Shown piece by piece: positions 1 to 64,000 of a stretch of DNA of 64,000 nucleotides. Both the position numbers and the translations under genes were made by a program. The notes beneath the pieces were generated by a model. It searched no databases and had not been told where the DNA came from. It was given only the letters and a program-made list of their open reading frames with translations. Each line of letters opens with the position of its first letter. Position 1 is the stretch's first letter. Origin of the DNA: Chitinophagaceae bacterium (GTDB lineage: Bacteria > Bacteroidota > Bacteroidia > Chitinophagales > Chitinophagaceae); assembly GCA_024643655.1 (NCBI GenBank), contig JAHEMM010000001.1, positions 62,001-126,000 of the forward strand. The letters run 5' to 3'.

Positions 1-560
1 AAGTATTGTTGAAAGAATTTACAAAAACATTGTATGCTGTAGCTGATGATGTTTATATGAATGTGGATTTTAATCCGGAGTATGTAAAAGAGTATAGATT
101 AATAGGGTTTGATAATAAAGTTGGGGCATTGAGAGATTCATTGTCCATTATTGAAGGTGGTGAAATAGGGTCAGGACATTCTATGCTTGCTTTATTTGAA
201 ATAGTGCCAACTGAAATTAATAAAGGTGCAATTAAAGATGAATTTGTCGGAGGGGAACTGGGAAAAATAAATATTGAATATCATTTGCCGGGCAAGTCAG
301 ATAAGTTACACACTAAATATAATTGCAAATTTGAATACTTGCCATTTGAAAAAATGGAAAGTTCATGTCGTTTTTCTGCAGCAGTTGCTTTATTTGGTTC
401 CCTATTACGCAATTCACCGTTTATTAAAGAATCTAGTTGGAATGAATTATTAGCTATGGCAGAAAACTCAAGCGGTACTAATGATCTATTGCAAAAAGAA
501 TTTGTTCAATTAGTACAACATGCAAAAAATCTGTATTCTAAAGTAAAAAAGAAAAAATGA
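1..560 (+). CDS. C-terminal part of YfbK-like von Willebrand factor type A domain protein (DUF3520 region); 5' truncated by window edge
   Basis: Protein 'LKEFTKTLYAVADDVYMNVDFNPEYVKEYRLIGFDN...GSGHSMLALFEIVP' resembles the YfbK C-terminal region; frame is open to the window edge (the ORF-track start is a TTG). Confidence 0.75.
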   Translation, partial: VLLKEFTKTLYAVADDVYMNVDFNPEYVKEYRLIGFDNKVGALRDSLSIIEGGEIGSGHSMLALFEIVPTEINKGAIKDEFVGGELGKINIEYHLPGKSDKLHTKYNCKFEYLPFEKMESSCRFSAAVALFGSLLRNSPFIKESSWNELLAMAENSSGTNDLLQKEFVQLVQHAKNLYSKVKKKK

Positions 561-576
561 GATGGGTTATCAATAA

Positions 577-1743
577 TTAAGAAAACATCTCCTTTATCTT
601 GTCAAAGAAATTTTTATCAGTTTTATCAGGATGTGGTTTAAAATTAGTTGAATCCTTTAGCTTTTCTAATGCGGCCTTTTCTTCGCTGCTAAGATTTTGT
701 GGTGTCCAGATACTTACTTGAATTAATTGGTCACCTTTATTGTAAGCATTTACAGCTGGAAAGCCTTTACCTTTTAATCTGAATATTTTGCCACCCTGTG
801 TGCCTGCAGGTATTTTAATTTTTGCTCTTCCATCAATTGTTGGTACTTCAATTTGTGTTCCAAAAACTGCATCGGTAAAAGAAAGATGTAATTCATAAGC
901 AACATTTAATCCTTCTCTGTGTAATTCTTTATGTGGTTCTTCTTCTATAAGAATGATTAAATCACCGGCATTCCCACCTCTTTCTCCGGCATTCCCTTTC
1001 CCACTTACATTCATTTGCATACCTTCTTGTACGCCAGCCGGAATGTCTATACTCACCGTTTCTTCTCCATAAACTCTTCCTTCGCCTTTACAACTTGTAC
1101 ATTTTGCAGTTACAGTTGTTCCTTCACCATTACAGGTAGGACATGTTGTAACAGTTTGCATTTGTCCAAGAAAAGTATTTTGCACTCTTCTTACTTGTCC
1201 GCTTCCATTACAAGTACCACATGTTTGCACACTTCCTTTATCTTTTGCACCACTACCACTACAGGTAGAACAGCCGACATGTTTTTTTACTTTAATATTT
1301 TTAGTTACACCCTTTGCAATTTCTTCATACGTCAATTTTAATTTGACTCTTAAATTGCTACCTCTTACACCCCTGCTACGTTGCTGCGATCTTCCACGGC
1401 TTTGTCCGCCGCCAAAAAAACTTCCAAATAAATCATCTCCAAAAACATCTCCAAACTGGCTGAAAATATCATCCATATTCATTCCGCCACCACCGCCAAA
1501 TCCACCTCGGCCATTGCCACTTACGCCTGCATGTCCATACCGGTCGTATTGTGCTTTTTTATCAGCATCGCTAAGTATCTCATAGGCTTCTGCAGCTTCT
1601 TTAAATTTTTCTTCTGCCGCTTTATCGCCAGGATTTCTATCTGGATGATGTTGCATCGCCACTTTGCGATATGCTTTTTTTATTTCATCTGTTGATGATG
1701 ATTTGCCAACGCCTAAAACTTCGTAATAATCTCTTTTTGCCAT
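577..1743 (-). CDS. dnaJ: Molecular chaperone DnaJ
   Basis: J-domain '[36 protein letters not shown]', Gly-rich region, four CxxCxGxG zinc repeats. Confidence 0.98.
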
Positions 1744-1752
1744 GTTTTAATA

Positions 1753-2322
1753 TTATTTCCCGACTACAACTTTTGCATGACGGATTATTTTGTCATTCAG
1801 ATAGTACCCTTTTAGAATTTCATCTACAACTTTTCCTTTTAAATCCTCAGTTGGTGCCTGGATCTCTGTTACCGCTTCATGCAAATCAGCATTGAACTCT
1901 TCGCCAATGGTTGACATTACTTTTAATCCCCTGGCTTGCATGGTATTTCGAAGCTTATTAAAAACAAGCAAAACGCCTTCTTTTATAGATGCCGCATCTT
2001 TACTGACTTCAATTTGTTTTTGAGCCCGGTCACAATCATCTATCACATCTAGCAATTCTGTAATTACATCTTTGCCGGCTGTCTGAATTAATTCAACTCT
2101 TTCTTTTGCATTTCTGCGTTTAAAGTTGTCAAACTCAGCAACTTTACGAAGAAACTTGTCTTTTTCTTCTGCCAATTCCCCTTTTATTTTTTCTAGTTCA
2201 GACTCTTCTGCAACTGGCTCATTTAAGTGAGTTGTACCCCGTTGATTTTCGTCAGCATTAATATCAATACTATCATTAGTCTCTAAATTCACATCTTGTT
2301 CATTCATATCTTTTTCTGCCAT
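1753..2322 (-). CDS. grpE: Nucleotide exchange factor GrpE (start revised to internal ATG, MAEKDMNEQD)
   Basis: 'KFLRKVAEFDNFKRRNAKERVELIQTAGKDVITELLDVIDDCDRA' GrpE core; directly upstream of dnaJ. Confidence 0.95.
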   Translation of the reverse strand: MAEKDMNEQDVNLETNDSIDINADENQRGTTHLNEPVAEESELEKIKGELAEEKDKFLRKVAEFDNFKRRNAKERVELIQTAGKDVITELLDVIDDCDRAQKQIEVSKDAASIKEGVLLVFNKLRNTMQARGLKVMSTIGEEFNADLHEAVTEIQAPTEDLKGKVVDEILKGYYLNDKIIRHAKVVVGK

Positions 2323-2521
2323 TTTAGTAAAAATTGAGTGCAAAGGTAGGATTGTCAAGAATATTGCCAAGGATCAAATTGGGACAATTTGACTCTAAAT
2401 TGTCAATTTATTTTGATTATAAATGACAAGATTTGCAAAAACACTTGATTCATTCAAATCAAATAGCCTTATTCCTTCTACTTCAAATCGTTAAGCCTTC
2501 TTACTGTATCTTGCAGCCGTT

Positions 2522-3694
2522 ATGATTAAAGTTTATTTAAAGCGGAAAATTACTCCAAGAGTAGCAAATGGACACCCTTGGGTTTTCAATAATGAGGTTG
2601 AAAAGATTGAAGGCGAAGTGTTGGGTGGTGAAACAGTTGAAGTTTTAACACATGATAAAAAGTTTATAGGGAAAGGATATATCAATCCAAAATCACAGAT
2701 ATTAGTAAGGTTATTGACGAGAAAAAAATCGGATGAAATAAACGAACATTTTTTTTATCGTGAGATTCTGAAGTGTTGGGAATACCGGCAACAAATTGGC
2801 TATACTGAAAATTGCAGACTTGTTTTTGGTGAAGCAGATTCATTACCTCAATTAATCATTGATAAATTTAATGATTACTTTGTTTTGCAAACGCTTACGT
2901 TAGGCATGGATAAATGGAAACCTGCTATTGTTGAAGCATTGAATACTATTTTTTCTCCGAAAGGAATTTATGAAAGAAATGACGTGCCTGTAAGAGAACT
3001 AGAAGGATTGCCTCAGCATAAAGGGTTTCTCTCAGCACCTTTTGATACCAATATTTTAATTAATGAAAATGGATTCCAGTTTCGTGTAGATATTGAAAAT
3101 GGACAAAAAACAGGTTATTTTCTTGACCAGCAGGATAATAGAAAAGCAATTCAACATATTGTAAAAGGAGCGGAAGTATTAGGTGCTTTTACTTATACAG
3201 GTACTTTCGAAGTGCATGCAGCTAAATATGGAGCAAAATCTGTTCTTGGGCTAGATATTTCAGCCAATGCAGTGGAACAGGCGAATAAAAATGCAGCGCT
3301 GAATAATGTGCAAGATATTTGCCGTTTTGAAACAGCCAATGCATTTGATGTTTTAAAGCAGTGGGGAAAAGATGGTCGGCAATATGATGTTGTAATGTTA
3401 GATCCGCCAGCTTTTACAAAAAGCAGAGAAACGATTCAGAAAGCAATTACAGGTTATAAGGAAATAAATCTTCGGGGGATGAAATTGGTTAAACCCGGAG
3501 GGTTTTTAGTAACATCTTCTTGTACAAATCTTGTAAATGAAGATTTGTTTTTACAAATTATTGACATGGCTGCAAAGGATGCGAGACGTAAACTAAGGCA
3601 AGTTGTTTTTCAAAAGCAATCTGCAGATCACCCAATAGTAAGAGGAATGGATAATACACATTATCTTAAATTCCTGATAGTTCAGGTTCAATAA
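2522..3694 (+). CDS. Class I SAM-dependent rRNA methyltransferase, RlmI/RlmK-like (PUA domain + methyltransferase)
   Basis: N-terminal PUA-like 'VYLKRKITPRVANGHPWVFNNEV'; 'DVVMLDPPAFTKSRE' motif; 'GGFLVTSSCTN'. Confidence 0.9.
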   Translation: MIKVYLKRKITPRVANGHPWVFNNEVEKIEGEVLGGETVEVLTHDKKFIGKGYINPKSQILVRLLTRKKSDEINEHFFYREILKCWEYRQQIGYTENCRLVFGEADSLPQLIIDKFNDYFVLQTLTLGMDKWKPAIVEALNTIFSPKGIYERNDVPVRELEGLPQHKGFLSAPFDTNILINENGFQFRVDIENGQKTGYFLDQQDNRKAIQHIVKGAEVLGAFTYTGTFEVHAAKYGAKSVLGLDISANAVEQANKNAALNNVQDICRFETANAFDVLKQWGKDGRQYDVVMLDPPAFTKSRETIQKAITGYKEINLRGMKLVKPGGFLVTSSCTNLVNEDLFLQIIDMAAKDARRKLRQVVFQKQSADHPIVRGMDNTHYLKFLIVQVQ

Positions 3695-3711
3695 CAAAGT
3701 AGGAGGGAGAA

Positions 3712-4059
3712 TTAACGAGATACCTGAAATTTGCCTGATTCAATTATTTTCCCTGAGCTTATTTCTACAAGATGATAAATGTATAAGCCTCTATTGAAAT
3801 CATTTAATTGTACAGTAATCTTTTGTGAAAGGGTTGCGCTTTCGTACATTTTTTTACCTACGAAACTATAAATCTGTATGATATGATTTTTTTCGTAATT
3901 CTTAGGAACATCAAAGTTGATAAAAGCAGTAGCCGGATTAGGATATAGTTTTACAATCCGATCATTTGTTTCACCCAAAGTATTACTTCTAATAGATTGA
4001 GCCTGTGATTGAATGGTAATCAACAGTATAATGGATAATATGGTAAAGACTCGTCTCAA
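3712..4059 (-). CDS. Small secreted protein consisting almost only of a signal peptide and a T9SS type A C-terminal sorting domain
   Basis: Signal peptide 'MRRVFTILSIILLITIQSQAQ' followed by 'VKLYPNPATAFINFDVP...GLYIYHLVEISSGKIIESGKFQVSR'. Confidence 0.75.
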   Translation of the reverse strand: MRRVFTILSIILLITIQSQAQSIRSNTLGETNDRIVKLYPNPATAFINFDVPKNYEKNHIIQIYSFVGKKMYESATLSQKITVQLNDFNRGLYIYHLVEISSGKIIESGKFQVSR

Positions 4060-4195
4060 CGAAACAAATTTACTTTTATTATTCGAAAATTAGGCCAATA
4101 ATTTTAATTGACCAACGTAATTTTACTATACTTTATAAATAATTGATATTCAATTAAATAAAAGGGAAAAGATGAGATAGTTTTAACAAAATTTA

Positions 4196-4654
4196 TTATA
4201 AAGTTTCCAACGTCTTTTTAATTTTTTCAAAATCCGGAATTTCACCTGCATTGTCAAGTATCTCAGCATATTGTATAATCCCACTTTTATCAATCACAAA
4301 AGCAGAACGTTTGGAAACACCTTTCATATTATATCCAAACTGATCGTAAATAGAATTATAGGCTTTTGATACATCTTTATTAAAGTCGCTTAATAAAGTA
4401 AAATTCAAATGTTGATCTTCTTTAAATCGGTTAAGTGTCTGCAAAGAGTCGACAGAAATACCAATAACTTTTGCATTAAGATTATTATACCAAGCAATAT
4501 TATCTCTAATTGAACATAATTCTGTAGTACATACACTAGTAAAGGCTAAAGGAAAAAATAAAAGTAAGACCGCCTGCCCTTGCAGTTCAGAAAGTGTCAA
4601 TTCTTTTTTTTCGCTATCAAATAAAGTGAAGTCTGGGGCTTTTTGTCCTACCAT
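4196..4654 (-). CDS. Peroxiredoxin (AhpC/TSA family)
   Basis: 'GQKAPDFTLFDSEKKELTLSEL...LLLFFPLAFTSVCTTELCSIRD' thioredoxin-fold Prx motif. Confidence 0.93.
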   Translation of the reverse strand: MVGQKAPDFTLFDSEKKELTLSELQGQAVLLLFFPLAFTSVCTTELCSIRDNIAWYNNLNAKVIGISVDSLQTLNRFKEDQHLNFTLLSDFNKDVSKAYNSIYDQFGYNMKGVSKRSAFVIDKSGIIQYAEILDNAGEIPDFEKIKKTLETL

Positions 4655-4744
4655 AAAAATTGGTTAATAATAATTTAATTTATTAGTTTGCAATAGTAAC
4701 AGCTATATTTTAAAAAAGTTCTCTTTTGTAAACTTAAAATTTTT

Positions 4745-5443
4745 ATGAAAAAATTATTTGCAGAATTAATCGGTACTTTTTCTTTAGTCTTATTTGGATG
4801 TGGAGCCGCAGTTATTTCAGGTATTTCAGAAACAGGCCCGGCTGGTATTGGCTTGCTGGGAATATCTCTGGCATTTGGATTGGCTGTAGTTGCTATGGCT
4901 TATGCAATTGGTGGCATTACTGGTTGTCATATTAATCCCGCAATAACTATCTCAATGTTAGTTGCTGGAAAAATTAAAACTGGTGAAGCTGTAAATTATA
5001 TAATCGGACAGTTTATTGGAGCCACGTTGGCTGCTGGTGTTTTGTATTTAATACAAAAAGGATCACCAGCGTTTTCAATGGGTGAGTGGGCGTTGGGTGC
5101 TAATGGTTGGGGAGAAGGTTATTTAGGACAATATAATATGACATCAGCATTTATTGCAGAAGCCGTATTAACTTTTTTATTCTTGTTTGTAATCTTTGCA
5201 ACTACATCCAAATTTGGTAATGGTTCGATGGCAGGATTGGCAATTGGTTTAACGTTAGTATTAATCCATTTAGTAGCCATTCCAATTACTGGTACTTCAG
5301 TAAATCCAGCCAGGAGTTTTGGCCCTGCCATTTTTGCTCAAGGAAAAGCATTAACTCAGCTCTGGTTATTTATTGTTGCTCCGATTGCAGGAGGTGTACT
5401 TGCAGCCTTAGTTTGGAAAGGCTTATTTGAAACAAAAGAATAA
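4745..5443 (+). CDS. MIP family channel / aquaporin Z-like
   Basis: Two NPA motifs ('CHINPAITIS', 'TSVNPARSFGPA'), six TM segments. Confidence 0.96.
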   Translation: MKKLFAELIGTFSLVLFGCGAAVISGISETGPAGIGLLGISLAFGLAVVAMAYAIGGITGCHINPAITISMLVAGKIKTGEAVNYIIGQFIGATLAAGVLYLIQKGSPAFSMGEWALGANGWGEGYLGQYNMTSAFIAEAVLTFLFLFVIFATTSKFGNGSMAGLAIGLTLVLIHLVAIPITGTSVNPARSFGPAIFAQGKALTQLWLFIVAPIAGGVLAALVWKGLFETKE

Positions 5444-5466
5444 TGTGATTAAATAAATAATTTAGG

Positions 5467-5492
5467 AAAGAGGATTTTTAAATCCTCTTTTT
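5467..5492. terminator. Bidirectional intrinsic terminator between convergent aquaporin and sprF-like genes
   Basis: Perfect 11-bp stem AAAGAGGATTT-TT-AAATCCTCTTT followed by T residues. Confidence 0.7.
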
Positions 5493-5498
5493 AATGCA

Positions 5499-6515
5499 CT
5501 AAAATTTAGGACAAAGTAAATATTCACCTTTACTTTTTCTAAACCCTAAATAGGATAGAGAAATCTCAAAACCACCACGGCCATAACTTGATGGCTTAAG
5601 TTTAGAAATATTGACATCATAACTCAAAGCAAAAGAGAAAGGAGAGTAATCTAATTTTAATACAGGAATTAAAGCATCATCCCATCTTAGAAATCCTCCG
5701 GCATGAATTGTATAAGCCGGGTTATCAGGATCCTCACCCAATTTTAATCCATACATAAGCCCCCCTACGGTTTCAGAAAAACTTCCTTGCCTCGAATGAT
5801 CCGCAAGTATTGTCATATAGGCATTTTCTGAAACGCCTAATTTTAGTCCGCCAGAAAAAACCAATTTTGGCTGTAACTCTATACTAGCATTTCTTAAAAA
5901 AAATGATTGATTTGGTTTATTGAGGTGATGATAAGCTGCGCCAATAAAAAAATTGTTATCAGGATTATAAGCAAGGTTTGAATTATAACTTATTCCTACA
6001 CTGCCATCCCAGTATGTAAACTGGCTGTTAGCAAAGTTTTCGCCTAAGCCACCATTATCATATTGGGTATTCGTTGTTACTTTCGAAGGGTCAAATCTTC
6101 TTTGAATCATTCCTCCCATAAACCCTAATGATAAATAACTATTTTTTTCTGAGCTTAATGATTTATGATAATTTAAAGCAGGCAATATATGTGTAGATGT
6201 CCAACCAATTGTCCCTGCTTTATCATACATGATCTGCATGCCAGTAGTAATAAAGTCATTCCCTTTTCCAATTGGCATTTTAAATTCTGCATTTACAGAT
6301 CCGGTTTTATAGGCATTTGTTAAGCTGTTCCATTGATCCCGGTAAACTGCCTGTACCCTGATATCACCTGAAAAAATTCCAGCCAATGAAGGATTTCTTA
6401 ATAAAGGAGTTTCAAAAAATTGTGAGAAATGAATATCCTGGCTTTTTGCAGTAAAACAAAATGCTAAAGCAATAAAGGGGAAAATAAAATGTAATATCGA
6501 TTTTCTCATCTTCAT
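5499..6515 (-). CDS. PorP/SprF family type IX secretion system membrane protein
   Basis: 'QDIHFSQFFETPLLRNPSLAGIFSGDIRVQAVYRDQWNSL' is the PorP/SprF N-terminal signature. Confidence 0.95.
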   Translation of the reverse strand: MKMRKSILHFIFPFIALAFCFTAKSQDIHFSQFFETPLLRNPSLAGIFSGDIRVQAVYRDQWNSLTNAYKTGSVNAEFKMPIGKGNDFITTGMQIMYDKAGTIGWTSTHILPALNYHKSLSSEKNSYLSLGFMGGMIQRRFDPSKVTTNTQYDNGGLGENFANSQFTYWDGSVGISYNSNLAYNPDNNFFIGAAYHHLNKPNQSFFLRNASIELQPKLVFSGGLKLGVSENAYMTILADHSRQGSFSETVGGLMYGLKLGEDPDNPAYTIHAGGFLRWDDALIPVLKLDYSPFSFALSYDVNISKLKPSSYGRGGFEISLSYLGFRKSKGEYLLCPKF

Positions 6516-6516
6516 A

Positions 6517-9500
6517 TTATAAGATCAAAGCAATATTGCCGTTTAATTTAATAATCTCACCATTATCACAAAATACTTCAGCCTGATACACATATACATC
6601 TGCTTTAGCTTTGCTATTTTTATACGTTCCATTCCAACCTGATGACGCATCATTTACTGGGAAATCTCTTTTTTCAAATACTAGTTCACCCCACCTGTTA
6701 AATATTCTAAGCATTCTTACTCTTTCTAAGCCTTTACCTCTCGGGTAAAACACATCGTTGCTACCGTCACCATTAGGTGAAAAAGTATTAGGTATAAATA
6801 AATTGGAATTAACACAGATAACATTTACTTGTATTGAACCAATATTGCTGCAACCGTTATCATCAGTAAAGTAAACTTGATAAAAAGTGTTCAATTTAGG
6901 AACGGCGTCAGGTTGTGGACAATCAGTACAACTAAGTCCTGTAGCAGGAGCCCATATCCAACTGATTGTATTAGGAGAATAAGTGGCAGGAATTGTTTGC
7001 GCAAAACCATTTTGAATAGTAATCTGCGATGGCATATTTACAACAGGTAATGGGTTTATGTATACTGTTTGTAACGTCGTGTCTTTGCAACCAGTACTAT
7101 TTGTAGCAATGGAAGTTATTGAAAAAGTACCGGCAGTTGTATATTTCTGTATTGTTGGATTTTGTAATGTTGAAATATTTCCATTTGGAAAATCCCATTG
7201 CCATGTTACAACTGAAGTATCTGGTTGTAGGAAAATTCCCGAATGTAATAATGATGAGTTCACGCAAACAATTGAGTCACCGGCAATATCTATTAATGGC
7301 CTTTGAACAATTTTTACAAGATTAGGCATTCGAAGTGTATCCGTACATCCTGCTTGTGTTTCAACAGCCAATTGAACAGTGTAAAATCCTGGAGAAGTAT
7401 ATTGATGAGATGGGTTTGTTAATGTGGAAGTTCCTCCATCACCAAAATCCCAGTTATACCTAACTATTGGATCATTGGAGATTGATGAATCGGAAAAATT
7501 AACGGTTCCCCTATCACAAAAAACTAATGTATCATATCCAAAGTCCGCTTTTGCACCTGAAATATAAAAAGTATCAATACCGTTTAGTAAAATCAAACAA
7601 CCTGATGGGTCTTGTAAAATGACTTTGGGTAGAAAATTTCCAAAATTCGTGTAGGTATGGTTTATTGAAGGTGTTGTAGTTGTTGCCGTATTCCCATCGC
7701 CAAAATCCCAGAAATAAGAAACAATAGGACTCGAGGTAACTATATCAAGAGTTGTGCTGAAAGGACTGCACCCTGCTGTAGGTGAATAGCTGATCATTGA
7801 ACCTGCTGTGTCATAAATACGAATCGTTCTAGTTATGGAATCAAGGCAACCGCCTGGGCTGGTAACAAGTAGTTTTACAGGATAAACACCCGGTAAATTG
7901 TAAAAGTGAACAGGATTGGTGAGGTTGGATGTGCCTTCACCCGGACCAAAATCCCATAATAAATTTGTAAAATAGGTGGAAGTATTTGTAAACTGAACTT
8001 GCAGCGGTGTACAAGAGCTAATGGAATCACTAACTGTAAAATCAGCAACAGGTAAATCTACACGAATATAAGTTGTTCTTATAAGCGAATCGGCACAGCC
8101 ATAAATGTCCTGTACTCTCAACTTCACAGTATATAATCCTGGAGTGGAATAAATATAAGTTGGAGAAGTTAAAGATGATGTGCCACCATCGCCAAATTCC
8201 CAGAAACTGGTAAGGCCTGCTGGACTTGAATTATTGTTAAATGTAACAGTAGCATTTGGACAGGTTAATGTATTAGCAGATGAAAAAGCAGGAATAGGAT
8301 CTGTGGAATTTATAAGATTTGCAATTGTAATGCTATCCATACATCCTGTAGCATCGGTAACAATTAATTGAACAGAAAATGTTCCGACAGTATTATAAGT
8401 GTGTTGAAAAGGAGGGCCACTGAAATTCTGAATAGTGCCATCCCCAAAATTCCATTTCCAGTTAGTTATTGCATTTGTTCCATCTGTAGTTGAGAGATCA
8501 TTAAATGTCGTAGTTAGTCCGGCACATCCGCCTACATTCGAGGCTGAAAAATTTGCTGTAGCTCCGTTGATGCGTATATAGTTTGTTTTTGTAACAGTAT
8601 TTGTACATCCGTTATTATCAGTAGTTGTTAATACAACTGTATACGTACCGCTTGTGGTATAAGTATGATTAATAGTCGTTAAAGCAGTTGTTGCATTGAA
8701 ACCATCACCAAAATCCCAAAAATAACTTGCAATATTAGATGTATTAATATTTGATGCTGTAAAATCTATCGTTGCTATTTTACAGGCTGTAAGTTGATTA
8801 GCATTAAAATCAGGATTTTCATTTATCGTTTGAATAATTCGTTGCGTTGTGTCAGCACAAGCTCCGTTTGTTACTATCAATCTGACTGTAAATGGTCCGA
8901 ATGAAGGGAAAATATGTACCGGATTTTGAATAGATGAAATTGGTGACCCGTCCCCAAAATCCCATTCCCAGGTTTGTGGCGAAATCGATTGATCTGTAAA
9001 ACTAAATTCTAGTCTGTTTGTACAATTAGGCACAGGAGTAAATCTGGCAATCGGAGGTAATACTCGTACATAGTTAGTTCTTATCAAAGTATCCGGACAT
9101 CCGTTATTTGTAGCAATCAAGCGAATAGTGAAATATCCGGTATCAGTATAACTATGTGTGGGATTTTGTAAAGTTGAAGTGCCTCCATCACCAAAATCCC
9201 AAAGCCATTCATTTGAGGGTACAGTCAGGTTACTAAAATAAACTGGTTGCGTACCACAAACTGGAATAGGAGCAGCAGAAAAATTAGCAATTGGCTTCGA
9301 TCCTACAGTCACTGCATTTGGTATTAAGAGTGTATCTGTACAGCCGCTGCTTGTTGTAATAATCAAACGCACTGTATAAGTGCCTTGTGCAACATATGTG
9401 TATGTTGGGTTTGCCAGTGTAGAAGTACCGCCATCTCCAAAATCCCAATTATAAGAGGTTACTGCATCAATAGATGTAATAACAGGTACAGGTGAAATAC

Positions 9501-10878
9501 TATAAGGGATACAACCCCTTACAGGAAATAATGGGATACTGATTGTTGCTCTTCGGATAACGATATAATCCGGTATTATTAAAGTATCAGAACAGCCAAA
9601 TGAGTTTGTAGTAATCAATGTTACCGTAAAGCTTCCATAACTTGTATAGGTATTCGAAGGATTTTGAACTGTTGATGTATTGCCATCCCCAAAATCCCAT
9701 TGCCAATTGACCGGAGAACCAGTTGATAAGTCAGTGAAATTAACTGTTAAGGGTGGTTCGCATTTTGAAGTTACAGGGGCTGAAAAATTAGAAACAGGCC
9801 TTGGGTTTACAGTAATTGTATGTGATATGGAGTCAATGCAACTTGAATAAGTATTGTAAAGCCAAATGGTATAGGTTCCGGGCAAAGTATAACTATGGCT
9901 TGTATTGATTGTATTTGCCGTAGCACCATCTCCGAAATTCCAGCTGGAGCTTACCGGGACGGGAGTAGAATTATTTGTAAATGTTGCACTTTCGTTGGTA
10001 CATACAGCTGGTGGACTATTAAAATCTGTAGTAAAGCCTCCTATAATAACTGGATTATTTCTGAAAGTATCTACGCATCCGGCGCTACTGGTAGTAATTA
10101 AAGTAGTAATAAAAGATCCATTCGATAAATAGGTATGTGAAGGATTTTGAGCTGTTGAAGTATTGCCATCCCCAAAATCCCATAAATAACTAAGTGTGGG
10201 AGGCCCGGTTGAAGTATTGGTAAAATTAATTGTTGCTGGTGCAGAGCAAACAGTAGCTTGTGTATTCGTAAAACTTGCAATAACACCAGTCGTGGAAGTA
10301 ATATAGTTAGGCCTGCTTACCGTTTTGGTACAACCTTTATCATTTGTAACCTTCAACGTAATTGTGAAATTGCCGGTAGTTGTAAAAGTCGCCAAGGGGT
10401 TTTGTAAGGTTGAGGTAGTGCCATTTCCAAAATCCCATAACCAGCTCACATTTGTATTGCCGGCACCAGCTGTTGATAAATCTGTAAACTGGACTCTTAG
10501 TGGAAAACATCCGCTTTGGGGAGTTGCCGAAAAATTAATAATTGGCGGTTCATAAACATTTATATATTGTGTTCGTGTTAATGAGTTTGATCCATTTGCA
10601 TTCGTTACAGTAAGTGTTATTGTATAAGAACCAGGTATAAAATATGAAGTAGTAGGATTTTGCAAAACAGATGTATTTCCATTTCCAAAATTCCAATTCC
10701 ATGATGTTGGATTACCTGTGGAAATATCTTGAAAGTTGATAATTACCGGGGAGCAACCTGACTGTGGCGTACCCAAAAAATTAGCAACTGGAGTTTGTGC
10801 AGAAACTAAAGTATTTGGAGCTAAAATAAGTAAGGACACAACTAGTAAAACTAGGATATGGTTAATTTGTTTTTTCAA
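6517..10878 (-). CDS. Giant PKD-repeat cell-surface protein with gliding motility-associated C-terminal (T9SS type B) domain
   Basis: 15 PKD-like repeats by eye (W.WDFGDGxTS and variants), C-terminus 'LFIPNTFSPNGDGSNDVFYPRGKGLERVRMLRIFNRWGELVFEKRDF...GWNGTYKN'. Confidence 0.95.
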   Translation of the reverse strand: MKKQINHILVLLVVSLLILAPNTLVSAQTPVANFLGTPQSGCSPVIINFQDISTGNPTSWNWNFGNGNTSVLQNPTTSYFIPGSYTITLTVTNANGSNSLTRTQYINVYEPPIINFSATPQSGCFPLRVQFTDLSTAGAGNTNVSWLWDFGNGTTSTLQNPLATFTTTGNFTITLKVTNDKGCTKTVSRPNYITSTTGVIASFTNTQATVCSAPATINFTNTSTGPPTLSYLWDFGDGNTSTAQNPSHTYLSNGSFITTLITTSSAGCVDTFRNNPVIIGGFTTDFNSPPAVCTNESATFTNNSTPVPVSSSWNFGDGATANTINTSHSYTLPGTYTIWLYNTYSSCIDSISHTITVNPRPVSNFSAPVTSKCEPPLTVNFTDLSTGSPVNWQWDFGDGNTSTVQNPSNTYTSYGSFTVTLITTNSFGCSDTLIIPDYIVIRRATISIPLFPVRGCIPYSISPVPVITSIDAVTSYNWDFGDGGTSTLANPTYTYVAQGTYTVRLIITTSSGCTDTLLIPNAVTVGSKPIANFSAAPIPVCGTQPVYFSNLTVPSNEWLWDFGDGGTSTLQNPTHSYTDTGYFTIRLIATNNGCPDTLIRTNYVRVLPPIARFTPVPNCTNRLEFSFTDQSISPQTWEWDFGDGSPISSIQNPVHIFPSFGPFTVRLIVTNGACADTTQRIIQTINENPDFNANQLTACKIATIDFTASNINTSNIASYFWDFGDGFNATTALTTINHTYTTSGTYTVVLTTTDNNGCTNTVTKTNYIRINGATANFSASNVGGCAGLTTTFNDLSTTDGTNAITNWKWNFGDGTIQNFSGPPFQHTYNTVGTFSVQLIVTDATGCMDSITIANLINSTDPIPAFSSANTLTCPNATVTFNNNSSPAGLTSFWEFGDGGTSSLTSPTYIYSTPGLYTVKLRVQDIYGCADSLIRTTYIRVDLPVADFTVSDSISSCTPLQVQFTNTSTYFTNLLWDFGPGEGTSNLTNPVHFYNLPGVYPVKLLVTSPGGCLDSITRTIRIYDTAGSMISYSPTAGCSPFSTTLDIVTSSPIVSYFWDFGDGNTATTTTPSINHTYTNFGNFLPKVILQDPSGCLILLNGIDTFYISGAKADFGYDTLVFCDRGTVNFSDSSISNDPIVRYNWDFGDGGTSTLTNPSHQYTSPGFYTVQLAVETQAGCTDTLRMPNLVKIVQRPLIDIAGDSIVCVNSSLLHSGIFLQPDTSVVTWQWDFPNGNISTLQNPTIQKYTTAGTFSITSIATNSTGCKDTTLQTVYINPLPVVNMPSQITIQNGFAQTIPATYSPNTISWIWAPATGLSCTDCPQPDAVPKLNTFYQVYFTDDNGCSNIGSIQVNVICVNSNLFIPNTFSPNGDGSNDVFYPRGKGLERVRMLRIFNRWGELVFEKRDFPVNDASSGWNGTYKNSKAKADVYVYQAEVFCDNGEIIKLNGNIALIL

Positions 10879-11087
10879 CAGTAAGGTCTTTGGTTTTTCA
10901 CTACTTAAGAACGAATCCTTTGCTCAAAAATTATTCCGAATTCATTTATTCCAGAAAATTTGAGCATATTCCTAATTTTTTCTGAAAAAATGGCTTTAAT
11001 ATATCTTCCTAAGACAATAAAAAAGCTTTAATGTTTAACGCCTTTAATCATTCAAAAAAATAAATTACATATAGTCAATGAGTACTA

Positions 11088-11492
11088 TTAAAGTTTATCA
11101 AGACGCATAAACTTTGAATCTGTACCATTAGTCTGAGTAGCTTCTACATATGTCCAACTATTTTTTGTAATATTCCAATTTCCATTAATTAATTGTAACG
11201 GATAGGATGCCGATATAAAATTTGCCGATGTTGTCATTGTAGAAGCATTTCCATCCCAGGTGCCTGTTTTTTCTATGATGCCATTATTTATAGCATCAAC
11301 GGTTTTATTGCTATAATATTGAAATTTATAAGTTGAAAAGTCAACTGCATTTCCATTATTTGTAAATGTGGTAATCTTCCATTGTCCGTCAGTCATTGCT
11401 TTTAATACAAGGTCTTCTTGTATTTTTTCAATTGTTTTTTTACAACTAATAGCAATGATGGATATTAGTAATAAGGTGAGAAGTTTCTTCAT
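11088..11492 (-). CDS. Small lipoprotein, lipocalin-like domain (start revised to MKKLLTLL)
   Basis: Lipobox 'LLLISIIAISCKK'; 'GQWKITTF...GTWDGN' lipocalin-like pattern. Confidence 0.6.
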   Translation of the reverse strand: MKKLLTLLLISIIAISCKKTIEKIQEDLVLKAMTDGQWKITTFTNNGNAVDFSTYKFQYYSNKTVDAINNGIIEKTGTWDGNASTMTTSANFISASYPLQLINGNWNITKNSWTYVEATQTNGTDSKFMRLDKL

Positions 11493-11609
11493 AAAGTATA
11501 TTAGATAATGCAAAATACAAAAAAATAGCAAGAATTTACTAAAACACAGGTTAGGTGTTGCAGACTTACTTATTCAATTAAGGATTTCAATTTAATAAAT
11601 TAAACAAAG

Positions 11610-11648
11610 AAGCCCCTTGTTCTTACGGGAACAGCGGGGCTTGTTTTT
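11610..11648. terminator. Intrinsic terminator downstream of minus-strand DinB-like gene
   Basis: Stem AAGCCCC/GGGGCTT with inner TGTTC/GAACA; T-rich on + side, A-rich (T on minus) on the other. Confidence 0.65.
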
Positions 11649-11659
11649 ACCGGTGAAAA

Positions 11660-12283
11660 CTATTTCAAAGGAAAGCCACTACTGGCTTTCACTTCATTCA
11701 TTTGTTTAATATGCCTGTTATTATGGCTTGCAATATATAGGTACAACTGATAGCAATCAATCCAACCAAAAGGAAACTGAATTACATGATTTCGAAGATC
11801 TTCAGTTGTATTTTTCATATAGTTTATATGTGCATCTCTATTCATTTTAAATTCAAGCATTGAGGCAGATATATTATTAAAATTTGTGTTTTTAGGCTGG
11901 ATGAGATCAGGTGCCTCGTTTTTTTTTGATCTGTCTTCTGCTATATACGCTACCTGCTCATCTGAATGGATTATTGCTGTCCTTTGTTCAGGATTAGCAG
12001 GTGTACTCATCGCTTTTTCAAACATTGCCCACAACAGTTTTTCAGAAGCGGCTATATGATAAAAGCATTCTTTCACTGACCATTTATCAGTGGATTCTTT
12101 GTAATTTAATTGTATTTCTGATAATCCTTTTGTTGCTTCCACTGCATCCTTATAAGTAGCTTTCATTTTAGTTATGGCAACTTTTCTTTCAGATTTTGAT
12201 ACTATATTGTCGCTTATTGTGCCAGCAAGACCTGTTACAAAAAGTAAGGTGAGCAGAATAATTCCTGTTTTTCTTTTTAACAT
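11660..12283 (-). CDS. DinB family protein, secreted (start revised to MLKRKTGIILL)
   Basis: 'KWSVKECFYHIAASEKLLW' and 'HNNRHIKQMNEVKASSGFP' DinB metal-binding His pattern. Confidence 0.8.
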   Translation of the reverse strand: MLKRKTGIILLTLLFVTGLAGTISDNIVSKSERKVAITKMKATYKDAVEATKGLSEIQLNYKESTDKWSVKECFYHIAASEKLLWAMFEKAMSTPANPEQRTAIIHSDEQVAYIAEDRSKKNEAPDLIQPKNTNFNNISASMLEFKMNRDAHINYMKNTTEDLRNHVIQFPFGWIDCYQLYLYIASHNNRHIKQMNEVKASSGFPLK

Positions 12284-12396
12284 CGCAAGCCTTTTAAATT
12301 CTAATCGTTGGATACTTTGTAATCCAAAGGGTGGGAGGGATTGAAAAGTTACAAAAAATATGCTTACGTCCAAGAATGATTTTTGCACATTTTCTA

Positions 12397-13374
12397 TTAA
12401 TCATGATTAATAGGCTTTTTTCTAACCATTCCGCCTCGGGTATCTTTTATACTTTGCATTACGATAAAAGCATTTGGGTCAATTTTTTCAATTTCTCCGG
12501 TAAGTCGGGTAATTTCTAAGCGGGTAACTATTGTGAAGATTATATCTGTGGGGTTTAGATTCTCCCCACTTCTTCCATAACCCCTTTTGCCAGTATAAAT
12601 AGTTAACCCTCTTCTCATTTTTTCTTTAATCATTTGTGCAATTTCACGGCTATGCGGAGATATGATTGTTACACTTGTAAACTCTTCAATTCCCTCGAGG
12701 ATAAAATCTACTGTTTTTGAAGCAGCCAGATAAGTTAGTATTGAATACAACGCAACTTGTACTGTTAAAAGGTAAGCAGCAACTGAAAAAATAATGATGT
12801 TGAATACAAGAATAAAATCTCCAACTGAAACACTCCTTTTTCGACTTAGAGCAATTGCAAGAATTTCTGTCCCATCGATTACTCCGCCACCACGAATAGT
12901 AAGACCAATGCCAGCTCCCAGAAAAAACCCACCAAACACGGCCACTAATAATTTGTCATCGGTTACAACCGGAAAATGAACGGTAGCAACAACAATGGCA
13001 AGTACTCCAATTGCAATGATACTTTTAATTGCAAAAATTTTGCTGATTTGTCTCCAGCCCATTAAAACAAAAGGTAAATTTATTAGTACAATTAATAGTG
13101 ATAAAGACCATCCCGTTTCTTTACTTGTAAGCAATGAAATTCCCATAACGCCTCCATCAATTAATCCATTTGGAATAAGAAACCCTTCTAATCCAAAAGC
13201 AGCAGAAAAAATACCAACGGTCATCATAAATGAATTTCTGATAAAATTCCATAGCACTCTTTTCACCACAAGTGTTCCCTTTGCCAGTTCATACCGGGTA
13301 AGAGGTTCCTCGCTTTTTTTACCGAGAATTTTTCTTACCTCATTGATTATTATATGGTGAATTTTGGGGTTCAA
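12397..13374 (-). CDS. YitT family membrane protein (DUF161/DUF2179)
   Basis: 'GLEGFLIPNGLIDGGVMGISLL', 'GLTIRGGGVIDGTEILAI', C-terminal DUF2179 'IYTGKRGYGRSGEN'. Confidence 0.9.
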   Translation of the reverse strand: MNPKIHHIIINEVRKILGKKSEEPLTRYELAKGTLVVKRVLWNFIRNSFMMTVGIFSAAFGLEGFLIPNGLIDGGVMGISLLTSKETGWSLSLLIVLINLPFVLMGWRQISKIFAIKSIIAIGVLAIVVATVHFPVVTDDKLLVAVFGGFFLGAGIGLTIRGGGVIDGTEILAIALSRKRSVSVGDFILVFNIIIFSVAAYLLTVQVALYSILTYLAASKTVDFILEGIEEFTSVTIISPHSREIAQMIKEKMRRGLTIYTGKRGYGRSGENLNPTDIIFTIVTRLEITRLTGEIEKIDPNAFIVMQSIKDTRGGMVRKKPINHD

Positions 13375-13449
13375 AGCTGTTTTTTCAAAGATAGGTAACT
13401 AATCAGGCAATTGATTTTCAGTAAACTTTCAAATCAGTAACTTTCAGCC

Positions 13450-14544
13450 ATGAAAATAAAAGACATTATTTCTTTTTTGGAAACAAAAGCACATCCTTCT
13501 TTGCAAGAGTCATATGATAATGCCGGGCTAATAACAGGTGATGCATCCTGGGAATGTAAAGGAGTCATTTGTACACTAGATGCGCTTGAAGAAGTAATTG
13601 ATGAAGCCATTCAGAAAAAATGTAATCTGATAGTAGCGCATCATCCAATTATATTTAAGGGGTTAAAAAAAATTAATGGGAAGAATTACATTGAGAAAAC
13701 AATAATTAAGGCTATCAAAAATGATATTGCCATTTATGCCATTCATACAAACCTTGATAATATAAAAAATGGAGTAAATGGAAAAATTGCTCAAATGCTT
13801 GGGTTGAAGCATCAAACGATATTGTCGTTGAAAGAAAATACGTTAAAGAAATTGTTCACTTTTGTTCCAGTCAATAAAGCCGATCAGGTTCGCAACGCTA
13901 TTTTTATTGCCGGAGGTGGTCATATAAATAACTATAGCGAATGTAGTTTTAATACAGAAGGTATAGGAACTTTTAAAGGGGCGGAAAACACTAACCCATT
14001 TGTGGGTGAACCTGGTAAACAACATCAGGAAAAGGAAGTAAAGATAGAAGTGATTTTTCAGGCATTTCAAGAGGGGAAGATTATTTCGGCTTTATTAGAA
14101 GCTCATCCTTACGAAGAGGTGGCTTATGATATTGTACAACTTACAAATGGCAATACTTCGTTTGGCGCTGGTGTGATAGGAGAGTTGCCTGTACCCCTTC
14201 AGGAAAAGCAATTTTTGGACAAATTAAAATCGGTTTTTCAGGTTCCAATTATTCGGCATACAAAATTTATTGGCAAACCAGTGCAAAGAGTCGCTCTTTG
14301 TGGCGGAGCCGGAAGCTTCTTGATTTCCAAAGCCTTAGCTGTTGGTGCCGACGCATTTTTAACCGCTGATCTAAAGTATCATGAATTCTTTGATGCTAAT
14401 AACCAACTTCTATTAGCAGATATAGGGCATTATGAAAGTGAACAGTTCACAATCAACCTGCTACAGGAGGATTTGGAGCAAAAATTCCCTACCTTTGCCG
14501 TCCTTAAAACTGAGGTAAAAACAAACCCTGTTCATTATTTATAA
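13450..14544 (+). CDS. Nif3-like dinuclear metal center hexameric protein
   Basis: 'SYDNAGLITGD', 'IVAHHPIIFKGLKKING', 'AIYAIHTNLDN', 'ADIGHYESEQF'. Confidence 0.95.
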   Translation: MKIKDIISFLETKAHPSLQESYDNAGLITGDASWECKGVICTLDALEEVIDEAIQKKCNLIVAHHPIIFKGLKKINGKNYIEKTIIKAIKNDIAIYAIHTNLDNIKNGVNGKIAQMLGLKHQTILSLKENTLKKLFTFVPVNKADQVRNAIFIAGGGHINNYSECSFNTEGIGTFKGAENTNPFVGEPGKQHQEKEVKIEVIFQAFQEGKIISALLEAHPYEEVAYDIVQLTNGNTSFGAGVIGELPVPLQEKQFLDKLKSVFQVPIIRHTKFIGKPVQRVALCGGAGSFLISKALAVGADAFLTADLKYHEFFDANNQLLLADIGHYESEQFTINLLQEDLEQKFPTFAVLKTEVKTNPVHYL

Positions 14545-14604
14545 GCGATAAAAATCGTTATATATTAACTGAATAGCAATAAACGCAAACCCGAATTATA
14601 TTAT

Positions 14605-15360
14605 ATGGCACATGTAAAAGAGTTTTCCGTAGAAGAAAAATTGACATCACTTGTTAATCTGCAAAAGATTGAAAGCAAGTTAGATGAGTTACGTATTCTT
14701 AAAGGTGAGTTGCCAATGGAAGTGGCAGACCTTGAAGATGAAATAGCTGGTTTTCATTCCCGTCAGGTACGCATCGAGGAAGAAATAAATGGGGTAACTG
14801 AATTTATTGAGCAACGTAAGGAAGCAATTAAGGAGTCTGAAGCTTTAATAAAAAAATACGACAAGCAAAGTAATGATGTAAAGAATAATCGTGAGTTTGA
14901 AGCCATTAATAAAGAAATGGAAATGCAGCAACTTGAAGTAAAGTTGGCGGAGAAACATATTAAAGATGCTACTGAAGAAATTTCAGAAAAAGCCGTACTA
15001 TTGGAAAAAGCTAAAAAGAACATTGTGGCTAAAGAAGGTATTCTTACAACTAAGAAAAGTGAGTTGGAGAAAATCATTGTTACCAATGAAAAAGAAGAAA
15101 AGCATTTTAATAAATTGAAAGAAGAAGCAATTGGTCATGTAGACGAGAGATTATTAGCCAGCTACCAAAAAATTCGTAATAGCTATCGCAATGGATTAGC
15201 AGTTGTGGCAGTAGAAAGAGATGCCTGCGGTGGATGTTTTAATGCAATACCTCCTCAAAAGCAAAGTGAAATTAAGCAGCATAAGAAAGTAATGATCTGT
15301 GAGAACTGTGGTCGTATCCTGGTCGATGAAGAATTACACACTGCTGTAACTTTAAAATAA
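14605..15360 (+). CDS. C4-type zinc ribbon domain protein (coiled coil + Zn ribbon)
   Basis: Long coiled coil followed by 'CGGCFNAIPPQKQSEIKQHKKVMICENCGRILV'. Confidence 0.9.
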   Translation: MAHVKEFSVEEKLTSLVNLQKIESKLDELRILKGELPMEVADLEDEIAGFHSRQVRIEEEINGVTEFIEQRKEAIKESEALIKKYDKQSNDVKNNREFEAINKEMEMQQLEVKLAEKHIKDATEEISEKAVLLEKAKKNIVAKEGILTTKKSELEKIIVTNEKEEKHFNKLKEEAIGHVDERLLASYQKIRNSYRNGLAVVAVERDACGGCFNAIPPQKQSEIKQHKKVMICENCGRILVDEELHTAVTLK

Positions 15361-15383
15361 TTAGTAATAAATTATAAATTATT

Positions 15384-15412
15384 AATAGCTGCCTATGGCA
15401 GCTATTTTTTTT
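15384..15412 (+). terminator. Intrinsic terminator after zinc-ribbon gene
   Basis: 10-bp stem AATAGCTGCC-TAT-GGCAGCTATT followed by T-run. Confidence 0.85.
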
Positions 15413-15461
15413 AGTCGGTATATCCAATCTGTGGCCAAAAAAATCTAATTTGCCATTTATA

Positions 15462-17117
15462 ATGCTAGAAAAGCTTTCAATACAGAATTATGCAATCATT
15501 GATGAACTTGAAATTGAGTTTTCAGGAAATCTAAATGTTATAACAGGGGAAACTGGTGCAGGTAAATCTATAATCATTGGGGCACTGGGATTAATTTTAG
15601 GCGAAAGAGCAGACTCCACTTCATTGGTTAATAAAACTAAGAAATGTGTAATTGAAGGAGTGTTTAACTCCGGTTCCAAAACGCAGGTCTCCGCCTTTTT
15701 AAAAGAAAATGAATTGGATGGTGATAATGAAATAGTAGTAAGGCGGGAAATTGGAATAAATGGAAAATCAAGGGCTTTTATTAATGATACTCCTGTAAAT
15801 CTTGCTCAATTGCAAGAGCTAAGTTCAATGCTGGTAGATCTTCACCAGCAATTTGATACACTTGAAGTTGGCGAAAAAGATTTTCAAAGAACCGTAATAG
15901 ATGCTTTAGCAGGGAATGCACAACTGATTGAAGAATATCAGCAATACTTTCGCCAATGGCAATCTACTACCAAAGAATGTGAGGTCTTAAAAGAACAAAA
16001 ACTTCAGTTTGATAAAGAAGCAGATTATAATCGTTTTCAGTTTACAGAATTAGATGAAGCTGCATTTAAAGAAAATGAACTGGAGGAAATAGATGGTGAA
16101 TTAAAACTGTTGAGTAATGCAGAAGGCATAAAAGATACATTGGGAAAAGTGTTTTATGAGTTAAATGAAAGTGAGAATCCATTAGTACAGCAGTTAAAAG
16201 TCTTATTGAATCAACTTGCTGCTTATTCCAACCATCATCCTGATTTACCGGTATTAATGCAAAGACTGGAATCAACACAAATCGAATTACAGGATATTGC
16301 CGGTGATATTGATCGAATCAGTAATCATATTAATTATGACCCTGAAATGATTGAGGAATTGAATGATCGCCTTTCACTCGGATATAAATTACAAAAGAAA
16401 CATGGAGTAAATTCCACAGCAGCATTAATTTCCTTGCACAAAGAACTGGAAGATAAATTACAGGCCGTATTAAATATTGATAATTCGATTGCCAAAAAAG
16501 AAAAAGAAGCCGCTACGTTTTATGCAACTGCAAAAGACATTGCAAAAAAAATTACCGAAAAAAGAAGTAAACAGGTACAACCATTTGAAGTAAATGTAAA
16601 TAAACTACTGGCACAGGTAGGAATGCCCAATGCAAAAATCAAAGTAGAAATTACAGCAACCGAATTAAATTATGCTGGTGCTAATGCAATTGAATTTTTA
16701 TTTGATGCAAACAAAAGCGGACAATTTCAATCAGTGCAAAAAGTAGCCAGTGGTGGTGAACTTAGCCGGTTAATGCTGAGTATAAAATCGTTGGTGGCGG
16801 CTTCTATTGATCTTCCATCACTCATCTTCGATGAAATAGATACGGGTATCTCCGGGGAAGCTGCCCGGCAGGTAGGGATTATTATGAAAGAACTTGCTGC
16901 CAAAAGGCAAGTAATTTGTATTACACATCAACCACAGATTGCCGGAAAAGCAGATGCTCATTTCTTTGTATATAAAGAAATTGTTGGCGATACAGTAAAA
17001 ACAAATATCAGGCAACTTACTACTGATGAAAGAATAACGACCATTGCCAAAATGCTTAGTGGCGAAAAACCAACAGCCGCTGCCATAGAAAATGCCAGAG
17101 AAATGTTGATGAATTAA
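15462..17117 (+). CDS. recN: DNA repair protein RecN (start revised to ATG, MLEKLSIQNYA)
   Basis: 'MLEKLSIQNYAIIDELEIEFSGNLNVITGETGAGKSIIIGALGLILGERAD'; 'LIFDEIDTGISGEAARQVG'. Confidence 0.97.
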   Translation: MLEKLSIQNYAIIDELEIEFSGNLNVITGETGAGKSIIIGALGLILGERADSTSLVNKTKKCVIEGVFNSGSKTQVSAFLKENELDGDNEIVVRREIGINGKSRAFINDTPVNLAQLQELSSMLVDLHQQFDTLEVGEKDFQRTVIDALAGNAQLIEEYQQYFRQWQSTTKECEVLKEQKLQFDKEADYNRFQFTELDEAAFKENELEEIDGELKLLSNAEGIKDTLGKVFYELNESENPLVQQLKVLLNQLAAYSNHHPDLPVLMQRLESTQIELQDIAGDIDRISNHINYDPEMIEELNDRLSLGYKLQKKHGVNSTAALISLHKELEDKLQAVLNIDNSIAKKEKEAATFYATAKDIAKKITEKRSKQVQPFEVNVNKLLAQVGMPNAKIKVEITATELNYAGANAIEFLFDANKSGQFQSVQKVASGGELSRLMLSIKSLVAASIDLPSLIFDEIDTGISGEAARQVGIIMKELAAKRQVICITHQPQIAGKADAHFFVYKEIVGDTVKTNIRQLTTDERITTIAKMLSGEKPTAAAIENAREMLMN

Positions 17118-17168
17118 TCATTCTTTTCTCAATAAAATAAGCAGCAATTAAATAATCTTTCAAAAAAT

Positions 17169-17672
17169 CTAAGCACAAAGCTCAACTTTAAATGCTAAAC
17201 TGAAATAAGAATAGAATTCACCTTTTTCATCCAAAGATTCTGCCTTCCATTCAGTACCATATGTAAATGGCTTCTTGCTATGGCTGGCTGCCTCACCAAT
17301 ACCGATAAAGGCATTTTCCGTTTGTAGGCGGAAACCGTAGGTAGCATCTTTTTTTAATTCTACGGGTGCCAATCCAAAGCGGATCCACCGGGCATCGTCT
17401 CCTTTTTGTAAGTACATACTCCCATTGGCAATAGCTGGTCCCCATTTATGGCTGGCGACATCAAACTCATGTAAGGTTAATGCCACATCTCCGGGCTCCT
17501 GCACAGTTGAAGAATATACTTGTATATTATTTACTATGCCATCAGAGGGGCATTTGAAGGTCTGTCCCGCAATATGATCTTTTGGATTGGGCTTCAGATG
17601 TCCGATCCAGAGGGTGGTATTATTTTCTGTCTGGCTTAAAATGGGCTGGTTGCTGCGATTTGTCGTTTGCAT
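17169..17672 (-). CDS. Hypothetical protein, no recognised domain or signal peptide
   Basis: 167-aa ORF with plausible codon structure and isolated position. Confidence 0.55.
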   Translation of the reverse strand: MQTTNRSNQPILSQTENNTTLWIGHLKPNPKDHIAGQTFKCPSDGIVNNIQVYSSTVQEPGDVALTLHEFDVASHKWGPAIANGSMYLQKGDDARWIRFGLAPVELKKDATYGFRLQTENAFIGIGEAASHSKKPFTYGTEWKAESLDEKGEFYSYFSLAFKVELCA

Positions 17673-17885
17673 AGTTGTTTTTTTAGAATTGAATAAAATA
17701 AGGTGTGCAGCAGTTCAGGTACAAAATGTAATTATTACTAATAACTGTTAGCAAAACCAGGTTATTGTGGGATGGCTGTTAAATATTACACTTTATAGTG
17801 TTTTTTATGCACCAATGTGCTATTTTTTCAGGGCTTTTACCATTCTTTTTTGGTAAATTGATTAAGACTTTGGTAATGTTTTGAA

Positions 17886-17894
17886 TGTGGATAA
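17886..17894 (-). promoter_or_regulatory. Candidate DnaA box (TGTGGATAA = reverse complement of TTATCCACA) upstream of dnaB
   Basis: Exact consensus 9-mer in the 428-bp intergenic region; chance occurrence possible. Confidence 0.3.
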
Positions 17895-18100
17895 CCGGTT
17901 TTTTGGAGTGCAGAAAAAGTGAACAAAGAAAAAGTTTTTTAAAAACAATTTTGAATGCTCTTAGACCTTTATTTTCGCTTGACTGACTGACGGAAACATT
18001 CCACTAACAAAGAGATGACAATTTCTTAAAAAAAAACGGAAGACTAACCCAAAGTCAATGGTATAAAAATCATTGGTTAATATTTTATCGCCGTACAGTA

Positions 18101-19672
18101 ATGGAATTTACGAACATTAACAAAGACAGGAAGCAAAGAAGAAAATCTACATTAGATCTGGGCACAATGGTGTACGGAAAAGTTCCACCACAAGCAAAAG
18201 AGTTGGAAGAAGCCGTACTGGGTGCTATCATGCTGGAAAAAACAGCGTTTGATACCGTTGTTGAAATTCTAAAACCAGAATGTTTCTATGTAGAAGCACA
18301 TCAGCGTATTTATAGTGCAATGCAAAGTCTTTCAAACAAAAGTCAGCCTATTGATATTTTAACGGTAGCAGAAGAATTAAAATTCAAAGAAGAGCTGGAT
18401 ATAATAGGAGGAGCTTATTATGTTACAAAACTCACCAATGCAGTTGTATCAGCAGCGAATATTGAAACGCATTCAAGAATTATTTTACAAAAGTTTATTC
18501 AACGGGAATTGATTCGTATCAGTGGTGAAATTATCGGAGATGCTTATGAAGATTCTACCGACGTTTTTGATCTGTTGGACGATGCTGAAACAAAATTATT
18601 TGAGATCACTAATAATCACCTCCGCAAAAATTTTGATACGATCGATTCTGTATTAGTAAAAACAATACAGCGAATTGAGGATCTGCGTCATAAGAATGAA
18701 GATGTTACTGGTGTGCCGAGTGGTTTCCCTTCTTTGGATAGAGTAACCTATGGGTGGCAAAATACAGACCTGATTATATTAGCCGCAAGACCTTCAGTTG
18801 GTAAAACGGCTTTTGCTTTGAATCTTGCCCGCAACGCAGTAATGAGTGCTAGCAAAAAAACAGGCGTTGCTTTATTCTCATTGGAGATGAGTGCTGGTCA
18901 GCTAGTACAGCGTATCCTTTCGGCACAGAGTGAAATCTGGTTGGAGAAAATTGCCAGAGGAAAACTGGAAGAGCATGAAATGAAGCAACTCTATGCAAGA
19001 GGTATACAGGAACTGGCGCAAGCTCCATTATTTATTGATGATACACCTGCATTGAACATATTTGAATTGAGAGCAAAGTGTCGCCGCTTAAAAAACAAGC
19101 ATGATATTGGCTTAATCATCATTGACTATTTGCAGTTAATGAGTGGAACCGGTGATAATAGAAGTAGTAACCGTGAGCAGGAGATCAGTAATATCTCCAG
19201 AAACTTAAAAGCATTGGCCAAAGAATTAAATGTGCCGATCATTGCACTTTCACAGTTAAGTCGTGCTGTAGAAACCCGGAGTGCCGGTAAAGATGGTAAC
19301 AAAATGCCGCAGCTTAGTGACCTCCGTGAATCAGGGGCCATTGAGCAGGATGCAGATATGGTCATGTTTCTTTATCGTCCGGAATATTATGATATTACAC
19401 AAAACGAAATGGGCGAAAGCAATAAAGGCGAAACGCATGTTCGAATTGCGAAACATAGAAACGGTTCTTTGGAAACTATCAAACTCAAAGCCTTGTTGCA
19501 TATTCAGAAATTTACTGAAGATGATAGCGGGGGCTTTGGTGGTACAGGTTTGACGGGCAACTGGAAACCTGTAAGCGATATGGATGGTGATGGCGGCGCC
19601 AAAGTTTTTTTACAAACCGGTTCAAAGATGAATGATTCATCAGATTATGACGATGATGATAGTCCTTTTTGA
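18101..19672 (+). CDS. dnaB: Replicative DNA helicase DnaB
   Basis: 'VPPQAKELEEAVLGAIMLEKTAFD', Walker A 'AARPSVGKTAFALNLA', 'LSQLSRAVETR', 'PQLSDLRESGAIEQDADMVMFLYRPEYY'. Confidence 0.98.
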   Translation: MEFTNINKDRKQRRKSTLDLGTMVYGKVPPQAKELEEAVLGAIMLEKTAFDTVVEILKPECFYVEAHQRIYSAMQSLSNKSQPIDILTVAEELKFKEELDIIGGAYYVTKLTNAVVSAANIETHSRIILQKFIQRELIRISGEIIGDAYEDSTDVFDLLDDAETKLFEITNNHLRKNFDTIDSVLVKTIQRIEDLRHKNEDVTGVPSGFPSLDRVTYGWQNTDLIILAARPSVGKTAFALNLARNAVMSASKKTGVALFSLEMSAGQLVQRILSAQSEIWLEKIARGKLEEHEMKQLYARGIQELAQAPLFIDDTPALNIFELRAKCRRLKNKHDIGLIIIDYLQLMSGTGDNRSSNREQEISNISRNLKALAKELNVPIIALSQLSRAVETRSAGKDGNKMPQLSDLRESGAIEQDADMVMFLYRPEYYDITQNEMGESNKGETHVRIAKHRNGSLETIKLKALLHIQKFTEDDSGGFGGTGLTGNWKPVSDMDGDGGAKVFLQTGSKMNDSSDYDDDDSPF

Positions 19673-19743
19673 TTTTAGCAGACCGTCTTTTAATTAGTAA
19701 ATTTTGTTGGCAGGCGGAATTGCGGAATTAAGATTTTAGATTT

Positions 19744-19768
19744 GTCCCAGAAGGCTGGGACTTTTTTT
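19744..19768 (+). terminator. Intrinsic terminator after dnaB
   Basis: GTCCCAG-AAGG-CTGGGAC stem followed by TTTTTTT. Confidence 0.85.
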
Positions 19769-19783
19769 ATTTATAGTATTTAA

Positions 19784-21055
19784 ATGCGAAAAATATTCAT
19801 TACTCTTTTTATCTTCTCTTTTGCTTTTACACTACATGCTCAGTGTGATGTATCAAAACGTCCTATTGTTTTTATACATGGTTTTCTTGCATCGGGTGAT
19901 ACCTATAGTTTGCAAATTCAACGACTGATAAAAAACGGATATTGTAATGATAGATTATTTGTTTTTGATTGGAATTCAGTAACAGGTAATGGAAAGAAAA
20001 CAGATAGTTTGTTACAAGACTTTATTAATGCCGTATTATTAAAAACCGGGGCTTCACAAGTTGATTTGGTTGGACATTCTGCAGGAGGTGGTTTAGGCAG
20101 AGGCTTTTTATTGGATTCAGTTTATGCTGCCAAAATTGCTCATTATATTCATTTGGGCAGTCGTAAATGGAGTTATGAATTCAGTTGGTTTAAAAATAAC
20201 CGTTGTTTAAATATTTACTCAGCAAGCGATAAAATTATTGGAACAGGAGCAGGTAATGTTGAAGGTGCTGCTAATCTTGATTTAAAAGATAAAGATCATT
20301 ATGAAGTAGCTACCAGCGAAGAAACTTTTTCAGCTATTTATGAGTTTTTAAATAATGGTGAAAAGCCGGTCAGTAAGAATTTGAAAATGCCTTCAATCCA
20401 AATTCAAGGAAAAGCTGTTGAATTAGGCTCCAATGAACCAATGGCAAATGCAATCGTTCAAATATTTATTACCAATATAAAAACAGGGGAGAGAAAAACG
20501 AAAAAACCTGTTCAAACTTTTATAGCAGATGAAAAAGGAAACTGGGGGCCGTTTAAAGCAAATCCATCATTATATTATGAACTTGCCTTGTTGCCCGCAG
20601 ATTCATTAGCAAGAAGAATCAGTTATTATTTTGAGCCCTTTACAACTACAGATAATCATATATACTTACGGGGTTTTGCTCAAACTGGTATGATGGGGAT
20701 GATGCTAAGTAGTTTGCCCAAAAAAGAGGATCAATCGGCCATTGTTGTTTTCTCTGCCAATAAAGCTATGATTGGAGGAAGAGATAGTGTTACCATTAAT
20801 GGTATTCCCATTTCTACTCCTCAACTAACACCTGCTGCTAAAACCATTATCTCCAGTTTTATTTTTGATGATGGCGATGGAAAAACATCTGGCAAAGCAT
20901 TAAAACAATTCAGTACTGCACCATTTATTGGCGGTGTGGATATAAGTTTACCGGTAAATCCTGTATCAAAAAATACAGTTTATTTTAACGGCAGTTACTT
21001 AGTTTTACCTTCCATCTCTTCAAAACAAAAAATAGTATTGGCTGTATTTAAATAA
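19784..21055 (+). CDS. Secreted alpha/beta hydrolase (lipase-like)
   Basis: Signal peptide; 'RPIVFIHGFLASGDTY', nucleophile elbow 'DLVGHSAGGGLGRGF'. Confidence 0.85.
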   Translation: MRKIFITLFIFSFAFTLHAQCDVSKRPIVFIHGFLASGDTYSLQIQRLIKNGYCNDRLFVFDWNSVTGNGKKTDSLLQDFINAVLLKTGASQVDLVGHSAGGGLGRGFLLDSVYAAKIAHYIHLGSRKWSYEFSWFKNNRCLNIYSASDKIIGTGAGNVEGAANLDLKDKDHYEVATSEETFSAIYEFLNNGEKPVSKNLKMPSIQIQGKAVELGSNEPMANAIVQIFITNIKTGERKTKKPVQTFIADEKGNWGPFKANPSLYYELALLPADSLARRISYYFEPFTTTDNHIYLRGFAQTGMMGMMLSSLPKKEDQSAIVVFSANKAMIGGRDSVTINGIPISTPQLTPAAKTIISSFIFDDGDGKTSGKALKQFSTAPFIGGVDISLPVNPVSKNTVYFNGSYLVLPSISSKQKIVLAVFK

Positions 21056-21058
21056 GCA

Positions 21059-21760
21059 ATGGCATTACCTTTTTTCTATATCAACGATTATACTGAAGTT
21101 AAAAAAATGATTGTGTTGGATGAAGAAACATCTAAGCATATAGTGCAGGTACTTCGTATGAAAAGAGGTGAAGCAATAAATCTTACTGATGGGAAAGGCA
21201 GTTTACTAACCTGTACAATTGTAGATGATCATAAAAAGCATTGTGTAGTAGATTTAATAAATACAAGTTATAATGCACAAAGGCAGAGGAAAGTATCAAT
21301 TGCTATTTCATTATTGAAGAATGCGAATCGGTTCGAATGGTTTTTGGAGAAAGCAACGGAAATTGGTGTAAATGAAATCATTCCGCTGATTTGTGAAAGA
21401 ACGGAAAAAGAAAAATTTCGTTATGAAAGAATGCAAGGAATATGTATCAGCGCTATGCTCCAATCGCAACAGACATGGTTGCCGGTTTTGCATGAGCCAA
21501 GTTCTCTTAAAAATTTTATGGAAAAAACGAATGCTGAATCTAAACTAATAGCTCATTGTGAAAACGGGGTCAAAACAGTGTTAACTAGTAAACTAATAAA
21601 CCAATCAACTTGCATTTTAATTGGTCCTGAAGGCGATTTTACGCCAAACGAAATTGAACTGGCTTTACAAAATAGTTTTATTCCGGTGTCATTAGGAGAA
21701 ACAAGGTTGAGGACTGAAACTGCGGGTATAGTTGCAGCAACTTTACTTAGCCATATCTGA
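21059..21760 (+). CDS. rsmE: 16S rRNA (uracil(1498)-N(3))-methyltransferase RsmE
   Basis: 'KHIVQVLRMKRGE', 'EWFLEKATEIGVNEIIPLICERTE', 'LIGPEGDFTPNEIELA', 'SLGETRLRTETAGIVA'. Confidence 0.95.
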   Translation: MALPFFYINDYTEVKKMIVLDEETSKHIVQVLRMKRGEAINLTDGKGSLLTCTIVDDHKKHCVVDLINTSYNAQRQRKVSIAISLLKNANRFEWFLEKATEIGVNEIIPLICERTEKEKFRYERMQGICISAMLQSQQTWLPVLHEPSSLKNFMEKTNAESKLIAHCENGVKTVLTSKLINQSTCILIGPEGDFTPNEIELALQNSFIPVSLGETRLRTETAGIVAATLLSHI

Positions 21761-22549
21761 TTCATTTGGCTCATCTATCTTCAACATAGGCTCATTTAAT
21801 TCCACCACTCTTTTCTTTTTCATTCTCTTCCGCATGGTCATATTCAATACTTCAACTACAAAAGAAAAAGCCATTCCGAAATAAATATAATTTTTTAAGT
21901 GCAGCTGATGTGCAGCTTCACTATCCCAACCTTCAATAATTAAACTCAAGCCTATCATTACAAGAAAAGACAAAGCAAGCATTTTCAAGGTAGGATGTTT
22001 ATGAATAAAGGCGGCAATACCAGTACTGAATAAAAACATAACTGTCATAGCAATCACTACTGCTGCAATCATGATTTCGACATACTTAGCTGTTCCGCCG
22101 GCGGTAATGATACTATCGAATGAAAAAACGGCATCAATTAACATGATCTGACCAATGGCATTGCCAAAAGAAATACCTTTTTCATTCTTCGTTTTTTCAT
22201 TGGGATCTTCCCCTTCCAGTTTATCATGTATTTCTTTCACCGATTTATAAATAAGAAACAAACCTCCTAATATCATTACAATACTGGCCAGATCAAAACC
22301 TTTACCTCCAATTTCAAATATAGATTTTCCCTTCTGACTTAACAGCCAGCCCAATCCCAGCAACATCAGACTTCTTGAAAGAATACCGGTTATCATCCAA
22401 AGTCTTCTAGCTCGTTTCTGATCATTAATTTTCTTTAATCGGTTTAAAATTATACTTACAAAGATTACATTGTCAATACCAAGCACTATTTCTAGTATTA
22501 CTAGTACCACAAAACTGATCAAGCTTTCGCTGGTAAAAAGATGTTCCAT
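21743..22549 (-). CDS. TerC family integral membrane protein
   Basis: 'LVILEIVLGIDNVIFVSIIL', 'LIDAVFSFDSIITAGG' paired TerC motifs. Confidence 0.95.
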   Translation of the reverse strand: MEHLFTSESLISFVVLVILEIVLGIDNVIFVSIILNRLKKINDQKRARRLWMITGILSRSLMLLGLGWLLSQKGKSIFEIGGKGFDLASIVMILGGLFLIYKSVKEIHDKLEGEDPNEKTKNEKGISFGNAIGQIMLIDAVFSFDSIITAGGTAKYVEIMIAAVVIAMTVMFLFSTGIAAFIHKHPTLKMLALSFLVMIGLSLIIEGWDSEAAHQLHLKNYIYFGMAFSFVVEVLNMTMRKRMKKKRVVELNEPMLKIDEPNESDMAK

Positions 22550-22554
22550 TTTTA

Positions 22555-23604
22555 TTATACGATTTTACTAATACGTTTTACAATTTTTGGCCCTTCATAA
22601 ATAAAACCAGTCCACACCTGAACTAACGATGCGCCTGCTTTAATCTTTTCTTTTGCATCATCACCTGTAAAAATACCTCCACTTGCAATTACTGGAATGT
22701 TGCCCATCGTCTTATCATAAATATATTTTACAACTTCTGAACTTCTTTCTTTTAGTGGTAAGCCACTTAAACCGCCGGCGCCGATAGCTTCGAGTCTTGA
22801 TTTTTGTGTTACGAGTCCTTCCCGGCTAATGGTTGTATTGCTTGCAACCAGTCCATCTAACTTTATCTCTACTGCAAGATCAATTACATCATCAATCTGT
22901 TCTTCTGTAAGATCAGGTGCAATTTTTAATAATATTGGTTTCTTATTTTCAAATTTTAAATTTTCATGTTGCAGGTGAGTTAATATCTTTCTCAATGAAT
23001 CTTTTTCCTGCAGCTCCCTTAATCCCGGAGTGTTCGGTGAACTCACATTCACTACAAAATAATCAACGTAAGGATGCAGTGCTTTAAAACAAATCTCATA
23101 ATCCTTCCATGCATCTTCATTGGGTGTTATTTTATTCTTCCCAATATTTCCTCCGATAATCATTTTGGAATTTGGAATTTGTTTTTTTGTTTTTTGCAAT
23201 CGTAAAGCGATTGCATCTACACCATCATTGTTAAAACCCATTCTGTTTATTAGAGCTTTGTCTTTTGGCAATCGAAATAATCTTGGCTTATCGTTTCCTG
23301 CCTGAGGCAAAGGTGTTACCGTTCCTATTTCTACAAATCCAAAACCGAGTGCTTCTAATTCATTTAAATACCTTGCATTCTTATCGAAGCCAGCCCCAAG
23401 ACCGACCCGGTTGGGGAATTTTAAATTCCAAATCTCAAAACCTGCCTGACGGCAGTCAGGTTCCAAATTTTCTTTTGGAGTAAATGAGTTTACAATCATT
23501 TTCTTAAAACCAATCTTGCAAAGAAATTTCAGGCTATTCATCGAAAAATAATGTACCCATTCAGGCGAAAAAAGAAATAAGAAACTGCGTAGTAATTTAT
23601 ACAT
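22555..23604 (-). CDS. pyrD: Quinone-dependent dihydroorotate dehydrogenase
   Basis: 'FPNRVGLGAGFDKNARYLNELEALGFGFVEIGTVTPLPQAGNDKPRLFRL', 'VNVSSPNTPGLRELQ', 'GGIFTGDDAKEKIKAGASLVQVWTGFIYEGP'. Confidence 0.97.
   Translation of the reverse strand: MYKLLRSFLFLFSPEWVHYFSMNSLKFLCKIGFKKMIVNSFTPKENLEPDCRQAGFEIWNLKFPNRVGLGAGFDKNARYLNELEALGFGFVEIGTVTPLPQAGNDKPRLFRLPKDKALINRMGFNNDGVDAIALRLQKTKKQIPNSKMIIGGNIGKNKITPNEDAWKDYEICFKALHPYVDYFVVNVSSPNTPGLRELQEKDSLRKILTHLQHENLKFENKKPILLKIAPDLTEEQIDDVIDLAVEIKLDGLVASNTTISREGLVTQKSRLEAIGAGGLSGLPLKERSSEVVKYIYDKTMGNIPVIASGGIFTGDDAKEKIKAGASLVQVWTGFIYEGPKIVKRISKIV
23441..23460. repeat. REP-like imperfect palindrome CCTGCCTGACGGCAGTCAGG embedded in pyrD
   Basis: Hairpin with 7 paired positions and one internal mismatch; encodes 'PDCRQAG' on the minus strand in a spot where PyrD normally has a short linker. 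Confidence 0.55.
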
Positions 23605-23652
23605 ATGGGCAGCGAAGATAATTGAACTTTAGCAGCTGTTTTTGGTACAGAT

Positions 23653-23668
23653 TGTAAGAGTTCTTACA
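23653..23668. promoter_or_regulatory. 16-bp palindromic operator candidate TGTAAGA-GT-TCTTACA between divergent pyrD and thiolase
   Basis: Perfect 7-2-7 inverted repeat in the 186-bp divergent intergenic region. Confidence 0.4.
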
Positions 23669-23790
23669 TTTGATATAGAAAGTTGCATAAACAACTTGTT
23701 TGGAGCGTAGCAAATGTTTCATTGTTCATTTTGAATTCATTACTTCTGCAGACCAAAACAATGAATTATTAACTATTTAATTTTTAGAAC

Positions 23791-24969
23791 ATGCAAGAAG
23801 CATACATAATCGCAGGATTCAGAACCGCAGTAGGAAAGGCAAAAAGAGGTGGATTTCGTTTTTATCGTCCCGATGATTTGGCGGTGGAAGTGATTAAAGG
23901 ATTAATGGCCACTGTTCCAGAATTGGAACCTAACAGAGTAGATGATGTTTTAGTGGGAAATGCTGTTCCAGAAGCTGAACAGGGATTACAATTTGGTCGC
24001 ATTATTTCTGCCAGAGCTTTAGGTTTTGAAGTTCCTGGTGCTACCGTTAATCGGTATTGTGCTTCTGGATTGGAAACCATTGCGATGGCAACTGCTAAGA
24101 TAAGAATGGGTATGGCGGATTGTATTATCGCTGGTGGTACCGAAAGCATGAGCCTGGTTCCAACAGCAGGCTGGAAAACAGTTCCATCTTATACAATTGC
24201 AAAAGATGAACCTGATTATTATTTAAGCATGGGCTTAACCGCCGAAGCTGTTGCGAAAGATTATAAAGTAAGTCGTGAAGATCAGGATGAGTTTTCTTAT
24301 AACTCACATCAAAAAGCAATGACTGCAATTGAAAAAGGTCATTTTAAGCCGGGAATTCTTCCAATTAATGTTGAAGAGATTTATCTGGATGCAAAAGGAA
24401 AAAAGCAAAAAAGAAATTATACGATGGATACGGACGAAGGTCCAAGAGCTGATACTTCAATTACTGCATTGGCGAAATTAAGACCGGCATTTGCTGCAGG
24501 CGGAGTTGTAACTGCTGGTAACTCTTCTCAAACTTCAGATGGTGCGGCATTTGTAATTGTGATGGGAGAGAAGATGATGAATGAGCTAGGTTTAAAGCCA
24601 ATAGGTCGTTTGGTGAACAGTGCAGTAGCAGGTGTTCACCCTCGCATAATGGGTATTGGTCCGGTAGCGGCCATTCCAAAAGTTTTGAAACAGGCTGGAA
24701 TGAATCTGGCTGATATTGATTTAATTGAATTAAATGAAGCTTTTGCCTCTCAGGCTTTGGCTGTTATAAGAGAAGCTGGTCTTGATCCGGCCAAGGTTAA
24801 TATAAATGGCGGTGCCATTGCCCTGGGTCATCCATTGGGTTGTACTGGATGTAAACTTACTATTCAGAATCTGGGTGATATGAAACGATTAAACAAAAAG
24901 TACGGTATGGTGACTGCTTGTGTTGGCGGCGGACAAGGAATTGCCGGTATTATTGAAAACCTTCAATAA
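23791..24969 (+). CDS. Acetyl-CoA C-acyltransferase (thiolase)
   Basis: '[18 protein letters not shown]', '[20 protein letters not shown]', '[16 protein letters not shown]'. Confidence 0.96.
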
Positions 24970-25179
24970 TTATTTTTACTTTGTAACCTTATTATTACAA
25001 AATACTGTAACTCTTTTCTATCTTACATAGTCGAATTTTTGAACATGCCATGCAATTTATCCATTGGGATGTTGTAATTATACTATTCAAATCGAGAAAT
25101 GCCTGGTTTTTGTTGTTACAAATTAAACTATTCAGCAATTTTAATATCCAAGCTAATTAGCTGAACCAAAACTATAATT

Positions 25180-26853
25180 ATGGACAGAAAAGATTTTTTA
25201 ACTGGCCTTAAGCGGAAAGCCAAAACAGTTCCAGCAACTGTTAATACACAATCATTTCGTACCAATTCAGGTATCAATATATATACCGGCGCATGGACTG
25301 AACAGGAAATTGTTCATTTGTTGAAACGAACCATGTTTGGTGCAAAAAAGGGTGATGTTGATTATTTCAAAACGAAAACAATGTCACAGACTGTCGATGA
25401 ATTATTAAATCCTACTGCCCCAAATCCAGCCCCCCCAATAAAAGAATACACAACATCAACTCAACCAGGAACTCCAGATGGAAATATAGCACAAGGAACT
25501 ACCTGGGTGAATGATATTAATAATGATGGTACTGTCCAATCACAAAGAAGAGCTTCCTATAAAAAATGGTTAACTGGCAATATGATTAATCAGGATAGAA
25601 GTATCAAAGAAAAAATGCTGATGTTTCTTATCGATAAATTTGGGAATGAAGCAGGTGATATTGGTAATGGGAATTGGGTATACCGCCAACAAGACTTAAT
25701 AAGACAAAATGTATTAGGCAATTATAAAAGTTTGGTTACAAATATTACAAAGGATATCGCTATGCTTCGGTATTTAAATGGCTACCTTAACCAGGCATCG
25801 GCACCAGATGAAAACTATGCAAGAGAATTGATGGAATTGTTTACACTAGGTAAAGGTCCAGGTTCTCAATACACTGAAAATGATGTAAAAGAAGCAGCTA
25901 AAGTTTTAACAGGCTGGCAAGTAAATACAACTACTTACACCACCGTTTTTACATCTTCCAGGCATAGCACTGTTAATAAAACTTTTTCATCATTTTTCAA
26001 TAATACTGTTATTACAGGCCGTACCGGTGCTACCGCAGGCGATCTGGAATTAACTGATTTAATAAATATGATTTTTGCACAACAGGAAGTAGCAAAATAT
26101 ATTGTAAGGAAGTTTTATCGTTGGTTTGTTTATTATGAAATTGATGCAGCAACTGAGACGAATGTAATTACACCACTGGCTGATATTTTTAGATCGAGCA
26201 ATTATGAATTAAAGCCTATGCTTGCTGCACTTTTCAAAAGTGAGCACTTCTTTGATCAGTTGAACAGAGGTTGTATGATCAAAAACCCGGCTGATCATAT
26301 TATTGGGTCACTACGTGAAATGAATACCTCTTTTCCAGTTGCCAGTGATTGGGATACCAGTTATGGTCTATGGAATACGTTTTACTCCTGGATGGTGCTT
26401 ACTGGTCAAAATTTACATGATCCACCTAATGTATCGGGAATGCCTGCTTATTATCAGGAGCCTTCTTTTCATGAACTTTGGATCAATTCGGATTCATTGC
26501 CAAAAAGAAATCAGTTTACAGATTTTATGATTAATTCGGGATATGTAAGAAATGGTTTTCGTGTTCGATTTGATTGTGTAGAGTTTGCTAAAACCTTGTC
26601 AAATCCCGGTAATCCTAATGATCTGATGGAAGAAGCTTTAAGTATCTTATATAGGAACGATTTGTTGCCACAAACAAAAGGACAAATAAAAACACAGATA
26701 TTATTAACAGGTCAGCAATATGATTATTACTGGACAAATGCGTGGGCCGCTTATATTTCTAATCCAACGACAGCAAATTATAATACAGTGAATCTAAGGT
26801 TGAAAACATTGTTCCAGTATTTCTTTAATTTATCAGAATATCAATTGGCTTAA
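25180..26853 (+). CDS. DUF1800 domain-containing protein
   Basis: 'LLKRTMFGAKKGDVDYF', 'NENYARELMELFTLGKG'-type motif, 'VAKYIVRKFYRWFV'. Confidence 0.92.
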   Translation: MDRKDFLTGLKRKAKTVPATVNTQSFRTNSGINIYTGAWTEQEIVHLLKRTMFGAKKGDVDYFKTKTMSQTVDELLNPTAPNPAPPIKEYTTSTQPGTPDGNIAQGTTWVNDINNDGTVQSQRRASYKKWLTGNMINQDRSIKEKMLMFLIDKFGNEAGDIGNGNWVYRQQDLIRQNVLGNYKSLVTNITKDIAMLRYLNGYLNQASAPDENYARELMELFTLGKGPGSQYTENDVKEAAKVLTGWQVNTTTYTTVFTSSRHSTVNKTFSSFFNNTVITGRTGATAGDLELTDLINMIFAQQEVAKYIVRKFYRWFVYYEIDAATETNVITPLADIFRSSNYELKPMLAALFKSEHFFDQLNRGCMIKNPADHIIGSLREMNTSFPVASDWDTSYGLWNTFYSWMVLTGQNLHDPPNVSGMPAYYQEPSFHELWINSDSLPKRNQFTDFMINSGYVRNGFRVRFDCVEFAKTLSNPGNPNDLMEEALSILYRNDLLPQTKGQIKTQILLTGQQYDYYWTNAWAAYISNPTTANYNTVNLRLKTLFQYFFNLSEYQLA

Positions 26854-26873
26854 TAATACATTTTCATCTTTAA

Positions 26874-28487
26874 TTGTCAATAATGAAAAGAAGAGATTTT
26901 TTACTAAACACTATACCTGCAGCTGCCATTTTACCAGAAGTAATTAATGGTTATTCTGTTAAGGCATTTAATATTAATTCGCCATTAGTACAGGCATTGA
27001 TGCGGGGTACTACATTAACCGATCATGTTTTGGTAATCATTCAACTTTCAGGAGGTAATGACGGATTGAATATGGTGATACCAATTGATGCGATGTATTC
27101 AAATTATTTTAATGCCCGGAGTAATGTAGCAATTCCACAAAACAAGGTTTTACCCATAGCCGGAGTAGCTACTACAGGTATTCATACAGTAATGACTGGT
27201 TTGCAATCTCTATTCACTGAAGGTAAAGCAAAAGTGATACAGGCTGTTGGTTATCCGCAACCAAATTTTTCTCATTTCAGAGCCACTGATATTTGGATGA
27301 GTGGCTCCAACAGTAATCAGGAAGTATATAGTGGTTGGGCTGGTCGTTATTTAAATTATGAATATCCGAATTTCCCTTCAGGTTATCCCACTACAGCAAT
27401 GCCTGATCCCTTAGCAATACAAATTGGTTCTTCAACTACCTTAACATCTCAAGGTCCCACTGCTAATATGGGAATGAGTATCACTAACCCTACTACATTT
27501 TACAATTTAATAAGTGGAACTACTGATCCCGCACCTTCAACCCCTGCTGGTAAAGAGTTAACTTATATAAGAACTGTAAATCAACAAACACAACAGTATT
27601 CCACTGTTATTAAAAATGCAGCAAATTTAATTACACAACAAGCACCTTATCCTACTAATAATTCCTTAGGAGATCAACTTAAAATAGTAGCCCGTTTAAT
27701 AAGTGGGGGATTAAAGACCAGAGTATATATGGTAAGCACTGGTGGTTTTGATACACACTCTGTACAGGTGAATTCAGGGGACACTACAACTGGAAATCAT
27801 GCTAATTTATTAAAAAGAGTTTCTGATGCTATCAAAGCGTTTCAGGATGACCTTAAATTTCAGGGGGTTGAAGACCGTGTAGTTGGAATGACATATAGCG
27901 AATTTGGAAGGCGGATAAAATCTAACTCAAGCACAGGTACAGATCATGGTGCAGCAGCACCTATGTTTTTATTTGGCAGTAAAATTGAATCGGGTATGCT
28001 GGGTGTAAACCCGACAATTCCTGCTAATGCATCCGTTAATGATAATATACCCATGCAATACGATTTTAGAAGTATTTATGCTACGTTACTAGAAAAATGG
28101 TTTTGTTTGGATAAAACAATTGTTGATTCTTTATTTCCGCCGAATGTAAATACACAATTGCAGAGTTTGCCATTGTTAAAAGCCGGTGCCTGCAGCGGTA
28201 TTACACCACCCCCTCCTACAGATACAAATTCATTAATAACAAATTATCCCAATCCATTTACTTCTGGTACAACGATTAAATTTAAAACACAAGGTGGAAG
28301 AACATTGATTCAGATAATTGATACCTTAGGAAGGGTAATTAAAGTACCTGTTGATACTGATTATGCCAGCTCAGGAACATATACAATTCCATTTGATGGA
28401 GAAGGATTACCTAGCGGAGTATATTATGCCCGTTTTCAGAATGGAGTTACTCAACAAGTAAGAGCAATGTTGAAAGTGAGAGAATAG
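26874..28487 (+). CDS. DUF1501 domain-containing protein with twin-Arg-like N-terminus and T9SS type A sorting domain
   Basis: 'MKRRDFLLNTIPAAAILP'; 'LVIIQLSGGNDGLNMVIP'; 'GFDTHSVQ'; C-terminal 'ITNYPNPFTSGTTIKFKT...GVYYARFQNGVTQQVRAMLKVRE'. Confidence 0.93.
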   Translation: MSIMKRRDFLLNTIPAAAILPEVINGYSVKAFNINSPLVQALMRGTTLTDHVLVIIQLSGGNDGLNMVIPIDAMYSNYFNARSNVAIPQNKVLPIAGVATTGIHTVMTGLQSLFTEGKAKVIQAVGYPQPNFSHFRATDIWMSGSNSNQEVYSGWAGRYLNYEYPNFPSGYPTTAMPDPLAIQIGSSTTLTSQGPTANMGMSITNPTTFYNLISGTTDPAPSTPAGKELTYIRTVNQQTQQYSTVIKNAANLITQQAPYPTNNSLGDQLKIVARLISGGLKTRVYMVSTGGFDTHSVQVNSGDTTTGNHANLLKRVSDAIKAFQDDLKFQGVEDRVVGMTYSEFGRRIKSNSSTGTDHGAAAPMFLFGSKIESGMLGVNPTIPANASVNDNIPMQYDFRSIYATLLEKWFCLDKTIVDSLFPPNVNTQLQSLPLLKAGACSGITPPPPTDTNSLITNYPNPFTSGTTIKFKTQGGRTLIQIIDTLGRVIKVPVDTDYASSGTYTIPFDGEGLPSGVYYARFQNGVTQQVRAMLKVRE

Positions 28488-28556
28488 AAGAAAAAGTTTA
28501 ATATATAAGGCAGTTTAACTATCGTGGAAGGACGTCTTTATATTAATAGTTTTGTT

Positions 28557-29153
28557 TTAATCAGATATTCGATGTCCCGCATTGATCCAATCAATAATTT
28601 TTTGTTTATCTGGTGGAAATAAAATTGCATTTGGTGCTGCCGGCATTTGCGAAGGAATATTATCTACTGCCCGGGCTTTTATTCTATCCCAACTATTTAT
28701 AACATTAACATCCAAATCAAAATTTTTGCCTCCTTCCATTCCTCCATTATAATGGCAAGGACCACAATAACCAACAATTAACTGTTTTACCAATGCGTAT
28801 TTTGGACCATAATTAAGAATAGTAATTTGGGCAGTATCGGTACAGCCTTTTTGGTTTTTTACAATGAGTTGATAGTTACCAGGAGCAAGGTTGCTAAAAT
28901 TTCTTGACGACTGATATGTCCCATTATTTAATTTATATGAAATGGTATCTCCAATTGGGTAATTGATGGCAATACTGCCATTATTAGAATTGCCTATTGA
29001 TTCGGTTTTAAAATATTCTATAGTATAACTCACTCCTAAACATGGATCGGGAGCAGGAGTATCTTTTTTTGAACAAGAATTGAAAAGTAAAACGAACAAA
29101 ATGACAATTCCGATAAGAAAATCTTTTGTTGAATTGCGATAAAATATTTGCAT
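28557..29153 (-). CDS. Secreted lipoprotein with a c-type cytochrome-like CxxCH motif
   Basis: Lipobox 'LLFNSCSKKD'; 'VGYCGPCHYNGG' followed by 'MPAAPNAILFPPDKQKIIDWINAG'. Confidence 0.7.
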   Translation of the reverse strand: MQIFYRNSTKDFLIGIVILFVLLFNSCSKKDTPAPDPCLGVSYTIEYFKTESIGNSNNGSIAINYPIGDTISYKLNNGTYQSSRNFSNLAPGNYQLIVKNQKGCTDTAQITILNYGPKYALVKQLIVGYCGPCHYNGGMEGGKNFDLDVNVINSWDRIKARAVDNIPSQMPAAPNAILFPPDKQKIIDWINAGHRISD

Positions 29154-29307
29154 AAGCTAATTTAGTAAGATTTGTCGATTAGTTATAGACTAATCATACG
29201 CTATAAAGATTAATAACTAAAGACGAATTATTTAAGGAAAACTACTTTTCATATAATTTGTAAAATGAATCATTGTTGCATTTATTAAAAAGGACTATTT
29301 TTGTGTC

Positions 29308-29631
29308 GTGAATGTAAATGCACCTTTCAATTTCAAAATAATAGCAGCAAAAATATTGTTGTCCTTTTTGATTTTCATACATGTCGAAAAGGCAATTCAT
29401 AACCATGCGAATAGCAGCACTACATCATTTGAAAATGGATATGCTAATTCTTCAAGAGTAAATGCCTGTTCTATTTGTGAATATGTGTTTGCAAAAGATG
29501 CTGGCTTGCCAGAAGCAGTATTACTAAGTATCCCCATAAACGATTTTTTCGATTGGAATAAAACCGTTTTAGCGATCTATTTCGATGATTCAAATAAATC
29601 AATTACAGGACGTGGACCTCCCATCAGTTAA
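29308..29631 (+). CDS. Small secreted/membrane protein with HNH...CSICEY and C-terminal RGPP motif, upstream of TonB receptor
   Basis: 107 aa; N-terminal hydrophobic segment, His/Cys-containing 'VEKAIHNHA...NACSICEYVFAKDA...GRGPPIS'; co-directional with and 83 bp from a TonB receptor. Confidence 0.65.
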   Translation: MNVNAPFNFKIIAAKILLSFLIFIHVEKAIHNHANSSTTSFENGYANSSRVNACSICEYVFAKDAGLPEAVLLSIPINDFFDWNKTVLAIYFDDSNKSITGRGPPIS

Positions 29632-29714
29632 ATTTTACTAATAATTTTTTACAGATTTTTCCTGATTTTGAAGTTGGATGTTCACAAAGGTGACATCAAA
29701 TAATAAATAATTTC

Positions 29715-32144
29715 ATGAAACGATTATACATTGTTTTAATTGCACATATTTTTTATTTCAATTCTTTTGCTCAAACAAATTTTTGGAATGAAGTAGAAAA
29801 AAATAAAGAAAAGGTATTTACAAATGTTAGCCTGAGTGGAAAAGTAATTGATGAAAATACTGGCAATATTTTACCAGGGGCCTCTATTTATTTTGCCGAC
29901 GATAGAATTGGAACTATTGCAGACGCAAATGGAAAATATGCTCTTAACAATATTCCAGCTGGACATCATGTAATAGAAATTTCTCATGCTGGTTATAGTA
30001 CATTAGTAGTACATATTGAGCTTGCTACAAATGTTGAAAAGGATTTTGCTTTGTCACCTGTAGTTGTAGAAAATATGGGAGTAATAGTTACCGGTGTTGC
30101 AAGTGCAACCAGTATACGAAAATCTCCAGTTGCAGTAGCTTCTATTCGGAAAACTGCATTATTACAATTGCCCTCTACAAATATTATTGATGCACTATCT
30201 CATATTCCTGGGATTTCACAAGTATCAACAGGGCCGGCTATTTCAAAACCATATATCCGCGGCTTGGGAAGTAACAGGGTGGTAATCATCAATGAAGGTG
30301 TTCGGCAAGAAGGACAGCAATGGGGTGATGAGCATGGTGTAGAGATAGATGAAATGAGCATAGCAAGAGCAGAAGTGGTAAAAGGACCAGCTTCTTTAAT
30401 GTATGGCAGTGATGCATTGGCTGGTGTAATCAATTTTATAACAAACACACCAGTAGCGGAAGGCACATTGAAAGGGAATATCATTTCTAATTATCAAACT
30501 AATAATGGGTTGTTTGCTATTAACGGCAATCTTGCAGGAAATAAAAATGGTTTGAACTGGAATCTCTATAGTACTTATAAAACTGCAGGAAATTATAAAA
30601 ATAAATATGATGGTAAAGTGTTGAATTCAGGATTTAATGAAAAAAATGTAGGCGGTTATATTGGCTTCAACAAAAGCTGGGGTTACAGCCATCTTATTAT
30701 CAGTCGTTTTGATCAGGAACTTGGACTTATTGAAGGAGAAAGAGACGATGCAACTGGAAAGTTTCTGTTATTTGGTGGCACCTCATTGGAAAGAATAGCT
30801 ACCAATGGTGATCTTAACTCAAGAAATTTGTTTGTTCCAAAGCAGCGGGTGCAGCACAATAAAATTGTGAGCGATAATAATTTTGCGATTAATAAAAGCA
30901 GGTTGAAAGTTAATCTGGCGTGGCAGAATAATCAACGGCAGGAGTTTGGAAAAGCGGAAGACCCAAAAGAAAAAGAATTGTTTTTTGACCTGAACACATT
31001 CAATTATAATTTACAATGGCAACTACCGGAACTTAAGGAGTGGCATACCACATTTGGTATTAATGGCATGCGCCAGTCTAATCGGAATAGAGGAGAAGAA
31101 GCCCTGATCCCGGAGTATAATCTTTTCGATATTGGTGGATTTGTATTTGCTCAGCGTTCATTTGAGAAAGCAACTTTTAGTGGTGGGCTCCGATACGATA
31201 CCAGAACAATTAATTCCATGGAGTTAATAGAAAGTGGAGATGTTAAGTTTGAGAAATTTTCCCGTTCATTCTCTAACTTTTCAGGAAGTGCTGGTGTAAG
31301 TATTGAAGCCTCTGATGCTATTACACTTAAAGCAAATATTGCTAGGGGTTTCAGGTCGCCGACTCTGGCAGAGCTGGCGAGTAATGGTGCTCATGAAGGC
31401 ACTAATAGATATGAGTATGGCGAACAAGATTTAGTATCAGAAAAAAGCTTGCAACTGGATGCAGGACTGAATTTTAATTATGAACATTTTAGTATCGATA
31501 TAAGTGCTTTTCATAACAGCATCAGTGATTTTATTTTCTATAATAAATTGGAAGCAATTGGCGGCGGAGATTCATTGGTGTTTGATGAGGGTGAATTTAT
31601 TCAGGCATTCAGGTTTGCGCAACGGAATGCGAAGCTTACAGGTTTTGAAGCATCAATTGACGTTCATCCGCATCCCTTGGATTGGTTACATTTTGAGAAT
31701 AGTTTTTCATTTGTTCGTGGCCGTTTTGCAAATGCAGTTGATGGCAGCAGTAATATTCCTTTGATTCCGGCAGCAAGGTTTACCAGTGAATTAAAAGCAG
31801 ATTTTAAAAAGTTGAATAAGTCAATTCATAATTTTTATGCAAGGCTTGAACTGGATAATACTTTTTTGCAGAATAATCCATTTACAGGGTTTGATACAGA
31901 AACAGCTACGAATGGCTATGCTTTGCTGAATGCAGGATTTGGCGGAGATTTTGTGCAAAAAAAGAAAATATTGTTCAGTGTACATGTTGGCATAACTAAT
32001 ATTACTGATGTAGCCTTTCAAAGTCATCAAAGCAGGTTAAAATACACGGCAGAAAATATGACAACAGGACGAATAGGGGTATTTAATATGGGAAGAAATT
32101 TCTCTTTTAAAATAAATGTGCCATTGGAGTTTTCGAGGAACTAA
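29715..32144 (+). CDS. TonB-dependent receptor (CarboxypepD_reg-like domain + plug + barrel)
   Basis: 'SLSGKVIDENTGNILPGASIYFADDRIGTIADANGKYALNNIPAG', plug 'NIIDALSHIPGISQVSTGPAISKPYIRGLGSNRVVIINEGVRQEGQQWGDEHG'. Confidence 0.95.
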   Translation: MKRLYIVLIAHIFYFNSFAQTNFWNEVEKNKEKVFTNVSLSGKVIDENTGNILPGASIYFADDRIGTIADANGKYALNNIPAGHHVIEISHAGYSTLVVHIELATNVEKDFALSPVVVENMGVIVTGVASATSIRKSPVAVASIRKTALLQLPSTNIIDALSHIPGISQVSTGPAISKPYIRGLGSNRVVIINEGVRQEGQQWGDEHGVEIDEMSIARAEVVKGPASLMYGSDALAGVINFITNTPVAEGTLKGNIISNYQTNNGLFAINGNLAGNKNGLNWNLYSTYKTAGNYKNKYDGKVLNSGFNEKNVGGYIGFNKSWGYSHLIISRFDQELGLIEGERDDATGKFLLFGGTSLERIATNGDLNSRNLFVPKQRVQHNKIVSDNNFAINKSRLKVNLAWQNNQRQEFGKAEDPKEKELFFDLNTFNYNLQWQLPELKEWHTTFGINGMRQSNRNRGEEALIPEYNLFDIGGFVFAQRSFEKATFSGGLRYDTRTINSMELIESGDVKFEKFSRSFSNFSGSAGVSIEASDAITLKANIARGFRSPTLAELASNGAHEGTNRYEYGEQDLVSEKSLQLDAGLNFNYEHFSIDISAFHNSISDFIFYNKLEAIGGGDSLVFDEGEFIQAFRFAQRNAKLTGFEASIDVHPHPLDWLHFENSFSFVRGRFANAVDGSSNIPLIPAARFTSELKADFKKLNKSIHNFYARLELDNTFLQNNPFTGFDTETATNGYALLNAGFGGDFVQKKKILFSVHVGITNITDVAFQSHQSRLKYTAENMTTGRIGVFNMGRNFSFKINVPLEFSRN

Positions 32145-32211
32145 GTTTAGCAATGTATATTTACATCCTTCATTACTTTGCTGCAGCTTTATTCAACTAA
32201 ACAATACCAAC

Positions 32212-32658
32212 ATGGAAATAAATTTTAATACGCCAGCCTTACTTTTTCCTGCAATAAGCTTGTTATTACTTGCTTATACAAACAGGTATCTGGCTTTGGC
32301 CGGACTTATAAGGAAATTACATGATGAATATATAAGAGGGGAGAAGAATAACTTATTGCTAAAACAAATTAAAATTTTACGATTAAGAATTAATATGGTA
32401 CGTCAAATGCAGGCACTGGGTGTATTTAGTTTTTTGTGTTGTGTAGTAACTATGTATGGCGTTTATAAGCAGTGGACTTATTTTAATAGTTATGTTTTTG
32501 CATTGAGTTTATTAAGTTTACTTGCATCATTAATAATTTCCTTATTGGAAATTTCTCAAAGTACCAAAGCGTTGGAATGGGAATTGAGTGATATGGAAGA
32601 TTTGGATAATGAAAATTTTATTACAACCATGTTTACAAAAGAGAAGAAGGAAGAATAA
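32212..32658 (+). CDS. DUF2721 domain-containing membrane protein (start revised to MEINFNTPALL)
   Basis: 'TPALLFPAISLLLLAYTNRYLALAGLIRKLHDEY' DUF2721-like pattern. Confidence 0.8.
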   Translation: MEINFNTPALLFPAISLLLLAYTNRYLALAGLIRKLHDEYIRGEKNNLLLKQIKILRLRINMVRQMQALGVFSFLCCVVTMYGVYKQWTYFNSYVFALSLLSLLASLIISLLEISQSTKALEWELSDMEDLDNENFITTMFTKEKKEE

Positions 32659-32660
32659 AA

Positions 32661-32975
32661 TTATAATTCTTTAACAACCTTCAGTACTTTTAGCCAGCTG
32701 CCACCGTTATGTACATCTTTTATACCATTGGCCTTTAATACTCTTGCAGCTTGGCCGCTTCTGTTACCGGATGCACAACATAATACTACTGACCGTTCCA
32801 TGCCTTTTATTCTCTCAATATTCTGAGGAATTAGATTGAGAGGAATATTTATTGATTCAGGCACTCTGCCCTGGTCATATTCATTTACAGTTCTAACATC
32901 AATAATAATAGCACCTTTTTGTAATGCATCTTTGACTGAGCTTTTCCCAATTCCTAAAAATGATAATAGTCCCAT
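32661..32975 (-). CDS. Rhodanese-like domain protein
   Basis: 'GAIIIDVRTVNEYDQGRVPESINIPLN', 'VVLCCASGNRSGQAARVLKANG'. Confidence 0.94.
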   Translation of the reverse strand: MGLLSFLGIGKSSVKDALQKGAIIIDVRTVNEYDQGRVPESINIPLNLIPQNIERIKGMERSVVLCCASGNRSGQAARVLKANGIKDVHNGGSWLKVLKVVKEL

Positions 32976-32977
32976 AA

Positions 32978-34753
32978 TTAAGCAACGTATATTTTAGATT
33001 TTCTTTCTCCTATCTGCTGGCGCCACATGGCATAGTATAATCCTTTTTCTTCTAATAGTTTTTCATGATTTCCAGTTTCTACTACATCTCCCTTTTCTAA
33101 TACATAAATTCTGTCCGCATGCATAATAGTTGAAAGCCGGTGGGCAATTAAGATAGTAATTTGTTTTCCATCACCTGATATTTCACGGATAGTATCAGTA
33201 ATTTCTTCTTCGGTTAATGAATCTAATGCAGAAGTGGCTTCATCAAACAGTAGTAATTTTGGCTTACGGAGTAATGCCCTGGCAATTGACAATCGTTGTT
33301 TTTCCCCACCTGATAATTTTAATCCTCCTTCACCTATCATTGTATCTAACCCTTTTTCAGCCCGGGACAGTAAGCCTGTACAAGATGCTTTATCCAATAC
33401 ATCTCTTACTTCATTATCATTGGCTTCTGGGTAAACAAAAATGAGATTTTCCCGGATGGTGCCAGAAAATAACTGAGTGTCCTGCGTTACAAATCCTATC
33501 TGATTTCTTAAATCATCAAAGTCAATATTATTTTCATCAATACTATTATATAATATTCTTCCTTGCTGTGGACGATATAATCCAACTAGCAATTTCATCA
33601 ATGTAGTTTTGCCTGAACCAGATGGGCCAACAAAAGCAATAGTTTCACCCGTATTTACTTTAAAGTTTATTTGATTGATCGCTTTTTGAGAAGCAGTTTT
33701 ATGTTTAAATGCAACATTTTCGAATTCGAGTGTTTCTATTTTTCCTAAATGTTTCGGATTGGCAGCTTTGGGTTCTGCTTCCTTTTTCATCAGATTATCA
33801 AAATTTTCCAATGAGGCCTGCGCTTCTCTATACGTAAGAATAATATTGCCAATTTCCTGTAAAGGGCCAAATACAAAGAAAGAGAATATCTGCATCGTTG
33901 CTAATTCCCAAGGCTGCATTTCTTTACGAAAGATCATCCACATTAAAAGAAAAAGAATTATTTGGCGTAGTGTATTTACAAATGTGCCTTGAATAAAACT
34001 GATACTTCTTAAACGACGTACTTTTTTTAATTCCAGTCCAAGGATTTTAAAAGTATTTTTATTTAATCGCCCAACTTCCTGTTTGGTGAGTCCAAGACTT
34101 TTTACCAATTCAATATTACGAAGTGATTCTGTTGTGGAGCCTGCTAGTGAAGTCGTTTCAGCAACTATAACTTTTTGTACTGTTTTGATTTTTTTACTTA
34201 AGAGATTGGAAATAATGGTAAGGAAAAAAATACCTCCGAAATAAATAAGTGGTAGTAAAGGATGTATCTGAAAAGCGAAAATGGCGACAAATAGAATTCC
34301 GATAATTACAGGAAATAATACATTGACAAATGAAGAAATAAATTTTTCAGTATCCATTCGTACTTTTTGAAGAATACCTAATGTTTCTCCACTGCGTTGA
34401 TCTTCAAATTCTTGATAGGGTAAACCCATGGCATGTTCCAAACCTTCTGTAAATACAGATGCGCCAAATTTTTGTGTCACAACATTTAAAAAATAGTCCT
34501 GAAAAGCTTTGGCAATTCTACTTACCATTGCCACTCCAATAGAAGCGCCAAGTAATGTCAATAATGGTCCGGCAAACCCCCACCAGAATGGTTGGAATTG
34601 AGCACTATCAGCTGCATATCTGTATCCAAGGTCAATTAGTTTACCAAAAATGATTGGATCAATAAGAGAAAAACTGATATTGATAGCAGATAAAAAAAGA
34701 ACTAAAGCAACCAGCCATTTATGAGGTTTGAGATATCGCAATAATATATTCAT
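32978..34753 (-). CDS. ABC transporter, fused TM and ATP-binding domains
   Basis: Walker A 'GPSGSGKTTLMKLL', signature 'LSGGEKQRLSIARALL', Walker B 'KLLLFDEATSALD'. Confidence 0.96.
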   Translation of the reverse strand: MNILLRYLKPHKWLVALVLFLSAINISFSLIDPIIFGKLIDLGYRYAADSAQFQPFWWGFAGPLLTLLGASIGVAMVSRIAKAFQDYFLNVVTQKFGASVFTEGLEHAMGLPYQEFEDQRSGETLGILQKVRMDTEKFISSFVNVLFPVIIGILFVAIFAFQIHPLLPLIYFGGIFFLTIISNLLSKKIKTVQKVIVAETTSLAGSTTESLRNIELVKSLGLTKQEVGRLNKNTFKILGLELKKVRRLRSISFIQGTFVNTLRQIILFLLMWMIFRKEMQPWELATMQIFSFFVFGPLQEIGNIILTYREAQASLENFDNLMKKEAEPKAANPKHLGKIETLEFENVAFKHKTASQKAINQINFKVNTGETIAFVGPSGSGKTTLMKLLVGLYRPQQGRILYNSIDENNIDFDDLRNQIGFVTQDTQLFSGTIRENLIFVYPEANDNEVRDVLDKASCTGLLSRAEKGLDTMIGEGGLKLSGGEKQRLSIARALLRKPKLLLFDEATSALDSLTEEEITDTIREISGDGKQITILIAHRLSTIMHADRIYVLEKGDVVETGNHEKLLEEKGLYYAMWRQQIGERKSKIYVA

Positions 34754-34924
34754 ATAAAACTTTAAAATAAGAATGTGAAATCAATTCAATCAGCCTTCAC
34801 CAGTGGTTTGGCGAAAGAATATGCAAACATTATACAATTTTCGGAAAAAATGACAACATAGCAGCATTTGTATAATAACAGGCTAATTATTTATCATTTC
34901 ATGTAAATAAAAGAGTGTAAGTGT

Positions 34925-35491
34925 CTATTTTGACGGAAACCCTGCAGTTTTACTTAAACGGATAGCCTGATTAATATGTCTTTGTTCATGCCCAATTATG
35001 ATAATAATAGCATTTCTGAGGCTATATGTTACCAATTTGGAAACTGGAGATGTTACTTGCGCCAGATCAATATCTGTATCTACACAGTTATTTATTATTG
35101 ATAATATTTTATCTAAATGATTTTCAAATCTTATTATTAAATCATCAGCATTAATTGTATTTGCCGGGAAAAATAAGTGAGGAGATTTAATTTTCTTCTT
35201 AACTTTTTCTTGTGTCTGTGTAATCAATATGGAGCCCCAAAATCCTTTTAAAGGGTTTAACTCCTCCCATTTATTATTTTTAAAATTTGTGGCTATTTTT
35301 TTTTCAATAATATTAATTCTTAAGCCATCAGCAATTAAAAGATGCTCTATGCATTCAGCAATGCTCCAGCCTGGAGTTGAAGGTGTCCAAACTAATTGCG
35401 AAGGATGAAGTCTAGAAAGTTGAATTCTCATTTTTTCTTTTACCTCATTTCCTTTCTGCAACATTTGTTCTATAAAAGCAGTATCCTTCAT
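34925..35491 (-). CDS. DinB family protein (start revised to MKDTAFIEQ)
   Basis: 'TPGWSIAECIEHLLIAD', 'IGHEQRHINQAIRLSKTAGFP'. Confidence 0.85.
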   Translation of the reverse strand: MKDTAFIEQMLQKGNEVKEKMRIQLSRLHPSQLVWTPSTPGWSIAECIEHLLIADGLRINIIEKKIATNFKNNKWEELNPLKGFWGSILITQTQEKVKKKIKSPHLFFPANTINADDLIIRFENHLDKILSIINNCVDTDIDLAQVTSPVSKLVTYSLRNAIIIIIGHEQRHINQAIRLSKTAGFPSK

Positions 35492-35531
35492 CTTTGAAAA
35501 TAATAAACTAATTGATAAGAAAATATAATTA

Positions 35532-37079
35532 TTAACCAGACCAGCCCTCACGGTCTAGACTCCTGTATTGTATAGCTTCAGCGAGATGTTCCGGTTTGAT
35601 GTCTTCTGAAAGTGAAAGGTCAGCAATGGTTCTGGAAACTTTTAATATTCGATCATAAGCTCTTGCAGATAAATTCAATTTTTCCATTGCAGTTTTTAAA
35701 AGATTTGCACCAACTTGATTGATAACACAAATTTCTTTGAGCATTTTACTACTGATCTGTGCATTACAATAAATACCTGGATTGTTTTTATATCGCTCTG
35801 CTTGTATTTCTCTTGCAGCAATCACTCTTTCACGAATGGTGGCAGAATTTTCCTGCGATTTAATAGATGACAATTCACTAAATGCAACCGGAGTTACTTC
35901 TACATGCAGGTCAATTCTGTCCAACAATGGTCCGGAAATTTTATTCAGATATTTTTGTACCGTGCCGGGAGGACAAGTACATTCTCTTTCAGGGTGATTA
36001 AAAAATCCGCATGGACAAGGATTCATGGAAGCCATCAACATAAAAGATGCTGGAAAGTCAACGGCAACTTTGGCTCTTGAAATGGTTACCTTTCTTTCCT
36101 CCATAGGTTGTCGCATTACTTCCAGTACTGCCCGTTTAAATTCCGGTAATTCGTCAAGGAACAAAACGCCATTATGTGCCAATGAAATTTCTCCCGGTTG
36201 AGGATTTCCACCACCACCAACCAGCGCTACATCACTGATTGTATGATGTGGAGAACGAAATGGACGTTTGGAAACCAATGTAGCATTTTCTGGAAGCTTG
36301 CCGGCAACAGAATGAATTTTGGTAGTTTCCAAGGCCTCCTGTAATGTTAAAGGTGGTAGGATCGTTGGTAATCTTTTAGCCAACATCGTTTTGCCTGCAC
36401 CCGGTGGGCCAATTAAAATGGCATTGTGACCACCAGCCGCTGCAATTTCTAAAGCTCTTTTTATATTTTCCTGCCCTTTTACATCTACAAAATCAATTTC
36501 AAAATCTGATTGAGAGTGAGCAAACTCCTCTCTGGTATTTACTACTATTGGTTCTAGTCCCTTTTCATTATTTTCAAAAAAGTCAATAACCTGTTTAATA
36601 TTATCAACGCCAAATACTTTTAAGTTGTTAACCATACCGGCTTCCTTTGCATTTGCAGTAGGTACGATAAGTCCACGGAAGCCTTCTTTTCTTGCCTGAA
36701 TAGCAATAGGTAGAGATCCTTTGATGGAACGAATTTCACCATCGAGGGCTAATTCACCCATAATTACATAATTGCTTATTGACGCTGCATTTTCCATCTG
36801 ATTAGAAGCGGCTAGTATTCCTAATGCAATGGGCAGATCAAACGGAGTTCCGCTTTTTTTAATATCTGCGGGGGCAAGGTTTACCACTACTTTGGTGCGT
36901 GGCATATTGAAGCCATTCGTTTTAAATGTGCTTTCAATTCTGTGTAAACTTTCTTTCACTGCATTATCTGGTAAGCCAACAATCATTGGGTCTTTACCGG
37001 TTGTTAACCAATTTACTTCAATCGTAATGGTGATTGCTTCTACTCCATAAACTGCACTGCCAAAAGTTTTTACAAGCAT
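35532..37079 (-). CDS. YifB family Mg chelatase-like AAA ATPase
   Basis: 'EVNWLTTGKDPMIVGLPDNAVKES', 'LIGPPGAGKTMLAKRLPTILPPL', 'MLMASMNPCPCGFFNHPERECTC'. Confidence 0.97.
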   Translation of the reverse strand: MLVKTFGSAVYGVEAITITIEVNWLTTGKDPMIVGLPDNAVKESLHRIESTFKTNGFNMPRTKVVVNLAPADIKKSGTPFDLPIALGILAASNQMENAASISNYVIMGELALDGEIRSIKGSLPIAIQARKEGFRGLIVPTANAKEAGMVNNLKVFGVDNIKQVIDFFENNEKGLEPIVVNTREEFAHSQSDFEIDFVDVKGQENIKRALEIAAAGGHNAILIGPPGAGKTMLAKRLPTILPPLTLQEALETTKIHSVAGKLPENATLVSKRPFRSPHHTISDVALVGGGGNPQPGEISLAHNGVLFLDELPEFKRAVLEVMRQPMEERKVTISRAKVAVDFPASFMLMASMNPCPCGFFNHPERECTCPPGTVQKYLNKISGPLLDRIDLHVEVTPVAFSELSSIKSQENSATIRERVIAAREIQAERYKNNPGIYCNAQISSKMLKEICVINQVGANLLKTAMEKLNLSARAYDRILKVSRTIADLSLSEDIKPEHLAEAIQYRSLDREGWSG

Positions 37080-37180
37080 GGGTGTAAATTAATAATAATA
37101 TATAATGATGGGCAAAATGAATAGGTTTCAAGCGGTCTTTTTAAAAAAAATAGAAAACAGCTGAAGAGTGAAAAAACATT

Positions 37181-40087
37181 TTACCGGTCGTTATTAATAT
37201 TGATAAGATGATCGAATAAATTTACGTCTGAAGTGATTTTTAATTTTTTTCTTAACCGGTAACGTCCAATTTCTACTCCCCTTACAGATATATTCATTAA
37301 CTGTGCTATTTCTTTGGTTGATAAATTCATTCGTAAATAAGCGCAAAGTTTTAATTCGTTCGGGGTAATGTCAGGGTGTATCTCTTTCAAAGAGGCGAGA
37401 AAGTTACTATGAACTTTATCAAAATGTTTGGAAAAGTTATCCCATTCCAAATCGAGGCTTTCATCATCGTTTAAAGAGCGGATGATCTTTTTTACTTCTT
37501 CTTTTGCCTCTTTATTTTCCACTGTTTTTATTACATGAGACAGATCGCTTTTTATTTTTGTTAGTAGTTCTCCTTTTTTAACTAAATGCATAGCAGAGGA
37601 AGCCAGTTCGGTGTTTTTGAAATTTATTTCTGACTCTAGCTTTTCGTTTTTTAAATTCATTAATTCGCTTTCGGCTTTATCTTTTTCTAGTTCATGTATA
37701 TATTGTATTTTTTTTTGTTCTTCCTCATATTTTACTTCTTGTTGTTTGAATTTTTTCTTTTGTCTTCGATAAATAAAAAGTATAGTGCAAATAGCTAATA
37801 TCAGATATAACAATCTGGCTATAATTGTTTGATACCAGGGTGGTTGAATATCGATGCTATAACTAGCAACAGCAGATTCATTGCCTAAATTATTCCGCAC
37901 TTTTACTTTGAAAGTATAGCTGCCCGGCTTAAGATTGGTATATTCTTTTTCAGTTTTTTTTGTCCACTCTGACCAATTGCTTTCGAACCCTTCTAATTGA
38001 TAGCTGTATTCTAAATTAGGCTGTTGGCCAAATAGTGGTGATGAAAATTCAAAGCGAATAGTTTTCCAGCGATAACTTATTGAGGGAACCTGTTCAGATA
38101 ATTGTATTTGCTTTTCATTAATATTAGAAAAATATCCTGCAAATAGAAGACTGTCTTTTTTGCTGGATATATGAACCGCCCTTATTTGTATATTTAATTC
38201 TGATTTTAAATCTTTGTATTTATTATAATTAATATTGAAGAATCCTTTTTCACTTCCGATAAAAATATTTTCATTGTTGTAAGGATAAATAAACTCAAAT
38301 CCACTCAGTACTTTATCATTAAGTTCAGGAATGTTAATAATTGTCGGATCTTTTTTTGAAAAGTCTACTACACCCAGACTTTTTTCATGTATGAACCAAA
38401 TATTGCCAGATTTGTCTTCTTTCAGGTAGCGAAGACTTCGCTCGCCAAATATTTTTTTATAGTAATTCGAAACTTCAAATTTATTTGAAGAAGAATTAAA
38501 TATATAAATTCCTTTTTCTGTAGTTACCAGTACTTCGTTTTTAATATTATAAATATGATTGTTAAGTGTCGATGGTAATCCGTTTTTAGCAGTATAGCTA
38601 TTGATCTTAAAAGTAGTATTGGGTAATCTGGATATTTTGAAAACGCCGTGGAAAGGGTGAGATACCCAGAAGCTGCCGTCTTTATCAATCGTAAGGAATC
38701 TGGAAGATTCTTCAAAGTCGGGGATCTGCACACCAGAAGAAAAAGTGCCATTATTAAAATTTATAAATGATAGCCCTTTATAATTACCAGCGATTAATTG
38801 GGAAGATGGAAAAATATTTGAAACGGGAATTATTGTCCAGAATCCAGTTTCTTTTTTAATAGGATTGGCAATATTGTTTTTAATATTAAAGACACCTTCA
38901 TGATGACCTAATAATAATTCATTATTAATTACAGAAAGAGACCAGTTTTGGCCATTGGTGTTTTCTACTAAAGAAAATTGACCTTTTGTAAAACTTAAAT
39001 CAGCGTTATTTTGTAAGGGTACGCTGAATAGTCCATTGGAAGTGCCTGTAAATAAATAATTGTTATAAATAACAGCAGTATAGCCCGAACTATTTTGAAA
39101 ATCGGGTGATATGTTTTTTATGGCGCTATTATAATTAATAAAATCAATTCCATTATCTAAACCAAGCCAGAGGTTTCCTTTTTCATCCGGGAATATACTA
39201 AGCACATTATAATTTTGTAATCCTTCATTTTTTGAAAAGCTTTGAATTATATTTCCTCTGATATCAATGATATAAACACCATTATTATTAGTAGCCAATG
39301 CAACCTGGTCATTTCTTAAAAGACAAGCTTTATAAATTCTGTCTTTTGAGAATAAGTTATTGTTTGCCATTTTCATTTGGGAAACTTTATTATTCTCTAA
39401 TATGTAAATACCTGACTTTAATGTAGTGATAAGAATTGAATCATTATGTATCGGTAGTATTGCAGTGATTGGGTCATTTACAACTAAGTCATTAAGCGTC
39501 CCGGCTGGTTTCCAAAAACTATCTTTAAATTCTAATAAACCTGATTTTAAATCATGCGCAAATAGTTTGCCATTTACAGCACTGATAATACTCCAGTTTG
39601 TTGGAGCTATATAACTCGTAATTGAATTATTAGTTAACTTATAAATTTTCTTATTGGTTTGAAAAAAAGTGCTTTTGTTATATGATACAATATTCCATAC
39701 ATCACCAAACAATCTGTCATTGTCTGGAAGTAAGCTAGTTAGTGAGGTATAGATAAGCTTGCCATTTTTATTAGGTGAGAAATAACCGAATTCATCCTGA
39801 CCTCCAACATAAATATTGTTTTCATTACTGATTTCTAATGATCTTACAATTGTTTTATTCGGCAATGGAAACAAATTCCAATAATTGCCATCAAAAGTTA
39901 ATAGTCCTTCATTATTAGCAAAATAAACAATTCCGCTTTTATCTTGTTTTATATCCCAGTTCTGTAATCCTCCTTTATATGCTTGCTTTGTATAATTAAT
40001 TATATCCGGTAAGCCAATAGTATTTTGACTGAATAATAAAGAAGGGAAAAAAAGCAAAAGAATTAGAATTCTCATAAATCGCATCAT
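37181..40087 (-). CDS. Membrane-anchored sensor-regulator: two-component-regulator propeller repeats, Y_Y_Y domain, TM, coiled coil, LuxR-type HTH
   Basis: Propeller-like repeats ('WNLFPLPNKTIVRSLEISNENNIYVGGQDEFGYF'), Y_Y_Y 'SYQLEGFESNWSEWTKKTEKEYTNLKPGSYTFKVKVRN', TM 'IIARLLYLILAICTILFIYRR', HTH 'LTPNELKLCAYLRMNLSTKEIAQLMNISVRGVEIGRYRLRKKL'-like C-terminus. Confidence 0.92.
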   Translation of the reverse strand: MMRFMRILILLLFFPSLLFSQNTIGLPDIINYTKQAYKGGLQNWDIKQDKSGIVYFANNEGLLTFDGNYWNLFPLPNKTIVRSLEISNENNIYVGGQDEFGYFSPNKNGKLIYTSLTSLLPDNDRLFGDVWNIVSYNKSTFFQTNKKIYKLTNNSITSYIAPTNWSIISAVNGKLFAHDLKSGLLEFKDSFWKPAGTLNDLVVNDPITAILPIHNDSILITTLKSGIYILENNKVSQMKMANNNLFSKDRIYKACLLRNDQVALATNNNGVYIIDIRGNIIQSFSKNEGLQNYNVLSIFPDEKGNLWLGLDNGIDFINYNSAIKNISPDFQNSSGYTAVIYNNYLFTGTSNGLFSVPLQNNADLSFTKGQFSLVENTNGQNWSLSVINNELLLGHHEGVFNIKNNIANPIKKETGFWTIIPVSNIFPSSQLIAGNYKGLSFINFNNGTFSSGVQIPDFEESSRFLTIDKDGSFWVSHPFHGVFKISRLPNTTFKINSYTAKNGLPSTLNNHIYNIKNEVLVTTEKGIYIFNSSSNKFEVSNYYKKIFGERSLRYLKEDKSGNIWFIHEKSLGVVDFSKKDPTIINIPELNDKVLSGFEFIYPYNNENIFIGSEKGFFNINYNKYKDLKSELNIQIRAVHISSKKDSLLFAGYFSNINEKQIQLSEQVPSISYRWKTIRFEFSSPLFGQQPNLEYSYQLEGFESNWSEWTKKTEKEYTNLKPGSYTFKVKVRNNLGNESAVASYSIDIQPPWYQTIIARLLYLILAICTILFIYRRQKKKFKQQEVKYEEEQKKIQYIHELEKDKAESELMNLKNEKLESEINFKNTELASSAMHLVKKGELLTKIKSDLSHVIKTVENKEAKEEVKKIIRSLNDDESLDLEWDNFSKHFDKVHSNFLASLKEIHPDITPNELKLCAYLRMNLSTKEIAQLMNISVRGVEIGRYRLRKKLKITSDVNLFDHLININNDR

Positions 40088-40258
40088 TATTAGTATGTGA
40101 ATATAATTAAAATAGCATGATGTATTAATGATGTAGTTTAAATTAATTGATAATCAATCACTTAGTTTTTTTGATGTAGTATTGTTGGGGTTCATTTTTT
40201 GGCTAACTGTAGTAATGAATGTTAACTTAGTTCTTCTTTAAATTGAAAACGATTGCAT

Positions 40259-42397
40259 ATGAAAAAGTTTTATCTATTTTTTATTAGCCTATGCTTGGCT
40301 CAATTATCTTTTGCGCAAACGCAGATGGATTTACCGGTAACATTCGATGATGTAACAGTGAATTATGGATTGGTAAGTTTTGGAGGTACAACATCCACGA
40401 TAGTAACAGATCCTACACTGGCGACGAATAAAGTAGGAAAAGTGATCAAGAGTAATACGGCGGAATTGTGGGCAGGTACCACGATAACCGTAGTAAATGG
40501 AGCTGGACTGGAAACAGGCTTTGCGACGAACATACCATTTACGGCATCCGCTACGAAGATGAATGTCCGGGTATGGAGTCCGCATGCAGGAATTCAGGTA
40601 CGCTTAAAAGTAGAGGACAAGAATGACAATACACATACCTGTGAGACGGAAGCGACGGTAACAACAGCAAGTGGCTGGCAGACGTTGGAATTTAATTTTG
40701 CGAACCAGGCACCAGGAACGGCAGCGTTGAATCTGGCGTTTACCTATAATAAAGCATCTATCTTCTTCAACTTTGGAGTAACAGGTGCTTCAGCTGGTGA
40801 GAGGACCTATTATTTTGATGATGTGAAGTTTGGTGCAATCGGTGGCGGTGGGGGTTTAACCCAGATGAGCTTACCGGTAACCTTCGATGATGCGACGGTA
40901 GCCTATGGTTTGATAGGTTTTGGCGGTGCGGAGCAATCTACGATAGTAACAGATCCTACACTGGCGACAAATAAAGTAGGTAAAGTGATTAAGACAGCAA
41001 CAGCAGAACTGTGGGCTGGAACAACGATAACAGTAGAAACAGCTGGCGTACAAACAGGCTTTGCGACGAACATACCATTTACGGCATCCGCTACGAAGAT
41101 GAATGTCCGGGTATGGAGTCCGCATGCAGGAATTCAGGTACGCTTAAAAGTAGAGGACAAGAATGACAATACACATACCTGTGAGACGGAAGCGACGGTA
41201 ACAACAGCAAGTGGCTGGCAGACGTTGGAATTTAATTTTGCGAACCAGGCACCAGGAACGGCAGCGTTGAATCTGGCGTTTACCTATAATAAAGCATCTA
41301 TCTTCTTCAACTTTGGAGTAACAGGTGCTTCAGCTGGTGAGAGGACCTATTATTTTGATGATGTGAAGTTTGGTGCAATTCCGGTAACTCCTCCACCTGT
41401 TGTTACTTCACCACTAACGTATTGTCAGTTTACAACAGCTACTAGTCTCACTGCAACAACATTACCTGGTCATACTTTAAGATGGTATACGACAGTAACT
41501 GGAGGAACAGGAAGTGCTACTGCTCCAATACCCTCAACTGCAACACCAGGAACAACAAATTATTATGTTAGTCAAATGAGTGCAGCAATGATTGAGAGTG
41601 TTAGAGTGTTAATTGCAGTAGTAGTGAATCCAAATTCTGCTGCACCAACTGTAACTACTCCAATCAATTATTGTTTAAATGCAACTGCGCAAGTATTAAC
41701 AGCACAAGGTGTAAGTGGAAATACAATGAAATGGTATACAGTAGCTACAGGTGGAACAGCAAGCCTAGTTGCACCTGTTCCGGCAACCAACGTAGTAGGA
41801 GATAAAACGTATTACGTTAGCCAAACAAATTCATTTGGTTGTGAAAGTCAAAGGTCTGCAATCGTTGTATCTACAAAAGCAGCTCCGGCAACTCCATTTA
41901 TTGTAGCTGTGCCTAACAATACTTTACATCCGGGACAAACAGTTTCGATAACTACTACTGCAGGTGCCGGCAATTCGTTTGCCTGGTATCGTGACGGAGT
42001 ATTATTAAATGGTCAAACTTCAAATGCTGTTCAAGTTGATGTTGATGGATTAGGAACTTATTCATTAAAGCTTACGAATATTAATGGATGTAGCAGTACA
42101 TCAAATAATGTAGTTGTATCGGGTGTAAATAGAAAGAAATTATTTATTTACCCGAACCCATCAACTGGTCAATTCCAGGTAAGATACTTTAGTGATGTAA
42201 ATAATCTTACACCAAGAAGACTTGTTATTTATAACGCTGGTGGAAAATTAGTTTACAGTTCTCAGCATGTAATGACTGGAGCTTATACTCCAATTAATGT
42301 TGATTTGCGAAATGCGAACAATGGAATTTACTTTGTACACTTAATGGAAAATAATGGAACTGTTATTAAAACAGAAAGAATAATAATTGCACACTAA
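40259..42397 (+). CDS. Secreted repeat protein: two near-identical CBM-like beta-sandwich modules, Ig-like domains, T9SS type A sorting domain
   Basis: Signal peptide 'MKKFYLFFISLCLAQLSFAQ'; duplicated module ending 'GERTYYFDDVKFGAI'; C-terminal 'KKLFIYPNPSTGQFQVRYF...NGIYFVHLMENNGTVIKTERIIIAH'. Confidence 0.88.
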   Translation: MKKFYLFFISLCLAQLSFAQTQMDLPVTFDDVTVNYGLVSFGGTTSTIVTDPTLATNKVGKVIKSNTAELWAGTTITVVNGAGLETGFATNIPFTASATKMNVRVWSPHAGIQVRLKVEDKNDNTHTCETEATVTTASGWQTLEFNFANQAPGTAALNLAFTYNKASIFFNFGVTGASAGERTYYFDDVKFGAIGGGGGLTQMSLPVTFDDATVAYGLIGFGGAEQSTIVTDPTLATNKVGKVIKTATAELWAGTTITVETAGVQTGFATNIPFTASATKMNVRVWSPHAGIQVRLKVEDKNDNTHTCETEATVTTASGWQTLEFNFANQAPGTAALNLAFTYNKASIFFNFGVTGASAGERTYYFDDVKFGAIPVTPPPVVTSPLTYCQFTTATSLTATTLPGHTLRWYTTVTGGTGSATAPIPSTATPGTTNYYVSQMSAAMIESVRVLIAVVVNPNSAAPTVTTPINYCLNATAQVLTAQGVSGNTMKWYTVATGGTASLVAPVPATNVVGDKTYYVSQTNSFGCESQRSAIVVSTKAAPATPFIVAVPNNTLHPGQTVSITTTAGAGNSFAWYRDGVLLNGQTSNAVQVDVDGLGTYSLKLTNINGCSSTSNNVVVSGVNRKKLFIYPNPSTGQFQVRYFSDVNNLTPRRLVIYNAGGKLVYSSQHVMTGAYTPINVDLRNANNGIYFVHLMENNGTVIKTERIIIAH
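40512..40839 (+). repeat. Copy 1 of an exact 328-bp direct repeat (offset 540 bp)
   Basis: Line-by-line comparison: identical to 41052..41379, mismatches immediately at both ends. Confidence 0.95.
41052..41379 (+). repeat. Copy 2 of an exact 328-bp direct repeat
   Basis: Identical to 40512..40839. Confidence 0.95.
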
Positions 42398-42419
42398 TTG
42401 AAAAGTGGTTTAAAAAGAG

Positions 42420-42452
42420 AAAGGGTTGCTAATTATCAGCAGCCCTTTTTCT
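42420..42452 (+). terminator. Intrinsic terminator after T9SS repeat protein
   Basis: AAAGGGTTGCT-aattatc-AGCAGCCCTTT stem (one G:U) followed by T-run. Confidence 0.8.
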
Positions 42453-42542
42453 TTTATATGTGTGAGGAAGAAATAGTTGTGTTAAAATCTAACGGATTTT
42501 AATGTATTATCAATAATTCTGATAGTTAATAAAATTGGTATA

Positions 42543-44138
42543 CTATCTATTTTTTTCTACAATAGAATATTCAAAAAGTAAAGAAACGTTTGGATCTGTG
42601 ATAAGGCTCATTGGTTTATCTTTTATTGGGATATTAAATGATTCTGTTTTTTTACTCAGGTTTAATTTTTGTAAAACTGGTTTTGATTTGTCTGTATTAA
42701 TCATAATTTCTAAAGGGATATGAAATGATGGACCTTCCTGAAGCTGATCTATTGTAAGTTGTATTATTTTAGCATTGGAATCAAATTGCCAGCTTATCTT
42801 AAGTTTTGGATTTACAGTGGAATATAGCCACTGATTAAAAAATTGCTCTAAATCATTTCCAGATATAAATTCAAACACATTTTGTAGGTCTTTAGAATCT
42901 GCTGTTTTTCCTCCATACATTGAATAATATGTTTGAATGCTTTTAATAAAAACAGAATCGCCCAGTTGATGGCGTAGCATATGTAAAACCCAGCCTCCTT
43001 TCTGATAACTGTTGGCATTTAATAATGCCATATAATCTTTAGTATTATTAACTACTGGCAAGGGATTGCTTTTTCCAAAGTTGATAGCTTGTTGCCTATC
43101 CTCCTTTAACATTGCTATAGCTGTATCTTTTCCATATTTGTTTTCGAGATACATGATTGTCATATAAGTTGCAAACCCCTCACTCAACCATAGGTGTGCA
43201 AAGGATTTTTCAGTGGCATAGTTCCCAAACCATTGATGTGCAATTTCATGTGCCAAAAGAGATTCAGATCTTCTGTTTCCATTTACAGAGCTTTCTGAAT
43301 AAAAAATTGTATTGGCATTTTCCAATCCGCCAAATGTTGTTTTAGATTGTACATTGGCGAGTTTTTTATAAGCATACGGCCCGATATTTTTTATAAACCA
43401 GGGTAATATTTCTGCTGCTTGTGCATAATCATAAAATCCTTTCTCAATATTTTCCGGATAAACCCAACTATAAACAGGGATACAATTGTCAATTGTTCCG
43501 GAAAGACTCACTGCAAAATCAGCGACACCAATCACCATTACTTTGGTAGAGATAGGAACATCTTCTTTCCAATGTGTTCTTTTCTTATTATCAGAAAGAT
43601 TTGTTTCTTCTATTTGAATGCCATTTGAAACTACCTGATAATGTTGCGGAGCAGTTACAATAAATTCAACAGTTGCTTTATCTGCCGGATCATCGTTACA
43701 TGGGAGCCAATTATGACCACGATTGGGCCAGTTATCAGCAAAAAATGATCGTTTTCCAAACTTCGTTTTTGAAATAATAAGCCCATCAGATGGAATGCCC
43801 GAATAGTTTAAATTAAAAGTAATTGTATCATTTTCATGTAATGCTTGTTCTAAATTGATAGTATATTTATCGTTATTGTTAGTGCCTTTCAAAGCATGTA
43901 AACCTGCGCTGACTTTTGTACAAACCATTCCCTTTCCCTCTTTCTTTAAAGTCGTAAGATCGAATTCAATTTCTTTTGTTTCTTTCAAAATTTTTAAGGT
44001 AATACTAGCATTGCCTACTATTTTATCTGAACTATCATTTAATTCAATGGCAAACTTATAATGTAAAACATCTATATTGCTTTGAGCCTTTAATGACAAT
44101 GTTGAAAAAACGAATAATAAAGAAATGAAGAGTTTCAT
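42543..44138 (-). CDS. M1 family metallopeptidase
   Basis: 'LLAHEIAHQWFGN...LWLSEGFATYM' HExxH-(18)-E zinc motif. Confidence 0.96.
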   Translation of the reverse strand: MKLFISLLFVFSTLSLKAQSNIDVLHYKFAIELNDSSDKIVGNASITLKILKETKEIEFDLTTLKKEGKGMVCTKVSAGLHALKGTNNNDKYTINLEQALHENDTITFNLNYSGIPSDGLIISKTKFGKRSFFADNWPNRGHNWLPCNDDPADKATVEFIVTAPQHYQVVSNGIQIEETNLSDNKKRTHWKEDVPISTKVMVIGVADFAVSLSGTIDNCIPVYSWVYPENIEKGFYDYAQAAEILPWFIKNIGPYAYKKLANVQSKTTFGGLENANTIFYSESSVNGNRRSESLLAHEIAHQWFGNYATEKSFAHLWLSEGFATYMTIMYLENKYGKDTAIAMLKEDRQQAINFGKSNPLPVVNNTKDYMALLNANSYQKGGWVLHMLRHQLGDSVFIKSIQTYYSMYGGKTADSKDLQNVFEFISGNDLEQFFNQWLYSTVNPKLKISWQFDSNAKIIQLTIDQLQEGPSFHIPLEIMINTDKSKPVLQKLNLSKKTESFNIPIKDKPMSLITDPNVSLLFEYSIVEKNR

Positions 44139-44207
44139 ATAAAATATTTTGTAAAAGATAATTATTTCAGCAATAAGAACAATATTAGGGTTTAAACGTA
44201 ACAGGCG

Positions 44208-45524
44208 TTATAATTTCTCCAACATATCCACCACATTCTCCCTTTTAAGAATCACATAACCAATACGATCTTCACTTATTCCTTCTTTCAATTGATAACT
44301 AAAACTTAGCTGTTCATCGGTAACATCTGTTTCAAAATATCTAAACGAGATGTTGGGGTATTCTTTTAGTTCTTCACCTATTTCATACAAATGCGTAGAA
44401 AGAATAAACAAAGAATTTTTTATTTTCATTAATCCTTTGATTACTGTCAATGAACACTTCATAGCATCTTGCACATTGGTGCCTTTAAATAGTTCATCAA
44501 TCAATACAAGCCATTTTTTGCCATTATTAATTTTATCAATAGTGTTCTTTATTCGTTGTACTTCATTAAAAAAAAAGCTTTCGCCTTTTGCAATATTGTC
44601 AACTACATTAATATTACTCAGTAATCCATTGAATAATGTAAGGTTCATTTTTTTTGCAGGTACTCCCATTCCGATATGTGCCAGAAATACGGCAGAGCCT
44701 ACAGCTTTTATTAATGTGCTCTTACCAGCCATATTAGCTCCGGTAAGAAATAGAAAATTATGTTCGGGATTCATTTGCAAATCATATGCTACCGGCTCTG
44801 ATAATAGTAAATGATAAAGCCCTTTTGCATCAACTAGCGGAGTGTCCTGTGTCGCAAATTCTGGAAACGATAAGCTATGCGTTTTTACCGCTACTGCCAT
44901 TGAATACCACGCATCAAGACGGCTGAAAATATCAATCATCTCTAATGTGTTTGTTTTATAACGGCCTCGAAGGTGAAAGCCGAAATATAAATTCTGCCGT
45001 ACTGAGAATTTATCACCATGCTCGGTATTAGATAGCTTTTCTAATGGTTGATGACTTAATAGGCCATTGATACGATCGACATATAATTGTATGTTAGGGG
45101 GAAGATTAAGATTATTCAGCAGCTCTGCAATTTTCCTGATGCCACGATAGAAATCCGCAAAGTGAGTCATCGAATATTTTACCATAGCATAGTCTTCACT
45201 ATGTAGCCATTTATAAAACATGTTATTGAATGAGGCAGGAGCTTCGCTGATCGGATCTAAAGGGTAATCTAAAAATTTATCCATTACCAGCATGGTGCCA
45301 TTGCTGATATCAGTTGGCCAATCTTTTACATGCTCCATAAATGTGCGGATCACTTTCTGAGTACCCAATATTTTATCAAGACTGTCATGTGGTTCGCTAA
45401 AGAATTTTCGAAGCCATTCTCTTCCACCAACAGTTCTTGTGTAGTCTAATTTATGAAAAATAGAAAACTCTTCTTCATGATGAAAAATAGAAATATCGCT
45501 GAATGATGTTTGGTCTATTTGCAT
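44208..45524 (-). CDS. MutS-related ATPase (MutS domain V without mismatch-recognition domain)
   Basis: 'FLFLTGANMAGKSTLIKAVGSAVFLAHIGMGVPA', 'VLIDELFKGTNVQDA', 'LFILSTHLYEIGEEL'. Confidence 0.9.
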   Translation of the reverse strand: MQIDQTSFSDISIFHHEEEFSIFHKLDYTRTVGGREWLRKFFSEPHDSLDKILGTQKVIRTFMEHVKDWPTDISNGTMLVMDKFLDYPLDPISEAPASFNNMFYKWLHSEDYAMVKYSMTHFADFYRGIRKIAELLNNLNLPPNIQLYVDRINGLLSHQPLEKLSNTEHGDKFSVRQNLYFGFHLRGRYKTNTLEMIDIFSRLDAWYSMAVAVKTHSLSFPEFATQDTPLVDAKGLYHLLLSEPVAYDLQMNPEHNFLFLTGANMAGKSTLIKAVGSAVFLAHIGMGVPAKKMNLTLFNGLLSNINVVDNIAKGESFFFNEVQRIKNTIDKINNGKKWLVLIDELFKGTNVQDAMKCSLTVIKGLMKIKNSLFILSTHLYEIGEELKEYPNISFRYFETDVTDEQLSFSYQLKEGISEDRIGYVILKRENVVDMLEKL

Positions 45525-45589
45525 ACGGTGAATAGCGAATGGTCAATAGAGAACGGATTTTTTTGATTCAATATTGACTATTACTGGTT

Positions 45590-46927
45590 TTATCGGTCAA
45601 AAACGAGTCTTTGTCCTTTATTAGATTCATTCCACTCGCCATTTCCATACACTAAATTTCCGTTCACAAATGTATGTGTAATGGAAGCAGGGAATTCAAA
45701 TCCTTCTAACGGACTCCAGCCGCATTTATATAAAATATTCTCTTTGCTCACTTTAAATTGGCTATTCATATCTACGATTACAAGATCAGCATAGTATCCT
45801 TCACGGATATATCCTCTGTCAGCTATTTGAAAACAGTTTGCCACGGCATGGCTCATTTTCTCTGCGATTTTTTCTAAACTGATTATTCCTTTTTTATAAT
45901 AGTGTAACATTAGTAATAACGGGTGCTGAACAAGCGGTAGACCAGCATGAGCTTTTAAATAGGGCTCATTTTTTTCTTCCCATGTATGAGGAGCATGGTC
46001 AGTAGCTATTACATCCAGCCTGTCATCCAGCAAGGCTTTCCATAATGCTTCTTTATGGTGAGGAGCTTTAATGGCAGGATTACATTTTATTTTATTGCCA
46101 AGCTTTGGATAATCATCACTTGTAAAATGTAAATGATGAACACATACTTCAGCTGTAATCTTTTTTTCTTTTAACGGAAACATATTGGTAAACAGTTGCA
46201 ATTCATTTTCAGTGCTGATATGTAGAATATGTAATCTTGTATTGTATTTTTTTGCAATCTGTATAGCATAAAGGGATGATTCATAACAAGCTTCTTCATT
46301 TCTGATAATGGGGTGATCAGCTGCAGTCAACTCTCTTCCGCCTGCTTTCTCAAGGTTCTGTCGGATGATTTTTTCATCTTCGCAATGGGTGGCAATAAGC
46401 ACTTCACTTTCACGAAAAATTTTATCTAATGTATTGGGATTATCAACCAGCATATTGCCGGTGCTTGCACCCATAAATATTTTTACACCGCAAATGTCTT
46501 TTTTTCTATCATTTGTTCTCAATACTTCATCTGCATTATCATTGCCAGTACCCATAAAAAAAGAATAGTTGGCTAATGAGGTTTGTGAAGCAATTTTATA
46601 TTTATCCTCCAATAATTCTTGCGTTAATGCATTAGGAATTGTGTTTGGCATTTCCATAAAACTCGTAACACCGCCAGCAATTGCAGCTTTGGATTCTGAA
46701 TATATTGTTGCTTTATGTGTAAGCCCCGGTTCACGGAAATGAACCTGATCGTCTATACATCCAGGGAATAAAAATTTGTCTTCACCATTGATTTCAATAC
46801 AATCAGCGTCAATCTGCGTTATTTGCGGACTTATTTTATTAATTCGGCCATTTGTTATCAACACATCTGCATTAATAATATGACCTTCATTCACTACTTG
46901 TATATTCTTAATAAGGTATTTTTGCAT
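45590..46927 (-). CDS. Dihydroorotase
   Basis: 'FPGCIDDQVHFREPGLTHKATIYSESKAAIAGGVTSFMEMPNT', 'DVIATDHAPHTWEEK'. Confidence 0.94.
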   Translation of the reverse strand: MQKYLIKNIQVVNEGHIINADVLITNGRINKISPQITQIDADCIEINGEDKFLFPGCIDDQVHFREPGLTHKATIYSESKAAIAGGVTSFMEMPNTIPNALTQELLEDKYKIASQTSLANYSFFMGTGNDNADEVLRTNDRKKDICGVKIFMGASTGNMLVDNPNTLDKIFRESEVLIATHCEDEKIIRQNLEKAGGRELTAADHPIIRNEEACYESSLYAIQIAKKYNTRLHILHISTENELQLFTNMFPLKEKKITAEVCVHHLHFTSDDYPKLGNKIKCNPAIKAPHHKEALWKALLDDRLDVIATDHAPHTWEEKNEPYLKAHAGLPLVQHPLLLMLHYYKKGIISLEKIAEKMSHAVANCFQIADRGYIREGYYADLVIVDMNSQFKVSKENILYKCGWSPLEGFEFPASITHTFVNGNLVYGNGEWNESNKGQRLVFDR

Positions 46928-47061
46928 ATCTTGTTTTCTGAACTGAGCTTAAAAAATTTCAAATAGTTTGAATTTACAGGCCTTGATATTTTTTTGGCGA
47001 ATTCAATGTGATAAATCCTAAAAAAAAATTACACATTAAAACCTGATCAAAGCCAATACCT

Positions 47062-48747
47062 ATGCAATTTAAACAAACCCTTTCAAGACTTATCCTTATT
47101 CTGCTTCCATTTTCTGCGTTTTCGCAAAGTTCTTTTTTACAGCAGGGGGATAAAGCAAATATTTTAATGGAACGGTTGGAAATTAAAAGTCGAACTGACT
47201 CTTTTTTCAATTATTCCAAGACAAAACCTTATAGTCGTCGCCATGTAGTTAGTGCTGTCAATCATTATTTGGAGCAACCTGCTGTCAAACTTTCAAAAGT
47301 TGACAAATATAATATTGAAAGGTTACGCATGAATAACCTTGAATATATTCCTTCTGAGGAGCGAATCAAATATGCATCCAAAAGAAAATTCGTTAAAAAA
47401 TTTTACTCCACACCAGCCAATTTGTTTGAAGTGCATGTAAAAGATTTTGATTTAGTTGTAAATCCGGTGATTCAATACACGGTTGCAAAAGAGAGCAATA
47501 ATATTGATAAACTCTTTTTAAATACAAGAGGTGTCACAGTTCGGGGGAATATTGCAAACAAGATTGGGTTTTTTACCTATCTCACGGATAACCAGGAAAG
47601 AGCTCCAAAATATGTGCAGGATTTTATCGCTACCCGAAAAGCAGTACCAGGGGCAGGATATTATAAGCCATTTAAAGCAGCAGGCGGTACCGATTATTTT
47701 GATGCAAGAGGTTATTTTACTTTTAATGTTACAAAGTATATCGATGTGACATTTGGGTACGATAAAAATTTCATTGGAAATGGTCATCGTAGTTTGTTGC
47801 TTAGTGATTTTGGGAACAATGCATTGTTTTTAAAACTAAATACGAGGATTTGGAAATTCAATTATCAGAACCTCTTTATGGAATTGCAAAATGCTGATGA
47901 TAGGATAGGAGATCGTTTGATTGGTAAAAAATATGCAGCCATGCACCATCTGGATATAAATGTCACCAAATGGCTTAATATTGGATTATTTGAAGGTGTA
48001 ATTTTCGGTAGAACAAATAGGTTTGATTTTGGATATCTTAACCCAATTATTTTTTATCGTTCCATTGAACAGCAGAATGGAAGTTTTGATAACTCGATTA
48101 TAGGTATTGATGCCAAAGCAAATCTTGCTAAAAAAATTCAACTCTATGGTCAGTTTTCATTAGATGAGTTTCTACTTGCTGAAATTAAAAAAAACAGAGG
48201 TTGGTGGGCTAATAAATGGGGGATACAAATAGGAGCTAAATATATTGATGCATTTGGTATTAGCAATCTTGATTTACAAGTAGAGCATAACAGAGTTCGT
48301 CCATTTACTTATTCTCATAGAGATTCAGTTGCAAATTATACTCATTATAATCAGCCGTTGGCACATCCGCTGATGGCTAATTTTCAAGAGTTTATAGGAA
48401 TTGCCCGTTATCAACCCGCACCTAAGTGGACGGCTACTGCCAAACTGATTTATTATCAACAAGGCAGAGATAGCAGTAGTCAAAGCTTTGGAAGTAATAT
48501 TTTTCTTCCTAATGTCATTCCACCACGGCAAGGAGATTTTGGATATGATATTGGCAGCGGATGGAAAACAAATGTATTTTTTGCTTCTTTCTTATTGTCG
48601 TATGAGTTGCGAGAAAATCTATTTTTGGATTTGAATGCAATAGTTCGAAATCAAAAAACAGTGACAAGCCCATTGACTTCTGCTAACGCCTCTGTTATTA
48701 GCTTTAGTGTAAGATGGAATATGCACCGTAGGGAGTTTGATTTTTAA
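47062..48747 (+). CDS. Outer-membrane beta-barrel protein, Wzi/RemB-like (tentative)
   Basis: Signal peptide 'LILILLPFSAFSQ'; extended amphipathic strands and aromatic C-terminus 'SFSVRWNMHRREFDF'. Confidence 0.5.
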   Translation: MQFKQTLSRLILILLPFSAFSQSSFLQQGDKANILMERLEIKSRTDSFFNYSKTKPYSRRHVVSAVNHYLEQPAVKLSKVDKYNIERLRMNNLEYIPSEERIKYASKRKFVKKFYSTPANLFEVHVKDFDLVVNPVIQYTVAKESNNIDKLFLNTRGVTVRGNIANKIGFFTYLTDNQERAPKYVQDFIATRKAVPGAGYYKPFKAAGGTDYFDARGYFTFNVTKYIDVTFGYDKNFIGNGHRSLLLSDFGNNALFLKLNTRIWKFNYQNLFMELQNADDRIGDRLIGKKYAAMHHLDINVTKWLNIGLFEGVIFGRTNRFDFGYLNPIIFYRSIEQQNGSFDNSIIGIDAKANLAKKIQLYGQFSLDEFLLAEIKKNRGWWANKWGIQIGAKYIDAFGISNLDLQVEHNRVRPFTYSHRDSVANYTHYNQPLAHPLMANFQEFIGIARYQPAPKWTATAKLIYYQQGRDSSSQSFGSNIFLPNVIPPRQGDFGYDIGSGWKTNVFFASFLLSYELRENLFLDLNAIVRNQKTVTSPLTSANASVISFSVRWNMHRREFDF

Positions 48748-48808
48748 GAACTTACATTCTGATCAAATAGAATTGTTGATTTTTTTCAAATTGCTTGAGT
48801 AAAATTTA

Positions 48809-49741
48809 TCAATCTTGGTGTAATTGATTCATTACCAGTTTTGGTGATCTGTCAATTTTAAATACGCCCCAATGCTTTTCGGGCTCGAATGGTTCAGGTG
48901 AACCTTTCCATGATTCATCGAATGCTTCAAAAAAGAAAGTAAGTACTTTGTTTTTTTTAGACCAACTCATTAAATCTTCGTAATAAGTTTTTTGATTTTC
49001 TTCACTCACATGTTCAGGATTTATTCCTCTTCCATTTGAATTTGTTGCCCAACCAGCTTCAGTAATAACTATAGGCTTGTGCGGATATAAATTGGAGACT
49101 ACTTCATAATTAGATTGGGTGTAATCAATAGCTTCATGAATATGTTTATATTCCCAAACAGGATATGTGTGAATAGATATAAAGTCAACTATTTCGGCAA
49201 GACTTTTTAGTTTATTTAGCCACGGAACATAGTTTTCACAAAAAGTAACCGGTTGTTGTGCGTTTTCTTTAACCAGGCGTACATATTTAATTACCTGGCT
49301 TTCGGGAACATAGTGATCTGTCCAGTCTACACAAGCTTCATTCCCTACTGAGAGTGAAAAAATGATATCTGAATATTTATTACTCCTGTCTATTAGGGTT
49401 TGAATTTTTTTAAGATTTCCTATTCTATTTCTCTCCAATTGTTCTTCGGTATAGACACCGCCTCCCCAGGGACAGCCAAAATTATTCATCTCTGCTTCAA
49501 TATAGGCGCCTAACATGACTTTGAATTCCAGCTGCTCCTGCTGAATTACTTGTAGCACAGTGTCTGCATGTATATCACAGTCGTATAAGCGAAGGTATTG
49601 CCATTCTTCTTTCAGCAGTAAAAGATCTTCCTTAACTTCCTGGTATGTTGGGTATTTATGACCTGGCTGTTGTCCTTCACGAAATCCTGAGTAGCAAATA
49701 GCTCTTGCTTGTGGCAGGTTAAAGGCAGAAAAAATGTCCAT
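48809..49741 (-). CDS. GH17-like glycosidase/transglycosidase, no signal peptide (predicted cytoplasmic)
   Basis: Acid/base 'SVGNEACVDW', nucleophile 'VITEAGWAT', 'FFFEAFDESWKGS'. Confidence 0.85.
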   Translation of the reverse strand: MDIFSAFNLPQARAICYSGFREGQQPGHKYPTYQEVKEDLLLLKEEWQYLRLYDCDIHADTVLQVIQQEQLEFKVMLGAYIEAEMNNFGCPWGGGVYTEEQLERNRIGNLKKIQTLIDRSNKYSDIIFSLSVGNEACVDWTDHYVPESQVIKYVRLVKENAQQPVTFCENYVPWLNKLKSLAEIVDFISIHTYPVWEYKHIHEAIDYTQSNYEVVSNLYPHKPIVITEAGWATNSNGRGINPEHVSEENQKTYYEDLMSWSKKNKVLTFFFEAFDESWKGSPEPFEPEKHWGVFKIDRSPKLVMNQLHQD

Positions 49742-49742
49742 A

Positions 49743-50639
49743 CTAATATTTCAATTTTTCATCTTTATCCCAGATACCCCAATAGGCTCCCACTTCCCCT
49801 TCAGCGCCTACTTTCCAGGATTCATCAAAAGAAGAAAAATAAAATATCGGTATATCTTCATTATCAGACCAAATTTGTGAGTTGATAAAATAATGCAATG
49901 CATTTTCAGTTGATGGTATAGCGCCTTTAAGACTTTCGCCTTTACTTGGCCATCCAGTTTCAGTTATTATTGTTTGTTTCCCATTACCAGCAGCTTTTGC
50001 CTGATGATACATTTGCTTCATATAGTCTAAAGAATTTTCATAATTACAACCTTCCCAGTATGGATAACAATTGCAAAGAATAATATCACAAATGTCAGTT
50101 ATTCTAGGACGATGGGAAAATTCATAATATGCATCTACATAGCCAACTGGAATTCCCGGCAATTCATTTTTAACATGTTTAATAAATTCCAACAACTCAT
50201 CTTCCGAAAGATCTTTCCTATACATTACTTCATTACCAACAGCTGCAATATCCACCATTCCTTCTTTAGCTAACTTTATTAATCCCTCAATTTCTCGTTG
50301 ATTTATTTCGGGATCATTTCCCAGCCAAGCACCCACTAAAGTTTTAATACCGTATTCTTTAGCAATTCGAGGGATATATTCATTGCCTTCAGTACATGAA
50401 AAAGATCGGACCCAACGGGTGTGAGGACGCAAAATTTCCATTCTTCTTCGTACCTGCTCTTCAGAAATAATATCACCAGGTTTTTGACCATCCTCATACA
50501 GACTAAAACAAAAACCGTGAACACCATTTTCCATAATGTCGCTGAACAAATTTTTTATTTCAGCTTCATTTTTTCCAGAAAGAAAATTTTCTTCCCCCGC
50601 AGTTGCTATAGATAAATACCGTTCTTTTCTGAAAGACAT
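49743..50639 (-). CDS. GH17-like glycosidase/transglycosidase, no signal peptide (predicted cytoplasmic)
   Basis: 'AVGNEVMYRK', 'IITETGWPSKGE', 'FYFSSFDESWKVG'. Confidence 0.85.
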   Translation of the reverse strand: MSFRKERYLSIATAGEENFLSGKNEAEIKNLFSDIMENGVHGFCFSLYEDGQKPGDIISEEQVRRRMEILRPHTRWVRSFSCTEGNEYIPRIAKEYGIKTLVGAWLGNDPEINQREIEGLIKLAKEGMVDIAAVGNEVMYRKDLSEDELLEFIKHVKNELPGIPVGYVDAYYEFSHRPRITDICDIILCNCYPYWEGCNYENSLDYMKQMYHQAKAAGNGKQTIITETGWPSKGESLKGAIPSTENALHYFINSQIWSDNEDIPIFYFSSFDESWKVGAEGEVGAYWGIWDKDEKLKY

Positions 50640-50715
50640 AACTATTCTTTTTTAGGTTACATTTAAATACTTCATTTTGTCAACCAATTTACAAATGAAT
50701 GTTTTTTTTATCTTA

Positions 50716-53085
50716 TTAAGAAATATACTTTGGTTTTTCTTCAATATTCCATAATCCCCATTGTGTACCGACTATTCCTTCTTGTTGAATTTTCCACGAT
50801 TCATCAAAGGATGAGAAATAAAATACTTCAATATCTTCTGCATTTGCCCAATGCTGAACATTGATAAAATATTTCATAGCATTTTCTGTTGATGGTTTTG
50901 CTTCTAATACATCTTCTCCTTTACCAGGCCAGCCTGTTTCGGTGATAATTACTTTCTTGCCCTTTGCAATTTGATTTGTTAATGCATACATGTACTGAAT
51001 ATATTGTAAGGCATAATCATTATTAGCGCCTTCCCAGAAAGGATAACAGTTAATTAAAATAACATCACATGCATCTACTAATGCTGGTCTTTCAATGAAT
51101 TGGTAATATGCATCTACATATCCAATTTGAATGTGATTGGGTAGTTGTTGTCTTACTTGATTTATATAATTTATAACTTCTTGTTCAGATAGCTCATTAC
51201 GTTGTAAAACTTCATTTCCAACGGCCACTATATCTACTAAACCTTCTTTAGCAAGGTTGACGATTGAAATAATTTCTTTTTCATTTCTTTCTTTATCATT
51301 ACTTATCCAGGCACCTACCATTGATTTTAAACCTTTTTCCTTTGCAATTTTAGGAATCATTTCATGCCCTTCGGTACAAGAAAATGACCTTATCCATTTT
51401 GTGTGAGGTGCTATTATTTCCATTCTTCTGCGAGTTTGTTCCTCAGTTACCAGATCACCCGTTTGCTGACCTTCGGTATAAGGGCTAAAGCATAAACCAT
51501 GTAGTCCTTTTTGTAATGAAATTGAATATTGGGATTTTATTTCTGCCAATGCTTTATTACTAAAATCTACTCCGGTATTTGTATGCAAATTGAATCCCTT
51601 CTCTTTAAGTAAAAGTAGTTTGCCTGGCAAATAAGAAGAAGAGCCAGCTTTCTCTGCTTTTTTACGATCGATTGCTGCCCTAACTTCAAGTGCCTTTTCT
51701 TCAGTAACATCATAATTACGCATCACATACATGGCAATAAGAGTACCTACTATAGGAAGTCCGGAAAAGAAGGCACGAAGTCCAGTAATTGCACCTTCCT
51801 GTTCAATTCCCGGAACACCTTCTTTAAACCCAACTATGGAAATTATAACACCACTTAAACCACCGGCTATAGCAAAACCGAACTTAACCATCCACCAATA
51901 TATAGCACCAAAAATACCTTCTCTCCTTTTACCTGTATTCAATTCATCCAAATCAATAACATCAGAAGTCATGGACATCATAAGCGTAAAAAGACTTCCT
52001 ATTCCAAATGCAAAGAAAGGTAGAGCAAAGATGAACATATAGGGTTTTCCAGGAATCAGGAGAAACCAAAGCATCACGTAGCCAATTAGTGAAATTCCCT
52101 GCGACCAAAGGAAGGCTTTTTTCTTTCCTAATTTTCTAGACATCCAGGTTACAATCGGAATCACAATAAAAGTAGTAGATAGTGCACCTAAACTTCCAAA
52201 AAGCGTTGGCCAAAAACCTGCATTAGCGGCTTCTGTATTTCCATTAAATAAATGGTAAACAATTACAAAGAAGGTGAATGTTGCAACTGTATTAAAAGCA
52301 TTAAATATGAAAAATGTGGAGATACATAGTTTTCTAAAAGGTTTAATCTTAAGAGCTTCCCTAAAGCCCTGAATGATTTCATCAAAACTCCCACGAATAT
52401 TTCTAAAGTTTAATTCCGAATAGTTTTCGTTTAATGTGGATTTACTTTTTATAAATATAGCCGGTATCATTGCAACGATCATTAAGATGATGCCTGTCCA
52501 AATTGCAAGGGTTCGTGTAGCACTTTCTGCAGATGTAAACCATCCATTAGGACCGTTATCATACATAATTACCCAGAACCAAGGCGCTATAACCCAGGCC
52601 CATTGACCAATCCATTGTGCAATTGCCATAATATTGGTTCGTTCATGAAAATCGTTACTCATCTCATAGCCCATAGCCACATAAGGCACACTAAAGATTG
52701 TGAGCCCTAAATAAAAAACGAATGACCAGAACATAAAATAAATGAAGTTATAATCTACTCCACTTACTTTATATAGTTGCCACATTATAACAAAGGAAAT
52801 TCCCATGATAATAGCACCAACAAAAACATACTGCCTACGCCTTCCCCATTTCGATTTGGTATTATCCGAAATAAAACCCATAATAGGATCAGTGAAGGAA
52901 TCAAATATTCTTGGGAAGAAGTAAATAATACCCCACATCCAACCCGGAAAACCTAAATTTTGTACCAAGACCACCATAAAAATTCCTAAGGCTGCAGGGA
53001 ACATTTGATTGGCGAGCATACCAAATCCAAAAGCTACCTTTTGCCCAAATGGCACTTTATTTTCTATTTTAATTTCATTACTCAT
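50716..53085 (-). CDS. Fusion protein: N-terminal GPH/MFS-type sugar transporter (about aa 1-490) and C-terminal GH17-like domain (about aa 503-789)
   Basis: Single uninterrupted 789-aa ORF; 'GFPGWMWGIIYFFPRIFDSFTDPIMGFISDNTKSKWGRRRQYVFVGA' is the GPH symporter motif; C-terminal 'AVGNEVLQRN', 'IITETGWPGKGE', 'FYFSSFDESWK' parallels the neighbouring GH17 ORF. Confidence 0.92.
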   Translation of the reverse strand: MSNEIKIENKVPFGQKVAFGFGMLANQMFPAALGIFMVVLVQNLGFPGWMWGIIYFFPRIFDSFTDPIMGFISDNTKSKWGRRRQYVFVGAIIMGISFVIMWQLYKVSGVDYNFIYFMFWSFVFYLGLTIFSVPYVAMGYEMSNDFHERTNIMAIAQWIGQWAWVIAPWFWVIMYDNGPNGWFTSAESATRTLAIWTGIILMIVAMIPAIFIKSKSTLNENYSELNFRNIRGSFDEIIQGFREALKIKPFRKLCISTFFIFNAFNTVATFTFFVIVYHLFNGNTEAANAGFWPTLFGSLGALSTTFIVIPIVTWMSRKLGKKKAFLWSQGISLIGYVMLWFLLIPGKPYMFIFALPFFAFGIGSLFTLMMSMTSDVIDLDELNTGKRREGIFGAIYWWMVKFGFAIAGGLSGVIISIVGFKEGVPGIEQEGAITGLRAFFSGLPIVGTLIAMYVMRNYDVTEEKALEVRAAIDRKKAEKAGSSSYLPGKLLLLKEKGFNLHTNTGVDFSNKALAEIKSQYSISLQKGLHGLCFSPYTEGQQTGDLVTEEQTRRRMEIIAPHTKWIRSFSCTEGHEMIPKIAKEKGLKSMVGAWISNDKERNEKEIISIVNLAKEGLVDIVAVGNEVLQRNELSEQEVINYINQVRQQLPNHIQIGYVDAYYQFIERPALVDACDVILINCYPFWEGANNDYALQYIQYMYALTNQIAKGKKVIITETGWPGKGEDVLEAKPSTENAMKYFINVQHWANAEDIEVFYFSSFDESWKIQQEGIVGTQWGLWNIEEKPKYIS

Positions 53086-53095
53086 AATAAGTGTA

Positions 53096-54586
53096 TCATT
53101 GGTTTATAATAATTGTTTGTATTGCTTTGTTAGTTATTTTTAAATAGATGGATTGTTCACCTTGTAATACTGTAAAATTTTTTTCTTTTTCCGTAGGATT
53201 AAAAACTACAAGTACGATGGAGCCATCTGTATTTTCTGCAGCAGTAATTTGAAGGTCTTTATCTGTTTTTTCAAAACCAATTCTGACAGCACCTGGCCGG
53301 ATAAATCTGCTAAAATGTGAAAGAGTATAATATAATGGCGTAAAATAAACTTCATCTTTTTCAGGATCAACTATTACCGGTGCCGTACACCAGTTTTTAA
53401 ACCAGTTAGGACCTCCTTGTTTATCCAAAACCATGTTCCAATCTATCCAACCATCTACATAATTATTTAAACAACCAATGATATCTTCAGCATATCGATT
53501 AACTGGGGCATATTTTGGATGTAAATGTTTTTCTTCTTCTGGTGCCCAATCCCAACCCCAGTCAGTCGCTTCTTTGCTCCAATACCAACTATCATCCTGC
53601 CATTTTGGAACTTCTGAATCAACGCAGGCTTCTGATTGAATTAAATGCTTTCCCGGAGATTTATGATGTGCATATTGTAAAGCTTCGGAAAATACATCGT
53701 AGGTACTGGCATACCAATGAATAGCAGTTCCATGAAAATATTTTGAGGACTTTTCATTTTCATACATCACATCCACCCATCCTTTTAATAGTTCTCTATT
53801 TTGATCATATCCTAAAATCTTTACATTGGCTTTGCCATCTGCTTCTAATTTAGGCCCTAAATGATTTTGAACAAAAACTGTCATTTCCTCGGGTGTATAA
53901 TGCATGCTTTCCCAATTGTTGCCATTTCCCAAAGGTTCATTCTCTACGGTTATACCCCAAATATCAATTCCTTCTGCTTTGTAGGCGTCAATATATTTTG
54001 AAAAAAATAATGCCCATGAATCATAATATTTTGGCAATAATTTACCTCCGACCCATTTATTATTATCTTTCATCCAGGGTGGAGCTGTCCAGGGTGATGA
54101 TAAAATTTTAAATCCATCTATTGAAATTGCCATTGCATCTTTAATCATTGGAATTATATCATCTTTATCTTCCTTAATTGAAAAATTTTTTAATTCCACA
54201 TCCCCTTCTATTGGAGCGTAAGAATAATTACTTAAAGAAAAATCGCAGGAATTGATATGGGTTCTGGTTAGCGAATAACGGGCACCGCTCTGACCGAAAT
54301 ATGCCTCTAGAATTAAGTTTCGCTTCTCCTTGCTTAATCTATTTAACAATGAAGCAGAAGATTCTGTAAACGAACCGCCAAAGCCTGTTATAGTTTGAAA
54401 TTTATTTGCAGATAGTAATTTGATAGTGCTTGCATTATTACCTGAAGATAAAATATCGATTGGCTGTAGTTTATTGCCATTAGCAGAAGTTTCAAAAACT
54501 TCAATACTTAATTTTTTCTCAGAGGTGCATTCAGTTAGCGTTGCCATCATTGAAAATAAAATAACACATTTCTTAAAATTAATCAT
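53096..54586 (-). CDS. GH30 family lipoprotein (beta-glucosidase/beta-1,6-glucanase type)
   Basis: 'ITGFGGSFTESSASLL', 'LSSPWTAPPWMKDN', acid/base 'ITVENEP', nucleophile 'IQSEACVD'; lipobox near 'TLTECTS'. Confidence 0.92.
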   Translation of the reverse strand: MINFKKCVILFSMMATLTECTSEKKLSIEVFETSANGNKLQPIDILSSGNNASTIKLLSANKFQTITGFGGSFTESSASLLNRLSKEKRNLILEAYFGQSGARYSLTRTHINSCDFSLSNYSYAPIEGDVELKNFSIKEDKDDIIPMIKDAMAISIDGFKILSSPWTAPPWMKDNNKWVGGKLLPKYYDSWALFFSKYIDAYKAEGIDIWGITVENEPLGNGNNWESMHYTPEEMTVFVQNHLGPKLEADGKANVKILGYDQNRELLKGWVDVMYENEKSSKYFHGTAIHWYASTYDVFSEALQYAHHKSPGKHLIQSEACVDSEVPKWQDDSWYWSKEATDWGWDWAPEEEKHLHPKYAPVNRYAEDIIGCLNNYVDGWIDWNMVLDKQGGPNWFKNWCTAPVIVDPEKDEVYFTPLYYTLSHFSRFIRPGAVRIGFEKTDKDLQITAAENTDGSIVLVVFNPTEKEKNFTVLQGEQSIYLKITNKAIQTIIINQ

Positions 54587-54643
54587 ACTGAAATATTTAT
54601 TTCTAATTTATAGATGTAAATCAGTTAATGACTTTTAAATGAT

Positions 54644-55924
54644 TTAATTGATCTTTTCATTCAAAGGTGGCAGCATTACTTCTTCAAATAATGATTGAAA
54701 GTTGCCACTGTAAGTTTTCTCTATTTTATTTCCTCCTCTTTTCATTCCATTAAACACACCTTTATCTACAAGATCCCAAATAACAAATTTTGCTTTACCA
54801 TCAATGGTGAATAAACCAAAGTGATTTTCGGAACCACCAGGATTAGCGGCATCTTTCCAGATTTCATCAAAGGCCTCAAAATAGAAACAGGCAATTGCTT
54901 CCCGGTTTGTCCATTCTCTTATTTGATTGTAATACAACCCTTCTTTGTATTCATCCGTTGCTTTTGAACCGTTTGCGCCATAATGTTCATTTGAAAAACT
55001 GGCCCAGCCTGTTTCTCCAATATGTATTGGCTTTTTAATACCGAGTTGTTGAATATAATTTGACACAGCTTGATATTGAGAAATAGTGTAATCTCTTGCA
55101 CGATTCATTGCAGCGATAATTTTTGTTGTATCTGATAGCGATTCTTCCTTATTTGAGATTCCCCAAAAATCAGGATTGTAATGTGTATCATGCATTGGGT
55201 AAGAATGCATAGAAATATAATCAACAGCCGTTATTAATTTTTTTAAATCCTCTACATGATATTCTTTATCGCCTCCTCCCCAGGAAGCGAAATTATCAGA
55301 GCTTGTAATCCAAAGATCTTTAGGTAGTGACCCAGCTTTTTTTAAATCCTGTAATTGATTAACATATTTTAAAATGACCCACGGTTGTACATAGTAGCTT
55401 GCTGCCCATTTTACCATTGCTTCATTGCCCACGGCAATAATTTTTACAATATCTGGGTATTGGTTCGTCAGTTCGATCGCTTTTTGAATTTCGGCACCAT
55501 TGGCTGCTGTATCTTCATCATCATGTTTGGGATGGCCTGTCCAGGCCTTTTTACAATCGATCCATGCACCCAGCATTACATACATTTCAAACGTTGGGGC
55601 TTCTTTTTTTAATTGATGAATAGCTTGTAGAAGATTAGATGCTTCGGCATATTTGGTTTGATATGTTCGAATTATTTTGATATTCATTGCAAAAAGGATT
55701 TTCATATCCTCTTTCAATTGATCTACTGTAGGTTGAATGTCGCGGCTTTTGTCACGGTAGCCTCCAAAAGAGATGGCTAAATAATTAGGATTTCCCAGAA
55801 TATCTTTAGCTGTCATTTTTTGTTTTGGTGGATGATTATTTGTGTCTTTTTGTTTTGAATTGCAAGAGAAAACGATGGCCAAGGCCAAAAATAATACCAT
55901 CGTTTGCCGGCTTGCACTTTTCAT
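54644..55924 (-). CDS. GH17-like lipoprotein
   Basis: Lipobox 'LAIVFSCNSKQ'; 'AVGNEAMVKW', 'HIGETGWASFSN', 'FYFEAFDEIWKD'. Confidence 0.87.
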   Translation of the reverse strand: MKSASRQTMVLFLALAIVFSCNSKQKDTNNHPPKQKMTAKDILGNPNYLAISFGGYRDKSRDIQPTVDQLKEDMKILFAMNIKIIRTYQTKYAEASNLLQAIHQLKKEAPTFEMYVMLGAWIDCKKAWTGHPKHDDEDTAANGAEIQKAIELTNQYPDIVKIIAVGNEAMVKWAASYYVQPWVILKYVNQLQDLKKAGSLPKDLWITSSDNFASWGGGDKEYHVEDLKKLITAVDYISMHSYPMHDTHYNPDFWGISNKEESLSDTTKIIAAMNRARDYTISQYQAVSNYIQQLGIKKPIHIGETGWASFSNEHYGANGSKATDEYKEGLYYNQIREWTNREAIACFYFEAFDEIWKDAANPGGSENHFGLFTIDGKAKFVIWDLVDKGVFNGMKRGGNKIEKTYSGNFQSLFEEVMLPPLNEKIN

Positions 55925-55925
55925 A

Positions 55926-58900
55926 TTACCTCAGTTTTGATTCTTCAATATGTACTGTAATTTGTACAACTTCACCAGTTCTTCCGAAAATTTCATTGCT
56001 ATTTTGAATGTCAATATTTAAATTTTCGAATGTGGTTAGCGTATTATTTTTATTTATTAATTCAACTTTATTTGAAGTTGATATTTTATATACAATTGGT
56101 ACTTGACAACAAGTGAAACAAAGTGAATCTTTTTCCAATGGCAACTTTTTATGTTCCAGATTTACGTTTACAAATTCAAATACTGCAGGTGTTGTGATGA
56201 ATTCCTTTTTTTGTAATAAACATGGATTAAAATGAAGCTGACCACTAATTATAAAAACACCTAATTCTCCCAACCTGCTCAAAATGTCTTCTTTTACCTG
56301 ACCTGTCATGCCGGGTTGTTGAGCTCCTTTACCGATTGGCGTATGGGAGTAAGGATCTGTAGGAAAAGCGCCATAGGTAGCTGGTGATTTATGAACACCA
56401 ATACCTTCAAATATTTCGTAGAAGTGATTTACTAATTTATCCGTTGTTGAGGTTGATGTTTTTGCATCGATTGCCCTGATGCAAGTTTCCTGTACTGCCA
56501 GTAGTAATTTTGAAACCATATGCCAATAAATGGACCCTAATCCTTCATAGCCATAAAAAGTTCCAGACCGCCCAGTAAATTCTTTATGATTAAAAACTTC
56601 TTCGAAAATCTGTAATAATAGTTCTCTGTCTTTTATAGCGAGTTCCTTATAATCTTCGTTGAGGCTATCTATTGCATTTTCAAGATCACGGGCATTCCTG
56701 AAATTTCCATTGAAGTGATAATTTCCATTGATATCTTTTTCAACAATTGAATTTACACTTTGGGTTTGTAGTTTTTTTAATAATGCAGAAGCTTCAACAG
56801 ATTTTGACGGAATTGTATTTTTTTCAATAAACTTCGACAATGATTTATTGGGATACAATATATAACTGGATTGATCTTTACGATATAATTTACTTTCCTT
56901 TAATGAATCCAGCACATTTAAACTTTCTTCAGCTGTTAAATAACCAGAACTTAATACGGCTACCTGGCCTTCCAGCATTTCACTTAGATGAGAAACAGAT
57001 ACAGCACTTTGATTAATGTTTATCAGATTATAGGAATGATACATGCCATCAGTTCTTTTATTTGCCTGTATCGAATGCTCCATAAATTGTAGCGATAGAT
57101 TTGCAAATTCTAATAGATCACCACCTGTCACATCTTTTTTAGCACCTGAAAACTGTTGTGAATAAATCTGGTTTCTGAAATCACTACCAGCAACACCTAA
57201 TGTATCTACTATTCGTTTTCTGTTTTTGTCATCAAATGAAGTTGATAAAAGGTTTTTATTTTCTACTAATACTTTTTGAATAGCAACAAAAAAATGATGT
57301 ATTTCATCTGATACGGAAAATGTTTTATCCTTGCTATTTTTAAAAATGGGTTGGAAAAATTTTAAAAATCTTCTCAGATAATATAATGTAACCATTGAAA
57401 TTCCATTACCTACTAAGGCATTGTTAGCATCGTTCCATTCAGGTCGCTGCGTATTCATCCAAATTCCACCTTCTGGAACAAAATTGGAAAGTTTAGAAAG
57501 TACAGTTGCTAATATCTTTTCTACAAAGCTTATATGATATATGGCACTCTGCTTATTCGTTAATAAAGCGCCGTCTGCTCCAAGCGATTTTTTCCGATCC
57601 AGAATCTTTTTTTCGCCTTCGTGGTCAAATTCAATTGTGTCTTTTGGATTTTGGACAATATCGGAGTAAGATTTTATCCGATAAGGTACATTGGCATATA
57701 CGAATCCGTTCTTTTCTAAGTCCCTTTCAATTGAACCTGGGTTATACTGCTCTTTGAATTCTAATAATTTCAGTAAATAGATAATTTGATGATCACCCCA
57801 ATAACCGATATATGACCAGGGATTGTCTGGTTCAATTGCTTCCCAATCAAAACCGTCTTTTGTAACCCGGTATGGGTTATAGCCATCAAAAGTGGAAGCA
57901 TTAAGAAACTTCCAAATCATACCATCAATAAATGCTGGATAGGAGTGAACCAAGGCTTCCCAGTTCTGAAAAATATCCCGCCAGTTTCCCTGGTAGTCTA
58001 GTATTTTTGAACCATCAATTTCACTTCTTGTATTAATAGAAAATTGGTTCCATGGACGGCTCGGATCCCCATGACGTCTACTGAATTTTAAAGGCAAATA
58101 TTCTATTGCCAATCGTTCAAAATTCAAATTATTTGTAGAGGCGATTACTTTTTTTAGATATTGAAGTGAAAAAGTTTCATCAAGTTGTTGCCAAATAGAA
58201 CTGCTTTCGTTATAGACAGCTGGGTTTGCTTTTTCAAGGTATTTACAAAAATCCCATTTTTCAATCTGATAATTATTATCGAATATACCCCCACGCATAA
58301 TGTTGAATAGTACGTTGGAATAATGTCTGGTATCTTGTAAAACGTCTGATGTTTTCTGAAAGCTGTCTGCGGCAGCTGTCAATTCTTTTAAATGAAGGGT
58401 GCCCTCATTAACATCAGCTAGAATTTTTTCACTTAAAGTAGAACTGGTATTAATAAAATTGGAAAGCTGGATAATTGAAGCATGATTTTGATTTACGTTT
58501 GCGATGATCATCCATTCCTTTTCTTTAGAAGGCTCAATAATAATCTTATCTACAATAAAATATGCCCCTTTTTCACCTTTGATATCTTCTTCCTGATTTA
58601 CACTTTTTCCTAAACGAAAATTATTTAGTTGTAAAGAAGAAAGTAAATAAGTAGGATTACTAAATCCAGTACTCCAAGTAATATTTGCTTTTAGCGCTTC
58701 ACTTGGCTCTGCCTTATCTACTATGATTGCACTTAATGCAAAAATACCCACACCTGATTCTGGAATCAATTCAGACCGCTTATATGCATCTACTAGGTTG
58801 CTTGATTGATTTTGTAAATCGGCTCCAACCCCATAAGGCAAAACATTTTGCAGACCATCTAAAATATTAATCTGATAAGTTGTTGATGAAAGATTTTGAA

Positions 58901-59330
58901 GTCTCGATCTTTTTACAAATCCATGTAGATTGCTGGAGTTCCACTCATATTGAAAGGATAGTGATAACTCTTTATTAATTTCTTCAAATATGATTTTATT
59001 GCCAAATGTATTTTTATAAAGATTCCTTTGAATTTTATATTTTCCTTCATCTCTGATTGAGAAGGGCTCCCAAATTAATATTTTGTCATTCTTTATAATT
59101 TGAAAAATAGTTTTACTACCCGTTATTTCAGCTGATTCAGTTATTTTATCGTCAGTATAATAAGGGAATATTGCATGATCTGAATTTTTTCGCCCTGCAC
59201 TAATACCTCCATTGCTAGAAATAAACATCCAATGGTTCGAATCACTTACAATACTCATAAAAAAGGGACGCATAGTATCTGCATCAGCAATTTTAAAAAA
59301 TAGTTCGTCTTTAATTGTTATGGTCTGCAT
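55926..59330 (-). CDS. Large cytoplasmic glycoside phosphorylase candidate (GH149/GH161/GH94-type, probable beta-1,3-glucan phosphorylase)
   Basis: 1134 aa, no signal peptide; 'LDYQGNWRDIFQNWEALVHSYPAFIDGMIWKFLNASTFDGYNPYRVTKDGFDWE', 'PDNPWSYIGYWGDHQIIYLLKLLE', 'YGAFPTDPYSHTPIGKGAQQPGMTGQVKEDILSRLGELGV' recalled as resembling this phosphorylase group; GH17/GH30/GH16 context. Confidence 0.65.
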   Translation of the reverse strand: MQTITIKDELFFKIADADTMRPFFMSIVSDSNHWMFISSNGGISAGRKNSDHAIFPYYTDDKITESAEITGSKTIFQIIKNDKILIWEPFSIRDEGKYKIQRNLYKNTFGNKIIFEEINKELSLSFQYEWNSSNLHGFVKRSRLQNLSSTTYQINILDGLQNVLPYGVGADLQNQSSNLVDAYKRSELIPESGVGIFALSAIIVDKAEPSEALKANITWSTGFSNPTYLLSSLQLNNFRLGKSVNQEEDIKGEKGAYFIVDKIIIEPSKEKEWMIIANVNQNHASIIQLSNFINTSSTLSEKILADVNEGTLHLKELTAAADSFQKTSDVLQDTRHYSNVLFNIMRGGIFDNNYQIEKWDFCKYLEKANPAVYNESSSIWQQLDETFSLQYLKKVIASTNNLNFERLAIEYLPLKFSRRHGDPSRPWNQFSINTRSEIDGSKILDYQGNWRDIFQNWEALVHSYPAFIDGMIWKFLNASTFDGYNPYRVTKDGFDWEAIEPDNPWSYIGYWGDHQIIYLLKLLEFKEQYNPGSIERDLEKNGFVYANVPYRIKSYSDIVQNPKDTIEFDHEGEKKILDRKKSLGADGALLTNKQSAIYHISFVEKILATVLSKLSNFVPEGGIWMNTQRPEWNDANNALVGNGISMVTLYYLRRFLKFFQPIFKNSKDKTFSVSDEIHHFFVAIQKVLVENKNLLSTSFDDKNRKRIVDTLGVAGSDFRNQIYSQQFSGAKKDVTGGDLLEFANLSLQFMEHSIQANKRTDGMYHSYNLININQSAVSVSHLSEMLEGQVAVLSSGYLTAEESLNVLDSLKESKLYRKDQSSYILYPNKSLSKFIEKNTIPSKSVEASALLKKLQTQSVNSIVEKDINGNYHFNGNFRNARDLENAIDSLNEDYKELAIKDRELLLQIFEEVFNHKEFTGRSGTFYGYEGLGSIYWHMVSKLLLAVQETCIRAIDAKTSTSTTDKLVNHFYEIFEGIGVHKSPATYGAFPTDPYSHTPIGKGAQQPGMTGQVKEDILSRLGELGVFIISGQLHFNPCLLQKKEFITTPAVFEFVNVNLEHKKLPLEKDSLCFTCCQVPIVYKISTSNKVELINKNNTLTTFENLNIDIQNSNEIFGRTGEVVQITVHIEESKLR

Positions 59331-59558
59331 TGTTAATTCCTTCTTGCAATTTGTATTTTATAAAATAGTATTCAAAAAAATCCTAATTCAGAATATTAAA
59401 TTGATATACTGAACAGGTGAAAAAGTAAAAAATGGTTTTCTTTTTACAAAATAGGGAAGTGGTATAGTTTTGAGTTTAATCAAAACTTGTTAACACCACA
59501 TTCTATAAGTAGGGTGACGGTCTATTTAATGATCACTTAAAACTTTTATTTTTTAAGG

Positions 59559-60413
59559 CTAAAGTTGTTTGTACACCTTTACATAATCAATATACATTGA
59601 TTGAGGAAATGGTGTTCCTGTTGTGGGGAAGCCAACAAAATTACCGCCTACCGCTACATTGAATAATAAATAAAATGGATGATTGTATACCCATTCTCCG
59701 TCAACATCTTTTGGAGTAATTCTGTAGTATAAAAAATTGTCAACATAATAATCTATAAAATCTACGCCCCATTCTATTGCATAAACATGATAATCTGTAT
59801 CAAATCTGCCACTTGTTAGTGCATATGCTTTTGAAATAGAAGTTCTTCCTGAAAAGCCGGGACCGTGTACACTGCCATATGTAATAGAAGGATGTTGGCC
59901 TCTTTGTTCCATAATGTCAATCTCACCACATTGTGGCCAAGGTACTGCATCAATATTAGAACCTAACATCCAGAATGCAGGCCAAAGACCAGGGCCCGTA
60001 GGTGTTTTTATTCTTGCTTCAAAGCGACCATAAGCCTGAGCATATAAATCTTTTGTTTTTATTCTTCCAGAGGTATATCCAGCTCCAGCAAAAGATTCAC
60101 TGCGTGCTGTTAATACTAAGCTGCCACTACCATCTAGCTGAACATTTGAACTTCGATCGGTATAATATTGTAATTCTTGATTTCCCCATCCATCTCCACC
60201 TGGACCTCGTCCAATATCAAATGACCATTTTGTATTATCAGGTTTTGATCCTGCAGCTCCACTAAAGTCATCACTCCATACTAACGTCCACTCCCTTTCA
60301 GGCAATGTTTGTACTACTTCTTTTTTACAACTGCTTAATGAAAGAAGCAGTAATAATGTAAAAGAAAGTGTAGTAAATAATGGAGTTTTCAATTGCTTAT
60401 ATATGGTTATCAT
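59559..60413 (-). CDS. GH16 family lipoprotein (laminarinase-like endo-beta-1,3-glucanase)
   Basis: Lipobox 'LLLSLSSCKKE'; catalytic 'WPQCGEIDIMEQRGQ' (ExDxxE), 'GPGLWPAFWMLGSN'. Confidence 0.95.
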   Translation of the reverse strand: MITIYKQLKTPLFTTLSFTLLLLLSLSSCKKEVVQTLPEREWTLVWSDDFSGAAGSKPDNTKWSFDIGRGPGGDGWGNQELQYYTDRSSNVQLDGSGSLVLTARSESFAGAGYTSGRIKTKDLYAQAYGRFEARIKTPTGPGLWPAFWMLGSNIDAVPWPQCGEIDIMEQRGQHPSITYGSVHGPGFSGRTSISKAYALTSGRFDTDYHVYAIEWGVDFIDYYVDNFLYYRITPKDVDGEWVYNHPFYLLFNVAVGGNFVGFPTTGTPFPQSMYIDYVKVYKQL

Positions 60414-60465
60414 AATATTATTTTTATTATTTCATTATTTAATTCAAAAGTTACTTTTTCAACAG

Positions 60466-61884
60466 TTACTTATAGAAATATACATTATCCACAAATACAT
60501 TTGGAATAGTGCCCGAGAATACCATTTGTGCAAGATTACTTCTTGTAGTCAAACCTGTAAAGCTTGAAAGTGGGACATCTATTGTAACCCAATTATTTGA
60601 AACTAATGTAGGTCTTGTTATTGTAATTTCATGTTCCTTGTCGTCGCCACCTCCAAATGTATTATTGGCTCCAAAATCTATAAGTTTAATTTTAAAATTA
60701 TTTGGCAATGTAGTATTATCCGGTGTCCAAATATTTAAATGAAAATTGGTCATGGTACTTGCATTAATCGTATTGGAAGTGAATTCAATTCCAACAAAAT
60801 TTAAAGTTTTATAACGGATAACATCATCAGTATTAATTTTTACAAAGGACTCTTCTGCGGTTGAAAACAACCATCGGGTATTCCAGGTATCTATTGCCAC
60901 ATTGGTATATGCATTACTATACATTGAAATTACATTTGCAGCGTTGCGGGTAGGTGTAGGTGCTGGAGTAGGTGGAAAACCGGCCAGACCAATTGAAGTT
61001 AAATTCAACTTACCTAATGTGATATTTCCATTCATTGTCGCTGTAATAACAGTTGTACCTGCTGATAGAACAGAGACAATACCTAGTTCATTTACTGTTG
61101 CCACAGATGGTACTGAAGATGAGAAAGTTAAATAATAAGGAGAAATTGATGCTCTTTGATTAACACCAGTTGGTAAATTTACAGACACCTCAAATGGGCT
61201 TAATGATATTTTGTCGCCATTTTCCGCATTTGAAATAGTTCTGTTATCTCCATTTAATATTACGCCAGTAAGCCCTGATAAATCAGTTAATTTTTCAAAC
61301 TTAACTTCATCTATCCAAAAGCTATAACCTCTTCCATTTTCAGGAGCTGCAGCATAATAAAACAATCCTTTCTCTCTACTCAGCTTAGATGGATCTGGAA
61401 GCGGAATAATTACTTTTTTCCAACTACTATTTACCTGTAAGTTTTTTAATGCAACCTGATGTTGTTTAGTACCTAAATCAAGGTCATCTCCAAATCCAAC
61501 TTCAGCAATGGTAGCTGCTTGAGATGCTTTTATATAAAAAGTCAAAGCATTATATCCTCTTAGATCCCTTCCGATTTCACTAAGGTAAGTACCTCCGGCA
61601 TATGAACCATTCGGGCTATTTGCATCTGGCACATCATATCGCATAGATATTGTAGTGTTTCCATAACCTACTTGGTTATCTACTTGAAAAGCTCTTACAT
61701 CTGATGTTCCATACGCAGCATAGGAAAGATCACCAGTGAAACCATCTATAAACACTTCAGCAGTTGTAGGGAAGGTAGGACTTTGTAGTCCACCTACATC
61801 TCTCTTACAACCAAAAGTTGTTAATATTAAGAGTCCAAATATATTGAACAAGACATTTTTTAATAATTGGTTTTTTTTCATATT
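60466..61884 (-). CDS. Putative surface glycan-binding lipoprotein (CBM-like, Ig-like BIG2, CBM-like)
   Basis: Lipobox 'LLILTTFGCKRD'; BIG2-like 'SSVPSVATVNELGIVSVLSAGTTVITATMNGN'; flanking jelly-roll-like modules ending 'FWIDEVKFEKL' and 'VFVDNVYFYK'; start set to MKKNQLLKNV. Confidence 0.75.
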   Translation of the reverse strand, partial: NMKKNQLLKNVLFNIFGLLILTTFGCKRDVGGLQSPTFPTTAEVFIDGFTGDLSYAAYGTSDVRAFQVDNQVGYGNTTISMRYDVPDANSPNGSYAGGTYLSEIGRDLRGYNALTFYIKASQAATIAEVGFGDDLDLGTKQHQVALKNLQVNSSWKKVIIPLPDPSKLSREKGLFYYAAAPENGRGYSFWIDEVKFEKLTDLSGLTGVILNGDNRTISNAENGDKISLSPFEVSVNLPTGVNQRASISPYYLTFSSSVPSVATVNELGIVSVLSAGTTVITATMNGNITLGKLNLTSIGLAGFPPTPAPTPTRNAANVISMYSNAYTNVAIDTWNTRWLFSTAEESFVKINTDDVIRYKTLNFVGIEFTSNTINASTMTNFHLNIWTPDNTTLPNNFKIKLIDFGANNTFGGGDDKEHEITITRPTLVSNNWVTIDVPLSSFTGLTTRSNLAQMVFSGTIPNVFVDNVYFYK

Positions 61885-61919
61885 AATTTCTTTAATGTTT
61901 TCGTAATATGCCAATACTA

Positions 61920-64000
61920 TTATTTACCGATATTGATTTGAATATAAGTTCTTATTTCCCATTCATTACCATTTGGAAAACCAATGGCATTTGGATCAGG
62001 CACCCAGTTACCAGCTCCATCTAGTGTTTTAATTGGCGAATATCTTGGAGAGTATTTATTCAACGTTCTATAAGTACCTCTAATTCCAAGTTTGGTACCG
62101 GGTAACATAAACCAATCCGGTTTTCCAATTTCAGTTGAAAAGTCTGCTATCAATTGTAACGGGAATGTTAAGTTAAAGTCACGATGATAGTCAAAAGGAC
62201 CCCAATCGTTAAATTTACCTATAGCCATTAATTTTGTTTTCTTAAAAATACTCCTTACATCAAACCCATATCTGTTAATAGTTCGGGTATCACTACCGTT
62301 AGCTTGTCCGTTACCTACATAAAGATTAGCTATTAAACCAAGATCGGGATTTAGTTTAGAAACTACTCTTGTATTTATTTCCCATAGATTCTGTGCAGGA
62401 GCTGCTCCAGGAAATGCAAAAGTCCGTCTTGCACTCGTTATGCCAATAGCAGCATCTTGTGTAGTAGGCAAATGTCGATATACAAAATCAGCACTAATAG
62501 CCAACTTTGCATCTTCTGCACGGTCATTATCCCATTCATACATCCAGGTACCCGGTGTAGGGTCGTAGGTTAATAATAATTCTCCTGCGATCGTTTCTCT
62601 ATTTGAACGGACTGAAAAAGGATCATCCAAAATATTTCTTGGTCTTCCCGGTGCTAATAACATATCAAAAGGTATTGGACCTTCGATTGGTTTTTGCCAT
62701 AAAAAATTAGGGGCAATTTGCAAATTTCCTACACTAAAAGTCAATCCACTCAACACATTATACATATTCCCACTTCCAATATCTTTTAATCGCCATCCGG
62801 TAAATGTTCTGGTATTATCATAACCGCCATTAGCAACAAGCCCCATATAGGAAGCTTGGCCATACCAATTGATTATACCTTTACTATAGGTTAGTTTTAT
62901 TTTTCCACCGAAATTGTCTTCTGATTTAATCTGATCCTGATATATTTTGTAATTACCGGCTTCGCCTCTAATTAATTGAAAGTCTCTGCCATTCAAAGGT
63001 TGTCCAGCCCATAAACCACCTATATCAATCCCAAAATTTTCAAATTTCCTTGAAATGCTTAAAGCCGCTTTTCTGGTTTTTGGAGTAGGTATGGCAAATG
63101 AACTTTGTAATCCACTACGTTGAACTAAGTCTTCATGAAACATTCCAGTTACATCAAATTTGGACAGTTTTCTGGTATATTTCACTAATACTGCAGGGTT
63201 AGCTCCCCACCATAGCTCGGGACCAAAAGCAATTTTTAATCCTTTGATAGCTTTTTTCCCTTCTATTTCAAAACCAAATGGAGCTTCTCCATTATAGATA
63301 TCTATATTAGGACCATAATTTGCTTCTGGATATAAGCCAAAAAAATCGCCTTCATATCCCCAATGATAATGTCCTGTCCTATAAAAACCAGTAAGGTTAA
63401 ATATTTTATTGTTCCAGTTAAAACTACTCCTATATAATTGTACCCTGTTATTGGAATTAATAATCTGCGTTCCGGTAGGCGTATTAACAGTTATTTTTCT
63501 TCCTCTGTTCTCGTAAAAAACTTCATCAATTGGATTTTCGGCTACATTACCTAACACATTAAATTGAACATTTGCTGTAACATTAGGAGCAGGCTTTGCC
63601 GTAAGACCAATATTAAAAGATTGCATATGATCAAATCCTAATTTGTTTGGATATACTGGATTATTAGGATCTGCCTCTTTTGGTGTGGCAATTAAACTAC
63701 CTCCAGTGTTATAAGTTGTAAAATTCGCTTGTAAATTGCTGAGGTAAAGCTTTCCTTTATCATGACTTTCTAAAGCTGCTTTATCGCCTCGAGCCCGTAA
63801 CATGGCATCTTTTATTTGTATATTATCAAAATTATTGATTTGTGTACTTGCGCCAGTTTTATAAGGATTAAATTGATGTGCTTCTTTTAAAGCATAATAA
63901 GCAGCTCTTGGATATAATTCATACAAACCTCTTTCGTTTGTTTCTCCTTTAGCGCAAATTCCAAACCACTCTTCATTCATATTGTTCTCACCTTCTTTAA
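61920..64000 (-). CDS. 5'-truncated fusion: C-terminal end of a GH clan-A (GH2-type TIM barrel-like) domain followed by an outer-membrane beta-barrel
   Basis: Frame open to window edge (KEGENN before the ORF-track ATG at 63980). N-terminal 'NEEWFGICAKGETNERGLYELYPRAAYYALKEAHQFNPY' reads like the end of a glycosidase barrel; the rest has alternating beta-strands ending 'WEIRTYIQINIGK'. Confidence 0.75.
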   Translation of the reverse strand, partial: KEGENNMNEEWFGICAKGETNERGLYELYPRAAYYALKEAHQFNPYKTGASTQINNFDNIQIKDAMLRARGDKAALESHDKGKLYLSNLQANFTTYNTGGSLIATPKEADPNNPVYPNKLGFDHMQSFNIGLTAKPAPNVTANVQFNVLGNVAENPIDEVFYENRGRKITVNTPTGTQIINSNNRVQLYRSSFNWNNKIFNLTGFYRTGHYHWGYEGDFFGLYPEANYGPNIDIYNGEAPFGFEIEGKKAIKGLKIAFGPELWWGANPAVLVKYTRKLSKFDVTGMFHEDLVQRSGLQSSFAIPTPKTRKAALSISRKFENFGIDIGGLWAGQPLNGRDFQLIRGEAGNYKIYQDQIKSEDNFGGKIKLTYSKGIINWYGQASYMGLVANGGYDNTRTFTGWRLKDIGSGNMYNVLSGLTFSVGNLQIAPNFLWQKPIEGPIPFDMLLAPGRPRNILDDPFSVRSNRETIAGELLLTYDPTPGTWMYEWDNDRAEDAKLAISADFVYRHLPTTQDAAIGITSARRTFAFPGAAPAQNLWEINTRVVSKLNPDLGLIANLYVGNGQANGSDTRTINRYGFDVRSIFKKTKLMAIGKFNDWGPFDYHRDFNLTFPLQLIADFSTEIGKPDWFMLPGTKLGIRGTYRTLNKYSPRYSPIKTLDGAGNWVPDPNAIGFPNGNEWEIRTYIQINIGK

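Follow-up and report, generated by a model that had tools for sequence, protein, structure and literature searches.

A MelB-type transporter fused to a GH17 domain in a probable laminarin cluster of a Chitinophagaceae bacterium, with a predicted accessory role for the tethered enzyme

Genes and features at the locus

The window analyzed here, a stretch of 64,000 nucleotides from a Chitinophagaceae bacterium, carries a gene for an MFS(GPH/MelB-type)::GH17 fusion protein on its minus strand (50716..53085, 789 aa; identified from the open reading frame, Pfam and AlphaFold); all genes named below lie on the same strand. The frame runs from an ATG to the stop codon without internal stops. Pfam assigned residues 19-462 to MFS_2 (E 1.8e-66; 224.9 bits, cut-off 27) and residues 605-787 to Glyco_hydro_17 (PF00332; E 6.1e-12; 46.2 bits, cut-off 28.2). 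Together with the two catalytic glutamates described below, this bears out a sequence-only reading of the DNA, which had placed a transporter and an intact GH17 domain in one frame. That a single protein unites a sugar importer with an enzyme that cleaves beta-1,3-glucan is confirmed. The protein consists of a transporter part (residues 1-480, 51646..53085; Pfam MFS_2, AlphaFold, Foldseek and alignment), a flexible linker (about residues 481-500, 51586..51645; delimited by pLDDT and homologue lengths) and the GH17 domain (residues 501-789, 50719..51585; Pfam, phmmer, Foldseek and residue counts).

The fusion gene is part of a cluster with the order GH16, GH149, GH17A, GH30, MFS::GH17, free GH17 and third GH17, in which the intergenic gaps from GH149 onward are 1-76 bases. 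The GH16 lipoprotein (59559..60413, Pfam 3.4e-22) is preceded by a candidate surface glycan-binding protein (60466..61914), a putative lipoprotein in which a CBM_11-like stretch scored below the Pfam cut-off. GH149 is a beta-1,3-glucan phosphorylase of 1134 aa (55926..59330; NCBIfam NF058639, 1754.6 bits against an equivalog cut-off of 1150). It is followed by a GH17A-type endo-laminarinase, assigned from Pfam and the conserved gene order (54644..55924), and by a GH30 protein expected to be of the beta-1,6-glucosidase type (53096..54586, Pfam 8.6e-78); both are putative lipoproteins. Downstream of the fusion lie a free-standing GH17 (49743..50639, 298 aa) and a third GH17-like protein of a separate clade (48809..49741, 310 aa), both assigned by Pfam and tree. 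Inspection by eye showed lipoprotein-like starts in GH17A, GH30 and GH16, and no visible signal peptide in the free GH17s and GH149. Promoter and terminator scans gave signals at chance level.

The order GH149-GH17A-GH30-fusion-free GH17 is common to most Bacteroidota loci in a scan of 80 homologous loci; GH30 is often absent from Cyclobacteriaceae-type loci, and Burkholderiales loci have the order free GH17-third GH17-fusion instead. A search for a susC/susD pair beside the cluster and among the open reading frames of the window's locus (L152) found none, and the SusD matches of the genome are located at C15:38024, more than 70 kb away, and on other contigs. Lacking an adjacent susC/susD pair, the cluster is not a textbook PUL.

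Structure and sidedness of the fusion protein

AlphaFold, run on the fusion protein with the sequences of 52 fused homologues, gave a model with a mean pLDDT of 83.7. It contains 12 long helices within residues 13-455, as expected from the 12-TM topology proposed earlier, and a TIM barrel at residues 513-789. Two additional helices (residues 227-246 and 462-479) are cytosolic. The stretch between the two halves, about residues 479-500, is uncertain, with pLDDT below 50 at residues 479-485 and 497-500, and the pTM of only 0.59 leaves the relative placement of transporter and GH17 domain undefined. The linker measures 13-28 aa, mostly 17-28, in those homologues where its length could be determined.

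A Foldseek search with the first half returned MelB (9old, TMt 0.84), and with the second half RmBgt17A (4wtr, TMt 0.86); the GH17 domain also matched RmBgt17A in a phmmer search (4wtp, 2.2e-28). Among solved structures, MelB (PDB 9OLD, 7L16) and RmBgt17A (PDB 4WTP/4WTR) come closest in fold to the first and the second half, respectively, although they are separate proteins. The score against the NCBIfam GPH model TIGR00792 was below the cut-off (172.6 against 231.35 bits). The motif DSFTDP, with D62 and D66, and K401 are invariant in 52 aligned transporter sequences. Judged from the motif, these residues would be equivalent to Asp55 and Asp59 in helix 2 and Lys377 in helix 11 of MelB, which we take to be the paired-Asp/Lys sites of the GPH family.

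When the helix boundaries of the AlphaFold model were used, 32 lysine and arginine residues fell into the 143 residues of the predicted cytoplasmic loops, compared with 3 in the 95 periplasmic residues. Because the GH17 domain comes after helix 12, a cytoplasmic location is predicted for it; the charge distribution and the MelB-like fold support this prediction, which the sequence-only reading had also made.

Relation to known systems and proposed role

The sequence-only reading knew of no characterization of this architecture, but it has already been published (PMC6246565, PMC10108472). The MFS-GH17 fusion is known and common in laminarin-eating bacteria, and the protein of the window is an ordinary example. 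Unfried et al. (2018) described FORMB_24740/FbGH17B of Formosa sp. Hel1_33_131 and measured its GH17 activity, showing that debranched laminarin and oligosaccharides are hydrolyzed to glucose (PMC6246565). Like the protein of the window, FbGH17B has an N-terminal 12-TM MFS part and a C-terminal GH17 domain and is encoded in a laminarin cluster with GH17A, GH30 and GH149. The fusion of a Formosa MAG (L048) is 68% identical to that of the window over 779 aa. Unlike the cluster of FbGH17B, that of the window has no susC/susD pair beside it. In 2023 a GH17-MFS fusion was reported from most of the expressed variant-1 laminarin PULs, including those of SAR92, Luminiphilus and SAR86 (PMC10108472). 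These PULs, others of which come from North Sea Bacteroidota, share the fusion and the cluster type with the window. They belong to marine Bacteroidota and Gammaproteobacteria in that paper's grouping, whereas the fusion was found here also in Burkholderiales, in another gene order.

We consider the protein to be an FbGH17B-type fusion whose GH17 domain is a tethered cytoplasmic accessory in a cluster for laminarin (beta-1,3-glucan) utilization, and assign this explanation as a whole a probability of about 0.78. The periplasmic lipoproteins GH17A and GH30 would convert laminarin to linear laminari-oligosaccharides, which the MelB-like part would import, probably as a cation symporter. Held by its linker of about 20 aa at the cytoplasmic exit, the GH17 domain would shorten the oligosaccharides on arrival, and GH149 next to it would phosphorolyze them to glucose-1-phosphate. 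GH17 would act outside the transport mechanism. The substrate of the transporter, the symport and a local channeling are what we infer for these steps. Laminarin is a major algal carbon store, and the type of laminarin-consuming cluster that harbors the fusion is a common one.

The acceptor site of the GH17 domain

The catalytic acid/base is E625 in VGNE and the nucleophile E716 in ITETGW; the retention of both motifs had been noted from the sequence, and both glutamates are kept in 102/102 fused homologues. An acceptor-site tyrosine has been reported to be essential for transglycosylation, together with a tryptophan and a glutamate (PMC11005184). This Tyr-Trp-Glu triad of RmBgt17A and MlGH17B is incomplete in the fused domain, which keeps Trp684 and Glu685 and has Gln628 at the position of Tyr102 (RmBgt17A) or Tyr136 (MlGH17B). 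Most fused domains lack the tyrosine that most free copies keep, which is a new observation: the 102 fused domains have Leu (59), Met (16), His (8), Gln (7), Tyr (7) or Phe (5) at this position and the 87 free GH17s have Tyr (67) or Leu (20), counts that mirror relatedness as well as function, with 20 of the free enzymes also being without the tyrosine. In the main clade of fused GH17 domains (90 rows) it does not occur at all. The tryptophan and the glutamate are invariant in fused and free GH17s alike, and the free GH17 of the window (49743..50639) has retained the tyrosine.

The most serious alternative is that the fused GH17 acts mainly as a transglycosylase that elongates or branches the imported oligosaccharides, like MlGH17B and RmBgt17A. 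That the nearest solved structure is a transglycosylase, that the acceptor-site tryptophan and glutamate are invariant in all fused domains and that MlGH17B is 53% identical to FbGH17B (PMC11005184) speak in its favor, but the tyrosine, present in 67 of 87 free and only 7 of 102 fused domains, is a glutamine here. Exchange of this tyrosine in RmBgt17A abolished transglycosylation, as cited in PMC11005184; the mutant carried alanine and not glutamine or methionine. Since FbGH17B was moreover reported to release glucose (PMC6246565), we regard a mainly transglycosylating enzyme as unlikely. The residue pattern fits a fused type that is a hydrolase and a free type that is a transglycosylase. A division of labor, in which the tethered GH17, having lost the tyrosine, now acts as a hydrolase where substrate leaves the transporter and its anciently separated free paralogue has remained a transglycosylase, is a tentative proposal to which we give somewhat worse than even odds.

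FbGH17B has a methionine at the Tyr136 position (PMC11005184) where the protein of the window has a glutamine, and the product profiles of the two may differ. MlGH17B of Muricauda lutaonensis lacks a signal peptide and its gene adjoins that of an MFS transporter (PMC11005184, PMC13188888). It is a free-standing transglycosylase, in contrast to the fused enzyme domain studied here, and by its tyrosine, not by tree placement, it corresponds to the neighboring protein 49743..50639 and not to the fused domain. The third GH17-like protein (48809..49741) has ITEAGW in place of ITETGW and a valine at the position of the acceptor-site tyrosine; it forms its own clade and is often encoded by the last gene of the cluster.

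Fused and unfused transporters

Since the scan of 80 loci favors full-length matches, frequencies were taken from evenly drawn genome samples. The transporter was present in 30 of 399 genomes of the order sample (13 fused, 17 unfused) and in 19 of 396 genomes of the phylum sample (13 fused, 6 unfused). The order sample contains eight genomes from the window's genus, of which only the window's own genome carries the transporter. Altogether, 26 orthologues of the transporter, about 60-90% identical, lack the GH17 domain and occur in scattered, separate lineages. One of them (L112) is 90% identical and ends with a clean stop two residues past the matched region. A further candidate (L091) was dropped: its reading frame runs into the contig end, and a GH17 fragment of the fused type begins another contig of the same genome.

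These unfused orthologues bear on the possibility that uptake and hydrolysis are obligately coupled, with GH17 being needed for transport, e.g., by pulling the substrate through the carrier. The single polypeptide, the conserved linker length and the high conservation of the fusion would agree with it, but close orthologues such as L112 do without the domain, and proteins with and without it are interspersed in the transporter tree. We therefore hold obligate coupling to be very improbable, and the direct coupling of uptake to hydrolysis suggested earlier is doubtful in this strict sense. Because the 26 orthologues without the domain are scattered, the enzyme probably serves as an accessory to which uptake is not strictly tied, a new point drawn from the comparison of sequences.

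In 25 sampled genomes with truly unfused transporters, no stand-alone GH17 of the fused type was found; 11 of them have only the free type and 14 gave no match at E<=1e-30. In the division of labor proposed above, the fused type, which has no free-standing form among the loci covered, was repeatedly discarded with its tether, and this would point to a use confined to the membrane. That close relatives have the same transporter either joined to the enzyme or without it amounts to a deletion experiment run many times by nature, and with these natural pairs the benefit of tethering the enzyme to the importer for uptake becomes testable.

Origin of the fusion

A transporter tree was built from 102 fused and 26 unfused rows, with the contig-edge case L091 left out. 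The fused and unfused states require 14 changes on this tree, and AU tests rejected topologies in which all fused rows or all unfused rows were forced together (p 2.9e-40 and 8.2e-66). Of the proteins sampled, the nearest to the window's transporter are L005, which is fused, and L112, which is not. The simplest reading would be one early fusion followed by many losses of the domain; repeated regain via exchange between strains would also fit. Fusions of Burkholderiales (Rubrivivax, Hydrogenophaga, Rhodoferax and relatives; loci L056, L057, L059, L061, L067, L071, L074, L079, L080, L082, L083 and L084) form one clade, starred in the transporter tree, that is nested among Bacteroidota, which suggests a transfer between phyla.

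A single group of 88 rows (SH-aLRT 98) in the GH17 tree makes up the free type; it includes all ten free GH17s encoded next to unfused transporters and, as its only fused member, L098. With this one exception, fused-type and free-type GH17s lie on opposite sides of one branch (SH-aLRT 98), placing the split between them before the divergence of the families, as read from the tree. The fused domain does parallel its free neighbor 49743..50639, as had been noticed (57% identity over 280 aa), and the proposed fusion of a duplicated copy stands as an ancient event, not as a recent one. A recent local duplication of the adjacent free gene, for which this resemblance and the adjacency would speak, is rejected by the GH17 tree and has next to no probability: when compared with another species, type by type, the window shows 78% identity in the fused domain and 85% in the free copy, and the two types separated before the families diverged.

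A sequencing or assembly error, or internal initiation giving two separate products, is just as implausible, and nothing in the window speaks for either. Against an error, 79 of the 80 best homologous loci in the scan of genome contigs, from independent genomes of many families, have the same uninterrupted fusion with a similar linker, which rules out the missed stop or frameshift suspected at 51580..51620.

In the exceptional protein of L098 (L098:472-2934, minus strand), a linker that is longer than and unrelated to the usual one joins the MFS part to a free-type GH17. The whole free-type enzyme follows the transporter in frame, and MSFREERF, with which it once began, survives within the fused sequence, so that L098 looks like a second, independent fusion by read-through.

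A neighboring GH158-like protein

At the end of the window lies the C-terminal part of a GH158-like protein with a putative outer-membrane beta-barrel (61920..64000, minus strand). The complete protein of 1042 aa extends beyond the window to G000:C15:127048 (L152:2921-6049). It comprises a signal peptide, a GH158/GH2-like TIM barrel, whose nearest solved structures are GH158-type laminarinases, and about 600 aa without a Pfam family. AlphaFold predicted many long beta hairpins resembling an outer-membrane barrel for this latter part, with a moderate pLDDT of 68, and the outer-membrane barrels MOMP, BtuB and OprC are also among the Foldseek matches of the protein. Given that the cluster has no susC/susD pair nearby, the protein may combine a laminarinase with an outer-membrane pore of its own. 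A literature search found no description of such a GH158-like protein with a barrel, and it deserves more attention. Of the 53 genomes with a match in the order sample, 43 encode the full-length protein, and most of the others have the enzyme without the barrel.
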